A stretch of 64,000 nt of DNA from Marmoricola endophyticus (GTDB lineage Bacteria > Actinomycetota > Actinomycetes > Propionibacteriales > Nocardioidaceae): the NCBI RefSeq assembly GCF_014644415.1, contig NZ_BMKQ01000001.1:2617217-2681216 (forward strand). The letters run 5' to 3'. Numbering within the stretch: position 1 is the stretch's first letter; the number at the start of each line of letters is the position of its first letter. The notes below the pieces were generated by a model that worked only from the letters and a program-made list of their open reading frames with translations, did not search any database and was not told the origin of the DNA. Positions 1-64,000 of this stretch are shown here, in pieces. The position numbers were made by a program, and so were the translations under genes.

Positions 1-675
1 GCCGGTGTCGCCGTCGCGGCGGGGGTCGAGGGTGTCCTTGACCTTCTCGCCGGTGGTGCGGTGGGCGGGGTCGGTGGGGTCTCCGCGGAGGCCGTCGTCG
101 GGTGTGCGGCCCTCTCGGGTCGCGCCGGCCTGGTGGCCGGGCGGGTCGTAGGCGCCAGTGTCGCCGTCGCGGCGGGGGTCGAGGGTGTCCTTGACCTTCT
201 CGCCGGTGGTGCGGTGGGCGGGGTCGGTGGGATCGCCGCGCAGTCCGTCGTCGGTCGTGCGGTGGTCCCGGGCGGTGGTGCCGGGCGCGGCGACGTCACC
301 GCGGCCACGCTCCGTGCGGCTCTCGTCGGTGTGTGGGTCGAGCTCGTCGGCCTTGCGGAGCTTCTCCTGCTGATCCGCCCGGCTCGCCCGCGCCGCCTGC
401 TCGCGCTCCGCGGCCTCCGCCTCGGCGCGCTGGGCTCGGGCGGCCTCCTCGTCGGCCGCAGCCCGCGTCTTTCGGGCCTGCGCCTCGACCTCCGCGGCAC
501 CGGCCTCGTGCTTGCGCACGGTCCGTTCCTGCGCCGCGGCGTCCGCGCGCAGCTTCTCGGCCTGCTCGTGCTGGACCTGGCGCTTCTTCTTGACGGCAGC
601 ACTGGCCAGCAGGCCGATCACGATCAGTGCCACGACGACCACGACCACGATGATGACGATGGTGGTAGTACTCAT
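1..675 (-). CDS. Membrane-anchored coiled-coil protein with 51-residue tandem repeats, C-terminus off the window
   Basis: The reading frame opens at an ATG (complement of 673-675) and is still open at base 1, so at least 225 residues are encoded and the C-terminus is missing. Residues 4-26 are almost pure V/I/A and form one membrane anchor. Residues about 28-105 are rich in A, E, R, K and Q with heptad-like spacing, expected to form a coiled coil. From about residue 138 a 51-residue unit (key segment DDGLRGDPTDPAHRTTGEKV, then basic and acidic residues) is repeated, matching a 153-base direct repeat in the DNA. I do not recognise the family. A cytosolic rod with a charged repetitive tail held at the membrane is inferred. 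The frame is supported by repeat conservation in protein sequence. Confidence 0.75.
   Translation of the reverse strand, partial: MSTTTIVIIVVVVVVALIVIGLLASAAVKKKRQVQHEQAEKLRADAAAQERTVRKHEAGAAEVEAQARKTRAAADEEAARAQRAEAEAAEREQAARASRADQQEKLRKADELDPHTDESRTERGRGDVAAPGTTARDHRTTDDGLRGDPTDPAHRTTGEKVKDTLDPRRDGDTGAYDPPGHQAGATREGRTPDDGLRGDPTDPAHRTTGEKVKDTLDPRRDGDTG
5..264. repeat. Direct repeat, 153-base period, inside the left-edge gene
   Basis: Bases 5-111 and 158-264 are nearly identical, with the first 75 bases matching exactly, giving a 153-base (51-codon) period. The repeat is in frame with the minus-strand gene and may continue beyond the window. Confidence 0.85.
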
Positions 676-761
676 GGGTTTCCTCCCAGCGGCCCCGTCG
701 GGGCCTAGACGCTGGCGGTAACCGACGTCACGCCAAACATGCCTGGGGGTGGTTCGGCGCC

Positions 762-767
762 TACGCT
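762..767 (+). promoter_or_regulatory. -10 box TACGCT, leaderless start
   Basis: TACGCT ends 6 bases before the GTG at 774, so transcription would begin at or next to the start codon. There is no ribosome binding site in the gap. Confidence 0.45.
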
Positions 768-773
768 GGTCTC

Positions 774-1181
774 GTGCAGAGTCGTCACGTCTCGGTGGTC
801 GTCCGGCGGGGCCCGGGCGAGGTCTACGCGTACGCCCGTGACCCCGAGAACCTGCCGCGCTGGGCGGCGGGCCTCACGCAGGGAGAGGTGGACACGAGCG
901 CCGACGGGGTGATCGTCGACTCCCCGATGGGTCGGGTGGAGGTGCGCTTCGCGCCGACGAACGACCTGGGAGTCCTCGACCACGTGGTACGCCTGCCCAG
1001 CGGGGAGAGGGTGCTCAACCCGCTCCGCGTCCTCGCGCACCCGGACGGCTCGGAGGTGCTGTTCACCGTGCGGCAGCTGGCGATGAGCGAGGCCGAGCTG
1101 GACCGCGACGCCGCCTCGGTCGCCGCGGACCTCGAGCGGCTCAGGAGGCTGCTGGAGGCCGACGAGGTCCAGCAGTCCTGA
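774..1181 (+). CDS. SRPBCC (START-like) domain protein
   Basis: A 135-residue single-domain protein. The N-terminal pattern, a beta strand followed by an acidic E-VY-YA-DPENLPRWA stretch near residues 18-32, is typical of the SRPBCC/polyketide-cyclase-like fold, which binds hydrophobic ligands in a deep cavity. The C-terminal long helix (residues about 102-128) fits the fold. No catalytic residues can be assigned, so the ligand is unknown. The GTG start is chosen because a TACGCT box lies 6 bases upstream (leaderless) and the domain begins immediately after it. It converges on the flavin monooxygenase across a hairpin. A role in stress or lipid handling would be a guess. Confidence 0.75.
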   Translation: MQSRHVSVVVRRGPGEVYAYARDPENLPRWAAGLTQGEVDTSADGVIVDSPMGRVEVRFAPTNDLGVLDHVVRLPSGERVLNPLRVLAHPDGSEVLFTVRQLAMSEAELDRDAASVAADLERLRRLLEADEVQQS

Positions 1182-1210
1182 CCCGCGCCGCCCTCGGTGA
1201 ACTGTCACTC

Positions 1211-1232
1211 CCCACGACGGGTACGCCGTGGG
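1211..1232. terminator. Hairpin between convergent genes
   Basis: Arms CCCACGACG and CGCCGTGGG (8 of 9 paired) enclose a GGTA loop. An outer pair GAACTG/CAGTTC (1199-1204, 1239-1244) extends it. It lies between two converging genes, so it can serve both. Confidence 0.55.
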
Positions 1233-1313
1233 AAGCGTCAGTTCGTCGTGGGTGAGGTCGAACGAGTGCCCGATTCGCCCGATACTCCCGGCATACCGTG
1301 GTGAACCGGCAGG

Positions 1314-2531
1314 TCACGCCTCGCGGCCGGTGCCGCCAGCGGGCTCGGGCAGGTCGCGGTGCGGCTCCGCGATAGGGATCGCCCCGGCCACGGTCTGCAC
1401 CGGGCCGCTCGCGGCGAGCTTCATCGCCTGGCGCAGCACCGAGACGCCCAGTCGCGAGTGCGGTGCCGCGAGGCGGGGTACGCCGGGCGGCAGGTGCTGC
1501 GCCCGCTCGACCATCGGCCGCATCCACTCCTCGTACGCCGCGAGCGCCACCTCCACCTCGTCGTGCCGGTCGAGCATCGCGCCGAGCACGTACGCGCCGA
1601 CGAGCGCCAGTGAGGTGCCGCCCCCGCCGATCGGGGTCACGCACCACGCGGCGTCGCCGAGCAGGCAGACCCGGCCGCGCCACCACGTGGTGCAGCGGGC
1701 CATGGCGAGATCGTCGGCGTAGAGCGCGTCGTCGGCGTCGAAGCCGTCCAGCACCCGGCCGGTCTCCCACCCGACGTCGGCGAACCGGCGCCGCAGGTCG
1801 GCGCGGACCTCGTCGGTGGTGCGCCCGGCCAGCGCCGACTCGTCGGAGAGGAAGGCCAGGCTCGCGCGGATCGTGCCCTCGTCGTCGGGACGCAGCTGCA
1901 CCTGCCGCGAGCCCGGGGTGTTGAGCCAGCGCCACCAGTCGTCGTCGGCATCGGTACGCGCGATCGTGCCGAACGCGATCGACATGCCGAGGTGGTCCAG
2001 CTCGACCTCCTCCTCGTCGAGCAGCAGCCCCCGGGTGTGCGAGCGGACCCCGTCGGCGACCACGACGAGGTCGTAGCGCTCGGCGGCGCCCGACGCGAGG
2101 CGTACGTCGACCCCGTCGCCGTCCTGATCCAGCGCGACCACGTGGTCGTCGTAGCGCCAGGTGACCGCGTCGGGGCAGCCGCCGGCCAGCACCTCGGCCA
2201 GCGCCCCGCGGAGGATCTCCAGCTCGGCGGTCGGCCCGCCGGCGTCGCCCTCGACCACCGGCAGCTCGGCGACCGCGGCGCCGGTCTCGTCGACGAAGCG
2301 CGTCCCGACCTCGCCGGTGTTGCGGGCGCGGACCGCCTCCTCGAGACCCATCCGGCGCAGGACCTCCCGGGCCGCGCCGCGGACGTCGACGTTCTGTCCG
2401 CCCGGCCGAGGGCCCGGTGCGCGCTCCTGCACGACGACGTCGTACCCGGCCCGTGTCAGCCAGTACGCCGCCGCCGGTCCCGCGATGCTCGCGCCGACGA
2501 CCAGGGCTCGGGGTCTGCTCGTCACCTTCAC
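1314..2531 (-). CDS. FAD-dependent aromatic-type monooxygenase
   Basis: A 405-residue flavoprotein of the PHBH/UbiH group, which uses NAD(P)H and oxygen to hydroxylate aromatic or polyketide substrates. Residues about 6-35 form the FAD Rossmann fold with a relaxed GASIAG in place of GxGxxG, followed by an acidic strand end (VVVQERAPG). Near the middle is ADGVRSHTR, the DG motif, and later CLLGDAAWCVTPIGGGGT, the GD motif contacting the FAD ribose. Start codon: the GTG at 2531 follows GAGGGGG at suitable spacing; an ATG at 2558 or a GTG at 2525 are alternatives. It is divergent from the metal-sensing pair, so the operator at 2583-2602 might also influence it. The substrate cannot be told from sequence. 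Confidence 0.85.
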   Translation of the reverse strand: MKVTSRPRALVVGASIAGPAAAYWLTRAGYDVVVQERAPGPRPGGQNVDVRGAAREVLRRMGLEEAVRARNTGEVGTRFVDETGAAVAELPVVEGDAGGPTAELEILRGALAEVLAGGCPDAVTWRYDDHVVALDQDGDGVDVRLASGAAERYDLVVVADGVRSHTRGLLLDEEEVELDHLGMSIAFGTIARTDADDDWWRWLNTPGSRQVQLRPDDEGTIRASLAFLSDESALAGRTTDEVRADLRRRFADVGWETGRVLDGFDADDALYADDLAMARCTTWWRGRVCLLGDAAWCVTPIGGGGTSLALVGAYVLGAMLDRHDEVEVALAAYEEWMRPMVERAQHLPPGVPRLAAPHSRLGVSVLRQAMKLAASGPVQTVAGAIPIAEPHRDLPEPAGGTGREA

Positions 2532-2582
2532 CCGGTGACCCCCTCGCCGCGACTTCATGCACCGCGAGTAGCGATGACGCAT

Positions 2583-2602
2583 GCGCATATGTTTATATGT
2601 GC
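2583..2602. promoter_or_regulatory. Inverted-repeat operator for the ArsR-type metal sensor
   Basis: GCGCATAT, 4 bases, ATATGTGC: 7 of 8 positions are symmetric. The AT-rich ATAT cores resemble SmtB/CzrA operators and stand out in this GC-rich genome. It sits 38 bases before the His-rich gene whose neighbour is an ArsR sensor, so autoregulation is likely. Confidence 0.6.
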
Positions 2603-2640
2603 CGACGGCAACTCCGCCGCACCCGATCCCGAGGAGCACC

Positions 2641-2793
2641 ATGAGCGAGCAGCACGCGGTCCACGAGGCCCACGACGACCACACCCACGGCCCCGACTGC
2701 GGTCACGAGACCGTTCAGCACGGCGACCACGTCGACTACGTCCACGACGGTCACAAGCACGCCGAGCACGACGGCCACTACGACGAGCACTGA
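2641..2793 (+). CDS. Small histidine-rich metal-binding protein
   Basis: Fifty residues, of which about a quarter are histidine, with many Asp and Glu and a single Cys (HTHGPDCGHE near residue 20). Such clusters bind Zn, Ni or Co. It has no membrane segment and no signal peptide, so it should be a cytosolic metal buffer or chaperone; database entries of this type are sometimes labelled zinc transporter permease, which the sequence does not support. The ATG follows GAGGAG at good spacing. It shares an operator with the ArsR gene starting 14 bases after its stop, so metal excess probably induces both. An upstream in-frame ATG at 2581 lies next to the operator and is not believed to be the start. 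Confidence 0.75.
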   Translation: MSEQHAVHEAHDDHTHGPDCGHETVQHGDHVDYVHDGHKHAEHDGHYDEH

Positions 2794-2807
2794 GCTCGTC
2801 CCACGTC

Positions 2808-3125
2808 GTGGCGACGGACGCGCACCGTAGAGACCTCGAGGAGGACTTCGGCCCTGTCGCCGAGCTCTTCGCGGCGCTCGCGGTGCCCGTTCGCGCCGCG
2901 ATCGTGCACCGGCTCACCGAGCACGAGCGCTCGGTGGGCGAGCTGGTCGAGACGCTCGGGGTCTCCCAGCCCCTGGTCTCCCAGCACCTGCGCACCTTGC
3001 GTCTCGCCGGGCTGGTGAGCGTGGAGCGCGAGGGGCGTCGGGCGGTGTACCGGCTGACCGACGCGCACGTCGCGCACGTCTTTCTCGACGCCTACCACCA
3101 CTCCCGCGAGCCCGGCGACGGCTGA
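2808..3125 (+). CDS. ArsR/SmtB-family metal-sensing repressor
   Basis: A 105-residue winged-helix repressor. The recognition helix region is LGVSQPLVSQHLRTLRLAGL (residues about 50-69), followed by the wing VEREGRRAVYRL. The last helix carries D85, H87, H98 and E101, exactly the D-x-H-x10-H-x2-E pattern of the alpha5 metal site in SmtB, CzrA and related Zn/Ni/Co sensors; metal binding there releases the repressor from DNA. There is no alpha3 Cys-x-Cys site, which argues against arsenic or cadmium sensing. GTG start with weak GAG upstream, 14 bases after the His-rich gene, implying co-transcription. Its target is most likely the palindrome at 2583-2602. Confidence 0.9.
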   Translation: MATDAHRRDLEEDFGPVAELFAALAVPVRAAIVHRLTEHERSVGELVETLGVSQPLVSQHLRTLRLAGLVSVEREGRRAVYRLTDAHVAHVFLDAYHHSREPGDG

Positions 3126-3761
3126 TCAGCGACGTGGCGGTCCCGTCAGGCGTGCGGGCAGTCGCAGGCCGCTGTCCTTCAGCTCGACGTCGGCGAGCCG
3201 CTCGATGACCGCACGGTCACCGCGCCGCCAGGCCCCGGCCGGGTCCGGGTCCACCCGGGCCAGGACGTGCAGCGGCTGCTGGGTCATTGCGCGCAGCGCG
3301 AACAGGTCGATGTCGGCGCCGGAGTCGAGGAAGCGCTGCCCGGCGGTGGCCCGGCGGACGAACCGTACGCGTGGCGGCAGGTAGTAGCTCAGGGCGATCA
3401 CGACCGGGATCACGGCGACAGCGACGCCGAGCCAGAAGGCCAGGCTCTCCACCGCGTGCACCTGGCTGCGGCCCGCGTCGGCGAGCTGGGCGGCGGCCGC
3501 GCCGGCGCCGTCGAAGGGCTTGCGGACGTCGTCCCCGACCAGCGGCACCCCGGCGACCCGGCGACCGGCCGAGCGCAGGTTCTCCTCCAGCCCGCCCGCG
3601 GACGACGCGACCTCGCGGCCCGGGGTGGCCAGGCCGAGGGTCACGTCGTGGACCTTGCGGGCCAGCGCCACTGCGAACCAGACCCAGGCCACCAGGGCCA
3701 GGTCGAGCAGCACCTGCCAGGTACGACGGACGGGACGGTCGGCGTAGAGCTTGAGCCTCAT
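3126..3761 (-). CDS. Conserved actinobacterial two-span membrane protein
   Basis: A 211-residue protein with membrane spans at about residues 15-35 and 107-128. Between them lies an Ala/Gly-rich extracytoplasmic stretch of about 70 residues (ASSAGGLEENLRSAG onward). After the second span a basic YLPPRVRFVRR segment begins a cytosolic tail of about 80 residues. The family is seen in actinobacteria without an assigned function. Its ATG overlaps the stop of the upstream binding-protein-like gene by 4 bases (ATGA), so the two are translated from one message. No catalytic motif is visible. Confidence 0.75.
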   Translation of the reverse strand: MRLKLYADRPVRRTWQVLLDLALVAWVWFAVALARKVHDVTLGLATPGREVASSAGGLEENLRSAGRRVAGVPLVGDDVRKPFDGAGAAAAQLADAGRSQVHAVESLAFWLGVAVAVIPVVIALSYYLPPRVRFVRRATAGQRFLDSGADIDLFALRAMTQQPLHVLARVDPDPAGAWRRGDRAVIERLADVELKDSGLRLPARLTGPPRR

Positions 3762-4504
3762 CGGGGGTCCTCTCCGGTCAGTGTCAGGTGTGCCTCGACC
3801 AGCGACGGGCCGTACCAGGTCAGCAGCCGCCCGCTGACGAGCCGGGTTTCGGCGTGCAGGAACGCCTCGGGGCCGTCGTCGGCGGCGAAGGCGTACGGCT
3901 CGTCGGGGAGCAGTGCCAGCACCCCGACGCGGTCGATGTCCACGAGCTCGACCGTCGGGTAGCGGGCCGCGTCGTCGAGCACGTTCTCCGCGCCCAGCCG
4001 GCGCAGCACGTCGGAGGTGAAGGAGTCACCGCCGACGGCCATCCACGGGTCCCTCCAGATCGGTACGACGACCCGCTGCCCGGCCAGCGCTCCGCCCGGC
4101 GGACGCGCCCACAGCGGCTCGGCCTCGTCGACCCAGCCGGGGACGGGCAGGCCGAGCGCGTCGCCGACGAGACGCCGGATCGAGGCGAGGGCCTCGGGCA
4201 CCGTGGAGATGTCGGTGACCCAGACGGGTACGCCGGCCTCGCGGAGCCGGCGCACGTCCAGCTCGCGGTTCTCCTCCTTGTTGGCCACGACCAGGTCGGG
4301 CGCGAGGTCGAGGATCGCTGCGCGGTCGGGGTTCTTCGTCCCGCGCACGCGGGGTACGTCGAGGTCGGCCGGGTGGGTGCACCAGTCGGTCGCACCGACC
4401 ACGACCCCGAGCGGGGCCAGGGTCTCGGTCAGGGACGGGACGAGGCTCACCACGCGGCGCGGGGGTCGCTCGAGCGGGACGTCGGCTCCCAGGTCGTCGT
4501 GCAT
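3758..4504 (-). CDS. Helical-backbone metal-receptor (BtuF/TroA-like) protein, cytosolic
   Basis: A 248-residue protein of the periplasmic-binding class III fold. The N-terminal signature RRVVSLVPSLTETLAPLG and the following VVGATDWCTHP match BtuF-type cobalamin-binding proteins, as do DLVVANKEENRE and the long connecting helix in the middle. Unusually it has no signal peptide or lipobox, so it should act in the cytosol, and no ABC transporter genes are nearby. Cobalamin or a siderophore-like ligand is only suggested by the fold. The ATG at 4504 is preferred; a GTG at 4540 would add 12 residues. It overlaps the downstream membrane-protein gene by 4 bases. Confidence 0.75.
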   Translation of the reverse strand: MHDDLGADVPLERPPRRVVSLVPSLTETLAPLGVVVGATDWCTHPADLDVPRVRGTKNPDRAAILDLAPDLVVANKEENRELDVRRLREAGVPVWVTDISTVPEALASIRRLVGDALGLPVPGWVDEAEPLWARPPGGALAGQRVVVPIWRDPWMAVGGDSFTSDVLRRLGAENVLDDAARYPTVELVDIDRVGVLALLPDEPYAFAADDGPEAFLHAETRLVSGRLLTWYGPSLVEAHLTLTGEDPR

Positions 4505-4560
4505 CACCTGATCATCGCCCGCGATCGCCGGACGGCGCACTCGCGGTCGGTGCCCTCGAG

Positions 4561-5316
4561 TCAGTCGTCGGTGTCGGCGAGGTCGACCTTGATCCGGCGG
4601 ATGCGGTCCAGCAGGTCCTCGAGCGCGAGCTCGAACTCCTCGGCTGCATGGTCCTCGGCCAGCAGGTCGCGCATGTCTCGCACCTGCGGGTAGTCAGCCA
4701 GTCGAGGGTTCTCGGTCGTGTCCTCCACCACGTCGAGCGGGCCGACGTCGGCGCCCAGCGAGGCGACCTCGAGCAGCAGGCTGCCCAGCAGGAAGCTGGT
4801 GAACGCTCGGTAGGCCGCGGCCGTGGCCTCGCGGCTGAAGCCCTCGGACCGCAGGCCGACCACGAAGCTCTCGACCCAGTCGACGCTGCGCAGCGGCGGC
4901 CGCAGCCACGGCGCCTCGGGTGGGCGCGAGGCGACCAGCGGGAAGGCCTGCGGGTGAGCCAGCGCCACGCGACGCACGCCGTGGGCCATCCGCTGCAGGA
5001 AGTCCTGCCACCCGTCTTGCGGGGCCGAGATGACGTCCGCGTCGGCGTACATCGTCTCGATCAGGGCGTCGACAAGGCTGTCCAAGAGATCCTCTTTGCC
5101 GGGCACGTAGCGGTACAGGCTCATGGCCTCGACGCCGAGCGCGTGGCCCAGCCGTCGCATCGTGAGGGCGCCGGGTCCGATCTCCTCGACCAGCTTCAGC
5201 GCCGTGGCGACGATGCGCGAGCGCTCCAGCGGCACGCGCTCGGAGGGCGCCTCCTCGCCGCGGACGGCGGCTGCGTCGGCATCCTCGGGCGGGCCGTCGG
5301 CCGGGTCGCTGCTCAC
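4561..5316 (-). CDS. TetR-family repressor with TetR-type C-terminal domain
   Basis: A 251-residue regulator. Residues about 30-80 form the DNA-binding domain: SRIVATALKLVEEIGPGALT then MRRLGHALGVEAMSLYRYV, the classic TetR helix-turn-helix. The C-terminal part (residues about 105-250) resembles the tetracycline-repressor ligand domain common in actinobacteria. The first 28 residues are acidic and probably disordered. GTG start. It lies 90 bases downstream of a four-span membrane protein on the same strand. Twin CTTACN3GTAAG palindromes precede that membrane gene, so this repressor probably controls the pair including itself. The inducer is unknown. Confidence 0.9.
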   Translation of the reverse strand: MSSDPADGPPEDADAAAVRGEEAPSERVPLERSRIVATALKLVEEIGPGALTMRRLGHALGVEAMSLYRYVPGKEDLLDSLVDALIETMYADADVISAPQDGWQDFLQRMAHGVRRVALAHPQAFPLVASRPPEAPWLRPPLRSVDWVESFVVGLRSEGFSREATAAAYRAFTSFLLGSLLLEVASLGADVGPLDVVEDTTENPRLADYPQVRDMRDLLAEDHAAEEFELALEDLLDRIRRIKVDLADTDD

Positions 5317-5406
5317 GTCATCTCCGCAGGTTCGCTGTGCGTACGGCGGACGCCCGGCGCCGCGCGGTGGCGGCCGTCGGCTGACCCACCGTACGCACCG
5401 TGCCGG

Positions 5407-5982
5407 TCAGCGACCGACGACCGAGGTGTCCACGGTCCGGTGGAAGTGCATGCCCGCCAGCCCGCCGAGCATCGCCGCCACGAGACTGACGACGACGACA
5501 CCGACCAGCAGGACGGCAGCCAGTGCCGTGGTCTCGCCGAGGTCCGTGGGGAGCCGCGGGAAGGAGTCGATCTTCTGCAGGACGTCGAACTTCGCTCCGC
5601 CGATGGCGCTCAGCACCGCGACGACGATCGCGGCGAGCACGGCCCAGCCGAACACGGCGACCCCTTGGCGAAGCCCGTCGAAGCGGGCCATCCGGCCGGC
5701 GACGTACCCGCCGCAGTAGTACGCCACGAACACGACGACCAGGACGACGACCACACCACCCCATCCGATCGTCTCGGCATCGCGCGAGCCTGCGTCCAGC
5801 GTGTCGGTCAGGTCCAGGGCGAGGCCGGCCGCGGCCAGCAGGGCCGTCAGCAGGACGAGCATCCCGCTCGCGGTCAGCCACCCGAAGAAGGCACAGAACG
5901 GCTTCATGCCGCCGAACTCGCGCTCGCCCCTCTGCCTGGTCTCCTTCGTGCTGGGCTGGTGGTGCTCCGGGCTCGACGTCAT
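5407..5982 (-). CDS. Four-span membrane protein in TetR operon
   Basis: A 191-residue integral membrane protein. The first 30 residues are polar (SSPEHHQPSTKETRQRGERE). Membrane spans fall near residues 33-55, 76-98, 112-135 and 158-182, with the last loop carrying GGLAGMHFHR. It resembles uncharacterised actinobacterial membrane proteins and no transporter signature is evident. The ATG is chosen because GAAGAGGA precedes it; an upstream in-frame start at 6021 lies inside the operator region. Two palindromic sites directly upstream and the TetR gene downstream suggest a repressor-controlled envelope protein. The large hairpin between the two genes (GTGCGTACGG at 5337 and CCGTACGCAC at 5389) may shape relative expression. 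Confidence 0.8.
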   Translation of the reverse strand: MTSSPEHHQPSTKETRQRGEREFGGMKPFCAFFGWLTASGMLVLLTALLAAAGLALDLTDTLDAGSRDAETIGWGGVVVVLVVVFVAYYCGGYVAGRMARFDGLRQGVAVFGWAVLAAIVVAVLSAIGGAKFDVLQKIDSFPRLPTDLGETTALAAVLLVGVVVVSLVAAMLGGLAGMHFHRTVDTSVVGR

Positions 5983-6001
5983 GGTGTGTCCTCTTCTCGG
6001 G

Positions 6002-6043
6002 GTGCTTACGTTGTAAGTCAATCACGTGCTTACACTGTAAGTC
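6002..6043. promoter_or_regulatory. Twin TetR-type operators
   Basis: GTGCTTACGTTGTAAGTC (6002-6019) and GTGCTTACACTGTAAGTC (6026-6043) are direct copies 24 bases apart. Each contains the palindrome CTTAC-N3-GTAAG, a form common for TetR proteins. They lie just before the start of the membrane gene whose operon ends with a TetR gene. Confidence 0.7.
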
Positions 6044-6107
6044 GACCGGCGGCACCGCACGCCGGGTGTCGACTGCCGGTCGTCAACCGACACGAAGGAG
6101 ATGCACG

Positions 6108-6281
6108 ATGGGACTCGCCGACAAGGCCAAGAACGCCGCCGAGGACGCCCTCGGCAAGGCCAAGGAGGTCGTGGGTGACGCCACCGACGACAAGGACCTG
6201 AAGGCCGAGGGCAAGAAGGACCAGGCCTCCTCCTCGCTGAAGGACGCGGGCGAGAACGTCAAGGACGCGTTCAAGAAGTAG
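6108..6281 (+). CDS. CsbD-family stress protein
   Basis: A 57-residue, highly charged helical protein rich in Lys, Asp, Glu and Ala (GLADKAKNAAEDALGKAKEV at the N-terminus and KKDQASSSLKDAGENVKDAF at the C-terminus). This matches the CsbD family, small proteins induced by general stress in many bacteria; biochemical function is unknown. The ATG follows GAAGGAG at 6094-6100 with 7-base spacing. It is divergent from the TetR-regulated membrane gene, so the operators at 6002-6043 could also affect it. A strong hairpin just after the stop ends the transcript. Confidence 0.88.
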   Translation: MGLADKAKNAAEDALGKAKEVVGDATDDKDLKAEGKKDQASSSLKDAGENVKDAFKK

Positions 6282-6294
6282 GGCGACGCCGGGT

Positions 6295-6318
6295 GCGCCG
6301 GGCCGGACCGCCCGGCGC
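6295..6318 (+). terminator. Hairpin terminator after csbD-like gene
   Basis: Perfect 9-base arms GCGCCGGGC and GCCCGGCGC around a 6-base loop, starting 13 bases after the stop codon. No T tract follows, as is usual in this GC range. Confidence 0.65.
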
Positions 6319-6342
6319 GCTCGGCCGCCCCGCACCACCCCA

Positions 6343-6415
6343 CCGGGCCCGGCGGCCACCGCTGAGGGTGAACCTCGCCCCGCCTCTCCCCAGGGGTGGT
6401 GGCCGCCGGCCCCGG
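6343..6415 (+). promoter_or_regulatory. Long inverted repeat in the leader of the mycosporine operon
   Basis: An 18-base arm at 6343-6360 (CCGGGCCCGGCGGCCACC) pairs with 6398-6415 at 17 of 18 positions around a 37-base centre. A second hairpin follows at 6436-6457 (CGGCCCGCC, TCGC loop, GGCGGGCCG). Together they could act as terminator, attenuator or processing signals; which one cannot be decided by eye. Confidence 0.5.
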
Positions 6416-6417
6416 AT

Positions 6418-6430
6418 CCGACAGTGTCGG
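6418..6430. promoter_or_regulatory. Perfect palindrome, possible operator of the mycosporine operon
   Basis: CCGACAGTGTCGG is fully symmetric about its central G and lies 61 bases before the first gene of the operon. It could be a repressor or activator site; no cognate regulator is encoded next to it. Confidence 0.35.
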
Positions 6431-6491
6431 TCGAGCGGCCCGCCTCGCGGCGGGCCGTCCCACGTCTCGACACCCACGGAGGCCCACTTCG

Positions 6492-7136
6492 ATGACCGCA
6501 CTGCTTCTCGGCTCCATCAGCGCCGTAGCCGACACCTCCGAGCTCCAGCGCCAGGCCTTCAACCGGGCCTTCACCGAGCACGGCCTGGACTGGCGGTGGG
6601 ACCGGGAGGAGTACCGGTCGCTGCTGGGCACCAACGGAGGTCGGGACCGCGTCGCGGCGTACGCCGCCGAGCGGGGCGAGGACGTGGACGCCGAGGCGGT
6701 GCACGCGACCAAGTCGCGGCTGTTCCGCGAGTCGCTCGCCGACGGTGTCGAGCCGCGGGCCGGGGTGATGGAGACCGTCGCCGCGGCGCGTGAGAAGGGC
6801 GTGAAGGTCGCCCTCGTGACCACCACCTCGCCCGAGAACGTCGCGGCGCTGCTGGACGCGCTGCCCGAGCTGTCCGCCGATGACCTCGACCTGGTGGTCG
6901 ACGCGACCCACGTCGAGGTGCCCAAGCCAGACCCTGCGGTGTACGCCTACGCCATGAAGAGGCTGGGGGAGCTGCCCGAGGACTGCGTCGCGGTCGAGGA
7001 CAACCCCGGTGGGCTCACCGCCGCCACGGTCGCCGGTGTCCGCTGCATCGCCTTCCCCAACGCGAACACCGCGGCACTGGAGTTCCCCGGGGCCGAGCGG
7101 ACCGTCGACCACCTGACCGCCGACCTGGTCGCCTGA
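6492..7136 (+). CDS. HAD-superfamily protein lacking the catalytic nucleophile, first gene of mycosporine operon
   Basis: A 214-residue protein with the layout of beta-phosphoglucomutase-type HAD hydrolases. Motif II ([11 protein letters not shown]), motif III (VPKPDP, with the conserved Lys) and motif IV (VEDNPGG) are intact, and the helical cap sits between motifs I and II. Motif I is not: where active members have FDxDGT(L/V)xDSE this protein has [12 protein letters not shown] at residues 6-17, so both aspartates, including the one phosphorylated during catalysis, are gone. It is therefore unlikely to be a normal phosphatase. ATG start with GGAGG 9 bases upstream. mysA begins 16 bases after its stop. 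A structural or noncatalytic role, or different chemistry on the mycosporine pathway, is inferred. Confidence 0.85.
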
Positions 7137-7152
7137 GGCAGGAGCCACCGCG

Positions 7153-8412
7153 ATGAGCCAGACCGTGACCCCACCCGCACCCGCTGCCGCCTCGCCGAGC
7201 GCCTCTTTGCAGGCGCACGAGCGCTCGTTCCGAGTCGAGGCGTACGAGAAGATCGACTACACGCTGCAGTACGTCGACGGAGTCTTCGACCCCTCGTCGA
7301 CCGAGCTGGCCGACCTCTACCGGCCCTGGGGTCGGTGCGTGATGGTGGTCGACAGCGCCGTCGAGGAGCTGTACGGCGACGCCGCCCGCGCCTACTTCGA
7401 GCACCACCGGATCCCGCTGACGGTCCTCTCCCTGGAGCTCGACGAGACCCGCAAGACCTGGTCGACGGTCGAGCGGATCGTGGACTTCTTCGCCGAGACA
7501 GGTTTGGTCCGCAAGGAGCCGGCGCTGGTCGTCGGCGGCGGGCTGACCACCGACATCGCCGGCCTCGCGTGCGCGGCCTTCCGTCGGTCGACTCCCTACG
7601 TGCGGATCCCGACGACGCTGATCGGGCTGATCGACGCCAGCGTCTCGATCAAGGTCGCGGTCAACCACAAGAAGTACAAGAACCGGCTCGGCGCGTACCA
7701 CGCCTCCTCGACGGTGCTGCTGGACTTCGGTTTCCTGGCCACCCTGCCCACCGATCAGGTCCGCAACGGCATGGCCGAGCTGGTCAAGATCACCACGGTC
7801 GGTGACGCGGCCAGCTTCGACCTGCTCGAGAAGTACGGCGAAGACCTGCTGGCCACGCACTTCGGCCACCTGGAGGCCGAGGGTGGGACCGCGGAGCTCC
7901 GTGAGGCGGCACACACCCTCACCTATCGCTCCATCCAGCGGATGCTCGAGCTCGAGGTGCCCAACCTGCACGAGCTCGACCTGGACCGGGTGATCGCGTT
8001 CGGGCACACCTGGAGCCCGACGCTGGAGCTCGAGCCGGACGTGCCGTTCTTCCACGGTCACGCGATCAGCATCGACATGGCGCTCTCGACGACGCTGGCC
8101 GAGCGACGCGGCCACGTCAGCGCCGCCGAGCGCGACCGGGTGCTCGGGCTGATGAGCTCCCTCGGCCTCGCTCTGGACAGCCCGCACCTGACCCACGACG
8201 TCCTCGAGCGGGCGACGGCCTCGATCCTGCAGACCCGCGACGGCCTGCTGCGGGCGGCGGTGCCCGGGCCGATCGGCACCTGCCTGTTCCTCAACGACGT
8301 CGACGTCACCGAGCTGGGCGACGCGCTGGCCGCCCACCGCGAGCTGGTGTCGACGTACCCGCGGGGCGGCGACGGCGTCTCGGCGTTCGTCGGCGACGCC
8401 GACCCCACGTGA
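7153..8412 (+). CDS. mysA: Desmethyl-4-deoxygadusol synthase (sedoheptulose 7-phosphate cyclase)
   Basis: A 419-residue sugar-phosphate cyclase of the dehydroquinate-synthase fold. In mycosporine biosynthesis the enzyme uses NAD+ and Zn2+ to cyclise sedoheptulose 7-phosphate to desmethyl-4-deoxygadusol. The sequence follows cyanobacterial MysA closely: [20 protein letters not shown] at the N-terminus, [15 protein letters not shown] (NAD binding, about residue 130), [40 protein letters not shown], and metal-ligand regions [12 protein letters not shown] and [14 protein letters not shown] with AGGAG upstream. Its stop overlaps the mysB GTG by 4 bases. The related EEVS activity is the main alternative, but the neighbours favour the mycosporine assignment. 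Confidence 0.95.
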
Positions 8413-9212
8413 GCGACTCCGGGAGCCGGGTGGACCTGCGCCCGGTCACTCCCGTGTCGCTGCTTGCCGCAGAGCTGGAGGAGCTGGTCCGCACGGCGCC
8501 GCCGGCCGACGACCGGTGGCGGGAGCGGCTGGCCAGGGCGCACGACCTGGCCTCCGGCCTGGACGCCTACGTCGCCTCGGTCACCACGCCGGCCTCGGTG
8601 GCGCTCGAGGCGCTGGAGCAGCGGACGATCGAGACGGAGTGGGCCGGACCCCTCGAGGCCGAGATGCTCTCGGGCCACGTCGAGGGCCAGCTGCTGCGCA
8701 CCCTGGTGCGGGCGACCGGCGCCGGATCCGTGCTCGAGATCGGGATGTTCACCGGCTACTCGGCCCTGGCGATGGCGCAGGCGCTGCCGGCCGGCGGGCG
8801 GCTGGTGGCCTGCGAGGTCGACCCGCTGGCGGCCGCGCTGGCGACCGAGGCGTTCGACGCGGCCGGCGTGAGCATCGACGTCCGGGTCGGGCCGGCGGAC
8901 CGGACGCTGGACGGCCTCGCGGGAGAGCGCTTCGACCTGGTCTTCCTCGACGCCGACAAGGCCGGCTACCTCGGCTACCTGCACCAGCTGCTCGACCTCG
9001 ACCTGCTCAGCGAGCGCGCGCTGGTCGTCGTCGACAACACGCTGATGCAGGGCGAGCCGTGGCTCGGGTCGAGCACGCCTAACGGCGAGGCGGTGGCCGC
9101 CTTCAACGCCGCGGTCGCCGACGACCCACGCGTGGAGCAGGTGGTGCTGCCCGTACGTGACGGGGTGACGCTGCTGATGCGGACGGAGCCGGGCTCGGTG
9201 GCCGCCTCGTGA
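8409..9212 (+). CDS. mysB: Mycosporine-pathway O-methyltransferase
   Basis: A 267-residue SAM-dependent methyltransferase of the caffeoyl-CoA/COMT-like class 3 group. Motif I is [20 protein letters not shown] (about residues 103-122), followed by the acidic VACEVDP, and motif [13 protein letters not shown] holds the metal-ligand Asp residues; [10 protein letters not shown] follows. In the pathway it methylates desmethyl-4-deoxygadusol to 4-deoxygadusol. The GTG start lies inside the mysA stop (GTGA) and its own stop overlaps the next GTG in the same way, so translation is coupled on both sides. Position right after mysA matches the cyanobacterial order. Confidence 0.93.
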
Positions 9213-9982
9213 GGGCCGAGCCGCTCGCTCCGATCGGAGTGCGGGTGAGCGACGTCCGTGTCGGTGGTGACCTCGACGCGAGCACCGTCGCCGCGCTGGT
9301 CGACCTGCTGGCCGAGCACGGGGTCGTCGTGCTGTCCGACCAGCACGTCGACGACGAGGCCTTCGAGGCCTTCCTCCGGCTCTTCGGAGATCCGGTCTTC
9401 ACCGAGGGCGAGACCCCCGTCGACGGCCACCCGGATCTCAACGTGATCAGCAACGTCGGGCGCACCACGCCGCCGCGCAGCACCTTCCACGTCGACACCA
9501 GCTACGTTGCCGCGCCGCCGGCGTACACCGCGCTGCGCACCGTGCAGGTGCCTGCGCAAGGTGGGCAGACACTGTTCAGCAACCAGTACCGCGCCCTGGA
9601 GACCCTGCCCGAGGAGGTGCGTGCGGACCTGGCCGGACGCACGATCAGGCACCGGGTCACCGGCGTCCAGCCTGCCGAGGGGGCCGAGGTCGAGGCGTGG
9701 CACCCCGCCGTGCGGCGGCACCCGGTCTCGGGCCGGGAGACGCTCTACCTCTCCACGCCGGCCCGCTGCACCGCCGTGTCCGGCCTCTCCGAGGAGGCGG
9801 CCGGAGACCTGGTGGCGATGTTGCACGCGCACTCCACGCTGCCCGACAACGTGTACCGCCACGCGTGGGCACCCGGCGACGTGGTCATGTGGGACAACGG
9901 CTGCGTGCTGCACCAGGCCGACCACTCCGGCGTCGTCGGGGACCGGGTGATGCACCGCGGTATGGCCACGGGGTACGCATGA
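9209..9982 (+). CDS. TauD/TfdA-type Fe(II)/2-oxoglutarate dioxygenase in the mycosporine operon
   Basis: A 257-residue non-haem iron oxygenase. The iron ligands are clear: H94-x-D96 in STFHVDTSY and H235 in NGCVLHQADHS; R246, 11 residues later, is placed to bind the 2-oxoglutarate carboxylate. The family hydroxylates or oxidatively cleaves small substrates, releasing succinate and CO2. It sits between mysB and mysC with 4-base overlaps on both sides, so it is very probably a tailoring enzyme of the pathway. The known cyanobacterial oxygenase MysH, which makes palythine types, belongs to the PhyH branch; this one is of the TauD branch, so the product may differ. Hydroxylation or amino-acid side-chain cleavage are both possible. 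Confidence 0.88.
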   Translation: MRAEPLAPIGVRVSDVRVGGDLDASTVAALVDLLAEHGVVVLSDQHVDDEAFEAFLRLFGDPVFTEGETPVDGHPDLNVISNVGRTTPPRSTFHVDTSYVAAPPAYTALRTVQVPAQGGQTLFSNQYRALETLPEEVRADLAGRTIRHRVTGVQPAEGAEVEAWHPAVRRHPVSGRETLYLSTPARCTAVSGLSEEAAGDLVAMLHAHSTLPDNVYRHAWAPGDVVMWDNGCVLHQADHSGVVGDRVMHRGMATGYA

Positions 9983-11289
9983 GGCTGCGCGCCCGTGCAC
10001 GCACGCTCGGCGCGCTCGCGCTGCTCACCACCGCGCTCCCGGCCAACCTCGTCCTGACCGGCGCGGCCCTGGCCCGCGGAGCGGTACGGGGTCGGCCCAC
10101 GCCCGCGACGCCCGCCCGGCGCCGCACGGTCCTGCTGACCGGCGGCAAGATGACCAAGTCGCTGACCCTGGCGCGGGCCTTCCACGCCGCCGGGCACCGT
10201 GTCGTGCTGGCCGAGTCGCCGACGTACCGGTTGAGCGGGCACCGCTTCTCGCGCGCCGTCGACGCCTTCCGGACGATCCCCGACGCCACGGACCCCTCCT
10301 ACGCCCTCGCGCTGCGCGAGCTGGTCCGCGAGGAGGGCGTCGACGTCGTGATCCCGGTGTGCAGTCCCGTGTCCAGCCGGTACGACGCCCGCGCCAAGGC
10401 TGTGCTCGGCTGCGAGGTGCTGCACCCCGACCCGGAGACGCTGGAGGCCGTCGACGACAAGGCCCGCTTCGCCGAGCTGGCGCACTCGCTCGGCCTCGCC
10501 GTGCCCGAGACGCACCGGGTGAGCGACCCCGAAGAGGTCGTCGCCTTCGACTTCGCCGCCCACCCCGGTCGCCGCTACGTGCTGAAGAACCTCGACTACG
10601 ACCCGGTCAACCGGCTGGACCTGACCCCCCTGCCTCGGCCGACCGCGCCCGAGACCGCGGCCTTGGCCCGCTCCAAGCCGATCAGCGCCGACCACCCGTG
10701 GATCCTGCAGGAGCTGGTCGAGGGGCGGGAGTACTGCACCCACGGCACCGTTCGCGACGGACGGCTTCAGGTCTACACCTGCTGCGCCTCCTCGGCCTTC
10801 CAGCTCAACTACGAGACCGTCGACAAGCCCGCCGTCCGGGCCTGGGTCGAGCGGTTCTGCGAGGGCACCGGGACCACCGGACAGCTCTCGTTCGACCTGA
10901 TCGAGCAGGCCGACGGCACCGTCAAGGGGATCGAGTGCAACCCCCGCACGCACTCGGCGATCACGCTGTTCGCCGGGGACGCGCGGCTGGCGCCGGCGTA
11001 CCTCGAGGAGCGGGAGGCGGCGATCGAGCCGCTCGCCGGGGCGCGGCCGACGTACTGGACCTACCAGGAGGCCTGGCGACTGCTGCGTCACCCGGGCACG
11101 CTGCCGCAGCGTTGGCGGGTGGTCCGCGAGGGGCGGGACGCGATCTTCGACGTCGACGACCCGCTGCCGTTCCTGGCCGTCCACCACCTGCAGATCCCGT
11201 GGCTCCTGGTGCGCTGCCTGGTCCGCGGTGGCGACTTCGTGCGGGTCGACGTCAACATCGGCAAGCTCGTGGAGGCCGGCGGTGACTGA
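9979..11289 (+). CDS. mysC: ATP-grasp mycosporine-glycine synthase
   Basis: A 436-residue ATP-grasp ligase that joins glycine to 4-deoxygadusol to give mycosporine-glycine. It follows cyanobacterial MysC from end to end: a hydrophobic N-terminal segment (residues 9-35, LGALALLTTALPANLVLTGA), the nucleotide-fold start VLLTGGKMTKSLTLARAFHA, RLSGHRFSRAVD, the ATP-grasp lid YVLKNLDYDPVNRLDLT, QELVEGREYCTHGTVRDGRL, metal-binding IECNPRTHSAIT, and the C-terminal NIGKLVEAGGD. The N-terminal hydrophobic stretch is also present in cyanobacterial homologues and may bring the enzyme to the membrane. ATG overlaps the dioxygenase stop (ATGA). Confidence 0.95.
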   Translation: MRLRARARTLGALALLTTALPANLVLTGAALARGAVRGRPTPATPARRRTVLLTGGKMTKSLTLARAFHAAGHRVVLAESPTYRLSGHRFSRAVDAFRTIPDATDPSYALALRELVREEGVDVVIPVCSPVSSRYDARAKAVLGCEVLHPDPETLEAVDDKARFAELAHSLGLAVPETHRVSDPEEVVAFDFAAHPGRRYVLKNLDYDPVNRLDLTPLPRPTAPETAALARSKPISADHPWILQELVEGREYCTHGTVRDGRLQVYTCCASSAFQLNYETVDKPAVRAWVERFCEGTGTTGQLSFDLIEQADGTVKGIECNPRTHSAITLFAGDARLAPAYLEEREAAIEPLAGARPTYWTYQEAWRLLRHPGTLPQRWRVVREGRDAIFDVDDPLPFLAVHHLQIPWLLVRCLVRGGDFVRVDVNIGKLVEAGGD

Positions 11290-12307
11290 CGCGCTGCGCG
11301 TGCTGCACCTCGTCGGCTCGCCGACCGACGACTTCCACGCCGACCTCTCGCGGCTCTACGCCCGGGACGCGCTGCAGGCGCTGGCCGACGCCCGCTTCGT
11401 GCACCTGGTCGCGCACGTGGCCCCGGGCGGTGGCTGGTCCTTCCCCGACGACCTGAGCCCGGCAGCGCTGGGAGCCGCGCCGGTGCTCGCGCTGCCCGAC
11501 GCGCTCGCGCGCATCGGGGGCCTGCAGGTCGACCTCGCCCTGCCGCAGATGTTCTGCCCGGCGGGGATGACGACGTACCGCGCGCTGCTGGACCTGCTCG
11601 GCGTCCCCTTCGTCGGCAACCGGCCCGAGACGATGACGCTGGGGACCAGCAAGCCCCTTGCGCGAGCAGTGGTCGCCGCCGCCGGCGGCGACGTGCCCGC
11701 GGGGGAGGTGCTCCGACCGGGGGAGGAGCCCACGCTGGCGCCGCCGGTCGTGGTCAAGCCGGCCGCCGCCGACAACTCCGCCGGGGTGGCCCTCGTCCGC
11801 GACCCCGGCGAGTACGACGCCGCACTCGCCGCGGCCCGGGAGGTGGGCCCCGACGTTCTCGTCGAGCGGTACGTCGAGCTCGGCCGCGAGGTGCGCTGCG
11901 GTGTGGTCGACCGCGGCGACCACCTGGAGGTCCTCCCGCTGGAGGAGTACGCCGTCGAGTCCGCGAGCAAGCCGATCCGCGACGCCGCCGACAAGCTGGC
12001 CCGTGACGACGCCGGCGACCTGCGTCTCGTGGCCAAGGACGACGAGCACGCGTGGATCGTGCCCGCCGACGACCCGGTCAACGCAGCCGTGGGGGAGGCG
12101 GCCCGGCTGGCCTACCGCGCGCTCGGCTGCCGCCACTACGGGCTGTTCGACTTCCGCGTCGACCCCGAGGGGCGGCCGTGGTTCCTCGAGGCGGGGCTCT
12201 ACAACTCCTTCGCCCGGGCCAGTGTCGTGGCCGTCATGGCCGCTGCGGCCGGGCACGACGTGGCCGACCTGTTCGCCGCGGCCGCCGCGCTTGCCCTGGA
12301 CGCATAG
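11282..12307 (+). CDS. mysD: D-Ala-D-Ala-ligase-like mycosporine ligase
   Basis: A 341-residue ATP-grasp enzyme related to D-alanine-D-alanine ligase. In shinorine and porphyra-334 pathways MysD condenses a second amino acid (Ser, Thr or other) onto mycosporine-glycine to form the imine chromophore that absorbs UV-A. Visible regions are FVGNRPETMTLGTSKPLARA, VVKPAAADNSAGVAL (ATP-grasp), VERYVELGREVRCGVV, and the metal-binding C-terminal FDFRVDPEGRPWFLEAGLYN. GTG start overlapping mysC by 8 bases. The amino acid used cannot be read from sequence. The gene ends inside the 5' arm of a strong hairpin. Confidence 0.92.
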   Translation: MTDALRVLHLVGSPTDDFHADLSRLYARDALQALADARFVHLVAHVAPGGGWSFPDDLSPAALGAAPVLALPDALARIGGLQVDLALPQMFCPAGMTTYRALLDLLGVPFVGNRPETMTLGTSKPLARAVVAAAGGDVPAGEVLRPGEEPTLAPPVVVKPAAADNSAGVALVRDPGEYDAALAAAREVGPDVLVERYVELGREVRCGVVDRGDHLEVLPLEEYAVESASKPIRDAADKLARDDAGDLRLVAKDDEHAWIVPADDPVNAAVGEAARLAYRALGCRHYGLFDFRVDPEGRPWFLEAGLYNSFARASVVAVMAAAAGHDVADLFAAAAALALDA

Positions 12308-12354
12308 GTCGTGTGCCTCACGACGCTCGTGGGACCGTCGTGGGGCACACGACC
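12307..12354. terminator. Strong bidirectional terminator between mysD and fprA
   Basis: Nineteen-base arms (12307-12325 and 12336-12354, beginning GGTCGTGTGCC and ending GGCACACGACC) pair at 18 of 19 positions around a 10-base loop. The mysD stop overlaps the left end and the fprA stop begins one base after the right end, so one hairpin serves both converging genes. Confidence 0.8.
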
Positions 12355-13707
12355 TCAGTCAGAGGCTCCCCGGGCGGCGCGCAGCATGTCCTCGCGCGGG
12401 ACCACCTTGATCCGCTCGCGTCCCGCGACCTCGCCGAGCGCGATCTCGTGCGCCTCCAAGCGCTCCCAGTCCTCCCACAGGACCGGCTCGCAGCCGACCG
12501 CGGCCAGGTGCTCGGTCACGGCGTCCGGGTCCGGCTCCGCGGCGGGTACGAGACCGTCGAGGTCGGCGGTCAGGCTGGCGATCGTCTCGGAAGCGTCCGA
12601 CTTGGTGTGCCCGATCAGCCCGACCGGCCCCCGCTTGACCCAGCCCGTGGCGTAGAGGCCCGGCAGGGCGCAGCCGTCGAGGTCGAGCACGCGGCCGGCG
12701 TCGTGGGGGATCACGCCGCCGACGTGGTCGAACGGCACATCGGCGAGGTGGCTCGAGCGGTAGCCGACCGCGCGGTAGACGGCCTGGACGTCCCAGTCGA
12801 CGTACTCGCCGGTCCCACGGGCCCTCCCGTCGCCGGTGAGCTCGGTGCGCTCGGTGCGCAGGCCCTCGACCCGGCCGTCGCCGAGGATCGCCACCGGTGC
12901 CTGGCACATGTGGAGGTGGATCCGGTGCGGGGCGTCGGTGGGGGTCGCCTCGAGGTACTTCAGCAGGGTGTCGACCACCAGCCGGGTGGCCTTGGACGCC
13001 GCGATCGCCGCCTGTCCGGCCTCGTCGATCTGGAAGCCCTCCTCGGTGACGAGGACGTCGACGCTGGGGGAGTGGGAGAGCTCGCGCAGCTCCATCGGGC
13101 TGAACTTGATCTGCGCGGGACCCCGGCGCGCGAACACGTGGACGTCCTTCGCGCGGTTGGCGCGCAGGCCGGCGTGCACGTTGTCGGCGATCTCGGTGGT
13201 GAGCTGCTCGTCGGCGGGCTTCGCCAGCATCCGGGCCACGTCGAGCGCGACGTTGCCGGCGCCGATCACCGCCACCGACTCCGCCTCGAGCGGCCAGTCC
13301 CGCGGGGCGTCGGGGTGGCCGGCGTACCAGGAGACGAAGTCGGCCGCGCCGTGGCTGCCGCGCAGCTCGACCCCGGGGATGTCGAGCTCGCGGTCCTCGA
13401 TCGCCCCGGTGGCGAAGATGACCGCGTCGTAGAAGCGCGTCAGGTCGTCGCGCTTGAGGTCGCGGCCGTACTCGACGTTGCCGACGAACCGCACGCCGTC
13501 CTTGCTCAGGGTGCGGCGCAGCGCCTTGACGATCTCCTTGATCCGCGGGTGGTCGGGGGCGACGCCGTAGCGGACCAGCCCGTACGGAGCGGGCAGCCGC
13601 TCGATCACGTCGACGCTCGCGCCGGGGTGAGCGGTGGTGAGGATGTCGGCGGCGTAGATGCTGGCAGGGCCGGCGCCGATGACGGCGACACGGGGCGGGC
13701 GGGGCAC
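12355..13707 (-). CDS. fprA: Ferredoxin/flavodoxin-NADP+ reductase FprA
   Basis: A 450-residue adrenodoxin-reductase-type flavoprotein that passes electrons between NADPH and ferredoxins, feeding P450s and Fe-S enzymes. The FAD fold starts VAVIGAGPASIYAADIL (residues 7-23), then IERLPAPYGLVRYGVAPDHP, a strong FprA signature. The NADP fold is VAVIGAGNVALDVARML near residue 148, and FARRGPAQIKFSPMELREL follows. The C-terminal ATGWVKRGPVGLIGHTKSDA binds flavin. GTG start with GAGAGGA upstream. The promoter contains a near-consensus iron-repressor box, so expression should rise when iron is short. Confidence 0.95.
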   Translation of the reverse strand: MPRPPRVAVIGAGPASIYAADILTTAHPGASVDVIERLPAPYGLVRYGVAPDHPRIKEIVKALRRTLSKDGVRFVGNVEYGRDLKRDDLTRFYDAVIFATGAIEDRELDIPGVELRGSHGAADFVSWYAGHPDAPRDWPLEAESVAVIGAGNVALDVARMLAKPADEQLTTEIADNVHAGLRANRAKDVHVFARRGPAQIKFSPMELRELSHSPSVDVLVTEEGFQIDEAGQAAIAASKATRLVVDTLLKYLEATPTDAPHRIHLHMCQAPVAILGDGRVEGLRTERTELTGDGRARGTGEYVDWDVQAVYRAVGYRSSHLADVPFDHVGGVIPHDAGRVLDLDGCALPGLYATGWVKRGPVGLIGHTKSDASETIASLTADLDGLVPAAEPDPDAVTEHLAAVGCEPVLWEDWERLEAHEIALGEVAGRERIKVVPREDMLRAARGASD

Positions 13708-13738
13708 GGGCGTTCCTCTCGTCAGATGCCCAACCAGT

Positions 13739-13757
13739 CTAGGTAAGGCTTACCTTA
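13739..13757. promoter_or_regulatory. IdeR/DtxR iron box upstream of fprA
   Basis: CTAGGTAAGGCTTACCTTA fits the IdeR/DtxR consensus TWAGGTWAGSCTWACCTWA at 18 of 19 positions. Adjacent bases to 13761 (ACCTAA) add a third half-site, forming an overlapping second site. It lies 32 bases before the fprA start. Confidence 0.8.
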
Positions 13758-13795
13758 CCTAAAAGGTGATTCACCCCACGGTGCGCCCGACAGGC

Positions 13796-14302
13796 TCAGC
13801 GCAGCTGCATCGCGCCGCTGAGGACCGGCTCCCAGGCCAGGGCCTTGTGCTCGGCGATCTGCTTGTCCATCGCCTCGGCGACGTCCGCGGGCCAGGGCGC
13901 CGTGCGGCGCGACTCCATGTCGACGTGGAGGAAGATCTCCTCCATGACGTACGACAGCTGCTGGCGGGTCTCGTCGACGAGGTAGACCAGCACGTGCGCG
14001 GCGCGCTCCGAGCGACCGATCAGCCTGACGCGTACCGAGAGCCGGTCGCCGACCCGGAGCTCCTTGAGGTACGACATGTGGTGCTCCGCGGTGAACACGC
14101 CCTCGCCCGAGATCGTCGGCCACTGCTGCGGGATGCCGACCTCGGTCAGCGACTCGTCGAGCCCCTCGCTGGCGATGCCGACGTAGTGCCGGATGTTGAG
14201 GTGGCCGTTCACGTCCTCGAACGCCGCGGGCACCTTCTGGGGAAGGTGGACGGGGAGGGCCTGGAGCTCGTCGTACGTCGGCTGGTTGGTCACGTGGGTC
14301 AT
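13796..14302 (-). CDS. Hot-dog fold acyl-CoA thioesterase
   Basis: A 168-residue 4HBT-type thioesterase. The active-site segment FEDVNGHLNIRHYVGIASEG (near residues 28-47) has the Asp/Asn-x-x-x-His-x-N arrangement of the YbgC/FadM group, which hydrolyses acyl-CoA thioesters. AEHHMSYLKELRVGDRLSVR forms the central helix-strand unit. ATG start with GGGTGGGA upstream. A paralogue with the same architecture begins 21 bases upstream on the same strand and the two probably share a transcript. Acyl specificity is unknown. Confidence 0.85.
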   Translation of the reverse strand: MTHVTNQPTYDELQALPVHLPQKVPAAFEDVNGHLNIRHYVGIASEGLDESLTEVGIPQQWPTISGEGVFTAEHHMSYLKELRVGDRLSVRVRLIGRSERAAHVLVYLVDETRQQLSYVMEEIFLHVDMESRRTAPWPADVAEAMDKQIAEHKALAWEPVLSGAMQLR

Positions 14303-14322
14303 GGTCCCACCCGGGACGGCGA

Positions 14323-14811
14323 TCAGCGAGCCAGGGTGAGGCCCGTGGCGTGTGTCACCAGCCACGGGTGGTCCGCGACGTCGGTGTCGAGGGCGGCGGC
14401 GATGTCGTCGGGGATCGTGCTGGCCCGCCGGGTCTCCATCGAGACGTGGACGACCTTCACCTCCAGTGCGCAGGCGAGCCGCTCGTGCTCGGGGTCGAGG
14501 ACGAGGGCCAGCGACCGGGCCGCCTTGTCGTTGCGCTCGACCACCCCGGAGTGCACGGTCAGCCGCTGCCCCTCGCGCAGCTCGGAGAGGTAGTCGATGT
14601 GGTGGGCGACGGTGAAGAACGACGACCCGCGGCGCTCGATGTAGTCCTCTCCCATCCCGAGGTCCTGCAGCCGCCTCCACGCCCCGTGCGAGCCGAGGGA
14701 GAAGAAGTGGACGATGTTCATGTGGCCGTTCTGGTCGATGAACTCCGCAGGCACGGTCTGCTCGTGGACCAGGGGCAGCGAGGACGCTTCGGCGTACGAC
14801 GGGTGGGTCAC
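14323..14811 (-). CDS. Hot-dog fold acyl-CoA thioesterase, paralogue
   Basis: A 162-residue paralogue of the downstream thioesterase. It has FIDQNGHMNIVHFFSLGSHG at residues about 24-43 and VAHHIDYLSELREGQRLTVH, aligning segment for segment with its neighbour. GTG start. Tandem duplicates suggest either different acyl chains or a heteromeric enzyme; hot-dog proteins work as dimers or tetramers, so a mixed oligomer is possible. No regulatory site is evident upstream; the gene is followed closely by its partner. Confidence 0.83.
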   Translation of the reverse strand: MTHPSYAEASSLPLVHEQTVPAEFIDQNGHMNIVHFFSLGSHGAWRRLQDLGMGEDYIERRGSSFFTVAHHIDYLSELREGQRLTVHSGVVERNDKAARSLALVLDPEHERLACALEVKVVHVSMETRRASTIPDDIAAALDTDVADHPWLVTHATGLTLAR

Positions 14812-14866
14812 GGCAGTGACGGTATCTCCGCCGGTCGGGGGCCCCTGGCGGCGGCCTCGGCGTCCG

Positions 14867-16858
14867 TCAGCTCGTGATCGCGCCTCGTCCCGCGGTGCGC
14901 TTGAGGGTCAGGCGGTCGATCTCGGTCTGCGGGCGGCCGGTGCCCGGCAGGGCGTCGGCGATCGTGCGGATCGTGAACGTCGTCGACTGGCCGTGGGGTG
15001 CGGGGACGACGTCGACGGCGATGAACGCGTAGTCGTCGTACCTCACCTGCGACCAGTCGACCGTCTCGGGGACCTTGACCCCGGTCGGGTAGCCGCTGCT
15101 GCTCAGTGCACTGTCGCCCTTGGCCCAGACGTAGGAGTTGGCGACGTTCTCGGTGTTGTTCTCGGCCGAGTTCTTGCCGCCCGCGGGCCGGTAGCCGCGG
15201 TAGCGCTGACCCTCGGGCAGCGCCTGCGGTCCGCTCGGCTCGACCCCGGCCGGCGCCGGAGCGGTCGTGCTCGGGGCGGGGCGGAACGGGTAGCGCGGGC
15301 GTCCGCCCGAGCCGACGCAGAGGTACGTCACCCCGTCGAGCGCCGGCTCGATCGTGGAGCGGTCCGGCGCCGCCTTGGTGCGCTGCCCGTTCTTGATCGG
15401 GTCCGTGCGCTCCATCAGGTGGTTGTGGCCCTGGACCACGAGGTCGACCTGGTACTTGCTGAACAGCGGGTCGAGCGCGTCGCGCACGCCGCCGTCGGAG
15501 GCGTGGTTGTCGGTCGTCGAGTACGCGCAGTGGTGGAAGAACGCCACCACGAAGTCGATGCCGGGGGCGACCTCCGGGTCGGTGCGCCACTCCTTGAGCG
15601 TCGACTCGAGCCACGACAGCTGCGCGCCGTCGGAGTAGCCGGTGTTCGTCTGGATCTCCGCCGAGAGGTCGTTGGCGTCGACCGAGATCACCGCGACGTT
15701 GCCGTAGACGAAGCGGTAGACCGACGGGCAGGTCTTCGGGCCGTTCTTCGGCAGGTCCAGGCGGTGCTGGAGCCCGGCGTACCCGTGCGAGGCGGAGTCG
15801 CCGAGGTAGCTCGTCGCTCCGTACAGCGGCTCCATGTCGTGGTTGCCGGTGGCGAACATCCACGGCGAGAACGCCGCCTGCGGCTCGATCTGGTCGAGGA
15901 AGACGTCCCAGACGTACGGGTTGTAGGCGTTCTTGCCCTTGGGTGTCGGCATCGTGTTGTCCGCCGGCAGCCCGCTGCCGCCCGGGTCGGCGTAGCAGAT
16001 GTCGCCGGCCAGCAGCGTGAACGCCGGCTTCTGCCGGGCCATCAGGTTGGTCATCGTGACCGCGGGCGTCGGGTCGGTGCCGCCCGGCCCGGCGACCGGG
16101 TCGGTGGCGGAGTAGTAGTTGTCGTCGAAGACCCCGCGTGCCCAGGTGCCCCCGTTGCCGGTGACCGACGCCGGGTCGTTGCCCCAGGCGAAGCGCGGGT
16201 CGGTCGGGGCGTTGTTCGTGCCGACGTCAGCGAAGGCGGTGAAGGTGAACGGACGCGGCACGTCGACCACGTGGCGGCGGCCGATCCGGAAGGTCGGGGC
16301 GGTGGTGAAGTACGCGTCGCCCGTCGCCGTCCCGTCGTTGAGCACGACGCGGTAGTGGTAGACGCGGTCCGGACGCAGGCCCGTCATCTGGCCCTTGAGG
16401 TAGAACTGGCTGCCCGCCGGGCCGTTCGGGACGACGTACTGCCCGACGAGGTGCACGATCTCGGCCTCGTAGCGCTGCCCGTAGTGACCCGGCGACTGCC
16501 CGACCTCGACGTAGGCCCGCAGCGTCTTCGGCAGCTTGCCGGTCCGGCTGACCAGCTGCGCGGTCAGCGCCATCGCGGAGTCGCGCAGGCCGAAGGTGTC
16601 GGGGGCGAAGGAGAGGTGGCGCCCGGAGACGACCACCCCGACCGGTCCCGCCCTGCCGCCGCCCGCGGCGAACGCCTTCTGGGCGAGGCCGAACTGTGCG
16701 GCGGTGATGCTGCCGGCTCCGATCGTCGCGGTCCGCAGCGCCGTACGGCGCGTGACGCGGTGACGCTTGAGCTCGCCGGCGTTCCACTCGGTCATCTCGT
16801 CGACCGTCAGCGGAAGGTTCACGTTGTAGCGGATGTCGGGATCGGGCATGGGGCCCAT
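14867..16858 (-). CDS. Tat-exported purple acid phosphatase-like metallophosphoesterase
   Basis: A 663-residue secreted enzyme. A Tat signal is present with twin Arg at residues 37-38 (VTRRTALRTATIG) and an A-x-A-like end near residue 64 (KAFA), after an unusually long polar lead. A fibronectin-like N-domain (about 75-230) precedes the catalytic domain. Metal ligands follow the purple acid phosphatase pattern: FADVGT, GDICYAD (Asp and Tyr), TGNHDME, FFHHCAY and QGHNHLM. These enzymes use an Fe-metal centre to hydrolyse phosphoesters outside the cell. ATG follows GAGGAG. A later ATG at 16849 has poorer spacing. Confidence 0.88.
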   Translation of the reverse strand: MGPMPDPDIRYNVNLPLTVDEMTEWNAGELKRHRVTRRTALRTATIGAGSITAAQFGLAQKAFAAGGGRAGPVGVVVSGRHLSFAPDTFGLRDSAMALTAQLVSRTGKLPKTLRAYVEVGQSPGHYGQRYEAEIVHLVGQYVVPNGPAGSQFYLKGQMTGLRPDRVYHYRVVLNDGTATGDAYFTTAPTFRIGRRHVVDVPRPFTFTAFADVGTNNAPTDPRFAWGNDPASVTGNGGTWARGVFDDNYYSATDPVAGPGGTDPTPAVTMTNLMARQKPAFTLLAGDICYADPGGSGLPADNTMPTPKGKNAYNPYVWDVFLDQIEPQAAFSPWMFATGNHDMEPLYGATSYLGDSASHGYAGLQHRLDLPKNGPKTCPSVYRFVYGNVAVISVDANDLSAEIQTNTGYSDGAQLSWLESTLKEWRTDPEVAPGIDFVVAFFHHCAYSTTDNHASDGGVRDALDPLFSKYQVDLVVQGHNHLMERTDPIKNGQRTKAAPDRSTIEPALDGVTYLCVGSGGRPRYPFRPAPSTTAPAPAGVEPSGPQALPEGQRYRGYRPAGGKNSAENNTENVANSYVWAKGDSALSSSGYPTGVKVPETVDWSQVRYDDYAFIAVDVVPAPHGQSTTFTIRTIADALPGTGRPQTEIDRLTLKRTAGRGAITS

Positions 16859-16920
16859 CGGACTCCTCGCTACTGACGGCCCGGCGAACCCCGGGTGAAC
16901 GTTGGGGGCGGGGCGGAAGA

Positions 16921-16983
16921 GGTCTCGACAGGCTCGACCTCCGTGGTCCCGGTCGTCGGTGACCACCGGAGGTCGAGCTCGTC
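16921..16983. repeat. Dispersed intergenic palindromic repeat, copy 1
   Basis: CTCGACCTCCGTGGTC (16933-16948) pairs with GACCACCGGAGGTCGAG (16961-16977). The right arm through 16983 is identical at 22 of 23 positions to 33211-33233, and the GGTCTCGAC opening is shared with copies 2 and 3. Confidence 0.7.
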
Positions 16984-17106
16984 ACCGCCGCGATCCTCGC
17001 CACGGCCAGGCTTCACGAGCTCCGTCTGGTCCTCGGATTTCGACTCGTGTCGTTCCCGCCTCGCGGGCTCGGCGGGAGCCGACATGGCTCAACCTCTTCG
17101 CGCTAC

Positions 17107-17134
17107 GGCCGGGCGTCGCAAGCTCCGCCCGGCC
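17107..17134 (-). terminator. Terminator of icmF
   Basis: GGCCGGGCG and CGCCCGGCC pair perfectly (9 bases) around a 10-base loop, 5 bases beyond the icmF stop codon. Confidence 0.7.
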
Positions 17135-17139
17135 GGCGC

Positions 17140-20100
17140 TCAGACGTTGCGACGGTACTCGCCGCCCACCTCGAAGAACGCCTCGGTGACCTGCTGCAGC
17201 GAGCACACCCGGGCGGCATCCATCAGCACGGCGAAGACGTTCTCCCCGGCGACGGCGGCGTCCTTGAGACGCGCCAAAGCCTCCTCGGCCTCGCTGCGGT
17301 GCGCCTCCTGGAAGGCGGTGACCCGGTCCAGCTGGGACCTCTTCTCCTCCTCGGTGGCCCGGGCCAGCTCGACGTGGTCGGGCGTGCCGTCGTCGGCCGC
17401 GGGGTTGCGGAACGTGTTGACCCCCACGATCGGCAGCGACCCGTCGTGCTTGCGCTGCTCGTAGAGCATCGACTCGTCCTGGATCCGCCCGCGCTGGTAG
17501 CCGGTCTCCATCGCGCCGAGGACGCCGCCGCGCTCGTTGATCGCGTCGAACTCGGCGAGCACCGCCTCCTCGACGAGGTCGGTGAGCTGGTCGATGACGA
17601 ACGAGCCCTGGAGGGGGTTCTCGTTCATCGACAGGCCCCACTCCTTGGTGATGATCATCTGGATCGCGAGGGCCCGGCGCACCGACTCGTTCGACGGGGT
17701 GGTCACGGCCTCGTCGTAGGCGTTGGTGTGCAGCGAGTTCGCGTTGTCGTACAGCGCGATCAGGGCCTGCAGCGTGGTCCGGATGTCGTTGAAGCTCATC
17801 TCCTGCGCGTGCAGGGAGCGCCCGCTGGTCTGGACGTGGTACTTCAGCTTCTGCGCGCGCTCGCCGGCGCCGTACTTCTCCTTCATCGCCACCGCCCAGA
17901 TCCGTCGGGCGACGCGGCCGATGACGGAGTACTCCGGGTCCATCCCGTTGGAGAAGAAGAAGGACAGGTTCGGGGCGAAGTCGTCGACGTGCATGCCGCG
18001 GGCGAGGTAGGACTCGACGTAGGTGAACCCGTTGGCGAGCGTGAACGCGAGCTGGCTGATCGGGTTCGCCCCGGCCTCGGCGATGTGGTAGCCGGAGATC
18101 GACACGGAGTAGAAGTTGCGCACCCCGTGCTCGATGAACCACTCCTGGATGTCGGCCATCATCGAGAGGCTGAACTCCGTGGAGAACAGGCAGGTGTTCT
18201 GCCCCTGGTCCTCCTTGAGGATGTCGGCCTGCACCGTGCCGCGGACCTGCGAGACCGCCTCGGCTGCGAGCATCGCGGTCTCCTCCTCGCCCGGGTCGCG
18301 GCCCTCCCGCTCGCGGAACGCGTCGATCTGCTGGTCGATCGCGGTGTTGAGGAAGAACGCCAGCACCGTCGGCGCCGGGCCGTTGATGGTCATCGACACG
18401 CTGGTCGTCGGCGCGCAGAGGTCGAAGCCGTCGTAGAGCGCCTTCATGTCGTCGAGCGTCGCGATCGAGACCCCGGAGGTGCCGACCTTGCCGTAGATGT
18501 CGGGGCGCAGCCCGGGGTCGCGCCCGTACAGCGTCACCGAGTCGAAGGCCGTCGACAAGCGCGTTGCCGGCTGGCCCTCACTGAGCAGCTTGAAGCGGCG
18601 GTTGGTACGGAACGGGTCGCCCTCGCCGGCGAACATCCGGGCCGGGTCCTCATTGTCGCGCTTGAACTTGAAGACCCCGCCGGTGAAGGGGTAGAAGCCG
18701 GGGAGGTTCTCCCGGCGCCAGAACGAGACCAGCTCGCCGTGGTCGTCGTACGCCGGCAGCGCGACCCTCGGGATGCGCGAGCCGGACAGCGACTCCCTGG
18801 TCAGCCGGGTGACGATCTCCTTGTCCCTGACGGTCACCGTCTGCTCGTCGCCGGAGTACGACGCCACGACGTCGGGCCACTGCTCGATCTGCTCGCGCGT
18901 CTCGCGCGGCAGGTCCTCCCGGGCGTCCGCGAGGAGCCCGGCGACCGCCTCATCGTCGGGCAGCTCCTCGGCCACGGCGGCGACCCGCTGGGCACGACGG
19001 GCTCGTGCGGCCAGGTCGGCGGTGTCGGCGTGGTAGCCGCGGACCGTCTCACTGATCTCGGAGAGGTAGCGGACGCGCTCGGCCGGCACCGGCTGGGCGT
19101 CGTGGCTGGAGAACCGTACGTCGACCCGCGGCAGCACGCCGTCGGCCAGGTCGAGGCCCTTGGCGGACAGCAGACCGGCGAGGTGCTGGTAGAGCGCGGT
19201 CACGCCGTCGTCGTTGAACGTCGCCGCCGAGGTGCCGAAGACCGGCATCTCCTCGGGCTTCTTCCCGAACGCCTCCTGGTTGCGCACCATCTGCCGCCCG
19301 ACGTCGCGCAGCGCGTCCTTGGCGCCGCGCCGCTCGAACTTGTTGATGGCGACGGCCTCGGCGAAGTCGAGCATGTCGATCTTCTCCAGCTGCGAGGCCG
19401 CCCCGAACTCGGGCGTCATGACGTAGACGGGGACGTCGACGAAGGGCACGATCCCGGCGTCGCCCTGGCCGATACCGGGTGTCTCGACGATCACCAGGTC
19501 GTGGCCGGCCGCCTTGAGCAGCGCGATCACGGTCTCCAGCTGCTCCGGCGTCTCCTTCGCGCCACGGGTGGCCAGCGAGCGAAAGTAGACCGGCGACTCG
19601 CCGTCGTTCTCGCGCAGGGCGTTCATCCGGATCCGGTCGCCGAGCAGGGCGCCGCCGCCCCTGCGGCGGGTCGGGTCCACGGCGAGGACCGCGATCCGGA
19701 GCTTGTCCTGCTGGTCGAGGCGGAAGCGGCGGACGAGCTCGTCGGTGAGGCTGGACTTCCCGGACCCGCCGGTGCCGGTCAGCCCCAGCACCGGCGCGGA
19801 CGAGGCGTCGGCTGCCGCCGTGATCGCGCTCAGGAACTCCTCGTCGAGGTGCCCGGTCTCGGCGCCGGTGATCGCTCGCGCCAGCGCGCGGCGGTCTCCG
19901 GAGAGCACCGCCTCGGCGGTGGTGCCCTCCTGCTCCCACAGGTCGAGGTCGCAGGCCTCGATCATCGTGTTGATCATCCCCGGCAGCCCGAGTTTCTGCC
20001 CGTCCTCGGGCGAGAAGATGGTGACGCCGGCGTCCTTGAGTCGGGCGATCTCGTCGGCGACGATGACGCCGCCCCCGCCGCCGTACACCTGGACGTCGCC

Positions 20101-20370
20101 GGCACCGCGCTCGGCGAGGAGCCGGCCGAGGTACTCGAAGTACTCCACGTGCCCGCCCTGGTACGACGAGATCGCGACGCCCTGCACGTCCTCCTCGACG
20201 GCCGCGTCGACGATCTCGGCCACCGACCGGTTGTGCCCGAGGTGGATCACCTCTGCGCCCTGGCTCTGCAGGATCCGCCGCATGATGTTGATCGAGGCGT
20301 CGTGCCCGTCGAACAGGCTCGCCGCGGTCACGAACCGCACCGGGTGGGAAGGGGTGTGCAGCTCGGCCAT
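17140..20370 (-). CDS. icmF: Fused isobutyryl-CoA mutase (B12 domain, G-protein chaperone, mutase)
   Basis: A 1076-residue IcmF-type enzyme interconverting isobutyryl-CoA and n-butyryl-CoA with adenosylcobalamin, linking valine breakdown and fatty-acid metabolism. Domain order is diagnostic: a B12-binding domain at the N-terminus (FDGHDAS, residues 20-26, His23 as cobalt ligand; then a Gly-rich YGGGGGVI), a MeaB-like GTPase in the middle (P-loop GTGGSGKSS near residue 200, later NKFERR), and the TIM-barrel mutase domain from about residue 500 (GYHIAEAGANPISQLAFTLA). Classical methylmalonyl-CoA mutase has a different domain order. ATG with GGAGG 6 bases upstream. A 26-base palindrome precedes the gene. 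Related acyl-CoA substrates such as pivalyl-CoA are possible. Confidence 0.93.
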   Translation of the reverse strand: MAELHTPSHPVRFVTAASLFDGHDASINIMRRILQSQGAEVIHLGHNRSVAEIVDAAVEEDVQGVAISSYQGGHVEYFEYLGRLLAERGAGDVQVYGGGGGVIVADEIARLKDAGVTIFSPEDGQKLGLPGMINTMIEACDLDLWEQEGTTAEAVLSGDRRALARAITGAETGHLDEEFLSAITAAADASSAPVLGLTGTGGSGKSSLTDELVRRFRLDQQDKLRIAVLAVDPTRRRGGGALLGDRIRMNALRENDGESPVYFRSLATRGAKETPEQLETVIALLKAAGHDLVIVETPGIGQGDAGIVPFVDVPVYVMTPEFGAASQLEKIDMLDFAEAVAINKFERRGAKDALRDVGRQMVRNQEAFGKKPEEMPVFGTSAATFNDDGVTALYQHLAGLLSAKGLDLADGVLPRVDVRFSSHDAQPVPAERVRYLSEISETVRGYHADTADLAARARRAQRVAAVAEELPDDEAVAGLLADAREDLPRETREQIEQWPDVVASYSGDEQTVTVRDKEIVTRLTRESLSGSRIPRVALPAYDDHGELVSFWRRENLPGFYPFTGGVFKFKRDNEDPARMFAGEGDPFRTNRRFKLLSEGQPATRLSTAFDSVTLYGRDPGLRPDIYGKVGTSGVSIATLDDMKALYDGFDLCAPTTSVSMTINGPAPTVLAFFLNTAIDQQIDAFREREGRDPGEEETAMLAAEAVSQVRGTVQADILKEDQGQNTCLFSTEFSLSMMADIQEWFIEHGVRNFYSVSISGYHIAEAGANPISQLAFTLANGFTYVESYLARGMHVDDFAPNLSFFFSNGMDPEYSVIGRVARRIWAVAMKEKYGAGERAQKLKYHVQTSGRSLHAQEMSFNDIRTTLQALIALYDNANSLHTNAYDEAVTTPSNESVRRALAIQMIITKEWGLSMNENPLQGSFVIDQLTDLVEEAVLAEFDAINERGGVLGAMETGYQRGRIQDESMLYEQRKHDGSLPIVGVNTFRNPAADDGTPDHVELARATEEEKRSQLDRVTAFQEAHRSEAEEALARLKDAAVAGENVFAVLMDAARVCSLQQVTEAFFEVGGEYRRNV

Positions 20371-20385
20371 CGGGTCCTCCGGGAA

Positions 20386-20411
20386 GATTTGGTTGGACGT
20401 CCTACTAAATC
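20386..20411. promoter_or_regulatory. 26-base palindrome upstream of icmF
   Basis: Half-sites GATTTGGTTGGAC and GTCCTACTAAATC are symmetric at 11 of 13 positions about the central GGACGTCC. It lies 16 bases before the icmF ATG and is AT-rich at its edges, as expected for a repressor site over the promoter or leader. Confidence 0.6.
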
Positions 20412-20490
20412 TCCACCCAGAGTACGTGCTACCGGTGCGTACGCCGACCCGGCAGTGCGCGGCGCGCTGCGCGCACCGACCGCGCAGCCG

Positions 20491-21096
20491 TCACTTCGTC
20501 GCGGCGAGCACCATCAGGTCCACCGCGCGCGCCCAGTCGACCCTGACCGTGTCGATCACGAGGTCGTAGAACGCGGGATCGGCGGAGTCGGCGCGGTAGA
20601 AGTGCTTGACGTAGCCCGAGCGCAGCTTGTCGTTCGTGCGCAGCTGGGCGGCGGCGTCCTCGGCGCTGATCCCGTGCTGACGCACCGCCGCCGCGATCCG
20701 GCCCTCGGGGGCGCCGTCGAGGCGGACGTGCAGCGCATCCGGCCGGTCGGCGAGGACGACGGCGCCGGCGTGGCCGAGGATCACCGCACCGGTCTCGTCG
20801 GCCGTACGCCGCAGCTGCGCCTCGGTCGCCGCGATCAGCTCGCGCTCGCCGGTGCCGTGACCGTCGGCCAGCGTCGGTGGCAGCCCGCCGAGCGGCGACA
20901 TCCAGGCGAAGGCGTCCCACAGTCGGCTGCCGGTGTCCTCGGCGACGGCGGTCGCCTCCTCGACGGAGACGCCGAGCTCGTCGGCCACGGCGACCGGGAT
21001 GGCGCGGTCCACGAACGGCAGGTCGAGCCGCTGGGCCACCTGCGGGCCCAGCTCGCTCCCGCCGGCGGCGTACGACGCCGAGATGGTGACGATCAT
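20491..21096 (-). CDS. Cytidylate-kinase-like protein
   Basis: A 201-residue P-loop protein of the cytidylate-kinase-like family. It starts [20 protein letters not shown], where AAGGSELG replaces the Walker A GxxGxGK(S/T); the lysine is absent, as is usual in this subgroup. [20 protein letters not shown] and the C-terminal [19 protein letters not shown] resemble the CMP-kinase-like core. The ATG follows GAGGGG at proper spacing. True substrate is unknown and nucleoside kinase activity is uncertain. It is divergent from smpB and upstream of icmF on the same strand, separated by 120 bases including the icmF palindrome, so it is probably a separate unit. Confidence 0.8.
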
Positions 21097-21215
21097 TCCC
21101 CTCACCCCCTGGTCCACTTGACGGTAGCGCCGCCGGCCGGCTCGTGCACCCGTCGAGGCTGCGTCCGACGGAATCCGGGTGCCGGGTGCGCCGCGCGCCT
21201 GAGACGATCGGGTGC

Positions 21216-21731
21216 GTGAAGAGCGAGCAGCGGGAGCTGGTGGTGGCGCGCAACAAGAAGGCGCGCCACGACTACCAGGTGCTCGACACGTACGAGGCCG
21301 GGCTCGTGCTGGTCGGCGACGAGGTGAAGTCGCTGCGCATGGGGCGGGCGTCGCTGGTCGACGGGTTCGTCGACGTCGACGCCGGTGAGGCCTGGCTGCA
21401 CCAGGTGCAGATCCCCCCGTACTCCCAGAGCTCGCGGATGCCCGGTGGCGGCCGGCCCGGGCGCCGTGGTGATCTCAGCGAGTGGTCACGCCGCAAGCGC
21501 AAGCTGCTGCTGCACCGCAAGGAGATCGAGGACATCGAGCGGCAGGTGGGGGAGAAGGGGCTGACGGTGGTGCCGCTGAGCCTGTACTTCTCCGGCGGAC
21601 GCGCGAAGGTCGAGATCGCGGTCGCGCGCGGGAAGCGCGACTGGGACAAGCGCCAGACGCTGCGCGCCCGCGACGCCGACCGCGAGGCCGAGCAGGCGGT
21701 CAGCCGCCGGCTCAAGGGGATGCGGGACTGA
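21216..21731 (+). CDS. smpB: SsrA-binding protein SmpB
   Basis: A 171-residue protein that binds tmRNA and brings it to stalled ribosomes. The SmpB core is clear: [71 protein letters not shown] and the basic tail [11 protein letters not shown]. Between IPPYSQSS and RRKRKLL there is a Gly/Arg-rich stretch longer than in the mycobacterial protein. The GTG at 21216 has a GACGAT box 7 bases upstream, suggesting a leaderless message; GTG codons at 21240 and 21243 are later options. A hairpin follows. No ssrA gene is seen directly downstream. Confidence 0.95.
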
Positions 21732-21765
21732 GGGCTCCACGCGCTGCGGCGCCGGTGCCGCTCGT

Positions 21766-21795
21766 CACCGAGGAGTGAGATTGATCTCCTCGGTG
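21766..21795 (+). terminator. Terminator after smpB
   Basis: Perfect 10-base arms CACCGAGGAG and CTCCTCGGTG around a 10-base loop, 34 bases after the smpB stop and before the WXG100-like gene. Confidence 0.75.
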
Positions 21796-21885
21796 GAGGT
21801 TTGACCGGGCGACCGAGTGGGAAGGATGCCCTCCACAGACGTTCGACCGGATTCGCCCTGCGGGGCGTGGAGGAGGTTTCATCCC

Positions 21886-22167
21886 ATGACTCGTGTGCTG
21901 TCGACCCCGGAGGCCAAGACGGCCATTCAGCAGCTGCGGACGCTGATCACCGGTGGGTTCACCGACCAGATCACGCAGATGGACGCGCAGGGCAAGACGC
22001 TGTCGGACCCGAACGTGTGGGACGGGCCGCTGGCGGAGAAGTTCCGGTCCTCGACGTGGCCGGAGACCCGTTCGGCGCTGGACAAGGCGAAGCAGGAGCT
22101 GGAGGAGCTGCGTACCCAGCTGGACCAGATCTCGCAGAACATCATGTCCGCCGGCGGCGGTTCCTGA
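21886..22167 (+). CDS. WXG100-like (ESX) small secreted protein
   Basis: A 93-residue helical-hairpin protein. VWDGPLAEKFRSST at about residues 44-57 supplies the W-x-G turn (WDG) between two long amphipathic helices; the second ends LRTQLDQISQNIMSAGGGS. WXG100 proteins are exported by type VII secretion and often pair with a larger effector. GAGGAGG lies 11 bases before the ATG. The Rhs gene starts 115 bases downstream, and its own N-terminus is also helical, so the two may form a heterodimer for secretion. No ESX core components are in this window. Confidence 0.8.
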   Translation: MTRVLSTPEAKTAIQQLRTLITGGFTDQITQMDAQGKTLSDPNVWDGPLAEKFRSSTWPETRSALDKAKQELEELRTQLDQISQNIMSAGGGS

Positions 22168-22282
22168 GTCGTTCCGTACGACTTCTCCGGTTCCCCGCGC
22201 CCGAGTACGTGGCGCGGGGGAGCGGGGTGGACGTGCGGGCCGAGCAGGCCGGCAGACCACGCGAGCACGATGAGGAGACGTC

Positions 22283-25200
22283 ATGGGTGACCCGATGCAC
22301 GGCATCGAGGAGGATGTTCCGTTCGACTTCGAGGCGGCCTCCTCGTTGATCAGCGCGGCGCGGAACGCGGCCACCTCGGTGGACACCCACCGGATCTCGC
22401 ACGCGTCGTGGGTCAACAACACGATGACCGACTTCAAGGGTCACTTCTCGCAGCTGTTCAAGTCCAACGGCGAGACCGCCGACCGGGACGCGATCGAGCT
22501 CGCCTCGGCGCTGCGCTCCGTGGTCACCGGCGTCGGCAAGCTCGTCGACGACGCCCGCGCCGAGCAGGGGCGGCGCAACGACGCCCGGGAGTGGAAACGC
22601 CACCACGACAACCGGTCCGGCTGGGAGCAGTTCGGCGACTGGCTCTCGGGCGGTGACGACTGCCCGATCCCCGAGGCGACCGAGCAGCTGCGCTGGGCCG
22701 CGCCGACGCCGTCGCAGGCACCGCGGACGACGCCCGGCCCGGGCTCGTACTCCGGTGGGGGAGCCGGGACCGGGACCTCGTCGGCGCGACCCAGCGACCT
22801 GCACACCTTCGCGACGAACATGAACGGCGCCCAGGACACGCTCTCGACGCGCAAGGGGACCTTCACCACCGCACTGACGACCTTCGTGCAGGGCTGCCAG
22901 TGGGGCTCGCTGGACGCCAGCGGGGTGAGCACCGGCTTCACCTCCTGGGTCACCGCCAACCAGAACGACTCCCGGTGGGCGAAGACGGTCGGCGACGCGT
23001 TCGCGGCCGCCGGTGGGGAGGGCAACGTCTCCTCGTTGCCGAACTCCTCGATCGACCAGTCGCTGCGGGCAGCCGGGGTCAACGAGGTCCGCTCCGACAT
23101 CACCATCGCCATGCCGTCGGCGATCGGGTCGCCGCCCACCACCGGCTACGCCAACGACCCGGTGAACACCGCGACGGGCAACTTCGTGGAGATCGAGTCC
23201 GACCTCGAGTTCTCCGTCGCGGCGGGCGACCTGTGCTGGCGGCGGTCCTACAATTCGGTGCACGACCACGACGGGCCGTTCGGTCGTGGCTGGTCGAGCT
23301 GGTGCGAGACCGGGTTGTCGTTCGCCGACGACGCGGCGTACTTCACCTTGCCCGACGGCCGACAGCTGACCTTCCCGCGGCTCGGGGAGGGGTGGGACCG
23401 GGCCGAGGGAGAGTCGCTGTGGCTGTCCCGCGTGGACGAGCACCTGGTGGTCACCGACAACGCCGGAAGCCGCTGGGCCCACACCACCGGTGGCCGGCTG
23501 GTCTTCGTGGACCGGGGCGAGGGCACGCGGGTGGCCTTGCGCTGGGACGGGGACCGGCTGGTCGGGCTCTCCCACGAGCGCGGGCGGTCGATCAGCCTGG
23601 AGTGGTCCCGGGACGGGGTCGCAGACGGTGCGCGGATCGTGGCGGTGCACGCCTCGGACGGCCGCAGCATCGCCTACGGCTACGACGCCGACGGTTTCCT
23701 CGTCTCGGCCACCGGCCCGCTGGGCACCCGCCGCTACGCGTGGAACGACGACGACGTGCGCCGGATCGCGAGCGTCAGCGACGCCGACGGTGTGGTCGAG
23801 GTGGAGAACGTCTACGACGAGCACGGGCGCGTCGTCTCGCAGCGCTCGCCGCACGGGCGGGTGACGCGGTTCGCCTACCTGCCGGACCGGATCACGGTCG
23901 TCTCCGACGAGGACGGCACCCGGGCCAACACCTGGATCGCGGACGCGAAGGGCCGCCAGGTCGGAGTCATCGACGCCCACGACGAGCGGCAGTCCACGGC
24001 GTACGACAGGCACGGCAACGTCGTCATGGTGACCGAGCGCGACGGCCGGGTCACCATCCGCGACTTCGACGACCGGGGCCGGATGACCCGCGAGGTGGTG
24101 CCCGACGGGGCCGACATCGCCTACGCCTACGACGAGGTCGACCGCCTGGTCCGCGTCGAGGTCACCGGTGGCGCCACGGACGTGGCGGACAGTGCTCCGG
24201 TCGCGGTCAGCACGCTGGCGTACGCAGGCGAGGACCGCGACCCGTCGACGATCACCGACCCGGAGGGTGGGGTGACCCGGCTGGAGTGGTCGGGCGGCCT
24301 GCTGTCCCGCATGGTCGACCCGGAGGGCGTCAGCCTCCAGCTCGAGTACGACGAGCACGGCGAGCTGGTCGCGACGACCGACGGCACGGGCGCGACGGCG
24401 CGGCTGGAGCGGGACGGCGCGGGCAACATCGTCGCGACCGTCAGCCCGACCGGCGCCAGGGTGAGCTTCGAGTACGACGACGCCAGCGGCCTGGCCGTCC
24501 GGCGTACCGACCCCGACGGCTCGGTGTGGACCCTCGAGCACACCGCGGCCGGCCGCCTGCACGCGGTCGTCGACCCGCTGGGTGGGCGCACCGAGGTGGA
24601 GCACGACGAGGCGGGGGAGAGCGCGGTGACCGTCGACCCGCTGGGTCGTGCGGTGCGTCGGGGCTTCGACGACCTGGGCCGGCTGCGTTCGGTCACCCTG
24701 CCCGACGGCTCGCGGTGGACGTTCGAGCACGACGCGCTGGGGCGCCTGACCGACGTCGCCGACCCGGCGGGCGCGACGACCCACGCCGAGTACGACGTGG
24801 TCGGCCGCGTGGTCGCCGTCGAGGACCCGACCGGGGCTCGACGTGAGCTGACCCGTCCCGCGCCGGGAGCCTCGAACCCCTGGGCCGAGGGCGACGTGCC
24901 CGGCGTCCGCTTCGACGTCGACACCCTCGGGCGGCTGGTCTCGCAGACCGGTCGCGACGGCTCGACCCAACTGGTGCGTTACGACCTGTGCGGCCGCCCG
25001 GTCGAGACCGTCGACCCGCTCGGCGGCGTGACCAGGCTGGTCCGCGACCGCTCCGGCCGGCTCACCACCGTGGTCCGGCCCTCGGGCGCGGAGGTGTCCT
25101 ACGCCTACGACGCCGCCGGCCGGCTGGAGGCCGTGACGGACGAGACGGGAGCGCGCTACCGGCGCACCTACGACCTCGACGGCCGGGTCGTGCGCGAGGT

Positions 25201-27721
25201 GGGGCCGACGGGGGAGGCCACGGAGATCCGCTACGACACCTGCGGCCGCGTGGTCGCCCGCCGGGTGCCCGGGGTCGGTACCACGACGTACGCCTACGAC
25301 GCCGCCGGCCGCCTGGTCGAGTCGCGCGACCCGCGGTCGGGGCGGCGCCGGTTCCGCTGGGACGCTGCGGGACAGCTCGTGGCGGCTGTGGACGGCAACG
25401 GCGCCGAGACGACGTACAGCTTCGACGAGGTGGGCCGGCGCACGCAGATCACCTCGGCCGTCGGCGGGTTGACGCGGCGCGAGTACGACCGCGTCGGCAA
25501 CCTGGTCGCCGAGACCGACCCGCTCGGGCGGCGCACCACCGCGGAGTACGACGCCGCCGGTCGCCAGACCGCGCAGAGCGACCCGTCCGGCGCGCGGATG
25601 GAGTGGCGCTACGACGAGCGCGGCGAGCTGGAGTCGACGTGGGTCGACGGGGTGGAGCGCTCGCGCATCGAGCGCGACGGTGCCCGCCGCGAGATCCGCG
25701 TGACCGACCGCTCCGGACCAGGTGGCACGACCTCGACCCACGTGCTCACCTACGACGCGGCGGGCCGCCTGGTCTCCCGCACGCGCGACGACCGCGGGCC
25801 TGCGTGGGAGTACGACGCCGACGGCAACCGGGTCGCGATGACGATGCCGGGCGGCGCCCGGGTCGAGTACGTCAACGACGCCGCCGGCCGGGTGCTGCGC
25901 GTCGCGCACCCGCTGCTGGGCGCCGTCTCGGTCGAGCGCGATGCCGCGGGCCGCGTGGTCACGGCGAGCGCCGGCGACCAGGTCCAGCGGTGGACCTGGA
26001 CCGACGGGTTCCCCAGCGGCTGCGAGAGCGACGGGCGTCGGACCACTGTCGAGCGCGACGACCAGGGCCGCATCGTGTCGGTCAGCACGGCCGACGCCGC
26101 GACGACGTACTCCTTCGACGAGGCCTGCCAGCTGGTCGCCGCCTCGACCCGCACCGACGAGGGCGAGGAGGTCGTCCGCTGGCGCTACGACGCCGCCGGC
26201 CGGCTCGTGAGCGAGACCGTGACCGGTGCGCAGGGGCAGGCCTCGCGCGAGCTGGTCCACGACCTGGCCGGGCAGCTGCTCTCCACCCGCGTCCGTGGCG
26301 AGGAGGTCGCGTCGTACACCTACGACGCCAACGGTCGTCGGGTCCGCGAGCAGCGGGCCGACGGGTCGTCCACCGACTACTCCTGGCGCGCCGACGGCTG
26401 GCTGGCCGCGGTGGGCATGACCGACCCGTCCGGCGTGCGCAGCCAGGTCGACGTCGTCGTCGACACCTCGGGGGAGCTCGCGCGCGTGAGCGCCGCCGAC
26501 GGTCTCTCGGGAGAGGCGTACGCCGACTCCGCGAGCCGGTGGGCCCCGCTGCTGGCGCTCGCCGGTGAGCAGGTGCTCGGCGCGCCCGGGTTCACCGGGC
26601 ACCTCGGTACGGGAGCGGCCGGCGGCTGGCAGGCGCACGGGTGGCGCGACGCCCGCACCACCGGGGCCGACCCGTGGTCGCTCCTCACCCAGGCACCCGC
26701 GCTCGGCGCGGCGATCGCCGCGACCGGCGAGCTGCTGCTCGGCGGCGCGGAGTGGATGGGCGCGCGGCTCTACGAGCCCTCGACCCGCAGCTTCCTCTCC
26801 CCCGACCCGCTGGCGCCCACGGCGGGCGCGGGCTGGGCGGGCAACCCGTACGCCTTCGCCGGCAACGACCCGCTGCACGCGCTGGACCCGCTCGGCCTGC
26901 ACCCGGTGACCGACGCGGAGCTCGAGGAGTACAACGCCAGCAACGGGCTCAGCGGGTGGGCCACCAACGGATGGGGTGCCTGGGTCATCGGTGGGCTGCT
27001 CGTCGTCGGCGGCGGCATCGCCATGGCGACAGGCTTCGGTGGCCCGCTCGGGCTCGCGATGGTCTCGGCGGGGGCCGACACCTTGATCCAGAAGGCGACC
27101 ACGGGCACGGTCAACTACGGGCAGGTGCTCGTCTCGGGAACTGTCGGGGCCCTCACCGGAGGCGCGGGATCCTTGGTCACCCTCGGCGCGCGCGAGGCGG
27201 GGTGGTCGGTGGCGAGGACCACGGCCACGCAGATGGTCACCCAGGGCACGCTCGGTGCGGCCGGCGGCGGGGCGCACTACATGGCCGGTGGCGGCGAGTT
27301 CGGCGACCGCGGGTTCTGGGGCTCCGTCGCCGGTGGCGGCATCGCCGGAAGCCTCGGCGCAGCCGGCGACGGCGCGGGCAGCGCGGTCGCGACCCACCTG
27401 CTGGGCGATACCGCGGAGGGCGCCGGCGCCACGGCCATCCGCCAGGGCACCGCAGCGGCGGTCGACTTCACCGCCGGTTCGACGGGCAGCGTGGCCGACC
27501 AGTACGTCTCCACCGGCCACGTCGACGCCCAGCAGGCCGCTCTGGCCGGCGGGAGCACCACGGTCGCCAACCGCGTGGGTGCGGGGTTGGAGAACCGCTT
27601 CCCCGCGGAGTTCCACGACCCGAGCGCGGGCGGCGACGTGTTCGACATCCACCACGGCGCGACGGGGTCCGGGGCCGTCGTCCAGATGGTCACGGACGAG
27701 GCAGCCAAGCACGTCCCGTGA
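22283..27721 (+). CDS. Rhs/YD-repeat polymorphic-toxin-like protein
   Basis: An 1812-residue protein. Residues 1-120 are helical and WXG/LXG-like; residues about 180-260 form a second helical unit. NDPVNTATGNFVEIESDLEF near residue 295 is the DUF6531-type entry to the Rhs cage, followed by over 30 YD repeats (YDxxGR, YDAAGRL) to about residue 1500. The Rhs core ends NPYAFAGNDPLHALDPLGL near residue 1540, the usual junction where variable toxin domains start. The last 270 residues are Gly/Ala-rich with hydrophobic stretches (WVIGGLLVVGGGIAMATGFG) and end in DVFDIHHGATGSG; I recognise no nuclease or deaminase motif. ATG follows GAGGAG. The upstream WXG100-like gene suggests type VII export. Confidence 0.88.
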   Translation: MGDPMHGIEEDVPFDFEAASSLISAARNAATSVDTHRISHASWVNNTMTDFKGHFSQLFKSNGETADRDAIELASALRSVVTGVGKLVDDARAEQGRRNDAREWKRHHDNRSGWEQFGDWLSGGDDCPIPEATEQLRWAAPTPSQAPRTTPGPGSYSGGGAGTGTSSARPSDLHTFATNMNGAQDTLSTRKGTFTTALTTFVQGCQWGSLDASGVSTGFTSWVTANQNDSRWAKTVGDAFAAAGGEGNVSSLPNSSIDQSLRAAGVNEVRSDITIAMPSAIGSPPTTGYANDPVNTATGNFVEIESDLEFSVAAGDLCWRRSYNSVHDHDGPFGRGWSSWCETGLSFADDAAYFTLPDGRQLTFPRLGEGWDRAEGESLWLSRVDEHLVVTDNAGSRWAHTTGGRLVFVDRGEGTRVALRWDGDRLVGLSHERGRSISLEWSRDGVADGARIVAVHASDGRSIAYGYDADGFLVSATGPLGTRRYAWNDDDVRRIASVSDADGVVEVENVYDEHGRVVSQRSPHGRVTRFAYLPDRITVVSDEDGTRANTWIADAKGRQVGVIDAHDERQSTAYDRHGNVVMVTERDGRVTIRDFDDRGRMTREVVPDGADIAYAYDEVDRLVRVEVTGGATDVADSAPVAVSTLAYAGEDRDPSTITDPEGGVTRLEWSGGLLSRMVDPEGVSLQLEYDEHGELVATTDGTGATARLERDGAGNIVATVSPTGARVSFEYDDASGLAVRRTDPDGSVWTLEHTAAGRLHAVVDPLGGRTEVEHDEAGESAVTVDPLGRAVRRGFDDLGRLRSVTLPDGSRWTFEHDALGRLTDVADPAGATTHAEYDVVGRVVAVEDPTGARRELTRPAPGASNPWAEGDVPGVRFDVDTLGRLVSQTGRDGSTQLVRYDLCGRPVETVDPLGGVTRLVRDRSGRLTTVVRPSGAEVSYAYDAAGRLEAVTDETGARYRRTYDLDGRVVREVGPTGEATEIRYDTCGRVVARRVPGVGTTTYAYDAAGRLVESRDPRSGRRRFRWDAAGQLVAAVDGNGAETTYSFDEVGRRTQITSAVGGLTRREYDRVGNLVAETDPLGRRTTAEYDAAGRQTAQSDPSGARMEWRYDERGELESTWVDGVERSRIERDGARREIRVTDRSGPGGTTSTHVLTYDAAGRLVSRTRDDRGPAWEYDADGNRVAMTMPGGARVEYVNDAAGRVLRVAHPLLGAVSVERDAAGRVVTASAGDQVQRWTWTDGFPSGCESDGRRTTVERDDQGRIVSVSTADAATTYSFDEACQLVAASTRTDEGEEVVRWRYDAAGRLVSETVTGAQGQASRELVHDLAGQLLSTRVRGEEVASYTYDANGRRVREQRADGSSTDYSWRADGWLAAVGMTDPSGVRSQVDVVVDTSGELARVSAADGLSGEAYADSASRWAPLLALAGEQVLGAPGFTGHLGTGAAGGWQAHGWRDARTTGADPWSLLTQAPALGAAIAATGELLLGGAEWMGARLYEPSTRSFLSPDPLAPTAGAGWAGNPYAFAGNDPLHALDPLGLHPVTDAELEEYNASNGLSGWATNGWGAWVIGGLLVVGGGIAMATGFGGPLGLAMVSAGADTLIQKATTGTVNYGQVLVSGTVGALTGGAGSLVTLGAREAGWSVARTTATQMVTQGTLGAAGGGAHYMAGGGEFGDRGFWGSVAGGGIAGSLGAAGDGAGSAVATHLLGDTAEGAGATAIRQGTAAAVDFTAGSTGSVADQYVSTGHVDAQQAALAGGSTTVANRVGAGLENRFPAEFHDPSAGGDVFDIHHGATGSGAVVQMVTDEAAKHVP

Positions 27722-27761
27722 GCACCACGGCTGCCACGACGCGGCGATATCGTTGGTCGCC

Positions 27762-28655
27762 GTGACGAGCCTGCCGCCCGGCGTGACCCGCTACCCGCGA
27801 TCAGCGGGTCGCGTCGGTCGCCCGTTCCACCCGGTGTTCGACCCCGCCCTGGTGGCGGTCGTGGTCGTCGGCGGGCTGGTGCTGGCGCTGGCCGACTCGG
27901 TCCCCGTGCGCACGGTGCTCCTCGCCCTGGGAGTCGGCCTGGTGCTGCCGCCGCTGACGTGGGCACTGCACTGGCTGGTCCGCATCGTCGTGTGCGTCGC
28001 GGCACTGGTCGTCGCTCTCGCCATCGACTCCTCGGTGCATCTGCTCGGCGCCACCGCGGTGTTCTTCTGGATCATCTGCGTCTTCTCGGGGTTGATCGTG
28101 CTCAGCGGCCTGGTTCAGCGTCGCCGGCGTCTGCAGCGGCTGGCCTCGGCCGAGGGGGCTCCGCCCTCCGGTCGTGACCCGGGCTCGAGCGACGCCGGCT
28201 TCATGGCGACCTGGGACGACGCCGACTACGACTACGAGATGGCCGACCCCGACCTCGAGACCGTGCTCGACGCCGTACGCGCCCTCGACGGGCGCGAGCG
28301 GACGTACGTCTCCGTCTTCCGCGGACGAGGACGGCTCGACGTCGGCGGGGACGCGCGGACCGACCTGGTGGTCCAGCACACCCGCAACCGGGTGGTCTGG
28401 GGGACCGTGTGCGACCCCACCCAGCCGGACCCGGTCGAGGACAAGGCCGCCCGGACCGGCACGCGGACGTCGGTGGTCTACGGCAGGCAGTCGATGACCG
28501 TCCACCGGTACCGCCTGACCACGCTGGCCTGGGCCGAGCAGGCCGTGCGCGTCTGGGTGACGACCGGCGAGCGCGACCAGACGCTGCCGTGGTGGGACTC
28601 CTCGGCCAACTGGCCGGCGCCGCGTCCGGTGCTGTTCAAGGCGACGGGCGGCTGA
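27762..28655 (+). CDS. Membrane protein downstream of Rhs gene, candidate immunity protein
   Basis: A 297-residue protein with three or four membrane spans between residues about 27 and 120 (ALVAVVVVGGLVLALAD, VLLALGVGLVLPPLTWALHW, IVVCVAALVVALAI, ATAVFFWIICVFSGLIV), then a basic stretch RRRRLQRL and a soluble C-terminal domain (about residues 145-297) beginning MATWDDADYDYEMADPDLET. No enzyme motif is seen. The GTG lies 41 bases after the Rhs stop; a TATCGT box is 8 bases before it. Toxin genes of this class are usually followed by their immunity gene, and a membrane immunity protein would suit a membrane-active toxin. That role is inferred from position only. Confidence 0.7.
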   Translation: MTSLPPGVTRYPRSAGRVGRPFHPVFDPALVAVVVVGGLVLALADSVPVRTVLLALGVGLVLPPLTWALHWLVRIVVCVAALVVALAIDSSVHLLGATAVFFWIICVFSGLIVLSGLVQRRRRLQRLASAEGAPPSGRDPGSSDAGFMATWDDADYDYEMADPDLETVLDAVRALDGRERTYVSVFRGRGRLDVGGDARTDLVVQHTRNRVVWGTVCDPTQPDPVEDKAARTGTRTSVVYGRQSMTVHRYRLTTLAWAEQAVRVWVTTGERDQTLPWWDSSANWPAPRPVLFKATGG

Positions 28656-28658
28656 GCC

Positions 28659-29201
28659 TCAGCGCATGGTCGCGGCCAGGGTCTGCGCGTCGAGATCACG
28701 GTCGGCGTAGACGAGACGGACGGCGTCGGCGTCGGGGTTGCCCGCGTCCGGCCCGCGGTGGACGAGGTCCAGACCGAGGCGCTCGGCCAGCCGGGCGGAG
28801 GCGTGGTTGTGCTCGAGGAGGTAGGCGACGACCGGGAGGTCCGGGCGTACCCGCGCTGCCTCTCCCAGTGCCGGGAGGCACGCCTCCGTGGCGTAGCCCC
28901 GACCGTGGAGCTCCGGTGCGAACCGGTAGCCGAGGTTCCAGAAGGCGTTGTGGCGCAGGGACACCCCGGCGTTGCCGATCACTCGCTCGGAGCCGCGCAG
29001 CCGGACCAGCCACGGCCCCAGCCCTTGCTCGGACCAGTCCCGACGCCAGGCGTCGAGCAGCTTGCGGGTCCTCTCAGGGTCGGCGAAGCGCGCGCTCGGG
29101 TAGTGCGTCCATGTCGCCGGGTCGGAGTAGATCCCGTGCAGCTCGGCGAGCTCGTCGTCGTACGAGGTCGGCGGCCGCAGGTCGAGCCGCCCGGTCAGCA
29201 T
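28659..29201 (-). CDS. GNAT acetyltransferase, RimJ/RimL-like
   Basis: A 180-residue N-acetyltransferase. It begins LTGRLDLRPPT and contains the AcCoA-binding stretch LGYRFAPELHGRGYATEACL (about residues 90-109), with the Q/RxxGxG/A motif as HGRGYA, and the C-terminal NHASARLAERLGLDLVHRG. This is the RimJ/RimL-type group acting on protein N-termini or small molecules; the substrate is unknown. ATG start with GAAGG 2 bases upstream. It converges with the candidate immunity gene with 3 bases between stops. Confidence 0.87.
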   Translation of the reverse strand: MLTGRLDLRPPTSYDDELAELHGIYSDPATWTHYPSARFADPERTRKLLDAWRRDWSEQGLGPWLVRLRGSERVIGNAGVSLRHNAFWNLGYRFAPELHGRGYATEACLPALGEAARVRPDLPVVAYLLEHNHASARLAERLGLDLVHRGPDAGNPDADAVRLVYADRDLDAQTLAATMR

Positions 29202-29229
29202 GCCTTCACGCTAGCGCCACGAACTCACG

Positions 29230-29302
29230 GTGAGGCGTCGCGTGTACGCGACGCCTCACCAGCTCGCTCTCGCGAGGCGGCGCGAGTACGCGACGCCTCG
29301 CG
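29230..29302 (-). terminator. Tandem hairpins after acyl-CoA dehydrogenase gene
   Basis: Two hairpins share the GAGGCGTCGCG-type arm. 29230-29259: 13-base perfect arms with a TGTA loop. 29271-29302: 14-base arms, 13 paired, with an AGTA loop. They start 2 bases beyond the stop of the dehydrogenase gene and look like a duplicated terminator. Confidence 0.7.
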
Positions 29303-29304
29303 GG

Positions 29305-30477
29305 TCAGCGGGCGGCGGTCAGCAGCTTGCGCGCCATCACCATGCGCTGGATCTGGTTGGTGCCCTCGTAGATCTGGGTGATCTTGGCGTCGCGCATCAT
29401 CCGCTCCAGCGGGAAGTCCTGGGTGTAGCCGGCGCCGCCGAGCAGCTGGACGGCGTCGGTGGTGACCTCCATGGCGACGTCGGAGGCGAAGCACTTCGCG
29501 GCGGCACCGTGGAAGCCGAGGTCGGCGTCGTCGCGCTCGGACTTGGCGGCGGCGGCGTACACCAGGCCGCGTGCGGCCTCCACCTTCATCGCCATGTCGG
29601 CGAGCATGAACTGGACGCCCTGGAAGTCGGAGACGGCCCTCCCGAACTGCTGGCGCTCCAGCACGTACGACGTCGCCTGGTCCAGTGCGCCCTGGGCGAT
29701 GCCGACGGCCTGGGCGCCGATGGTCACGCGGGTGTGGTCCAGGGTGCGCAGCGCCAGCGGCAGGCCGGTGCCGGGCTCGCCGATCATCCGGTCGGCGGGG
29801 ATCCGGACGTCGTTGAAGATGAGCTCGCGGGTGGGGGAGCCCTTGATGCCGAGCTTGCGCTCCTTCTCACCGAAGCTGAAGCCCGCGTCGGACTTCTCGA
29901 CGATGAACGCGCTGACGTGGTGGCCGCGCTTGGCGTCGGGGTCGGTGACCGCGAGGACGGTGTAGAACTCCGAGACGCCCGCGTTGGTGATCCACGCCTT
30001 CTGGCCGTTGAGGACCCACTCGTCGCCGTCCTGCTTCGCGCGGGTCTTCATCGAGGCGGTGTCCGAGCCCGCCTCGCGCTCGGACAGGCCGTAGGAGAAT
30101 CCGCCCTTGCCCCGGGCCAGCGGGGTGAGGTACGTCGCCTTGAGCTCCTCGGACCCGCCGAGGATCAGCGGCATCGAGCCCAGCTTGTTCACCGCGGGGA
30201 TGAGCGACGAGGTCGCGCAGACCCGGGCGACCTCCTCGATCACGATGCAGGTGGCCAGCGCGTCCGCGCCGACGCCGTCGTACTCCTCGGGGACGTGGGG
30301 CGCGTGGAAGTCGGACGCGGTCAGCGCGTCGTCGGCCTCCTGGGGGTAGCGCGCCTCGGCGTCGACCTCGGCGGCGTACGGCGCGATCTTGTCCTCGGCG
30401 AGCTGGCGGACGGCGGAGCGCAGCTCCTCGTGGTCCTCGCTGGTGCGGAAGAGGTCGAAGTGCTTGCCGGAGCCCAT
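29305..30477 (-). CDS. Acyl-CoA dehydrogenase, FadE25-like
   Basis: A 390-residue flavoprotein catalysing the first oxidation of acyl-CoA beta-oxidation. It parallels mycobacterial FadE25 throughout: FDLFRTSEDHEELRSAVRQL, ATCIVIEEVARV, SYGLSEREAGSDTASMKTRA (FAD binding), LGIKGSPTRELIF, DHTRVTIGAQAVGIAQGALD, and the C-terminal ITQIYEGTNQIQRMVMAR, whose Glu is the catalytic base. ATG start. It is divergent from a TetR gene across a short gap holding an inverted repeat, so that repressor probably controls it in response to an acyl-CoA or lipid. Confidence 0.93.
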   Translation of the reverse strand: MGSGKHFDLFRTSEDHEELRSAVRQLAEDKIAPYAAEVDAEARYPQEADDALTASDFHAPHVPEEYDGVGADALATCIVIEEVARVCATSSLIPAVNKLGSMPLILGGSEELKATYLTPLARGKGGFSYGLSEREAGSDTASMKTRAKQDGDEWVLNGQKAWITNAGVSEFYTVLAVTDPDAKRGHHVSAFIVEKSDAGFSFGEKERKLGIKGSPTRELIFNDVRIPADRMIGEPGTGLPLALRTLDHTRVTIGAQAVGIAQGALDQATSYVLERQQFGRAVSDFQGVQFMLADMAMKVEAARGLVYAAAAKSERDDADLGFHGAAAKCFASDVAMEVTTDAVQLLGGAGYTQDFPLERMMRDAKITQIYEGTNQIQRMVMARKLLTAAR

Positions 30478-30498
30478 GATGCCGCTCTTTCCCGTTGG

Positions 30499-30534
30499 TG
30501 GTACTGAGTACGTTTCTGATGGTACTCAGTTCCA
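30499..30534. promoter_or_regulatory. Inverted repeat between fadE25-like and TetR genes
   Basis: TGGTACTGAGTAC and GTACTCAGTTCCA are complementary at 12 of 13 positions with a 10-base spacer. It is positioned 22 bases from the dehydrogenase start and 18 bases from the TetR start, suited to control both directions. Confidence 0.7.
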
Positions 30535-30551
30535 CTGACAGGATCCACCTC

Positions 30552-31238
30552 GTGCCCTCCACCGATGCCAGCGTCGAGCAGCGCCTGCGGACCGCCGCGC
30601 TGGAGCTGTTCGCGGAGCAGGGGTACGACGCCACCACCGTCGAGGCGATCGCCGCGCGGGCCGGTGTCGGGCGTACGACGTTCTTCCGCACCTTCGACTC
30701 CAAGGAGGCCGCGGTCTTCCCCGACCACGAGCTGGTGCTCGAGGACGTGGCGGCCCGCCTGCGTGCCGCCGGGCCGGGCGGCTCCCGGGCCGCGGTGGTC
30801 GAGGCGGCGATGCTGGTGCTGTCGCACTACCTGGCCGACGGGGAGGTGGCGCGGACGCGCTACCGGCTGACCCGCACGATCCCCGCGCTGCGACAGCGCG
30901 AGATCGCCGGGCTGCACCGCTACCAGCGACTCTTCGGCGACTTCCTCAACGGACCGGGCGCCGACCTGGTCGGCGCCGCGCCGGACGCCGACGCCCGACA
31001 GCTGCGCGCGGAGGTGGCAGCCGCGGCGATCGTCACCACCCACAACCACGTGCTCCGTCGCTGGCTGCGGCACGACCTGGACGACCCGTCGCCGGTTCTC
31101 GAGCGGGCGCTCGACGACGTCGTCGACGCCATCGCGGTCCGCCCCGCTGAGCAGCGGGCCGCGGTGCTGGTGGTCCGCAGCCGGGCGGACCTGGACGCGG
31201 CGCTGCCGGAGATCCGGCGGGTGCTCGGCGACCCGTAG
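30552..31238 (+). CDS. TetR-family regulator
   Basis: A 228-residue regulator. Helix-turn-helix: EQRLRTAALELFAEQGYDAT, VEAIAARAGVGRTTFFRTFD (residues about 9-50), then SKEAAVFPDHELVLEDV. The C-terminal domain is all-helical with RYRLTRTIPALRQREIAGLH. The GTG at 30552 is chosen because the frame upstream runs through the operator. It is divergent from the fadE25-like gene, and the repeat at 30499-30534 is the obvious target. Control of fatty-acid degradation is inferred; the ligand may be an acyl-CoA. Confidence 0.88.
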   Translation: MPSTDASVEQRLRTAALELFAEQGYDATTVEAIAARAGVGRTTFFRTFDSKEAAVFPDHELVLEDVAARLRAAGPGGSRAAVVEAAMLVLSHYLADGEVARTRYRLTRTIPALRQREIAGLHRYQRLFGDFLNGPGADLVGAAPDADARQLRAEVAAAAIVTTHNHVLRRWLRHDLDDPSPVLERALDDVVDAIAVRPAEQRAAVLVVRSRADLDAALPEIRRVLGDP

Positions 31239-31266
31239 CCCGCACGGCCGGGGGCGCGCCGGGCGG

Positions 31267-31272
31267 TACGGT
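31267..31272 (+). promoter_or_regulatory. -10 box TACGGT, leaderless start
   Basis: TACGGT ends 6 bases before the GTG at 31279, with no ribosome binding site between. Confidence 0.45.
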
Positions 31273-31278
31273 CCGCTC

Positions 31279-32292
31279 GTGGCCGACCTCAGCTGGACCG
31301 AACCGGGCGCCTACCCCGTCAGCGACGGTGTCTGGAGGATCCCGCTCCCGCTGCCGATGGACGGGCTGCGGGCCGTCAACGTCTACGTCCTCGAGACCGA
31401 GGAGGGTCTCGTCCTGATCGACGGCGGCTGGGCGATCCCCGAGGCGCGCGAGCAGCTGGTCGACTCGCTGCGCCAGGCCGGCCACGCGCTGAGCGACATC
31501 CGCCGCTTCCTCGTCACCCACGTGCACCGCGACCACTACACGCAGGCGGTCGCGCTGCGCCAGGAGGTCGGCGCCCACGTCTCGCTCGGGATCGGCGAGA
31601 AGCCGTCGCTGGACCTGCTCAACGCCGCCGAGTCGGTGGGCGACAACGACGTACGACGTCTGCGCCGCGCCGGCGCGCACGAGCTGGACTTGCCGTGGAC
31701 CGACACGCGCGGGGAGCGCCCCCCGGTGGAGTACTACGACTACCCGGACGCCTGGCTGGAAGCGTCGAGCCGGGTCGACCTGGGCGGCCGCGAGCTCGAC
31801 GTCGTCCCCACCCCGGGGCACACGCAGGGCCACGTCGTCTTCGCCGACACCGGCGGCGGGCTGCTCTTCGCCGGCGACCACGTCCTGCCGCAGATCACGC
31901 CCTCGATCGGGTTCGAGCCGGCCTGGGTGCAGCAGCCGCTGCGAGACTTCCTCGACTCGCTGCGCAGGGTGCGCGAGCTCCCTGACCTGCGTCTGCTCCC
32001 GGCCCACGGGCCGGTGACGGACTCCTCGTACGCCCGGGTCGACGAGCTCCTGGCCTTCCACGACGAGCGCCTGGCCGACACGCTGGCCGCGGCGCGAGGC
32101 GGGGCTCGTACCGGCTGGGAGGTCGCGCAGGAGCTCCCGTGGACCAGGCGCCGGAGGCGAGCGGTCGACCTGACGCCGTTCGACCAGGTGCTGGCGGCCT
32201 TCGAGACGCTCTCGCACCTGGAGCTGCTGGTGCTGCGAGGCCAGCTGGCGCGCGGCGAGGAGGACGGGGTCGCGGTCTTCGCCCCCGTGTGA
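31279..32292 (+). CDS. Metallo-beta-lactamase-fold hydrolase
   Basis: A 337-residue MBL-fold protein. Metal ligands: THVHRDH at residues 80-86 (HxHxDH), PTPGHTQGHVVF around residue 180, GDHVLPQITPSIG around 201, and LLPAHGPV near 242. The C-terminal 70 residues (ERLADTLAAARGGARTGWEV onward) form the extra helical unit seen in lactonase- and glyoxalase-II-like relatives. It may hydrolyse a thioester or lactone. GTG start with a leaderless-type box. It is transcribed toward an unrelated methyltransferase gene 53 bases on. Confidence 0.88.
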   Translation: MADLSWTEPGAYPVSDGVWRIPLPLPMDGLRAVNVYVLETEEGLVLIDGGWAIPEAREQLVDSLRQAGHALSDIRRFLVTHVHRDHYTQAVALRQEVGAHVSLGIGEKPSLDLLNAAESVGDNDVRRLRRAGAHELDLPWTDTRGERPPVEYYDYPDAWLEASSRVDLGGRELDVVPTPGHTQGHVVFADTGGGLLFAGDHVLPQITPSIGFEPAWVQQPLRDFLDSLRRVRELPDLRLLPAHGPVTDSSYARVDELLAFHDERLADTLAAARGGARTGWEVAQELPWTRRRRRAVDLTPFDQVLAAFETLSHLELLVLRGQLARGEEDGVAVFAPV

Positions 32293-32345
32293 GAAAGCAG
32301 ACCGTTCCTGGTCGTCGATGCCCGCCCGGAGTACGCCTGGGAGGC

Positions 32346-33158
32346 ATGACGACCACTCGGGACAGCGCGACTGACCAGACCTGGCTGTGGGACACCGGAC
32401 GGTACGAACCGACCGGCGAGGACCTGCTGCCGTACGGCGAGGAGGTGGTGCGTCGCGCGGCGCCCCGCCCCGGCGAGCACGCCCTCGACGTGGGGACGGG
32501 CACCGGCAACCTCGCCCTGCTGTGCGCCGAGGCCGGAGCGCGGACGACCGGGCTGGACCTGGCCTCGCGCCTCCTCGGCGTCGCCCGCGACCGCGCCGCC
32601 GAGCGCGGCGTGGCGCCGACCTGGTTGCACGCCGACGCCCAGGCGATGCCGCTGCTCGACGAGGATGTCGACGTCGCGGTGTCGGTCTCCGCGCTGGTGC
32701 TCGTCCCCGACGCGCCGCGCAGCGCGGCTGAGCTGTTGCGCGTGCTCAAGCCCGGCGGGCGGGCCGTCATCGGGGGCTGGGACTGGGGCGAGAAGCCGCT
32801 CTTCCCGCCCGAGGTGATGGACGTGATGCGCGAGGTGCTCGCCGACAACCCGATGGCCGACGCGATGGACGAGGACCCCGGCTGGTTCGGCGAGGACCGC
32901 GTGCGCCGACTCTTCGCCGACCTGCCCGTCGACGTGCGCACCGAGACGATGCCGTACCGCATCGGCCGGGTCGCCGAGTCGGACACCGCTGCTGCGGACT
33001 TCTTCGCCGACCACCCCGTCGGCGTCGCCGCCCGCGACCGCCTCGGCGACGAGCGCTGGGGCGAGGTGCAGCAGCAGATGAGCGACTTCCTCTCCCACGA
33101 CGACGGCAGCGTCTTCGTCGAGCAGACCGCGCTGATCACCACGATCACCAAGCACTGA
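32346..33158 (+). CDS. SAM-dependent methyltransferase, UbiE-like fold
   Basis: A 270-residue class I methyltransferase. Motif I is ALDVGTGTGNLALLCAEAGA (about residues 46-65), motif II GLDLASRLLGVARDRAAERG, motif III PDAPRSAAELLRVLKPGGRA. The C-terminal half contains GWFGEDRVRRLFADL and a final VFVEQTALITTI. No methyl acceptor can be named. ATG with GGGAGG very close upstream. It is followed by a palindromic repeat. Confidence 0.85.
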   Translation: MTTTRDSATDQTWLWDTGRYEPTGEDLLPYGEEVVRRAAPRPGEHALDVGTGTGNLALLCAEAGARTTGLDLASRLLGVARDRAAERGVAPTWLHADAQAMPLLDEDVDVAVSVSALVLVPDAPRSAAELLRVLKPGGRAVIGGWDWGEKPLFPPEVMDVMREVLADNPMADAMDEDPGWFGEDRVRRLFADLPVDVRTETMPYRIGRVAESDTAAADFFADHPVGVAARDRLGDERWGEVQQQMSDFLSHDDGSVFVEQTALITTITKH

Positions 33159-33170
33159 GCGTGGGTCGAT

Positions 33171-33240
33171 GGGTCTCGACCCTTCGACAAGCTCAGGACA
33201 GGCCGAGCTCGACCACCGGAGGTCGAGCTTGTCGAGACCC
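33171..33240. repeat. Dispersed intergenic palindromic repeat, copy 2
   Basis: Begins GGGTCTCGAC, contains CTTCGACAAGCTCAGG, and ends GAGCTTGTCGAGACCC, so the ends pair with each other, and GAGCTCGACC pairs with GGTCGAGCTT inside. It sits 12 bases after a stop codon and may end transcription. Confidence 0.75.
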
Positions 33241-33290
33241 GGCTCGGGTGACCCCCGCGTGAGGTGACCGCGAGCGGGTACGACGTACCC

Positions 33291-34475
33291 ATGCGGTACG
33301 ACTACGACTACCTGATCATCGGCGGCGGGATGGTGGCCGACGCGGCCGCCAAGGGGATCCGCGAGCGTGACGAGAGCGGCACCATCGGGATCGTCGGCGA
33401 GGAGCCGACCGCACCGTTCCCGCGGCCGGCCCTGTCGAAGAAGCTGTGGACCGACCCGGACTTCGACAAGGAGTCCGCGGCCCTGGCGACCGCGGACGAG
33501 ACCGGGGCGACGCTGCACCTCGAGACCCGGGCCACCTCGCTGGACCGCGAGGCCAAAGTGGTCGGCACGGTTGGCGGTGACGAGTTCGGCTATGGGCAGC
33601 TGTTGCTGGCCACCGGCGGGCACCCCCGCCGCCTCGACGGGCTGGAAGCCAGCGACAGGGTGCTGTACTACCGCACCCTGACCGACTACGACCGGCTGCG
33701 CGAGCTGGCCGCCGGCGGCCCCGACGTCGCTGTCGTGGGCGGCGGCTACATCGGCAGCGAGGTCGCGGCTGCGCTGGTCCAGAACGGCGCCACTGTGACC
33801 GTCTACCACCCTGGCGAGCGGCTGCTGGACCACATGCTGCCGGACAGCATCACCGCCGACCTGGAGAAGGCCTTTACCGACGCCGGCGTGACCTTGCGGG
33901 CCGGCGTCAAGGTCGAGGGCGGGGAGAGCGGTGACGGCTCGGTCACGCTGCGGCTCGACGACGGCTCCTCGGTCGAGGCCGACGTCGCGGTGGTCGGACT
34001 GGGCATCGAGGCCTCCGACGCTCTCGCGCGCGCGGGCGGTCTCGAGGTCGCCGAGGGTGGCGGCGTCGTGGTCGACGAGCGCCTGCACACCTCCGACCCC
34101 GCCGTCCTCGCCGCCGGCGACGTCGCGCAGTACCCGGACCGGATCCTCGGCCGGCGCCGCGTCGAGCACGTGGACAACGCCGACCAGATGGGCGCCGTCG
34201 TGGGCCGGATCCTGGCCGGGTCGGACGAGACGTACGACCACACGCCGATGTTCTACTCCGACCTCTTCGACTACGGCTACGAGGCAGTCGGCACGCTCGA
34301 CGCGTCGCTGGAGACGGTGGTCGTGGACAAGGGCGAGGGCAACGCGGTCGTGTACTACGTCGACGACGAAGAGGTCGTCGGCGTGCTGCTGTGGGGCGTC
34401 TGGGACTCCACCGACGCCGCGCGCGAGGTCTTGGCGCGGCACTCGCGTCCCACGTCGTTCGACGGCCTGATCTAG
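33291..34475 (+). CDS. FAD-dependent pyridine-nucleotide-disulphide-type oxidoreductase
   Basis: A 394-residue flavoprotein like ferredoxin/rubredoxin reductases and AIF. FAD fold: YDYLIIGGGMVADAAAKGI (residues 5-23). NAD(P) fold: VAVVGGGYIGSEVAAALVQN near residue 146. Second FAD contact: VLAAGDVAQYPDRI near residue 276. There is no redox-active CxxxxC, so it should pass electrons to a carrier protein. The C-terminal domain DHTPMFYSDLFDYGYEAVG is of the reductase type. The ATG at 33291 is preferred; a GTG at 33264 is possible. Its stop shares a CTAG with the converging hydrolase stop. Confidence 0.87.
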   Translation: MRYDYDYLIIGGGMVADAAAKGIRERDESGTIGIVGEEPTAPFPRPALSKKLWTDPDFDKESAALATADETGATLHLETRATSLDREAKVVGTVGGDEFGYGQLLLATGGHPRRLDGLEASDRVLYYRTLTDYDRLRELAAGGPDVAVVGGGYIGSEVAAALVQNGATVTVYHPGERLLDHMLPDSITADLEKAFTDAGVTLRAGVKVEGGESGDGSVTLRLDDGSSVEADVAVVGLGIEASDALARAGGLEVAEGGGVVVDERLHTSDPAVLAAGDVAQYPDRILGRRRVEHVDNADQMGAVVGRILAGSDETYDHTPMFYSDLFDYGYEAVGTLDASLETVVVDKGEGNAVVYYVDDEEVVGVLLWGVWDSTDAAREVLARHSRPTSFDGLI

Positions 34476-35239
34476 ACCCTCAGCCGCTCGAGGCACTCGG
34501 CGACGGCACCGGGCGCCTCGAGCGCGGTGAGGTGACCGACCGCCGGCAGCACTATGTACGTCGTGTCCTCGTCTGCGCGCAGCCGCAGCATCTCCTCGCC
34601 CCGCTCCGGGGGCGTGGCCTCGTCCTCGGCGCCGAAGACCAGCAGCACCCGACCGGTGAAGGCGCGCAGCGTCGATGCGGTGTCCTCGCGAGCGGCGATA
34701 GCGCGGGCCATCCAGGCCACGCCTGCCGGATCGGCACGCGCGAGGACGGAGATCAGCTCGTCGCGCAGACCGGGTTGATCGCGGTGGGCCGTGGCGCCGA
34801 GCCCCTCGTCGGCGCTGCCCGCCACGGCGTCGGTCGACCCGCTGCGCTCCACCTCCACGGCCGTACGACGGCGCTCGTCGGGGTCGTCGGGCGCGATGAC
34901 GCGGGTGGTCGTGCTGCCGAGTGCCAGCGCGGCCACCCGCTTGGGGAAGAGACCGGCCAGCGCGAGCGCGGCGTACCCGCCGGTCGAGACGCCGAAAACC
35001 GTGGCGGTCTCGATCCCCAGGTGGTCCAGCACGTCCCGGACCCCGTCGGCGACCGCGGTCATGGACGGCACCGAGGCCGGGACGGGGCTTGCGCCCAGCC
35101 CCGGCAGGTCCACGGTGACGACCCGCCAGCGGTCGGTCGCCAGCGGGACCAGTCGCCGCCACATCCGCGAGCTCAGCGGGAAGGCGTGCAGCAGGACCAG
35201 GTCGGGCCCGGCGCCCCCGTGGTCGACGTGGTTCAGCAT
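34472..35239 (-). CDS. Alpha/beta hydrolase
   Basis: A 255-residue alpha/beta-hydrolase-fold enzyme. Oxyanion-hole region LLHAFPLSSRMWRRL (residues about 18-32), nucleophile elbow FGVSTGGYAAL (GxSxG, near residue 94), acid in VFGAEDEATPPERG near 199, and the His in AVGHLTAL near 232. The family includes lactonases and esterases such as 3-oxoadipate enol-lactonase; the substrate is unknown. Its ATG overlaps the SDR stop by one base, so the two are co-translated; an oxidoreductase-hydrolase pair suggests one catabolic pathway. Confidence 0.88.
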   Translation of the reverse strand: MLNHVDHGGAGPDLVLLHAFPLSSRMWRRLVPLATDRWRVVTVDLPGLGASPVPASVPSMTAVADGVRDVLDHLGIETATVFGVSTGGYAALALAGLFPKRVAALALGSTTTRVIAPDDPDERRRTAVEVERSGSTDAVAGSADEGLGATAHRDQPGLRDELISVLARADPAGVAWMARAIAAREDTASTLRAFTGRVLLVFGAEDEATPPERGEEMLRLRADEDTTYIVLPAVGHLTALEAPGAVAECLERLRV

Positions 35240-36039
35240 CAGATGGTCGCCACGGACCCCGAGTCGACCCGGTAGTTCGAGCCGTTGACGAAGCTCGCGA
35301 GGTCCGAGCACAAGAAGGCGACGACTGCGGCGGCCTCCTCCGGCTCGCCACGGCGCTTGAGCTCCATGTAGGGCCGCTCCTCGTCGAGGAAGCTCTCCAC
35401 CGCCTCGTCGAAGCTCGTGCCGAGCTCGTCCGAGCGCTTGTCCATCATCGCGTCGGTCATCGGCGTGTGGATGAAGGCAGGGGAGACGCAGTTGACGAGC
35501 AGCCCCTCGGCCGCATAGGTGCGCGAGAGGCCCTTGGCGAAGGCGAGCACCCCGGCCTTGGCCGCGCAGTAGGGCAGCTCGTCGTCGTACGGCTGGAGGG
35601 CGTCCTCCGACGTCAGGTAGACGATCCGTCCCCACCCCCCGCGGCGTAGTGCGGGGAGGAAGGCCCGGGTGAGGCGGACCGGTGCGAGCAGGTCGGTGGT
35701 GAGGGTGTCCACCCAGCCGGCGTCGTCGATCTCGTGGAACAGTCCCTGCGCTCCGGTGACACCGGCGGACTGCACCAGGACGTCGATGTCGCCGACCTCC
35801 TCGGCGACTCTCTGCTGCAGCTTCTGGATCGCCTCGAGGTCGTCGAGATCGGCGGCGAAGGCGAAGAGCTTCCCCTTCGGCGCACCGAGGTCGGCCGCCG
35901 CCGAGTCGAGGCTGTCCTGGTCGACGTCGCTGAGCACGACGGTGACCCCCTCGTCGAGGAGCAGCCGGGCGGTGTGCCAGCCGATGCCGGAGTCGCCGCC
36001 GGTGACCAGTGCTGTACGTCCGGAGATGTTCAGGTCCAT
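35239..36039 (-). CDS. Short-chain dehydrogenase/reductase
   Basis: A 266-residue classical SDR. Cofactor motif VTGGDSGIGWHTARLL at residues 12-27 and DVDQDSL at the end of beta2, which favours NAD over NADP. Catalytic Ser in YLTSEDALQPYD and YCAAKAGVLAFAKGL with the YxxxK pair. The C-terminus has the usual FLCSDLASFVNGSNYRVDSG. ATG with GAAGGG upstream. Paired with the downstream alpha/beta hydrolase. The substrate, likely a hydroxy compound or sugar, is not known. Confidence 0.9.
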   Translation of the reverse strand: MDLNISGRTALVTGGDSGIGWHTARLLLDEGVTVVLSDVDQDSLDSAAADLGAPKGKLFAFAADLDDLEAIQKLQQRVAEEVGDIDVLVQSAGVTGAQGLFHEIDDAGWVDTLTTDLLAPVRLTRAFLPALRRGGWGRIVYLTSEDALQPYDDELPYCAAKAGVLAFAKGLSRTYAAEGLLVNCVSPAFIHTPMTDAMMDKRSDELGTSFDEAVESFLDEERPYMELKRRGEPEEAAAVVAFLCSDLASFVNGSNYRVDSGSVATI

Positions 36040-36163
36040 GAAGTGCCCTTCGTCGGGAGCAGGGTGGGAGACGGGCGATACCCCGACTGCGTACGCTCAC
36101 GCCCCTCCTTCGGTGTGGCCGGCACGTTCGAGGGCTCTCAGTGCCCTCTCAACCGCGACTGCC

Positions 36164-36169
36164 TACAAT
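36164..36169 (+). promoter_or_regulatory. -10 box TACAAT, leaderless start
   Basis: TACAAT ends 7 bases before the GTG at 36177. It is the clearest of a set of such boxes in this window; no -35 box is evident. Confidence 0.55.
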
Positions 36170-36176
36170 CCCTCGG

Positions 36177-37244
36177 GTGAAGCGGCGCGCGTGGGGACTC
36201 CTGGTCTTCAACGCCGTCGTGATGGTCGCGCTGGCGGTGATCTGCTCGATCTCGCTGGGCATCCCGCTGCGCGACCCGGACGGCTTCCTCGGGCCGAGCT
36301 GGCTGCGGCTGCCGCTCCTGGTCGGGGGCGCGTTCCTGGTGGACGTGATCCCCCGGACGCTGTGGCGCTCGCGGTTCAGACCCGTGGAGTTCAAGCGTCA
36401 GGCACAGCTGATCGTCCGCGAGCACTGGACCTGGGACCGGATCAAGCTGGTCGCCATCGGGCTGGTCAGCTTCTACGCGGTCTACGTCTGCTACCGGAAC
36501 CTCAAGAACATGCTGCCGTTCATCCGCAGCGAGAACGGCAAGCCGGTCACGTACGACAACACGCTGCACTCGCTGGACCAGTGGCTGCTGTTCGGCCACG
36601 ACCCGTCGGTGATCCTGCACGACGTGCTGGGCACCGGGCCCTCGGCGTACGTCCTGTCCTGGGTCTACCTCGCGTTCTTGCCGATGGTGCCGGTCGTCGT
36701 CATCGCCTGGGTGGTCTGGTCGCGCAACGTCAGCTTCGGCTACTGGTTCGTCACCGCGGACTGCCTGGCGTGGACGCTGGGCACGCTGAGCTACTACCTC
36801 GTCCCCACTCTCGGGCCGAACTTCGCCTTCCCGTTCCTCTACAACGACCTGCCGGACACGGGCACCAGGGACCTCGCGAACTCGTTGTTCGACGGCCGGG
36901 CCGCGTCGCGCTTCAACCCGCTGTTCGAGGGCGTGCAGTCGGTCGCCGGCTTCGCCTCGCTGCACGTCGGGATCACGCTGACCGTCGCCTTGGTGGCGCA
37001 GTACACCGTCCGCAGCCGGCTGATCAAGACCGTGCTCTGGGTCTACTTCGTGCTCGTCGTGCTCTCGACGACGTACTTCGGCTGGCACTACATCGCCGAC
37101 GACATCGCCGGCGCCGCGATCGCGATCGTCTCGGTCTACCTCGGTGCCCTGGCCACGGGGCAGAAGTTCGACAGACGGGGGCGCAGCTCCCATCCCACGA
37201 CGACCACGAGTGCCGTACCGGTCGAGGAGCGCGCCGAGGCCTGA
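36177..37244 (+). CDS. PAP2-superfamily membrane phosphatase/transferase, AUR1-like
   Basis: A 355-residue membrane protein with about eight spans. The PAP2 catalytic motifs are in late loops: FASLHVGITLTV with His263, and STTYFGWHYIADDIAG with His304 and Asp308. The SLHVG form is that of the inositol-phosphorylceramide-synthase-like branch rather than the SGH of ordinary lipid phosphatases. These enzymes move phospho-head groups between lipids. The lipid handled is unknown; a phosphatidylinositol-type substrate would suit an actinobacterium but is inferred. GTG start with a leaderless promoter. Confidence 0.85.
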   Translation: MKRRAWGLLVFNAVVMVALAVICSISLGIPLRDPDGFLGPSWLRLPLLVGGAFLVDVIPRTLWRSRFRPVEFKRQAQLIVREHWTWDRIKLVAIGLVSFYAVYVCYRNLKNMLPFIRSENGKPVTYDNTLHSLDQWLLFGHDPSVILHDVLGTGPSAYVLSWVYLAFLPMVPVVVIAWVVWSRNVSFGYWFVTADCLAWTLGTLSYYLVPTLGPNFAFPFLYNDLPDTGTRDLANSLFDGRAASRFNPLFEGVQSVAGFASLHVGITLTVALVAQYTVRSRLIKTVLWVYFVLVVLSTTYFGWHYIADDIAGAAIAIVSVYLGALATGQKFDRRGRSSHPTTTTSAVPVEERAEA

Positions 37245-37431
37245 GCCTCGCCGGCGGCCCGTTGCCGCTGTCCCACCGACCTCATCCGAGTTCGGTGGAA
37301 ATGTCTTTTTTGCGATGTGCGTGAATTACATCGTTGTGGTACGTCAAGGCGACACGCCGTTGCTGTTGAACATTTCTGTGAAAGATGTTCGCATTGTGGC
37401 GCTTGATGTGCCACGAGACAGGAGTTCCTCG
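37245..37431. other. AT-rich leader of the NlpC/P60 gene
   Basis: From about 37295 the GC content drops visibly. A six-T run (37306-37311) and a hairpin GAACAT...ATGTTC (about 37370-37392) are present. The in-frame ATG at 37317 would put polar residues before the signal peptide, so this stretch is taken as untranslated leader carrying promoter or regulatory elements. Confidence 0.5.
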
Positions 37432-38877
37432 GTGAAACGACCATCTAGGGCGGCCCTCGCCGCCGCGGCCGCTCTGGCGGTGCTGCTCCCCGCAGCCCCG
37501 CCGGCGTTGGCCGACTCGAACGATCCACCGCCGTCCCAGCAGGACGTCTCCCAGGCCCAGCAGCGCGTTGTGGGGAAGCAGCGCGACGTGGCGGCCATCC
37601 AGGCGGACCTCGCTCAGGCCAACGACGACCTGAACCGTACGGGCGTCGCGGCCGAGATCGCGGCGGAGCGCTACAACGCGGCGAGCTGGAAGCTCGGCCA
37701 GGCCAAGTCCGACCTCGCCGCGGCCCGCGCCGCGGAGCGGTCGGCGACGAAGAAGGCCACCGACCAGCGCGACGACATGGCTCGGATGCTCACGCAGAGC
37801 TACCGCAGCAGCGCCACGCTGGACCGGATGCAGGCGCTGACCTCCGGCGACGGTGCCGAGAAGCTGATGGACCGCTACGGCGCGGTCTCCGGCGCGGGCG
37901 CCAGCATGGACCACACCTACGACCAGTACGTCGCGACCCGGCAGGCCGCGGCGAAGGCGCGGGTCACGGCGGCGGACGCCAAGCGGGAGGCCGAGCAGCT
38001 CACCGAGATGGCCCGCAGCACCCGCGACGCGGCGCAGCAGGTCGTGGCGAAGGCCCAGGCGCGCAACGACGCCATCGCCGCGCGGCAGTCGCAGCTGATG
38101 GACGAGCTGGCCCAGGCCCAGGGGGTCTCCCGGCAGCTCGCCGAGCAGCGGCAGGCGGCGCTCGAGGCCAAGGCGCAGGCGGCTCACGAGGCCGAGCTGC
38201 AGCGTCAGGCCGACGAGCAGGCCGCTCAGGAGAAGGCGGCGGCAGAGAAGGCGGCCCAGGAGAAGGCGGCCCAGGAGAAGGCCGATCGCGAGAAGACTCA
38301 GGGCTCGACCGGTGGGGAAGCCGGTCGCAGCGACGGGTCCGACGGCGACGGGTCCGACGAGGGCACCAGCAGTGGTGACGACGCGGGACAGGGCGAGACG
38401 TCCCCGACGCCGACACCCACTCCGACGCCGACCCCGACGCCGACTCCGAAGCCGACTCCGAAGCCGACTCCGAAGCCGACTCCGAAGCCCAAGCCGGCTC
38501 CGAAGCCGTCGTCGGGGCGCAGCGTGAACGCGATGATCGCGTTCGCCAAGGCCCAGATCGGTGACCCGTACCGGTGGGCGGCCACCGGGCCGTCGTCCTG
38601 GGACTGCAGCGGGCTGACGATGAAGGCGTGGGCCGCGGGCGGGAAGTCGATCCCGCGCAACTCCGCAGCGCAGTACGCCGCCATCGAGCACATCTCCCGC
38701 AGCGAGCTCGAGCCCGGGGACCTGGTGTTCTGGGGCAGCAGCCCCGGCGGCATCCACCACGTCGCCATCTACATCGGCGACAACGAGATCCTGCACGCAC
38801 CGCGCACCGGTCGGGACGTCGAGATCGACTCGATCGACTACTGGATCCCGCCGAACTACTTCGGCCGGGTGAGCTGA
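37432..38877 (+). CDS. Secreted NlpC/P60 peptidoglycan endopeptidase with coiled coil
   Basis: A 481-residue wall hydrolase of the RipA/RipC type. Signal peptide at residues 1-28 (KRPSRAALAAAAALAVLLPA ending ALA). Residues about 35-300 are a long coiled coil rich in A, Q, E and K, with AAQEKAAAEKAAQEKA repeats. A Pro/Thr linker of TPTP and KPTP units covers about 325-362. The NlpC/P60 domain fills the end: Cys392 in WDCSGL, His443 in IHHVAIYIG, His455 in LHAPRTG. It cleaves stem peptides for cell separation, probably autoinhibited by the coiled coil as in relatives. GTG with AGGAG upstream. Confidence 0.93.
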   Translation: MKRPSRAALAAAAALAVLLPAAPPALADSNDPPPSQQDVSQAQQRVVGKQRDVAAIQADLAQANDDLNRTGVAAEIAAERYNAASWKLGQAKSDLAAARAAERSATKKATDQRDDMARMLTQSYRSSATLDRMQALTSGDGAEKLMDRYGAVSGAGASMDHTYDQYVATRQAAAKARVTAADAKREAEQLTEMARSTRDAAQQVVAKAQARNDAIAARQSQLMDELAQAQGVSRQLAEQRQAALEAKAQAAHEAELQRQADEQAAQEKAAAEKAAQEKAAQEKADREKTQGSTGGEAGRSDGSDGDGSDEGTSSGDDAGQGETSPTPTPTPTPTPTPTPKPTPKPTPKPTPKPKPAPKPSSGRSVNAMIAFAKAQIGDPYRWAATGPSSWDCSGLTMKAWAAGGKSIPRNSAAQYAAIEHISRSELEPGDLVFWGSSPGGIHHVAIYIGDNEILHAPRTGRDVEIDSIDYWIPPNYFGRVS

Positions 38878-38899
38878 GCCGCAGCACCCCCTCAGGGCG

Positions 38900-38938
38900 G
38901 ACGCCCCCACTCGCAGGTCACCTGCGGGTGGGGGCGTC
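38900..38938 (+). terminator. Strong terminator after the NlpC/P60 gene
   Basis: Eighteen-base arms (GACGCCCCCAC onward and its partner ending GTGGGGGCGTC) pair at 17 of 18 positions around a TCA loop. It starts 23 bases after the stop. Confidence 0.8.
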
Positions 38939-38966
38939 GTACGACTGCGTGCGGCACGATGGAGCC

Positions 38967-40955
38967 ATGGCCGACCCGGCGAGCGCGCCTCGCATCGACG
39001 TCCCCGAGCTGACCGCCTTCCTCGACGGGCACTACGCCGACATCCGGCAGCTGACCCGCAAGCACCTCGCCGAGCACCCGGAGGTGCTGCGCGACCAGAT
39101 CGAGATGGACCCGGACGACTTCCGCGAGCGCGTGCTCGAGGTGGTCCAAGAGTTCGCCGCCACCGGGATGCTCGGCGTCGGCTTCCCGGAGGAGTACGGC
39201 GGTGGTGGCGACATCGGCGCCTCGATCGCCGGGTTCGAGACCCTCGCGCTCGGGGACCTCTCGGTGCTGGTGAAGGTGGGTGTGCAGTTCGGGCTCTTCG
39301 GCGGCGCGATCCTGCACCTGGGCAGCCGTGCGCACCACGAGGCGTACCTCCCCGACCTGGTCTCGGGGAAGCTGCTCGGCTGCTTCGCGATGACCGAGTC
39401 CGGGCACGGGTCGGACGTCCAGCAGCTGGGGACGACCGCGACGTACGACCCGGAGGCGGGGGAGTTCGTGCTGTCCACGCCGTACGACCTCGCCCGCAAG
39501 GACTACATCGGCAACGCCGCCTGCCACGCCCACGCCGCCGTCGTCTTCGCGCAGCTGGTGATCAAGGGCGAGTCCGAGGGCGTGCACGCGTTCGTGGTCC
39601 CGATCCGTGACGAGGCGGGCAAGGTCCTCCCCGGAGTGCGGATCGAGGACGACGGCGCCAAGATGGGGCTGAGCGGTGTCGACAACGGACGGATCTGGTT
39701 CGACGGCGTGCGGGTGCCGCGGGCGAACCTGCTCAACCGCTACGCCGACGTCAGTGACGGCGGCGAGTACTCCTCCGACATCGAGAACCGCTCCCGCCGC
39801 TTCTTCACCATGCTCGGCACCCTGGTCCAGGGCCGGGTGTCCGTCGGCGGGGCCGGGATCAACGCCGCCAAGGTGGCGCTGGTGCTGGCCGTGCGCTACT
39901 CGCTGATGCGACGCCAGTTCGGTGACCCGTCGGCCGACGAGGAGGAGCTGCTGCTCGACTACGGCATGCACCAGCGGCGGCTGTTCCCGCGGCTGGCGCG
40001 GACGTACGCCATGCACTTCGCCCAGGAGACGCTGGTCGCCGAGCTGCACGAGGTGTTCTCGACCCAGGCACCGGTCGGGGACGAGGCGGCCGAGCACCGG
40101 CGCCGCGCGCTCGAGTCGCGGGCGGCGGGCACCAAGGCGATGGGCACCTGGCTGGCGACCGACGTGATCCAGGAGTGCCGCGAGGCGTGCGGTGGCAACG
40201 GCTACCTCGCGGCGAACCGGTTCGCCGCCCTCAAGGCCGACACCGACGTCTTCACCACCTTCGAGGGCGACAACCACGTCCTGCTGCAGCTGGTGGCCAA
40301 GGGGCTGCTGACCGACTACCAGTCCAACTTCGAGGAGCTCGACCAGCTCGGGATGGTGCGGTTCGTCAGCGAGCTGGCGGTCGAGACGGTCGTCGAGCGG
40401 ACGTCGGCCCACACGCTGCTCGAGCGGGTGAAGGACTGGCTGCCGGGCTCCGACGACCCCGCCGACGACGAGTCGGGGCTGCGCGACCCGTCGTACCACC
40501 TGGCCATGCTGCGCTGGCGTGAGGAGCACCTGATCTCCGGCGCCGCCCGACGCCTCAAGCGCGGCATGGACCGCAAGATGCCACCGGTCGTGGTGTTCAG
40601 CCGCGTGCAGGACCACGTCATCGCCTGCGCGCGGGCCAGCGTGGAGCGTGAGGTGCTGGAGACCTTCGTGGCGAAGCTCGAGGAGCTGCCCGGGGACAGC
40701 GCCCACCGTGTGGCGATGACGTTGCTGTGCGACCTGTACGCGCTCTCGGTGATCGAGGACGACAAGGGCTGGTTCATGGAGCACGGCCGGTTGACCGCCG
40801 AGCGCTCCAAGGCGGTCACCCGCGAGATCGGCCGGCTGTGCCGTCGGATCCGCCCGATCGCGCTGGACCTCGTGAACGCGTTCGGCATCCCCGAGGAGCT
40901 GCTGCAGGCCGAGATGCTCGTACCGCTGTCGGGGATGCCCGAGCACGACGGCTGA
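38967..40955 (+). CDS. Acyl-CoA dehydrogenase/oxidase family, long form
   Basis: A 662-residue protein of the acyl-CoA oxidase-like branch. FAD-binding segment: CFAMTESGHGSDVQQLGTTA (about residues 143-162). The next conserved block is MGLSGVDNGRIWFDGVRVPR near 235, then the helical domain with GRVSVGGAGINAAKVAL, ACGGNGYLAANRFAALKADT, and the catalytic Glu in FTTFEGDNHVLLQLVAK near 435. The extra 230 residues after that form the second helical domain typical of acyl-CoA oxidases. Either dehydrogenase or oxidase chemistry is possible. ATG with GGAG directly upstream and a CACGAT box 6 bases before. Confidence 0.88.
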   Translation: MADPASAPRIDVPELTAFLDGHYADIRQLTRKHLAEHPEVLRDQIEMDPDDFRERVLEVVQEFAATGMLGVGFPEEYGGGGDIGASIAGFETLALGDLSVLVKVGVQFGLFGGAILHLGSRAHHEAYLPDLVSGKLLGCFAMTESGHGSDVQQLGTTATYDPEAGEFVLSTPYDLARKDYIGNAACHAHAAVVFAQLVIKGESEGVHAFVVPIRDEAGKVLPGVRIEDDGAKMGLSGVDNGRIWFDGVRVPRANLLNRYADVSDGGEYSSDIENRSRRFFTMLGTLVQGRVSVGGAGINAAKVALVLAVRYSLMRRQFGDPSADEEELLLDYGMHQRRLFPRLARTYAMHFAQETLVAELHEVFSTQAPVGDEAAEHRRRALESRAAGTKAMGTWLATDVIQECREACGGNGYLAANRFAALKADTDVFTTFEGDNHVLLQLVAKGLLTDYQSNFEELDQLGMVRFVSELAVETVVERTSAHTLLERVKDWLPGSDDPADDESGLRDPSYHLAMLRWREEHLISGAARRLKRGMDRKMPPVVVFSRVQDHVIACARASVEREVLETFVAKLEELPGDSAHRVAMTLLCDLYALSVIEDDKGWFMEHGRLTAERSKAVTREIGRLCRRIRPIALDLVNAFGIPEELLQAEMLVPLSGMPEHDG

Positions 40956-41048
40956 CCGGGCACCTCACGCACGCTCTCGGCCGCCGAGCGGGCACTTCGT
41001 GCACCCGGTCGGCGTCCTGAAGCGTGCTCGAACTGCCCGGTGGGCGGG

Positions 41049-42017
41049 CTACCGGCCGAGCCGCTCCTTGACCGCGTCGAGGACGGTACGGCCGGCGCCG
41101 ACCGGGGTGAAGTCGCGGGCGGCGTCGCTCAGCGCCGTCATCGCCGACTCGTCGAGGTCCAGCTCGGCGGCGGCCACGTTGGACTCCAGCTGCTCGATGC
41201 TCGACGCGCCGGGGATCGCGACGACCTGGGGGAGGTTCACCAGCCAGGCGAGGGCCACCTGCGACGGCGTCGTGCCGATCGTGCCGGCGACGTCGCGGAG
41301 GACGTCGAGCAGCGGCTGGGCGCGGGCGAGGTTCGCCGTGCCGAACAGCGGGTTGGTCCGGCGTACGTCGCGAGGACGGTTCTCGGGGCCGTACTTCCCG
41401 CCCAGCAGGCCCTGGGCCAGCGGGCTGTACGCGATCACCAGCCGGTTCTCGGCCTGCGCGAACGGGACCATGTCCTCCAGCGGCCCGGCGTTCGCCAGCG
41501 AGAAGCTGACCTGGTTGGAGACCACGGGGCGCCCCAGCGCCGAGTCGGCCTTCTGCCAGCGTTCGAGGGAGTAGTTGGAGACGCCCGCCGCGCCGATGGT
41601 GCCGTCGTCGAGCAGGGTCTTCATCCCCGGCATGATCACCGAGTCCGGGACGACCGGGTTGGGCTGGTGCACCTGGTAGAGCGGGATCCGCCTGACTCCG
41701 AGCCGCTTGGCGCTCGCTCGGGCACGGTTGACGACGACCTTGGGGAACGGCGCCACCGGCATGATCTTGGAGGCCAGCGCCACCTCGTCGCGCCGCTCGC
41801 CGAGGGCCGCACCGAGGATCCGCTCGCTCTTGCCGAAGCCGTACGCCTCGGCGGTGTCGAAGAGCGTCACGCCCAGCTCGAGCGCGCGCGCGACGATGTC
41901 ACGCGCCGTCCGGTCGGCGTAGTCGTCGCCGTAGCCCCACTCTCGGGAGCCGAACTGCCAGGTGCCGAGGCCGATCCTGCTGACCGGGCCGACGCCGTCG
42001 ATGTCGAGGGTCCTCAT
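41049..42017 (-). CDS. Aldo/keto reductase
   Basis: A 322-residue NADPH-dependent oxidoreductase with the TIM-barrel fold. The catalytic tetrad is visible: Asp and Tyr in FDTAEAYGFGKSE (residues about 53-65), Lys in ALASKIMP, His in YQVHQPNPV. NADPH-phosphate contacts fall in VAIPGASSIEQLESN near the end, and YSPLAQGLLGGKY is typical of the AKR11/AKR12 type. ATG start. The upstream ppa gene is 28 bases away on the same strand, so it may be read through from ppa. The carbonyl substrate is unknown. Confidence 0.9.
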   Translation of the reverse strand: MRTLDIDGVGPVSRIGLGTWQFGSREWGYGDDYADRTARDIVARALELGVTLFDTAEAYGFGKSERILGAALGERRDEVALASKIMPVAPFPKVVVNRARASAKRLGVRRIPLYQVHQPNPVVPDSVIMPGMKTLLDDGTIGAAGVSNYSLERWQKADSALGRPVVSNQVSFSLANAGPLEDMVPFAQAENRLVIAYSPLAQGLLGGKYGPENRPRDVRRTNPLFGTANLARAQPLLDVLRDVAGTIGTTPSQVALAWLVNLPQVVAIPGASSIEQLESNVAAAELDLDESAMTALSDAARDFTPVGAGRTVLDAVKERLGR

Positions 42018-42045
42018 GACGACGGCGTACCCGATCGGGAGGCGA

Positions 42046-42555
42046 TCAGTCGTCGAGCGGCGGGGGCGGCTGGTGACCGTCGCGCTCGAACGAGGCGCGG
42101 ACCTCGGCCTCGGCCTGCGGTCGACCCACCCACTCCGCACCCTCGACGGACTTGCCGGGCTCCAGGTCCTTGTAGACCTCGAAGAAGTGCTGGATCTCGA
42201 GCCGGTCGAACTTCGAGACGTGGCTGATGTCGCGCAGGTGCTCCTGGCGCGGGTCGCTGACCGGCACGCAGAGGACCTTGTCGTCACCGCCCTTCTCGTC
42301 GGTCATCCGGAACATCCCGATCGCGCGGGCGCGGATCAGGCAGCCGGGGAAGGTCGGCTCGGGCAGCAGGACGAGCGCGTCCAGCGGGTCGCCGTCCTGG
42401 CCGAGGGTGTCCTCGATGTAGCCGTAGTCGGCGGGGTACTGCGTGGAGGTGAACAGCGTCCGGTCCAGACGCAGCCGACCGCTGTGGTGGTCGACCTCGT
42501 ACTTGTTGCGCTGCCCCTTGGGGATCTCCACCAGGACGTCGAACTCCAGCTCCAC
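42046..42555 (-). CDS. ppa: Inorganic pyrophosphatase
   Basis: A 169-residue family I pyrophosphatase that hydrolyses PPi, pulling biosynthetic reactions forward. Signature residues: [14 protein letters not shown] (about residues 10-23), [20 protein letters not shown] with the metal-binding Asp cluster [23 protein letters not shown], and [15 protein letters not shown]. Two GTG starts are possible, 42555 and 42567; the first is used because GGTGGAG lies 6 bases before it and related proteins start there. It is divergent from dacB. Confidence 0.95.
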
Positions 42556-42699
42556 GGCTGTCTCCACCTCTCCTCCAGGCCCCGCTCGGGGCCTGCGACG
42601 ATCACGTTCCGCGCGCGCCGGGCCGGACGGTGCCGGTGGCCGCGCGCTGGTCAGTCTCGCGCACAATGGCACGGGCGCGTCCAGTGGAGGGGGTATCTC

Positions 42700-44343
42700 G
42701 TGGCCGACAGTGGTGCAGACCACGCTCGCTCGGACGAGCCCGCGGGGTCCCAGGGGTCCCAGGCGCCGCAGGCGCCCGACGACGCGACCGACCGGCCGTT
42801 CCCGGCCAAGGGCAAGCGGCGGGCCCGTCGCGCGGAGCGCCGCGAGGCCAAGCACCAGGCGCGAGCGGCTCGTACGCCCACGCGGCGCAGCCGGTGGTGG
42901 CTGCTGCCGGAGGCGCTGGTCCTGCTGCTCGTCGTCGGTGCCGGGCTGGCGTGGCACTTCCGGCTCGGCGACAAGCTGGGGATCAGCAGCCCGGACCCCC
43001 TGACCGAGCCGGCGGCCGTACGCCCGCCCGCGGGCCTCGACCTGCCGCGCACCGCCCCGGCGCGTGCCGTCGCGGCGGGGCAGGACGACGGGGACGCGTC
43101 CGCCGCCCGCCTGAAGCAGGCGCTGGACCCGCTGCTCGGCGACCGGCGCCTGGGGCGGGTGACGGTACGAGTGGCGGACCTGTCGTCGGGGCGCGTGGTC
43201 TACCAGCGCGGTGACCAGCCGTTCACGCCCGCCTCGACCACCAAGCTCCTCACCTCGACGGCCGCGCTGCAGGCGATCGGTCCGGGCAAGCGGTTCGCGA
43301 CCCGGGTCGAGCAGGAGCCCGCGGCGTCCGGCACCCCTGCGCGGCTGACGCTGGTCGGCGGAGGCGACCCGTTCCTCGCCTCCGGCACGCCCGAGGCGGG
43401 GACGTACCCCCACTACGCGGACGTCGGGACGCTGGCGCGCCGTACGGCCGCCGCGCTGAAGCAGGGCGGGACCACCCGCGTCACGCTCGGCTACGACGAC
43501 AGCCTCTTCACCGGGCCGCGGGTCGACCCGTCGTGGGAGTCCTCGTACGTCCCGGAGGGCGTCGTCCCCCCGATCTCGGCGCTGTGGGTCGACGAGGGGC
43601 GCAGCCCTGCCGGCGGGTACGTCGACGACCCGAGCGCACGTGCCGCCACGGTGTTCCGTCAGGCCCTGGGTGCCGCGGGCATCACGGTGTCCGGGGACGT
43701 ACGACGCCAGCCGGCGAGCCAGGGGGCGACCGAGGTGGCCCGCGTCGAGTCCCCGCCGCTGGGCCAGATCGTGTCGCGACTGCTGCTGGTCAGCGACAAC
43801 AACGCCGCCGAGGTGGTCTCCCACCAGGTGGGGCTGGCGGAGGGGACGGGCGGCTCCTTCAGCGGCGGCGCGAAGGCCGTGATCCAGGTGCTCGGCAGGC
43901 TGGGTGTGCCGACCGCCGGGCTGAGGCTCCTCGACGGCTCCGGCCTGTCGCGCGGCAACCTGATCTCGCCGGAGACGATGGTCGGGGTGCTCCGTACGGC
44001 CGCCTCGGACGACCACCCGACGCTGCGCGAGGTGGTGACCGGGCTGCCGGTGGCCGGGTTCACGGGCTCGCTGACCGACCGCTTCGACACCGGCCCGGCC
44101 GCGGGACGCGGGCGGGTGCACGCCAAGACCGGCACGCTGACCGGCGTCCACGGGCTGGCCGGCATCGCGACCGACCTCTCCGGCGACGTGCTGGCCTTCG
44201 TCGCCATCGCCGACCGGGTCCCCGAGGCCGACCAGCTCTTCGCCCGGCAGCGGATCGACCAGGTCGCCGCCGCGATCGGTGCCTGCCGGTGCGGTACGTC
44301 TGCCACGCCCTCGGCCTCGCCTTCCCCGTCGGCCTCTGGCTGA
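42700..44343 (+). CDS. dacB: D-alanyl-D-alanine carboxypeptidase/endopeptidase (PBP4 type)
   Basis: A 547-residue class C penicillin-binding protein. A basic cytosolic N-terminus (residues 36-65, [15 protein letters not shown]) is followed by one membrane span (about 66-86), so the enzyme is anchored with its domain outside. Active-site motifs: S179-T-T-K182, SDNNAAE (SxN), and [15 protein letters not shown] (KTG). It trims cell-wall stem peptides and is inhibited by beta-lactams. Ser/Pro-rich C-terminal tail. GTG after GGAGGGGG. The order ppa-dacB-zincin-tilS is a common actinobacterial arrangement. Confidence 0.94.
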
Positions 44344-44364
44344 GGTCGCCGTTCGGCTGGCGGT

Positions 44365-44466
44365 GGTCTCGACGTCCTCCCTCGCAGGGCTCGGTTCGGG
44401 CTCGACCACCTCGAGCTGTAGGTGGTCGAGCCGTGAGGAGCGCCAGCGACGAGCGACGTCGAGACC
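44365..44466. repeat. Dispersed intergenic palindromic repeat, copy 3
   Basis: Outer arms GGTCTCGACGTC (44365-44376) and GACGTCGAGACC (44455-44466) are exactly complementary. Inner arms GGCTCGACCACCT (44399-44411) and AGGTGGTCGAGCC (44420-44432) are also perfect. It fills most of the 192-base gap after dacB. Confidence 0.8.
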
Positions 44467-44523
44467 CGGTGAGGTACCAGGCGGACATGCCCACGGCGGA
44501 CCGGGGCGGTCGGTGCGGGTCCG

Positions 44524-44529
44524 TAGGGT
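44524..44529 (+). promoter_or_regulatory. -10 box TAGGGT, leaderless start
   Basis: TAGGGT ends 6 bases before the ATG at 44536. Confidence 0.45.
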
Positions 44530-44535
44530 CGTGCC

Positions 44536-45609
44536 ATGAGTGACAAGCCGTCGATGGTCGACTGGGAGCTGGCCGCGCGGGTGGGCACGCGTCTGGCCGG
44601 TCCGGGACCCGAGGTCTCCTCGAGCGAGGCCGCCGAGGCCGTCGCGGAGCTGCGGCAGGGAGCGGCCACCGCCAGTCCGCTGGTGCGCGCGTACACCGGC
44701 CTGGTCACCGAGGCCGGCACGGCACCCGTACGCGTCGTGGACCGCGCCGGCTGGATCGAGGCCAACCTGGAGGGGTTCGCCCAGCTGGTCACGCCGCTGG
44801 TCGACCGGCTCACAGAGAAGCGCGGCGACCCCGGCCGGGTCGCGCGGGCCGTGGGGTCCCGCGTCTCCGGCACCGAGGTCGGGGCGATGCTCGGCTTCCT
44901 GTCCGGCAGGGTGCTGGGCCAGTTCGACCCGTTCCACGGTGCGGGGGCGGTCGACGACCCCGGCAGCGTCGTGGGGCGGCTGCTCCTCGTCGCACCCAAC
45001 GTCGTCCAGGTCGAGCGCGACCTCGACGTCGACGCCACCGACTTCCGGCTCTGGGTCTGCCTGCACGAGGAGACCCACCGGGTGCAGTTCACCGCGGTGC
45101 CGTGGCTGCGCGACCACCTCTACGACCAGGTGCGCGCGCTCGCCGACGGCATCGGCACCGACCCGGCCGAGATGGTCGGGCAGGTGGTCCGGCGGGCGCG
45201 CGAGATCATCGGCGGCGGGACGAAGGACATGAGCCTGGCCGAGATCTTCGCCAGCCCCGAGCAGCGCGAGGTCATCGACCGGGTGACTGGCGTGATGAGC
45301 CTGCTGGAGGGCCACGCCGACGTCGTGATGGACGGCGTCGGCCCCGAGGTCATCCCGAGCGTGGGAGCGATCCGCCGGAAGTTCACCCAGCGCCGCAAGG
45401 GCGTGGGCGTCCTCGACCGGCTCGTGCGCCGGCTGATGGGGATGGACCAGAAGATGGCGCAGTACCGCGACGGCGCCGTCTTCGTCCGCTCGGTCGTCGA
45501 CAAGGTCGGCATGGACGGCTTCAACGCGATCTGGACCGAACCCGCCACGCTGCCCTCCAAGGCCGAGATCCACGCCCCCGAGACGTGGCTGGCCCGCGTG
45601 CACGGATGA
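44536..45609 (+). CDS. Zinc-dependent metalloprotease-like protein (F420-associated zincin family)
   Basis: A 357-residue protein of a conserved actinobacterial zincin family (DUF2342, often annotated as F420-biosynthesis-associated). The metal site is [10 protein letters not shown] with H177, E178 and H181 (HExxH), and a third-ligand candidate in [16 protein letters not shown] near residue 255. Surrounding signatures: [19 protein letters not shown] and [15 protein letters not shown]. No signal peptide, so it is cytosolic. Its substrate is not known. Its stop overlaps the tilS ATG by 4 bases, so the two are co-translated. Confidence 0.9.
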
Positions 45610-46616
45610 CCGGGCCGCACCCCTCGGTCGCGGCGGTCCGGCTCGCGGTCCGTACCGACCTCGCCGACCTCCCCGAGGGCGCTACCGTGCTCGTCGCCTG
45701 CTCGGGAGGCGCCGACTCCCTCGCGCTGGCGGCCGCGACCGTCGTAGAGGGGCGTGGCTCGTCGTGCCGGGTCGTCGGCGTCTGCGTCGACCACCAGCTG
45801 CAGGAGGGCTCCGCCGCCCAGGCCGACCGGACGGCCGACCAGCTGCGCGCGCTCGGCGCCGACGAGGCCGTGGTCGTGGCCGTCACGGTGAGCGCCGCCG
45901 GGCTGGGGCCGGAGGCGGCCGCCCGCGAGGCGAGGTACGACGTCCTCCGCGAGCTGGCGACCCGCTTCGGGGCCTCGGCGGTCCTCCTCGGGCACACCCG
46001 CGACGACCAGGCCGAGACCGTCCTGATGGGCTTGACTCGGGGGTCCGGCGGCCGGGCGCTGTCGGGGATGCGTCGCGCGTTCGAGGTCTTCCGACGGCCG
46101 CTCCTCGACGTCACCCGCGCCGACACCGAGACGGCGTGCCTCGCCGAGGGTCTCGAGTGGTGGGAGGACCCGCACAACACCGACGACCGCTTCACGCGGG
46201 TCCGCGTACGCCGCACCGTGCTGCCGCTGCTCGAGGACGAGCTCGGCCCGGGGGTCGGCGCCGCTCTGGCGCGTACCGCCGACCAGCTGCGCGAGGACGC
46301 GTCGTACCTCGACGCCGTCGCCGACGACGCGCTGGGCCGCGCGGCCGTACCGGGCGGCCTGGCCGTGGACGCGCTGGCGTCGCTGCACCCTGCCGTACGC
46401 CGCCGCGTCCTGCGGCTCGCGGCGGTCACCGCCGGCTCGCCCACGGCCGACCTCTTCCGGGTGCACGTGCTGGCGCTGGACCGGCTGGTGACCGACTGGC
46501 ACGGGCAGGTGGGCGTCGACCTCCCGGGGCCGCTGCGCGTCGTCCGCCGCGCGGGGGTCCTCGACTTCACCGGCGCCTCTCCCTCCGACGGCGGCTCGGG
46601 CTCGGGGCGGGGTTGA
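45606..46616 (+). CDS. tilS: tRNA(Ile)-lysidine synthase
   Basis: A 336-residue N-type ATP pyrophosphatase that modifies the CAU-anticodon isoleucine tRNA with lysine, an essential step for reading AUA. The PP-loop is CSGGADS (Ser33 to Ser38), followed by [33 protein letters not shown] and [20 protein letters not shown], which are TilS signatures; then [20 protein letters not shown]. The final 120 residues form the C-terminal tRNA-binding part, shorter than in E. coli as is usual in actinobacteria. ATG overlaps the zincin stop. The usual downstream hpt and ftsH are absent. Confidence 0.94.
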
Positions 46617-46634
46617 CCGTCACCTCGGTGGGGA

Positions 46635-46640
46635 TACGGT
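46635..46640 (+). promoter_or_regulatory. -10 box TACGGT, leaderless start
   Basis: TACGGT ends 6 bases before the ATG at 46647; the gap CGAGGA also resembles a ribosome binding site but is too close to the start. Confidence 0.4.
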
Positions 46641-46646
46641 CGAGGA

Positions 46647-47606
46647 ATGGGGTTCCTCTCCCGTCGACCGTGGGCCGGCAGGCGCCGCCGTCGACGGGCG
46701 CGCGGCGCCGGTGACGTACCGGCCGACCCGGCCCTGCCGATGTTCCCCGACCCCGTGGTGGCCCACCGGTTCGCGCGGCTGGCGCGCGAGGTGTTCGCCG
46801 AGCACGGGCTCGAGTGCACGTACGCCGACGGGCAGCTGCGGGGCAGCGACGGGCACAGCTACGGCCTGACCAACGTCGCTCTCCTCGCCGCCGCCGGTGA
46901 CCGGCGCGCGTGGCGGGGCCTGCTCGACCAGCACGTGCAGGGGATCGTGACCGCCCACGCCGTCCCCAAGCAGCGCGAGCTGGCCAGCGTGGCCGACCGG
47001 CTCCACCTGCGGCTGTGGGCCGCCGGTGACGCCCGGCCCGCGCCGGGCGCCGCCGTCACGCTCGGTGACGGGCTGATGGGGCTGGCCTGCATCGACCACC
47101 CGGAGTACGTCGAGACCCTCACCGGCGCCCGTGACATCGAGCGGCTCGGGGGATGGGACGGGGTCCGGGCCGCGGCGCTGACGAACCTCTCCCGCCTGCG
47201 CGGCGAGCACGTGATCTCCGTGGGTGACGACCTGGCCTCGGAGGTGAAGCTGAGCACCGGCGGCTTCTTCAACGCCAGCCGGGTGTTCACGATGGAGCAC
47301 CTGCTCCGCGAGGACTTCCTGGTCGAGGCCCCGGCCAACGGCGTGCTCTTCGTCGTCCCGAACCGGCACGTCGTCGCGGTCCACCCCGTCGCTGGGGAGG
47401 GGATGTTCGCCGCCATCCCCACGCTGCTGCAGGTGGCGCGGCGCGAGCACGCCGCGCCGGGCGCCGTCAGCCCGGACGTGTGGTTCTGGTGCGACGGCGC
47501 CGTCCAGCAGGTCACCCGCCCCGCCGAGGAGGGCGCCGTCGAGGTGCTCGTCGCGGGGCCGCTGGAGTCGCAGATGCGCGCGCTCGGGCTGGTCGACGAG
47601 CAGTAG
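46647..47606 (+). CDS. Conserved hypothetical protein
   Basis: A 319-residue soluble protein that I do not recognise with certainty. Residues 5-22 are Arg-rich (RRPWAGRRRRRRARG), after which FPDPVVAHRFARLAREVFAE starts a globular part. GLTNVALLAAAGDRRAWRGL and LQVARREHAAPGAVSPDVWF are mixed alpha/beta segments; a loose likeness to DUF1444/YtpQ proteins is noted but weak. No catalytic motif, signal or membrane span. It lies 30 bases after tilS, where hpt is usual in relatives, and has its own likely promoter. Confidence 0.7.
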   Translation: MGFLSRRPWAGRRRRRRARGAGDVPADPALPMFPDPVVAHRFARLAREVFAEHGLECTYADGQLRGSDGHSYGLTNVALLAAAGDRRAWRGLLDQHVQGIVTAHAVPKQRELASVADRLHLRLWAAGDARPAPGAAVTLGDGLMGLACIDHPEYVETLTGARDIERLGGWDGVRAAALTNLSRLRGEHVISVGDDLASEVKLSTGGFFNASRVFTMEHLLREDFLVEAPANGVLFVVPNRHVVAVHPVAGEGMFAAIPTLLQVARREHAAPGAVSPDVWFWCDGAVQQVTRPAEEGAVEVLVAGPLESQMRALGLVDEQ

Positions 47607-47640
47607 GCGAGACTCGTCGCGCTCGCCTCCCGTGGGCTGG

Positions 47641-47646
47641 GACAAT
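47641..47646 (+). promoter_or_regulatory. -10-like box GACAAT, leaderless start
   Basis: GACAAT ends 6 bases before the GTG at 47653. Confidence 0.4.
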
Positions 47647-47652
47647 CGTGGC

Positions 47653-49512
47653 GTGGACATCGCGATCGGCATCGTTGCGCTGGCGGTCACCGTGCTGGTG
47701 GTCGCCGGTGGCTGCCGACGGTTGGGGCTGTCCTCACCCCTGGTGCTCATCGTGGTCGGGATCGCCGCCTCCTACGTCCCCTTCATCCCCGACGTCGAGC
47801 TGACCTCCGAGGTCGTGCTGCTGGGCCTGCTGCCGCCGCTGCTCTACTCCGCCTCCCAGCAGACCTCGCTGATCGACTTCAACGCGAACCGGATCCCGAT
47901 CCTGCTGCTGGCAGTGGTGCTGGTCGGGATCACCACGGGCGTCGTCGCCGTGGTCGTGCACTGGCTGGTGCCGGCGCTGCCGTGGTGGGCGGCCTTCGCG
48001 ATCGGGGCCGTCGTCGGCCCGCCGGACGCCGTGGCGGCGACGTCGATCGGCCGGCGGATCGGGCTGCCGCGCCGGGTGACGACGATGCTCGAGGGCGAGT
48101 CGCTGTTCAACGACGCCACCGCGCTGGTCGCGCTGAACACCGCCATCGGTGCCGCGACCGCGAGCGTCTCCCTGCTGGGGATCGGGCTGGACTTCGCGGT
48201 CGCCGCCGGTGTCGGCGTCGTCGTCGGGCTCGCGATCTACGCCCTGGTCGGCAGGGTGCGCCGCCACATCACCGACCCGGTGCTCGACTCGGGTCTGTCG
48301 TTCGTGGTGCCGTTCGCGTCGTACCTGATCTCCGAGGAGCTGCACGGCTCGGGCGTCGTGGCCGTCGTCGTCGCCGGCCTGCTGCTGGGTCACCGTGCAC
48401 CGGTGCTGCAGACCGCGCGCTCACGGATCCAGGAGCGCACCAACTGGCAGAGCATCTCCTTCCTGCTGGAGAGCGCGGTGTTCCTGCTGATCGGGCTGCA
48501 GGCCTACCGCATCGTCGACGGAGCCCTCAACGGCGACCTCGGGCTGGGGCGAATCGGGATCGTGTGCGTCGCGGCGCTGGTCACCGTCGTGGTCGTCCGG
48601 ATGGCCTGGGTGTTCATCGCCCGGCTCGCGCTGCAGCGCTCACCCGATCCCGAGGGCAAGCGACTGACCTACGGGGCGACGACGCTCCTCGGCTGGGCCG
48701 GTATGCGGGGTGTGGTCACCCTCGCGGCAGCGTTCGTCATCCCCCCGGACACGCCGTCGCGAGACCTCCTGCAGCTGATCGCGTTCTTCGTCACGGCCGG
48801 CACCTTGTTGCTCCAGGGTCTGACCCTGCCACCGCTCGCCCGCTGGCTGAAGGTCGAGGGACCGTCGGCGGCCGCCGACGCGCTGGCCAAGGCCAACCTG
48901 CTCCAGCAGGCGTCGCAGGCGGGGATGTCGTCCCTGAAGGACCTGCACGAGAGTGGCGACCAGTACGGCGTCAAGGCTCAGATCAAGGAGCGGCTCGAGC
49001 GGCGGAACTTCGCGGCCTGGGAGTCCGTCGGTGCGAAGGACGAGGACACCCCGACCGAGATCTACGCCCGGGTGCGGCAGGAGATGATCGACGCCGAGCG
49101 CGAGAAGGTGCTCGAGGTCCGCAGCTCCGGCACGGTGCCCCACGAGGTGGTCACCTCGGTGCTGTCCATGCTCGACGTCGAGGAGTCGATGCTCGAGTAC
49201 GGCGAGCGGGAGCGCGACCGGGTGCGTGCCGCCGAGATCAGCGTGGTCGGCGAGGGCGGCTGCGAGCACCTGCGTGACGACACCGGCCACGTCGCGCCCG
49301 ACACCCCCGGAGAGTGCGCCGAGTGCCTCGACGAAGGGCTCGCCTGGGTGCACCTGAGGATGTGCTGCACCTGTGGCCACGTCGCGTGCTGCGACTCCTC
49401 CCCGGGCCGGCACGCGACCCGCCATTACCACTCCACAGGGCACCCGGTGATGCGCTCGGCCGAGCCTGGCGAGGACTGGCGGTTCTGCTTCGTCGACCAG
49501 GTCACCGGCTGA
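47653..49512 (+). CDS. CPA1-type Na+/H+ antiporter with C-terminal UBP-type zinc finger
   Basis: A 619-residue protein. Residues 1-400 form about 12 membrane spans of a CPA1 sodium/proton exchanger, with GAVVGPPDAVAATSIGRRIG and MLEGESLFNDATALVALNTA, whose Asp residues carry cations, and LLGWAGMRGVVTLAAAFVIP. Residues about 415-535 are a soluble helical region. Residues 537-602 contain nine Cys and many His in the UBP zinc-finger pattern (CEHL, CAECL, CCTCGHVACCD, HATRHYHSTGHPV), a fold that binds free C-termini of ubiquitin in eukaryotes. It presumably exports Na+ or protons under control of this cytosolic domain. GTG start with a leaderless-type box. Confidence 0.92.
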   Translation: MDIAIGIVALAVTVLVVAGGCRRLGLSSPLVLIVVGIAASYVPFIPDVELTSEVVLLGLLPPLLYSASQQTSLIDFNANRIPILLLAVVLVGITTGVVAVVVHWLVPALPWWAAFAIGAVVGPPDAVAATSIGRRIGLPRRVTTMLEGESLFNDATALVALNTAIGAATASVSLLGIGLDFAVAAGVGVVVGLAIYALVGRVRRHITDPVLDSGLSFVVPFASYLISEELHGSGVVAVVVAGLLLGHRAPVLQTARSRIQERTNWQSISFLLESAVFLLIGLQAYRIVDGALNGDLGLGRIGIVCVAALVTVVVVRMAWVFIARLALQRSPDPEGKRLTYGATTLLGWAGMRGVVTLAAAFVIPPDTPSRDLLQLIAFFVTAGTLLLQGLTLPPLARWLKVEGPSAAADALAKANLLQQASQAGMSSLKDLHESGDQYGVKAQIKERLERRNFAAWESVGAKDEDTPTEIYARVRQEMIDAEREKVLEVRSSGTVPHEVVTSVLSMLDVEESMLEYGERERDRVRAAEISVVGEGGCEHLRDDTGHVAPDTPGECAECLDEGLAWVHLRMCCTCGHVACCDSSPGRHATRHYHSTGHPVMRSAEPGEDWRFCFVDQVTG

Positions 49513-49533
49513 GCGGGCGCGCCGCTGGCGGCC

Positions 49534-49539
49534 TATCGT
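49534..49539 (+). promoter_or_regulatory. -10 box TATCGT, leaderless start
   Basis: TATCGT ends 7 bases before the ATG at 49547. Confidence 0.45.
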
Positions 49540-49546
49540 CGCAGGC

Positions 49547-50179
49547 ATGAGAGTCACCAAGCTCGGTCACGCCTGCATCCGCCTCGAGCACGACGGCCAC
49601 GTGATCGTCATCGACCCGGGTGGCTTCACCGAGCGCGAGGCGGTCGACGGTGCCACGGCCGTCCTGATCACCCACGAGCACGGCGACCACCTCGACCTGG
49701 GCCACCTCGCCGCCACCGACGCGCCGGTGTTCACCGTCGAGGGGGTGGCCGCGCAGATCCGCGTCGGCGCCCCGGCGGTGGCGGAGCGTACGACGGTGGT
49801 CGCGCCCGGCGAGAGCTTCGACGTCGGCCTCCCCGCCCGGGCGGTCGGCGAGCGGCACGCCGTGATCCACGAGTCGATCCCGGTGCCGAGCAACAGCGGG
49901 TACGTCGTCTCCGCCGGCGGCACCACGCTCTTCCACCCCGGCGACTCCTTCGAGCTGCCCGGTGAGGACGTCGACCTGTTCTGCCTGCCGGTCAGCGCAC
50001 CGTGGACCAAGCTGGCGGAGGTGATGGAGCACGCCAAGGCGGTCGGCGCGCCGCGCACGCTCGCGGTCCACGACCGGATCCTCTCCGAGGTGGGGCTCGC
50101 GCTCACCGATGACCGCGTGGCGGCGTACCTGGAGGGGATCGGCGACTACGTCCGCCTGCCCGACGGCGCCGAGCTCTGA
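49547..50179 (+). CDS. UlaG-like metallo-beta-lactamase-fold hydrolase
   Basis: A 210-residue compact MBL-fold protein of the UlaG/RomA-like group. It opens MRVTKLGHACIRLEHDG, the characteristic start with an early His, then ITHEHGDHLDLGHL with H43, H45, D47 and H48, later FHPGDSFELPGEDVDLFCLP and TLAVHDRILSEVGLA. Members hydrolyse phosphodiester, lactone or amide bonds; the target here is unknown. ATG start. It converges on the VOC-family gene with 10 bases between stops. Confidence 0.88.
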   Translation: MRVTKLGHACIRLEHDGHVIVIDPGGFTEREAVDGATAVLITHEHGDHLDLGHLAATDAPVFTVEGVAAQIRVGAPAVAERTTVVAPGESFDVGLPARAVGERHAVIHESIPVPSNSGYVVSAGGTTLFHPGDSFELPGEDVDLFCLPVSAPWTKLAEVMEHAKAVGAPRTLAVHDRILSEVGLALTDDRVAAYLEGIGDYVRLPDGAEL

Positions 50180-50189
50180 GCCGGGCGGG

Positions 50190-50594
50190 TCAGCCCACGA
50201 CGGCGACCTGCCAGGACAGCCCGTACCGGTCGTCGACCCAGCCGAACGGGCCGAACCCGTAGTCGTCCAGCGGCATGTGCACCGTGCCGCCCTCGGCGAG
50301 CGCGTCGAGCACGCGGCGCTGCTCCTCCCCGCTGTCGAGCTCGAGCCACAGCGAGACCGCCGGGGTGAGGTCCCACGCGTGGTCGACGAAGCTGTCACTG
50401 AACCGGACCCGCTGCCCGGCCAGCTCGAGCTCGGCGACCTGCACGGACCCCTCCGGTCCCGGGTCGTCGGCGCCGTACCGCTGATCGGAGATCACCCGGC
50501 TGCCCGGGAGCAGCGCGAGGTAGAAGTCCATGGCCGCTTCGGCGCTCTGGCCCCTGCCCGGCTGGAAGGTCACGAACGGCGAGATGCTGCTCAT
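50190..50594 (-). CDS. VOC-superfamily (PhnB-like) protein
   Basis: A 134-residue glyoxalase/bleomycin-resistance-fold protein of the PhnB/3-demethylubiquinone-methyltransferase-like group. It begins ISPFVTFQPGRGQSAEAAMD with the usual FYLALLPGSRV, then VQVAELELAGQRVRFSDSFV, and ends with DYGFGPFGWVDDRYGLSWQV, the conserved C-terminal signature. No function beyond the fold can be stated. ATG. menF lies downstream beyond a 17-base gap on the same strand, so they may share a transcript. Confidence 0.88.
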   Translation of the reverse strand: MSSISPFVTFQPGRGQSAEAAMDFYLALLPGSRVISDQRYGADDPGPEGSVQVAELELAGQRVRFSDSFVDHAWDLTPAVSLWLELDSGEEQRRVLDALAEGGTVHMPLDDYGFGPFGWVDDRYGLSWQVAVVG

Positions 50595-50611
50595 GCCACC
50601 CAGTGTGCGCG

Positions 50612-51865
50612 CTACTCGCCTCGGAGCGCGTCGCGCACCGGGACGAGCTTCGCCTCGGACTCGGCCAGCTCGGCGGACGGGTCGGAGTCGGCGACGATGC
50701 CGCAGCCGGCGAACAGCCGGACGGTGGCGCCGTCGAGGTGGGCCGAGCGCAGCGCGATGCCGTACTCACCGTCGCCGGACCCGTCCATCCAGCCGACGGG
50801 CGCGGCGTACCGGCCCCGGTCCATGCCCTCGACCTCGCTGATCAGCCGCACCGCCGCCTTGGTCGGGGTGCCGCCCACCGCGGCCGAGGGGTGGAGGGCC
50901 GCAGCCAGCTCCAGGGCGTTGGCCCCTGCCCCGGTGTCGTGCACGACGGCCGCGACGTCGGTCGCCAGGTGCATCACGTTGGGCAGGTGGAGGACGAACG
51001 GCGCGTCAGGCAGGTTCATCGAGTCGCAGTACGGCGCCAGGGCGTCGGCCACCGAGCGGACGGCGTACTCGTGCTCCTCGAGGTCCTTCGAGGACCGCGC
51101 CAGCGTGGCGGCGAGCGCGAGGTCGTGCTCGTCGTCGCCCGTACGACGGATGGTGCCGGCCAGCACGCGCGAGGTGACCAGCCCGCGCTCGCGACGCACC
51201 AGCATCTCGGGCGTGGCACCGAACCAGCCGTCGACGTGGAAGGTCCAGCAGCGCCGGTAGTCCCGTGCGAGTCTCCGCAGCGGCCAGCGGACGTCGACCG
51301 GCGCCGCCGCGGTGGCGACGACGTCACGGGCGAGGACGACCTTCTCGAGGTCGCCGGCGCCGATCCGGGCCACCGCGTCGGCGACGGCGGCGGTCCACTC
51401 CTCGTCGGAGAGCGCTCCCTGTGCGGTGGTCAGGCCGACCGGCGCCGCGGGCAGGTCGTACGCGGTCACGAGGTCGGGGAGCGCGGCGGACTCGCCCTCG
51501 GGTGCGGTCGTCGTCAACCAGGCGACACCGTGGCGGCGGCCCACGACCACGCGGGGCACGGCGAGCACCGAGTCGCCCGGGTCGCCGGAGAACCCGAACC
51601 CGCCGAAGCAGACGAGCCCGCTGCCGGGCACCCGGACCTCGTCGGCCACGTCGGCAGCGGCGACGACACCGCGCCACCAGTCCGAGGCGTCGAGGAAGCG
51701 GTCCTCACCGGCCGCGTCGCACTGCGCCGCCCGGCCCCACCCGACCAGGCCCTCGCCGTCGCGCAGCCACACGAACGAGTCCGTGTCCGGCAGCCGGTCG
51801 AGCAGCGCCCCCGGGTCGGGGATCTCGACGGTGCGCGAGACCAGTCGGGGCGGCGCAGGAGTCAC
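50612..51865 (-). CDS. menF: Isochorismate synthase
   Basis: A 417-residue chorismate-binding enzyme. It converts chorismate to isochorismate, the first step of menaquinone synthesis (or of a salicylate siderophore). The C-terminal chorismate-binding domain shows EKVVLARDVVATAAAPVDVR, TSRVLAGTIRRTGDDEHD, SSKDLEEHEYAVRSVADAL, LHPSAAVGGTPTKAAVRLIS and the ending GEYGIALRSAHLDGATVRLF, FAGCGIVADSDP. The N-terminal half contains the lectin-like lid. No siderophore genes are nearby while menG and nuo are, so the menaquinone role is favoured. GTG start 51865, weak ribosome site. Confidence 0.9.
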   Translation of the reverse strand: MTPAPPRLVSRTVEIPDPGALLDRLPDTDSFVWLRDGEGLVGWGRAAQCDAAGEDRFLDASDWWRGVVAAADVADEVRVPGSGLVCFGGFGFSGDPGDSVLAVPRVVVGRRHGVAWLTTTAPEGESAALPDLVTAYDLPAAPVGLTTAQGALSDEEWTAAVADAVARIGAGDLEKVVLARDVVATAAAPVDVRWPLRRLARDYRRCWTFHVDGWFGATPEMLVRRERGLVTSRVLAGTIRRTGDDEHDLALAATLARSSKDLEEHEYAVRSVADALAPYCDSMNLPDAPFVLHLPNVMHLATDVAAVVHDTGAGANALELAAALHPSAAVGGTPTKAAVRLISEVEGMDRGRYAAPVGWMDGSGDGEYGIALRSAHLDGATVRLFAGCGIVADSDPSAELAESEAKLVPVRDALRGE

Positions 51866-51929
51866 GAGGAGCGAGAGTACGCCCGCACCCCGACGGGTAC
51901 GGCCTCGGCAAGAGGCAGCGGGTCGAGTC

Positions 51930-51969
51930 GTGTGCTGGAGTGGTCGCTCTGACGACCGCTCCAGCACAC
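51930..51969 (-). terminator. Terminator of the DEAD-box helicase gene
   Basis: GTGTGCTGGAGTGGT and ACCGCTCCAGCACAC pair at 14 of 15 positions around a 10-base loop, 11 bases beyond the helicase stop and before menF. Confidence 0.75.
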
Positions 51970-51980
51970 AACGCGGTGAC

Positions 51981-53537
51981 TCAGCGTCGGCCCGAGCTGA
52001 AGCCGGCGGCGGAGTGGCCACCGGAGCTGGTGGAGTACACCGTCTGCGAACCGCCGCCACGACGGCCGCCGCCGCTGCGTCGGCCCTTGCCTCCTCCGGC
52101 AGCGCCGTTGCCGCCGCCGCCGTTCGAGCCGCCGCCGTTGCCCTTGCGCCGGGGACGTCCGCCGCCGGAGCCGTCGGGGCGCGAGGAACCCGGCGAGCCA
52201 CCGCCCTGCGCGGATCCACGACCGGACCCGCCGGAACCACCGCGCGACCGGTTGCCGCGACCGCGCTTGCGGCCGCCGCCACCGCCGTTGCCCGAGCCGC
52301 CGGCGGATCCACCGCGCTGGCCCTGCGGCGCCGCCGGCTTCTCGTCGGCCAGCCCGCCGGGCACCAGCTCGCGCGCGCCCGGGGCGAGCTCGGCCAGCAG
52401 CGGGTGGTTGTCGTCGCGGACCCGGGTGGTGGTCGGGCTGATCCCGGCCGCCTTGGTCAGCGAGCGGACGTCCTTCATCTGCTCGCCGGTGGCCATCGTG
52501 ACCACGGTGCCCTCGCTGCCGGCGCGTGCCGTCCGTCCCGAGCGGTGCAGGTACGCCTTGTGCTCGACCGGCGGGTCCGCGTGCACCACGAGGGCCACGT
52601 CGTCGACGTGGATGCCGCGGGCGGCGATGTCTGTGGCGACCAGCGTCGTGGCGCGCCCGGAGTGGAAGGCGTCGAGGTTGCGGGTACGAGCGCCCTGGCT
52701 GAGGTTGCCGTGCAGGTCGACCGACGGCACGCCGCGGGAGTTGAGCTGGCGGGCCAGCGCCTTCGCGCCGTGCTTGGTCCGGGTGAACACCACGGTGCGG
52801 CCCGGCGCGCTGGTCAGGTCGACCAGCACCGGGAGCCGCTGCTCGCGGTCGACCTGGAGCACGTGGTGGCTCATCGTGGAGACCGGGGACTGCGCGGAGT
52901 CGGCCTGGTGGATCCGCGGCTGGTCGAGGTACCGCTTGACCACGACGTCGACCTGCTTGTCCAGCGTGGCCGAGAACAGCATCTTCTGGCCGTCCCGCGG
53001 CGTCTTGTCCAGCAGCCGCTTCACCGCCGGCAGGAACCCGAGGTCGGCCATGTGGTCCGCCTCGTCGAGCACGGTGACCTCGATCGAGCCGAGGTCGCAG
53101 TGCCCCTGCCCGATCAGGTCCTCGAGCCGGCCGGGACAGGCGAGGACGACGTCGACGCCGCGGCGCAGCGCGTTGACCTGCGGCTGCTGACCGACGCCGC
53201 CGAAGACGGTCCGCGAGGTCAGCCCGGCCGCCGCGGCGAGCGGGGCGAGGCTGGCCTCGATCTGCCCGACCAGCTCACGGGTCGGCGCGAGGACCAGGGC
53301 GCGGGGCGCGCCGGGGCGGGTCTTCCTCGCCGAGGCGGTCAGCCGGGCGACGAGCGGGAGGAGGAAGGCGTACGTCTTCCCCGACCCGGTCCGCCCGCGG
53401 CCGAGCACGTCGCGCCCGGCGAGGGAGTCCGGCAGCGTCGCTGCCTGGATGGGGGTGGGGGTGGTGATCGCGTGCTGCGAGAGCACGTCGACCAGGGAGG
53501 AGGGCACGCCGAGGGAGGCGAAGTCGGGCGAGGACAA
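51981..53537 (-). CDS. DEAD-box RNA helicase
   Basis: A 518-residue ATP-dependent RNA helicase. Motifs in order: Q motif TPTPIQAATLP, Walker A GRTGSGKT (residues 48-55), PTREL (85-89), DEAD (158-161), SAT, and the second RecA domain with ATDIAARGIHVDDVALVVH and HRSGRTARAG. From about residue 405 the tail is Gly/Arg/Ser-rich (GGSGNGGGGGRKRGRGNRSR), like the RNA-binding tails of RhlE-type enzymes. A TTG start is used, since no ATG or GTG fits before the Q motif. It acts on structured RNA, perhaps in ribosome assembly or cold adaptation. Confidence 0.9.
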   Translation of the reverse strand: MSSPDFASLGVPSSLVDVLSQHAITTPTPIQAATLPDSLAGRDVLGRGRTGSGKTYAFLLPLVARLTASARKTRPGAPRALVLAPTRELVGQIEASLAPLAAAAGLTSRTVFGGVGQQPQVNALRRGVDVVLACPGRLEDLIGQGHCDLGSIEVTVLDEADHMADLGFLPAVKRLLDKTPRDGQKMLFSATLDKQVDVVVKRYLDQPRIHQADSAQSPVSTMSHHVLQVDREQRLPVLVDLTSAPGRTVVFTRTKHGAKALARQLNSRGVPSVDLHGNLSQGARTRNLDAFHSGRATTLVATDIAARGIHVDDVALVVHADPPVEHKAYLHRSGRTARAGSEGTVVTMATGEQMKDVRSLTKAAGISPTTTRVRDDNHPLLAELAPGARELVPGGLADEKPAAPQGQRGGSAGGSGNGGGGGRKRGRGNRSRGGSGGSGRGSAQGGGSPGSSRPDGSGGGRPRRKGNGGGSNGGGGNGAAGGGKGRRSGGGRRGGGSQTVYSTSSGGHSAAGFSSGRR

Positions 53538-53726
53538 GAGAGGATCCGTTCGTCGGTCTCACGCAGGACCCCGACCCGGAAGTCACCGGAGGGCCGCGCA
53601 CGGAGCAGGCTCGCTACGACGTGCGGACAGCTCGCGGTGAGAAACGGTGACGAGCTGTGCTCTCAGCCTACGGGCCGGCAGGGTGCGCACGCGACTCCGC
53701 GGACGGCGCGACGGCCGTGGCCTCGG
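53538..53726. other. 189-base gap with the helicase leader
   Basis: It holds the upstream region of the helicase gene and the 3' side of the gene ending at 53727. A weak inverted repeat CAGCTC/GAGCTG (about 53629-53658) is the only structure I see; no coding frame. Confidence 0.4.
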
Positions 53727-54488
53727 TCACGGTGCCGAGCGCAGGTGCTTCCAGAGGGTTCTCGGCGAGCGCAGCCAGCGGAGCCGGAGGTCGTCGCGGG
53801 TGAGGGGGCGGGAGGCGCGGGGAGCGGTCGTGGTCTTTCCGTCCGAGACGGTCGGTTCACGGCCCTCGGCGACGGCGGTCAGCTCGCCGGCCCACGCCTC
53901 GACGAGGTTCTGGATCGAGCCGCCGTCGGTCCGGCCGAGAACCGCGATCGCCGGTGCGACCAGGGGCCACCACAGGCCGCGGGCGGTCAGCCGGAGCTGC
54001 AGGCTGAGGACGCCGTCGACGGCCTCTGCGTGCAGACGTACGCCGAGCCAGCGCAGCCGCAGGTCGAGGTCGAGCGGCGCGGCGGGCTCCGGGCGGACCT
54101 CCAGGGTGCCCCTCAGGAAGGGGTGGGTGCTGGTGGCGGACACCGAGACGGACCGGTCGAGCCCGTCCACGGTCGCCTGCATCGTCTGCCCGGAGTCGTC
54201 GGCCATCGCCAGGCGTGCGGTGCGGAACCCGGTCGACCCCTCGACGTCGGCGGTGACCCGTGGGGTGTCGGCGAGCGCCGGCCCCTGGAGGACGTACGAC
54301 GCACCGGGCGACAGGTGGGTGCCGGACACGAGACGCACCTCGGCGCCCAGGCCCCACGCATCGGGGATGTGGACCACACCGTCGCCGCCGACCTCGAGCG
54401 CGTCCAGGTCGGCCAGCTGCTGCGTCCACCAGCGCTCGACCGCGGCGCGGTCGGGCCAGGTGACGGGAGCGCTCCCACTGAGTCTCAC
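53727..54488 (-). CDS. Conserved hypothetical protein, possibly lipid-binding fold
   Basis: A 253-residue soluble protein that I do not recognise. The sequence alternates beta strands such as VHIPDAWGLGAEVRLVSGTH and RTARLAMADDSGQTMQATVD with short helices, and ends RDDLRLRWLRSPRTLWKHLR. The strand-rich core with a final helix could be SRPBCC-like, but no signature proves it. GTG start overlapping the L,D-transpeptidase stop by 4 bases, so both are made from one message and may act together in the envelope, although no signal peptide is present here. Confidence 0.65.
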   Translation of the reverse strand: MRLSGSAPVTWPDRAAVERWWTQQLADLDALEVGGDGVVHIPDAWGLGAEVRLVSGTHLSPGASYVLQGPALADTPRVTADVEGSTGFRTARLAMADDSGQTMQATVDGLDRSVSVSATSTHPFLRGTLEVRPEPAAPLDLDLRLRWLGVRLHAEAVDGVLSLQLRLTARGLWWPLVAPAIAVLGRTDGGSIQNLVEAWAGELTAVAEGREPTVSDGKTTTAPRASRPLTRDDLRLRWLRSPRTLWKHLRSAP

Positions 54489-55462
54489 GAGCGGTACACG
54501 ATCACCTTGTCACCGACGCGTACCTGGTCGAAGAGCTTCTCGATGCCGGCCCGGTCGCGGACGTTGACGCAGCCGTGCGAGGCGCCGGCGTAGCCGCGAG
54601 CGGCGAAGTCGGAGGAGTAGTGCACCGCCTGGCCGCCGGAGAAGAACATCGCGAACGGCATCGCGGACCCGTAGAGCCGCGACACGTGGTCGCGCGACTT
54701 CGACTGCACGGAGAACAGGCCCTCGCGGGTGGGGGAGTACGACGCGCCGAAGCGGACGTCCATCACCGAGCGGACCTTCCCGTCGACGACCCAGCGGACG
54801 GTGCGGCCGGTCTTGTCGATGCACAGCGCCCGGCCGGTGGTGCAGCGCTTGTCCAGCGGCCGGTCGGTGGAGCCTGAGAAGCCGACGACGTTGTGCATCT
54901 CGCCGTACGTCGGCGTGTGGCTCATCTGCTCGATCCGGCGCAGCGTGCGGGTGTCGACGACTCCGTCGACGGTGAACCCGCGCTTGTCCTGGAAGCCGCG
55001 CACCGCCGCGGCCGTGGTGTCGCCGTAGCTGCCGGTGACGTCGCCGGAGAACCACTGCAGCGACTTCAGCCGGGCCTGGACGTCACGGACCTCGTCGCCC
55101 TTGTCGCCCGGCCCCAGCACGCGGCGCAGCGGAGCCGGCGGTGCCGCCTTCTCCGGTGCGGGGGTGGCCGTCGGCGTCGGGTCGGCCGACGTCGGTGCCG
55201 AGGTCTTCGGGGCGGCCGGCGTCTCGGGGGTCGTCGGGGCCTTCGACGGCTTCGGCGTCGGTGCGGCGGCCGGGCTCGGTGCCGCGCTGGTCGTGCTCGG
55301 CGTCGTCGCCTCGGCGGCCGGCGACTCGGTGTCGCGCGTACCTGAGGACACCAGCCCCGCCGACGCCTGCTGCACGCCGACGGCGAGGGCCGCCGTCCCG
55401 AGCAGCACGACGAGGAGGAGCGTCAGCCCGCGGAGGGTGCGGGAACCGGAGGGTCTGGCCAC
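54485..55462 (-). CDS. L,D-transpeptidase with peptidoglycan-binding domain
   Basis: A 325-residue wall enzyme. An N-terminal membrane anchor or signal (residues about 8-32, LRGLTLLLVVLLGTAALAVG) is followed by a Pro/Ala/Thr-rich linker to about residue 112, a PG_binding_1 domain (DEVRDVQARLKSLQWFSGDV, RGFQDKRGFTVDGVVDTRTL), and the YkuD domain. The catalytic site is H281, H296 and Cys298 in GASHGCVNVRD. These enzymes make 3-3 cross-links and resist most beta-lactams. GTG start; downstream gene overlaps by 4 bases. Confidence 0.93.
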   Translation of the reverse strand: MARPSGSRTLRGLTLLLVVLLGTAALAVGVQQASAGLVSSGTRDTESPAAEATTPSTTSAAPSPAAAPTPKPSKAPTTPETPAAPKTSAPTSADPTPTATPAPEKAAPPAPLRRVLGPGDKGDEVRDVQARLKSLQWFSGDVTGSYGDTTAAAVRGFQDKRGFTVDGVVDTRTLRRIEQMSHTPTYGEMHNVVGFSGSTDRPLDKRCTTGRALCIDKTGRTVRWVVDGKVRSVMDVRFGASYSPTREGLFSVQSKSRDHVSRLYGSAMPFAMFFSGGQAVHYSSDFAARGYAGASHGCVNVRDRAGIEKLFDQVRVGDKVIVYRS

Positions 55463-55555
55463 GGCGCCATGGTGCCAAAAGAGTCTCCTGTGGCCAGTGT
55501 GACTCGCCGTCGTGCCGCCGGCTGGAGTGCCCGGCGAGCCGTCGTACGACCCGCC

Positions 55556-55561
55556 TAGGCT
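55556..55561 (+). promoter_or_regulatory. -10 box TAGGCT, leaderless start
   Basis: TAGGCT ends 6 bases before the GTG at 55568. Confidence 0.45.
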
Positions 55562-55567
55562 CTCCGG

Positions 55568-56257
55568 GTGACTCGCGCCGACCTGGAGAAGAAGCCTGCC
55601 GAGGTGCAGGCGATGTTCGACGACGTGGCGCGGCGCTACGACCTGACCAACGACGTGCTGTCGCTCGGCCAGGACCGGCGTTGGCGACGTCTGGTGGTCG
55701 AGGCGGTGGCGCCGCGACCCGGGGACCGGGTGCTCGACCTCGCCGCCGGTACGGGCACCTCCAGCCAGCCGTTCGCCGACGCCGGTGCCACGGTCGTCCC
55801 GGGCGACTTCTCGATCGGGATGCTGACCGAGGGCAAGCGGGTGCGCCCGCACCTGCCGTACGCCGCCGTGGACGGCACCCGGCTGCCGTTTCCCGACGAC
55901 ACGTTCGATGCCGTGACGATCTCCTTCGGCCTGCGCAACTTCGTCGACCCCGACGCCGGGCTGGCGGAGATGCACCGGGTGACGCGGCCCGGCGGCCGGC
56001 TGGTGGTCTGCGAGTTCTCGGCACCCGTGTGGGGACCGTTCCGGACGGTCTACACCGAGTACCTCATGCGCGCGCTGCCCCCGGTCGCCCGTGCGGTGTC
56101 CTCGAGCCCGGACGCCTACGTCTACCTGGCCGAGTCGATCCGGGCCTGGCCCGACCAGCCCGGCCTCGCGACCCGCATCGACGCGGCCGGGTGGAGCGAC
56201 GTCCGCTGGCGCAACCTGTCGGGCGGGATCGTGGCGCTGCACCACGCCGTGGCGTGA
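55568..56257 (+). CDS. menG: Demethylmenaquinone methyltransferase
   Basis: A 229-residue UbiE/MenG methyltransferase making menaquinone from demethylmenaquinone, the electron carrier used by NADH dehydrogenase. Signatures: [20 protein letters not shown] (residues 13-32), [20 protein letters not shown] (motif I), [20 protein letters not shown] (UbiE signature 1), [20 protein letters not shown] (UbiE signature 2). GTG start with a leaderless-type box. An uncharacterised membrane gene follows 7 bases on and nuo genes lie beyond, so quinone synthesis and its user are adjacent. Confidence 0.94.
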
Positions 56258-56264
56258 GGCCGCG

Positions 56265-57314
56265 ATGACCGACGACCGCGACGGCGTCCCCGAGTCCGGG
56301 GCGTACCCCGACCCCGAGGGGATCGCCGCCGACCTGCCGCCGCTGCGGACCACGCGCATCGACGAGGCCGAGCTCGAGGCGATCTCGGCCGCCGTCGCGC
56401 GCGGCCGGATGGTCGGGCTGCGGCGGGTGCTGCTGATCTCGGTGGTGCTGCTCGCGGCCGTGGCCGTCGTCGTCTCCCGCGACCTGCTCTCGCTGGGGCC
56501 GGTCGTCCTCGTCGCGCTGCTGGTGTTCTGGCTGGGTCCCCGCACCGTCCGGTCCGGCGTCCGAGGCGAGCTCGGTCTGCTGCTCCCGGTCGGCAGCGTG
56601 GTCGGGATCGGCGTCGCCGACGACGTCGTCCGCACCGAGCGGGACGGGACCGAGCGGCTGCTGCACCCCGGCTTCGTCCGCTCGGTGAAGACCTCGAGCG
56701 CCACCGTCCAGCTGCGCACGCGCGAGGAGGAGCTGCTGACCTTCCCGCGCTCGCTGATCACCGACGCCGACGTCGAGCGGCTCGAGCGTGCGCGCGAGCG
56801 TCCGGTCGGGGGCGGCCTGCTCGCCCGCTCGCTGGCGCTGCCGTGGGCGGGTGAGCTGGGTGTCGCCGGCACCGCCGCGCGGCGACGGATGGTGGTCTCC
56901 CGGCTGCACCGCAGCCCCGCGTTCTGGGCGCTGGTCGTCGTGGGTCTGGCCTGGGTCGGGCTGCGGCTGCTGCGCGACGGCCGGCAGGGCTTCTACTGGC
57001 TCGCCGGCCTGCTCGTCCTGCTCGCCGTGCTCGAGACGCTCGTACGCCGTCGCGTCCGCCGCGCGCTCCCCACGCGGGCGGGGGCCGGGCCGGGTACGTC
57101 GTACCGGATCGGTCGCGAGGCGGACCACCTCGTGGTCGCCACCGCCTTCAGCGTGACGAGCTGGCCGCTGGACCGGCTGGCCGAGGTGACCTCGACGCAC
57201 CCCGTGCTCGAGCTGCGCTGGGAGCGGCCCTCGGCGACCCTCCTCCTGCCCGCCGACGCCGTCCCCGACGACGAGGTCGGGCGGCTCCGCGCGCGAGGTG
57301 GGCGGGAGTCCTGA
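56265..57314 (+). CDS. Membrane protein with PH-like repeats, unknown
   Basis: A 349-residue membrane protein of unknown function, co-transcribed with menG (7-base gap). Two pairs of membrane spans lie at about residues 50-95 (RRVLLISVVLLAAVAVVVS, VVLVALLVFWLG) and 225-265 (FWALVVVGLAWVGLRLL, FYWLAGLLVLLAVLETLV). After each pair comes a beta-rich cytosolic segment (DDVVRTERDGTERLLHPGFV; YRIGREADHLVVATAFSVTS), suggesting a duplicated span-plus-PH-like unit. No catalytic residues. A link to the respiratory chain is only positional. Confidence 0.72.
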   Translation: MTDDRDGVPESGAYPDPEGIAADLPPLRTTRIDEAELEAISAAVARGRMVGLRRVLLISVVLLAAVAVVVSRDLLSLGPVVLVALLVFWLGPRTVRSGVRGELGLLLPVGSVVGIGVADDVVRTERDGTERLLHPGFVRSVKTSSATVQLRTREEELLTFPRSLITDADVERLERARERPVGGGLLARSLALPWAGELGVAGTAARRRMVVSRLHRSPAFWALVVVGLAWVGLRLLRDGRQGFYWLAGLLVLLAVLETLVRRRVRRALPTRAGAGPGTSYRIGREADHLVVATAFSVTSWPLDRLAEVTSTHPVLELRWERPSATLLLPADAVPDDEVGRLRARGGRES

Positions 57315-57444
57315 CCCGCGCCCGGGTGTGCGCGGCGTCACGAGTCGGCGGATCCCGGCGAGGGCCGGCAGGGCTGCCTTTTCGCAACCTGAGCGTTGTC
57401 GAAGTCGTCAGGCGTGGCGCGGGTTTTCCGGGTGCGGGGGGTGG

Positions 57445-57474
57445 TTGGGAGGCGTCGCCCGACAGTCGTAGAGT
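57445..57474 (+). promoter_or_regulatory. Likely nuo operon promoter
   Basis: TTGGGA, 18 bases, TAGAGT matches the sigma-A pattern well enough for this GC range. Transcription would begin near 57481, just before the Rex-like site and 80 bases before nuoA. Confidence 0.5.
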
Positions 57475-57490
57475 GAGGCCCACGCCACAC

Positions 57491-57508
57491 TCGTGAAGGT
57501 ATTCACAA
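57491..57508. promoter_or_regulatory. Rex redox-repressor operator
   Basis: TCGTGAAGGTATTCACAA matches the Rex consensus TTGTGAA-N4-TTCACAA with one mismatch. Rex releases DNA when NADH is high, and nuo is a known Rex target in Streptomyces. Position just after the likely transcription start fits repression by blocking. Confidence 0.75.
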
Positions 57509-57560
57509 AGTCGCGAGTCGGTGGCCCGCACCAGGTCCGCGACCGAAGGGACGACCCGAA

Positions 57561-57920
57561 GTGGAGCTCTACACGCCGGTCCTCGCGCTGCTGATCCTGG
57601 CGACCGGGTTCGCCGTCTTCTCGGTGGTCATCAGCACCCAGACCGGGCCCGCGCGCTACAACCGCGCCAAGCTCGACTCGTACGAGTGCGGCATCGACCC
57701 GACCCCGCAGCCGGCCGGCGGCGGCAAGTTCCCGGTCCGCTACTACATCACCGCGATGCTCTTCATCGTCTTCGACATCGAGATCGTGTTCCTCTACCCG
57801 ATCGCGGTCGCCTTCGACCAGATGAGGATCTTCGGCCTGATCGAGATGGTCCTCTTCGTCATCCCCGTCTTCGTCGCCTACGTCTACGTATGGCGCCGCG
57901 GCGGCCTGGACTGGGATTGA
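57561..57920 (+). CDS. nuoA: NADH-quinone oxidoreductase subunit A
   Basis: A 119-residue membrane subunit of respiratory complex I. Three spans at about residues 5-25, 60-82 and 88-110. Signatures: YECGIDPTPQPAGGGKFPVR (the conserved loop with the Cys) and YITAMLFIVFDIEIVFLYP with the Asp and Glu residues used in proton transfer. GTG start with GAAGGG upstream. First gene of the operon, behind the Rex site. Confidence 0.96.
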   Translation: MELYTPVLALLILATGFAVFSVVISTQTGPARYNRAKLDSYECGIDPTPQPAGGGKFPVRYYITAMLFIVFDIEIVFLYPIAVAFDQMRIFGLIEMVLFVIPVFVAYVYVWRRGGLDWD

Positions 57921-57934
57921 GAGCCACGATGCAC

Positions 57935-58005
57935 GCGCGCTGCCGGCGTTGTCCTCGCTTGACGACCAAACCCGGGTCGCCTGCGCTCGTCCGCCTTGGC
58001 AGCGC
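57935..58005 (+). repeat. Inverted repeat between nuoA and nuoB
   Basis: GCGCGCTGCC (57935-57944) pairs, with minor offsets, with GGCAGCGC (57998-58005) and the following GCGC. The 139-base gap is long for this operon and its hairpin could tune relative expression or stability of the nuoA message. Confidence 0.5.
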
Positions 58006-58059
58006 ACGCGCCTCGCAACTCTCAACACTGACGAATCACACCACTGACAGGGAGATCTG

Positions 58060-58614
58060 ATGGGTCTCGAGGAGAAGCTCCCCAGCGGAGTCCTGCTGAC
58101 CACCGTCGAGGGCGTCGCGGGCTACATGCGCAAGGCGTCGTTCTGGCCGGCCACGTTCGGTCTCGCCTGCTGCGCGATCGAGATGATGACCTCCGGCGGT
58201 CCGAAGTACGACACCGGGCGCTTCGGCATGGAGGTCTTCCGCGCCTCGCCGCGCCAGGCCGACCTGATGATCGTCGCCGGTCGGGTCAGCCAGAAGATGG
58301 CACCGGTCCTGCGTCAGATCTACGACCAGATGGCCAACCCCAAGTGGGTTCTCGCGATGGGCGTGTGCGCCAGCTCGGGCGGGATGTTCAACAACTACGC
58401 GATCGTCCAGGGCGTCGACCACGTCGTCCCCGTCGACATGTACCTCCCCGGCTGCCCGCCGCGCCCCGAGATGCTGATCGACGCGATCCTGAAGCTGCAC
58501 GACCAGGTCCAGCACACCAAGCTCGGCGCCAACCGGATGAAGCAGATCGAGGAGCTGGAGACCCAGCGTCTCTCCGCGCTGCCCACCTCCGACCAGACGG
58601 GACTCCTCCGCTGA
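58060..58614 (+). CDS. nuoB: NADH-quinone oxidoreductase subunit B
   Basis: A 184-residue peripheral-arm subunit that binds the terminal Fe-S cluster N2 next to quinone. Cluster ligands: [13 protein letters not shown] (tandem Cys), [14 protein letters not shown], and [15 protein letters not shown]. The long C-terminal helix LDDQ-type tail is as usual. ATG after AGGGAG. It ends one base into the nuoC start. Confidence 0.97.
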
Positions 58615-59354
58615 TGGCCGAGGAGGGCAAGGACGAGAAGGGCCTCGAGGCCCACGACCCGAGCCACGAGGACGCCCAGCGGACCGGCGAGGCCGTCGCC
58701 GTGCGCCACGGCATGTTCGGCGTCCGCGGCACCGGTGACACCTCCGGCTACGGCGGCCTGGTCCGCACGGTCCAGATGCCCGGCGCGGCCCGGGCACCGT
58801 ACGGCCCCGGCGCGGGCCCCGGCTGGTTCGACGAGGTGGCCGGTGCGCTCGACAGCGCCGGACGGGCCGCGGGGGTCGAGCAGCCGGTGCAGTACGTCGT
58901 GGTCCACCGCGGCGAGATCACCTTCCACGTCCGCCGCGAGGACGTCGCCGCCCTGGCCCGGGTCCTGCGCGACGACGAGGGCCTGCGCTTCGAGGTGCTC
59001 TCCAGCCTGTCGGGGGTCCACTACCCCGACGAGACCGGCGCCGAGCTGCACGTCGCCTACCACCTGCTCTCGATGACCCACAACCGCCGGATCCGCCTCG
59101 AGGTGACCTGCCCCGACGCCGACCCGCACGTGCCCAGCGTCGCGGCGACGTACCCCACCGCCGACTGGCACGAGCGCGAGACCTGGGACTTCTTCGGGAT
59201 CGTCTTCGACGGCCACCCCGGGCTGACCCGGATCGAGATGCCCGACGACTGGCCCGGGCACCCCCAGCGCAAGGACTACCCCCTCGGTGGGATCCCGGTG
59301 GAGTACAAGGGCGCGACCGTTCCTCCTCCCGACGAGCGACGGAGCTACAGCTGA
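58614..59354 (+). CDS. nuoC: NADH-quinone oxidoreductase subunit C
   Basis: A 246-residue peripheral-arm subunit. The NuoC domain occupies about residues 90-235, with [15 protein letters not shown] and the signature [20 protein letters not shown] (about residues 180-199), then [20 protein letters not shown]. The first 70 residues (charged, then [20 protein letters not shown]) form an actinobacterial extension. Start ATG overlaps the nuoB stop. It assists NuoD-B assembly around quinone. Confidence 0.96.
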
Positions 59355-59355
59355 C

Positions 59356-60702
59356 ATGACCGACACCACCACCGACCCGTACGCCGCCGCCGAGTCGTCC
59401 ACGACCGAGGGCCGCGTCTACACCGTCACTGGGCAGGACTGGGACTCCCTGGTCACCGGCGTCGCGGAGTCCGACGACAACAAGGTCGTCGTCAACATGG
59501 GCCCGCAGCACCCCTCGACGCACGGCGTGCTGCGCCTGATCCTCGAGCTCGAGGGCGAGACGGTGACCGAGGCCCGCTGCGGCATCGGCTACCTGCACAC
59601 CGGCATCGAGAAGAACATGGAGTTCCGCTCCTGGACGCAGGGCGTCACGTTCTGCACCCGGATGGACTACCTCGCGCCGTTCCACAACGAGGCGACGTAC
59701 GTCTTCGGCGTCGAGCGGCTGCTCGACATCGAGGACGACATCCCCGAGAAGGCGCGCCTGATCCGGGTCATGATGCTCGAGCTGAACCGGATCTCCTCCC
59801 ACCTCGTGGCCATCGCCACCGGAGGCATGGAGCTCGGCGCGCTCACCGTGATGACGATCGGCTTCCGCGAGCGCGAGCTGGTCCTCGACCTCTTCGAGAC
59901 GATCACCGGTCTGCGGATGAACCACGCGTACATCCGTCCCGGCGGCGTCGCCCAGGACCTCCCGCAGGGTGCGCTGGAGGACGTGCGCGAGTTCAGCAAG
60001 CTGATGCGCAAGCGGCTGCCGGAGTACGCCGCGCTCTGCAACGCCAACCCGATCTTCAGGGCGCGCCTGGAGGGCGTCGGCCACCTCGACCTCGCCGGGT
60101 GCCTGGCGCTGGGGCTGACCGGCCCGGTGCTGCGCTCCACCGGCTACGCCTGGGACCTGCGCCGGACCCAGCCGTACGCCGGCTACGAGGAGTTCGACTT
60201 CGACGTCTGCACCTGGGACACCGCCGACTCCTACGGCCGGTTCCGGGTCCGGCTCGACGAGATGTGGGAGTCGCTGCGGATCGTCGACCAGTGCGTCGAG
60301 CGGCTGGCCGGCATGGAGGGCGAGCCCGTCATGGTGGCGGACAAGAAGATCGCCTGGCCCAGCCAGCTCTCCATCGGCTCCGACGGTCAGGGCAACTCCC
60401 TGGACCACATCCGCCACATCATGGGGGAGTCGATGGAGGCGCTGATCCACCACTTCAAGCTGGTGACCGAGGGGTTCCGGGTGCCCCCGGGGCAGGCGTA
60501 CGTCCCCATCGAGTCGCCGCGCGGCGAGCTCGGCGCCCACGTCGTCTCCGACGGCGGCACCCGTCCGTTCCGCGTCCACTTCCGCGACCCGTCCTTCGTC
60601 AACCTGCAGGCGACCTCGGTGATGGCCGAGGGCGGGCAGGTGGCCGACGTGATCGTGGCGATCGCGTCCATCGACCCCGTCATGGGAGGTGTCGACAGGT
60701 GA
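59356..60702 (+). CDS. nuoD: NADH-quinone oxidoreductase subunit D
   Basis: A 448-residue 49-kDa-type subunit forming the quinone pocket with NuoB. Signatures: [20 protein letters not shown] (residues about 45-64, quinone-binding His), [29 protein letters not shown]-type [19 protein letters not shown], and [20 protein letters not shown] near the end. The ATG follows nuoC by one base. The first 40 residues are polar. Between it and nuoE lie 67 bases with a small hairpin (CGCTCC/GGAGCG at 60731-60746). Confidence 0.97.
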
Positions 60703-60769
60703 ACCACCCCACTCGGTTCCTCCGTCGCCTCGCTCCGCTCGGAGCGGGAACAACCGATCGGGGACCCCG

Positions 60770-61630
60770 ATGACCGAGAGCCCCCAGCAGGACGAGACCA
60801 CCCGTACGACGACCGAGGTCCGCGCGCTGCCCGCCGAGGTGTGGGCCGAGCTCGAGGAGATCGCGGCGCGCTACCCGCAGAAGCGCTCCGGGCTGCTGCC
60901 GATGCTGCACTTGGTCCAGGCCCACGAGGGCATGGTCACCCCGGCCGGGATCGAGGCCTGCGCCGAGATCCTCGAGCTGTCGGCCGCCGACGTCTCCGGG
61001 GTCGCGACCTTCTACACGATGTACAAGCGCCGCCCGGTCGGCGACTTCCACGTCGGGGTCTGCACCAACACGCTGTGCGCGGTGATGGGCGGCGACCTGA
61101 TCTTCGACCGGCTCAAGGACCACCTCGACATCGGCAACGACGAGACGACCCCCGACGAGGTCGGTCGCCGCTCGATCACGCTGGAGCACATCGAGTGCAA
61201 CGCCGCGTGCGACTACGCCCCGGTGATGACGGTCAACTGGGAGTTCATGGACAACATGACCCCGCAGAGCGCCACCGACCTCGTCGACGACCTCCGCGCG
61301 GGCGTGGGGGTGCGCTCGACGCGCGGACCGGCACTGTGCACCTGGCGCGAGGCCGAGCGGGTGCTGGCCGGCTTCCCCGACGGTCGCGTCGACGAGGGCC
61401 CGGCGGCCGGTCCGGCGTCGCTGGTCGGTCTCGCCCTCGCGGGCGAGCGCGGCTGGAGCGCCCCGGACGCCGACGCCTCCGGTGAGGCCGACGGTGCGCC
61501 GGCCGAGGCGCCCACCGAGCGGGACGAGGCCGAGGAGGTCGTCGCGGAGTCGCCGGCGGAGGCGGTCCACGAGGACGACCCCGAGGACAAGAGCGAGCAG
61601 GGCGCCAAGCCCGGGGAGGGCGAGGCATGA
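60770..61630 (+). CDS. nuoE: NADH-quinone oxidoreductase subunit E, with acidic tail
   Basis: A 286-residue 24-kDa-type subunit with a 2Fe-2S cluster, part of the NADH-oxidising module with NuoF and NuoG. Ligands: VCTNTLCAVMGG (two Cys) and ECNAACDYAPVM (two Cys). The core ends near residue 180; residues about 180-286 are an extra Ala/Glu/Asp/Pro-rich, low-complexity tail (ERDEAEEVVAESPAEAVHED), longer than in most homologues and probably disordered. ATG at 60770. 48 bases to nuoF, containing CCTTCGACACGCTC, a remnant of the dispersed repeat. Confidence 0.95.
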   Translation: MTESPQQDETTRTTTEVRALPAEVWAELEEIAARYPQKRSGLLPMLHLVQAHEGMVTPAGIEACAEILELSAADVSGVATFYTMYKRRPVGDFHVGVCTNTLCAVMGGDLIFDRLKDHLDIGNDETTPDEVGRRSITLEHIECNAACDYAPVMTVNWEFMDNMTPQSATDLVDDLRAGVGVRSTRGPALCTWREAERVLAGFPDGRVDEGPAAGPASLVGLALAGERGWSAPDADASGEADGAPAEAPTERDEAEEVVAESPAEAVHEDDPEDKSEQGAKPGEGEA

Positions 61631-61678
61631 CTGCCCTTCGACACGCTCGCTGCTCAGGAACCGGAGAGAGGACACTTC

Positions 61679-62997
<1,319 letters not shown>

Positions 62998-63001
<4 letters not shown>

Positions 63002-64000
63002 CGGCTACCGCAGACACGCAGGCCGAGGTCGAGAAGAGCGACCTGGTCACCCTCACCATCGACGGCATCGAGGTCTCGGTGCCCGAGGGCACGCTGGTGA
63101 TCCGCGCCGCCGAGCAGGTCGGCGTGCAGATCCCGCGCTTCTGCGACCACCCGCTGCTGGACCCCGTCGGCGCGTGCCGCCAGTGCCTGGTCGACGTGCC
63201 CGACGCGGGCAACGGCCGCGGGATGCCCAAGCCGCAGGCCTCGTGCACGCTGACCGTCGCCCCCGGCATGGTGGTCAACACCCAGGCGACCTCCCCGGTC
63301 GCCGAGAAGGCGCAGCAGGGCGTGATGGAGCTGCTGCTGATCAACCACCCGCTGGACTGCCCCGTCTGCGACAAGGGCGGGGAGTGCCCGCTGCAGAACC
63401 AGGCGATGAGCAACGGCCGCGGCGAGACCCGGTTCGAGGTCGCCAAGCGGACCTACCCCAAGCCGATCAACATCTCCGCCCAGGTGCTGCTCGACCGCGA
63501 GCGGTGCGTGCTGTGTGCGCGCTGCACGCGGTTCTCCGAGCAGGTGGCCGGTGACCCGTTCATCGCCCTGATCGAGCGCGGGGCGCTGCAGCAGGTGGGG
63601 ATCTACGAGAACGAGCCGTTCGAGTCGTACTTCTCGGGCAACACGATCCAGATCTGCCCGGTGGGTGCGCTGACCTCCGCGTCGTACCGCTTCCGCTCGC
63701 GTCCCTTCGACCTCGTCTCCACCCCCGGTGTCGCCGAGCACGACGCGTGCGGCGCCGCGATCCGGGTCGACCACCGCCGCGGCAAGGTGATGCGCCGGCT
63801 GGCCGGCAACGACCCCGAGGTCAACGAGGAGTGGATCACCGACAAGGACCGCTTCGCCTTCCGTGCCGCTCGTCTCGAGGACCGCCTCGAGCACCCGATG
63901 GTCCGCGACGACGAGACGGGCAGCCTGCGCGTCGCGTCCTGGCCGGAGGCGCTGGCCGTGGCCGCCCGCGGCCTCGCGGCAGCCCGGGCGACCGGTGTCG
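62998..64000 (+). CDS. nuoG: NADH-quinone oxidoreductase subunit G, partial
   Basis: The frame opens at an ATG overlapping the nuoF stop (ATGA) and stays open to the window end, giving 334 residues of a protein usually near 800. The N-terminal ferredoxin-like domain has the 2Fe-2S ligands in [19 protein letters not shown] and a later Cys in QASCTLTV; the His/Cys cluster site follows in [20 protein letters not shown], and the 4Fe-4S ligands in [14 protein letters not shown]. The molybdopterin-like C-terminal part has just begun. The rest of nuo (H-N) is expected beyond the right edge. Confidence 0.96.

What the first reader, a model, noticed from the sequence alone, without database searches (positions are those of the whole stretch)
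6492..12307. Mycosporine-like amino acid operon in an actinobacterium
Six genes in one strand with 4- to 8-base overlaps (HAD-like, mysA, mysB, TauD-type, mysC, mysD). mysA, mysC and mysD resemble cyanobacterial proteins over full length. UV-sunscreen production is known in only some actinobacteria, and the cluster composition here is not the standard one. It is the clearest specialised pathway in the window.
Basis: partly seen in the sequence, partly recalled or inferred. Interest (0 to 1): 0.8.

Follow-up and report, generated by a model that had tools for sequence, protein, structure and literature searches.

The report
Bacterial sunscreen operon with dead phosphatase
A soil-type bacterium carries a compact operon for making a UV-absorbing mycosporine sunscreen, and its first gene encodes a phosphatase relative whose catalytic aspartates are missing in every copy examined, which points to an accessory role that can be tested.

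Summary
They form a mycosporine-like amino acid (MAA) operon: HAD, mysA (cyclase), mysB (O-methyltransferase), a TauD-type Fe/2OG oxygenase, mysC and mysD (ATP-grasp). The composition is usual for actinobacteria: of 60 named loci with a close TauD, all 60 have mys genes beside it, 52 in one of two six-gene orders, and a 2025 preprint (PMC11888242) already reports HAD and TauD as conserved there. The operon is a new member of a known kind.

What I did not find in print (searches; word search 97) is the state of the HAD. Its nearest solved structures are CbbY sugar-bisphosphate phosphatases, but the catalytic motif DxDGT reads GS[IL][SG] in 83 of 83 aligned copies, while key residues of motifs II-IV are invariant. 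It occurs in exactly the 27 of 341 family genomes that hold a close mysA. HADs with the same loss also occur in one alphaproteobacterial MAA operon and in three loci without mys genes nearby. I read it as a conserved, catalytically dead, probably ligand-binding accessory protein.

Likely product: shinorine (MysD L249/A257), trimmed by TauD to palythine-type MAAs. No chemistry was tested.

The parts
6492..7136 (+). CbbY-type HAD protein with motif I lost (G7-S8-I9-S10 in place of DxDG); motif II T110, motif III K145 and motif IV E169-D170 kept: pseudophosphatase
   Evidence: AlphaFold2 model mean pLDDT 96.3
7153..8412 (+). mysA: sugar-phosphate cyclase of the desmethyl-4-deoxygadusol synthase type
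8409..9212 (+). mysB: O-methyltransferase (Methyltransf_3)
9209..9982 (+). TauD/TfdA-type Fe(II)/2-oxoglutarate oxygenase; H94, D96, H235 and R250 conserved in 61 of 61 MAA-linked copies
9979..11289 (+). mysC: ATP-grasp type, expected to form mycosporine-glycine
11282..12307 (+). mysD: D-Ala-D-Ala ligase-like; omega-loop residues L249 and A257 (L-A, the shinorine pattern)

Best explanation
The six genes are one operon for an MAA sunscreen. Inferred route: MysA cyclises sedoheptulose 7-phosphate to desmethyl-4-deoxygadusol, MysB methylates it to 4-deoxygadusol, MysC adds glycine, MysD adds serine to give shinorine, and the TauD oxygenase hydroxylates an amino acid side chain so that it falls off, giving palythine-type MAAs. 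The HAD is not a working phosphatase. It is a CbbY relative that has lost both motif-I aspartates but kept the rest of the phosphate and metal site, and it most likely acts as a binding or accessory protein for a phosphorylated or sugar-like pathway compound. Shown here: gene content, conservation, linkage and motif state. Inferred: all reactions, the product, and the role of the HAD.
For: MysA nearest 5tpr at 547 bits against 271 and 116 or less. Close TauD (59-69%) beside mys genes in 60 of 60 loci, distant TauD (33-41%) in 0 of 20. HAD at E<=1e-40 in the same 27 of 341 family genomes that have mysA at E<=1e-150; the other 2 of the 29 genomes with mysA at E<=1e-60 have only a 41% relative and no such HAD. 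HAD (E<=1e-30) and mysA (E<=1e-60) in the same 7 of 396 phylum genomes, window included. Motif I lost, T110, K145, E169 and D170 invariant in 83 of 83 copies. CbbY nearest by fold (E 2.7e-19, TMq 0.90) and by profile (5e-55). Control: the HADs 3 of 3 beside a second cyclase in G007, G027 and G040 keep DMDGT; that cyclase (tested for G007) is nearer 4p53 (392 bits) than 5tpr (261). MysD L-A in 53 of 61 aligned copies, the shinorine pattern of PMC11983340 (passages read). PMC11888242 (passages read) relates unpublished work in which a Rhodococcus fascians operon with HAD and TauD gave shinorine, palythine and palythine-serine. In a Nostoc cluster a PhyH-family oxygenase gene lies between mysC and mysD, a different oxygenase in the same kind of cluster.
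Against: No product has been measured for this strain. One genome's MAA operon (G007, L154) has no TauD match within the 19.9 kb read, so TauD is not part of every such operon. One HAD copy (L053) is split between two frames, by a real frameshift or an assembly fault. The L-A rule was derived from cyanobacterial MysDs; 6 of 61 copies read L-V, which the passages that I read do not cover. HADs with the same motif loss occur in three loci without mys genes nearby (L174/L202, L199, L201), two of them in genomes without a mysC match at E<=1e-10, so this HAD type is not exclusive to MAA making.
Confidence: 0.8

Rival explanations
1. The HAD is still a phosphatase, using other residues (for example the invariant Ser8) to dephosphorylate a sugar phosphate and steer carbon into the pathway.
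For: T110, K145, E169 and D170 are invariant in 83 of 83, so the phosphate and metal site is under selection; the predicted fold is that of CbbY.
Against: HAD phosphatases use the first motif-I Asp as nucleophile and the second as acid/base (established knowledge); both are gone in all 83 copies, while intact HADs lie beside the 4p53-like cyclase in the same family.
Confidence: 0.1
2. The TauD does not make palythines but hydroxylates or decarboxylates another position, giving an MAA not yet described.
For: The MAA-linked TauDs stand apart, with a gap from 59% to 41% identity among the 80 loci kept, and are not of the MysH (phytanoyl-CoA dioxygenase) family: only PF02668 is hit. For the cyanobacterial TauD-type MysI the reaction is a proposal as well (PMC10510106, passages read).
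Against: The R. fascians product list told in PMC11888242 includes palythine and palythine-serine (second-hand, from a meeting abstract).
Confidence: 0.3
3. The operon makes a C7-cyclitol other than an MAA.
For: MysA belongs to a superfamily that also holds other sugar-phosphate cyclases and DHQS.
Against: MysA scores twice as many bits against 5tpr as against 4p53, and mysB, mysC and mysD follow in the same operon.
Confidence: 0.04

Closest known systems
Actinobacterial MAA clusters with HAD and TauD (GATOR-GC preprint PMC11888242; Pseudonocardia alni window; Rhodococcus fascians D188 operon)
   Same: Same six gene kinds; passages read.
   Different: The passages read give the HAD role as unvalidated; the words inactive, catalytic, nucleophile, pseudoenzyme and phosphatase do not occur in its main text (figures and supplements not seen). 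This window has the order HAD-A-B-TauD-C-D, the rarer of the two main orders (15 against 37 of 60).
Cyanobacterial MAA cluster (Nostoc sp. HK-01 plasmid, L176)
   Same: mysA, B, C and D at 51-59% identity.
   Different: No HAD or TauD match at E<=0.01 in the 17 kb read; a PhyH-family gene lies between mysC and mysD.
MysI, TauD/TfdA oxygenase of Nostoc sp. UHCC 0926 (PMC10510106, passages read)
   Same: Same protein superfamily by its description, similar proposed reaction.
   Different: Sequence not compared here; none of the 25 rows listed (of 218 records) in a plasmid search was cyanobacterial.
CbbY xylulose-1,5-bisphosphate phosphatase (PDB 4uar, 4uat)
   Same: Fold, and motif II-IV residues.
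   Different: CbbY D8 and D10 stand at G7 and I9 here; HADs in two rubisco operons (L175, L177) keep DVDGT.

Membership tests
MAA biosynthetic operon | MysA-type cyclase distinct from DHQS and EEVS | tested here: met
   That 5tpr is the Anabaena DDGS and 4p53 the EEVS ValA is recalled; the entries are labelled '3-dehydroquinate synthase' and 'Cyclase'
MAA biosynthetic operon | mysB, mysC and a mysD (or NRPS) in the same operon | tested here: met
MAA biosynthetic operon | Makes a 310-360 nm absorbing cyclohexenone or cyclohexenimine | not testable with these tools
   needs expression and LC-MS
TauD/TfdA oxygenase | HxD...H triad and 2OG-binding Arg | tested here: met
   61 of 61 MAA-linked and 20 of 20 other copies
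Catalytic HAD phosphatase (CbbY) | Motif I DxD nucleophile and acid/base | tested here: not met
   GS[IL] in 83 of 83
Catalytic HAD phosphatase (CbbY) | Motif II Thr/Ser, motif III Lys, motif IV acidic residues | tested here: met
   T110, K145, E169, D170 in 83 of 83; which residue belongs to which motif is established knowledge read onto the alignment
MysH-type palythine synthase | Phytanoyl-CoA dioxygenase family | tested here: not met
   only PF02668 TauD hit

The most novel reading that the evidence does not exclude
The HAD is a natural substrate trap: a CbbY that lost its nucleophile, probably once, and kept its binding site, so that it holds a phosphorylated or reactive pathway compound (sedoheptulose 7-phosphate, or an enol phosphate made by MysC) without hydrolysing it, and hands it on or protects it. 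It stays when mysA is replaced by a different long cyclase (L149, L150), when TauD is missing (L154), and in one genome where no mysA is found (L006), which would place it next to MysC or MysD rather than MysA.
Probability: 0.25. Interest if true: 0.7.

Novelty: new member of a known kind. Interest (0 to 1): 0.5.

Why it matters
The operon suggests that this strain can make a UV sunscreen; 27 of the 341 genomes searched in its family carry both the close mysA and the HAD. The wider point is the first gene: a conserved pseudoenzyme, found in MAA operons of actinobacteria and of at least one alphaproteobacterium-type genome, whose role the preprint that reported it left open. Seeing that it cannot work as a phosphatase by the usual route turns 'role unvalidated' into a specific question about binding or assembly, and anyone who refactors an actinobacterial MAA operon needs to know whether to keep it.

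Tried and rejected
Plain DHQS or EEVS for mysA: rejected. Sequencing error or wrong start as the reason for the missing HAD motif: rejected, since the same letters recur in 83 of 83 copies. One copy (L053, split between two frames) was dropped before that count; its first piece also reads GSIS. HAD unique to MAA clusters: rejected by L174/L202, L199 and L201.

A conserved regulator: a TetR gene lies beside the cluster in 34 of the 60 named loci (next to HAD and divergent in 32, same direction in L018, at the far end in L065), but the L005 protein has no match in the window better than E 1.8. A shared operator palindrome was sought in 31 TetR-HAD spacers: an exact 6-base half-site in 8 of 31 and an 8-base one in 4 of 31, so nothing is claimed. 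Cyanobacterial genomes: I tried to reach them through L019, a record titled Candidatus Melainabacteria (246 genomes); two of its three best hits match contig numbers and positions of actinobacterial genomes already seen, so the sample was apparently the same phylum and cyanobacterial MysI was not compared. VIA-align was not on the machine. Papers: two searches and the word search 97 showed nothing on a dead HAD; wider searches were 2, 21, 23, 27 and 103 (listings; passages read only in PMC11888242, PMC10510106, PMC11983340 and PMC10212915). sought inactive HADs in general and listed one dehalogenase review, not opened. (CbbY) gave no active-site residues; (MAA catabolism) listed three papers, none opened.

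Samples are not independent: the named loci (L003-L061, L065) and the unnamed family loci (L083-L108) overlap in part, since some HAD N-termini are identical between the sets.

Full report
Observation. Four junctions overlap by 4, 4, 4 and 8 bases; HAD and mysA are 16 bases apart. Pfam and NCBIfam agree with the names given, except that MysC has no Pfam match.

MAA identity. MysA matches 5tpr at 547 bits, 4p53 at 271 and the other chains, nearly all labelled DHQS, at 116 or less; it stays far under the aroB cutoff (173 against 305), and the genome has another match at 30%. The names DDGS for 5tpr and EEVS ValA for 4p53 are recalled. The four core proteins are 51-59% identical to those of a Nostoc plasmid cluster. 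I take the operon as MAA-making with little doubt.

How usual it is. Sixty of the 80 are 59-69% identical, and all 60 lie beside mys genes; the other 20 are 33-41% identical and none does. Orders: 37 HAD-A-B-C-D-TauD, 15 HAD-A-B-TauD-C-D (as here), 8 others. HAD is matched in 57 of the 60; the three without it (L037, L048, L056) are cut by contig ends. Genera named in the record titles include Nocardioides, Williamsia, Rhodococcus, Mycolicibacterium, Klenkia, Pseudonocardia, Aeromicrobium and Patulibacter. In the window's family 29 of 341 genomes have a mysA match at E<=1e-60; 27 of these are close, two are 41%.

The HAD. The 27 genomes with a close mysA are exactly the 27 with this HAD at E<=1e-40. 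In a sample of 396 genomes of the phylum (which shares at least two genomes with the family set) the same 7 have both; two of these (G448, G586) carry a different cyclase (see below). The HAD's nearest solved structures are CbbY (Foldseek 4uat E 2.7e-19, TMq 0.90; profile 5e-55). CbbY has DVDGT where this family has GSIST: G7 stands at CbbY D8 and I9 at D10. G7 and S8 are 83 of 83, I9 80 (L in 3), S10 81 (G in 2); T110, K145, P146, E169, D170 and N171 are 83 of 83 (L053 dropped because its HAD is split between two frames, though its first piece also reads GSIS). HADs in two rubisco operons (L175, L177) keep the aspartates, and so do the three HADs beside a second cyclase in G007, G027 and G040 (L151-L153). 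That cyclase, tested for G007, is nearer 4p53 (392 bits) than 5tpr (261). G007 thus has a dead HAD beside its MAA cyclase and an intact one beside the other.

Outside actinobacteria. A Roseobacter litoralis plasmid HAD (40% identical) shows the same loss. In 190 genomes of the class of L064's genome (record titled Alphaproteobacteria bacterium), 18 had a match to it at E<=1e-25: 3 with GSI (L179-L181) and 15 with DxD. One of the 3 lies in an MAA operon, cyclase-mysB-mysC-mysD-HAD (L200). The genomes of the other two gave no mysC match at E<=1e-10, nor did the Roseobacter plasmid (its chromosome was not searched). In a tree of 46 HADs built without the motif columns, the 26 dead ones form one group (support 93/96, short of the program's star) and need one change. 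Three of the four alphaproteobacterial-type dead HADs have long branches and two an odd make-up, so the single loss is likely but not proven.

What the HAD may do. Genomes that lack other parts help. L006 (Microlunatus flavus) has HAD-TauD-mysC-mysD; neither mysA nor mysB is matched in the locus and no mysA in the genome at E<=1e-40. L154 (G007) has HAD-A-B-C-D and no TauD in the 19.9 kb read. L149 and L150 have another cyclase. The HAD persists in all of these with its GSIS motif, which fits a role near MysC or MysD, but each case rests on one or two genomes. Its binding site is kept and its usual chemistry is gone, so binding is my first guess; regulation or scaffolding fit as well.

Product. 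The two omega-loop residues that set MysD preference in cyanobacteria (PMC11983340, passages read) were mapped through the Nostoc HK-01 MysD onto L249 and A257 here; L-A occurs in 53 of 61 aligned copies, window included (6 L-V, 1 L-S, 1 gap). L-A is the shinorine pattern. The mapping assumes that HK-01 numbering equals that of the N. punctiforme enzyme, which was not checked against its sequence; the spacing of eight between the two residues agrees. TauD as palythine maker follows PMC11888242 and the MysI proposal in PMC10510106 (passages read); neither is an in-vitro proof. The Nostoc cluster has a PhyH-family gene between mysC and mysD and no TauD match, so two unrelated-looking oxygenase families take a similar place.

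Prior art. PMC11888242 (preprint, 2025) names HAD and TauD as conserved genes of actinobacterial MAA clusters, states that they were found in Actinomycetota, Pseudomonadota (spelt Pseudomonadata) and Bacillota and not in Cyanobacteriota, and calls the HAD role unvalidated. PMC10510106 does describe a TauD-type MysI in cyanobacteria. A word search of the preprint's main text for inactive, catalytic, nucleophile, pseudoenzyme and phosphatase found none. Its supplements and figures were not seen, and most subscription papers are outside the library.

Verdict. An ordinary actinobacterial MAA operon with one point worth following: its HAD is a conserved pseudoenzyme.

Noticed in passing
L149 (G448), L150 (G586), L200 (G1090): MAA operons whose cyclase is a 577-638 aa ORF (35-38% to mysA) with a long N-terminal part (no Pfam match in L149 and L150; L200 not scanned) and a PRTCCDG stretch where the window's MysA reads IKVAVNH.
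   Followed up: partly
L199 (G1147) and L201 (G1095): HADs with the same motif loss in small genomes without a mysC match, both near a SnoaL-like gene and an ABC transporter gene; perhaps an uptake or breakdown locus.
   Followed up: partly
L006 7271-11213: Microlunatus flavus cluster HAD-TauD-mysC-mysD without mysA and mysB; no mysA in the genome at E<=1e-40.
   Followed up: partly
L041: MAG cluster with no mysB match in the locus; mysA and mysC are about 80 bases apart.
   Followed up: partly
L005 1985-2575 and 33 other named loci: A TetR gene beside the cluster, mostly divergent from HAD; no counterpart in the window.
   Followed up: partly
window 6005-6041: Two CTTAC-N3-GTAAG palindromes (6005-6017, 6029-6041) between a 191-aa ORF (5407-5982, -, no Pfam match) and a CsbD-like gene (6108-6281, +): a possible operator.
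   Followed up: no
L176 9295-10098: In the Nostoc sp. HK-01 plasmid MAA cluster a gene annotated hypothetical, between mysC and mysD on the other strand, is a PhyH-family oxygenase, a MysH candidate.
   Followed up: no
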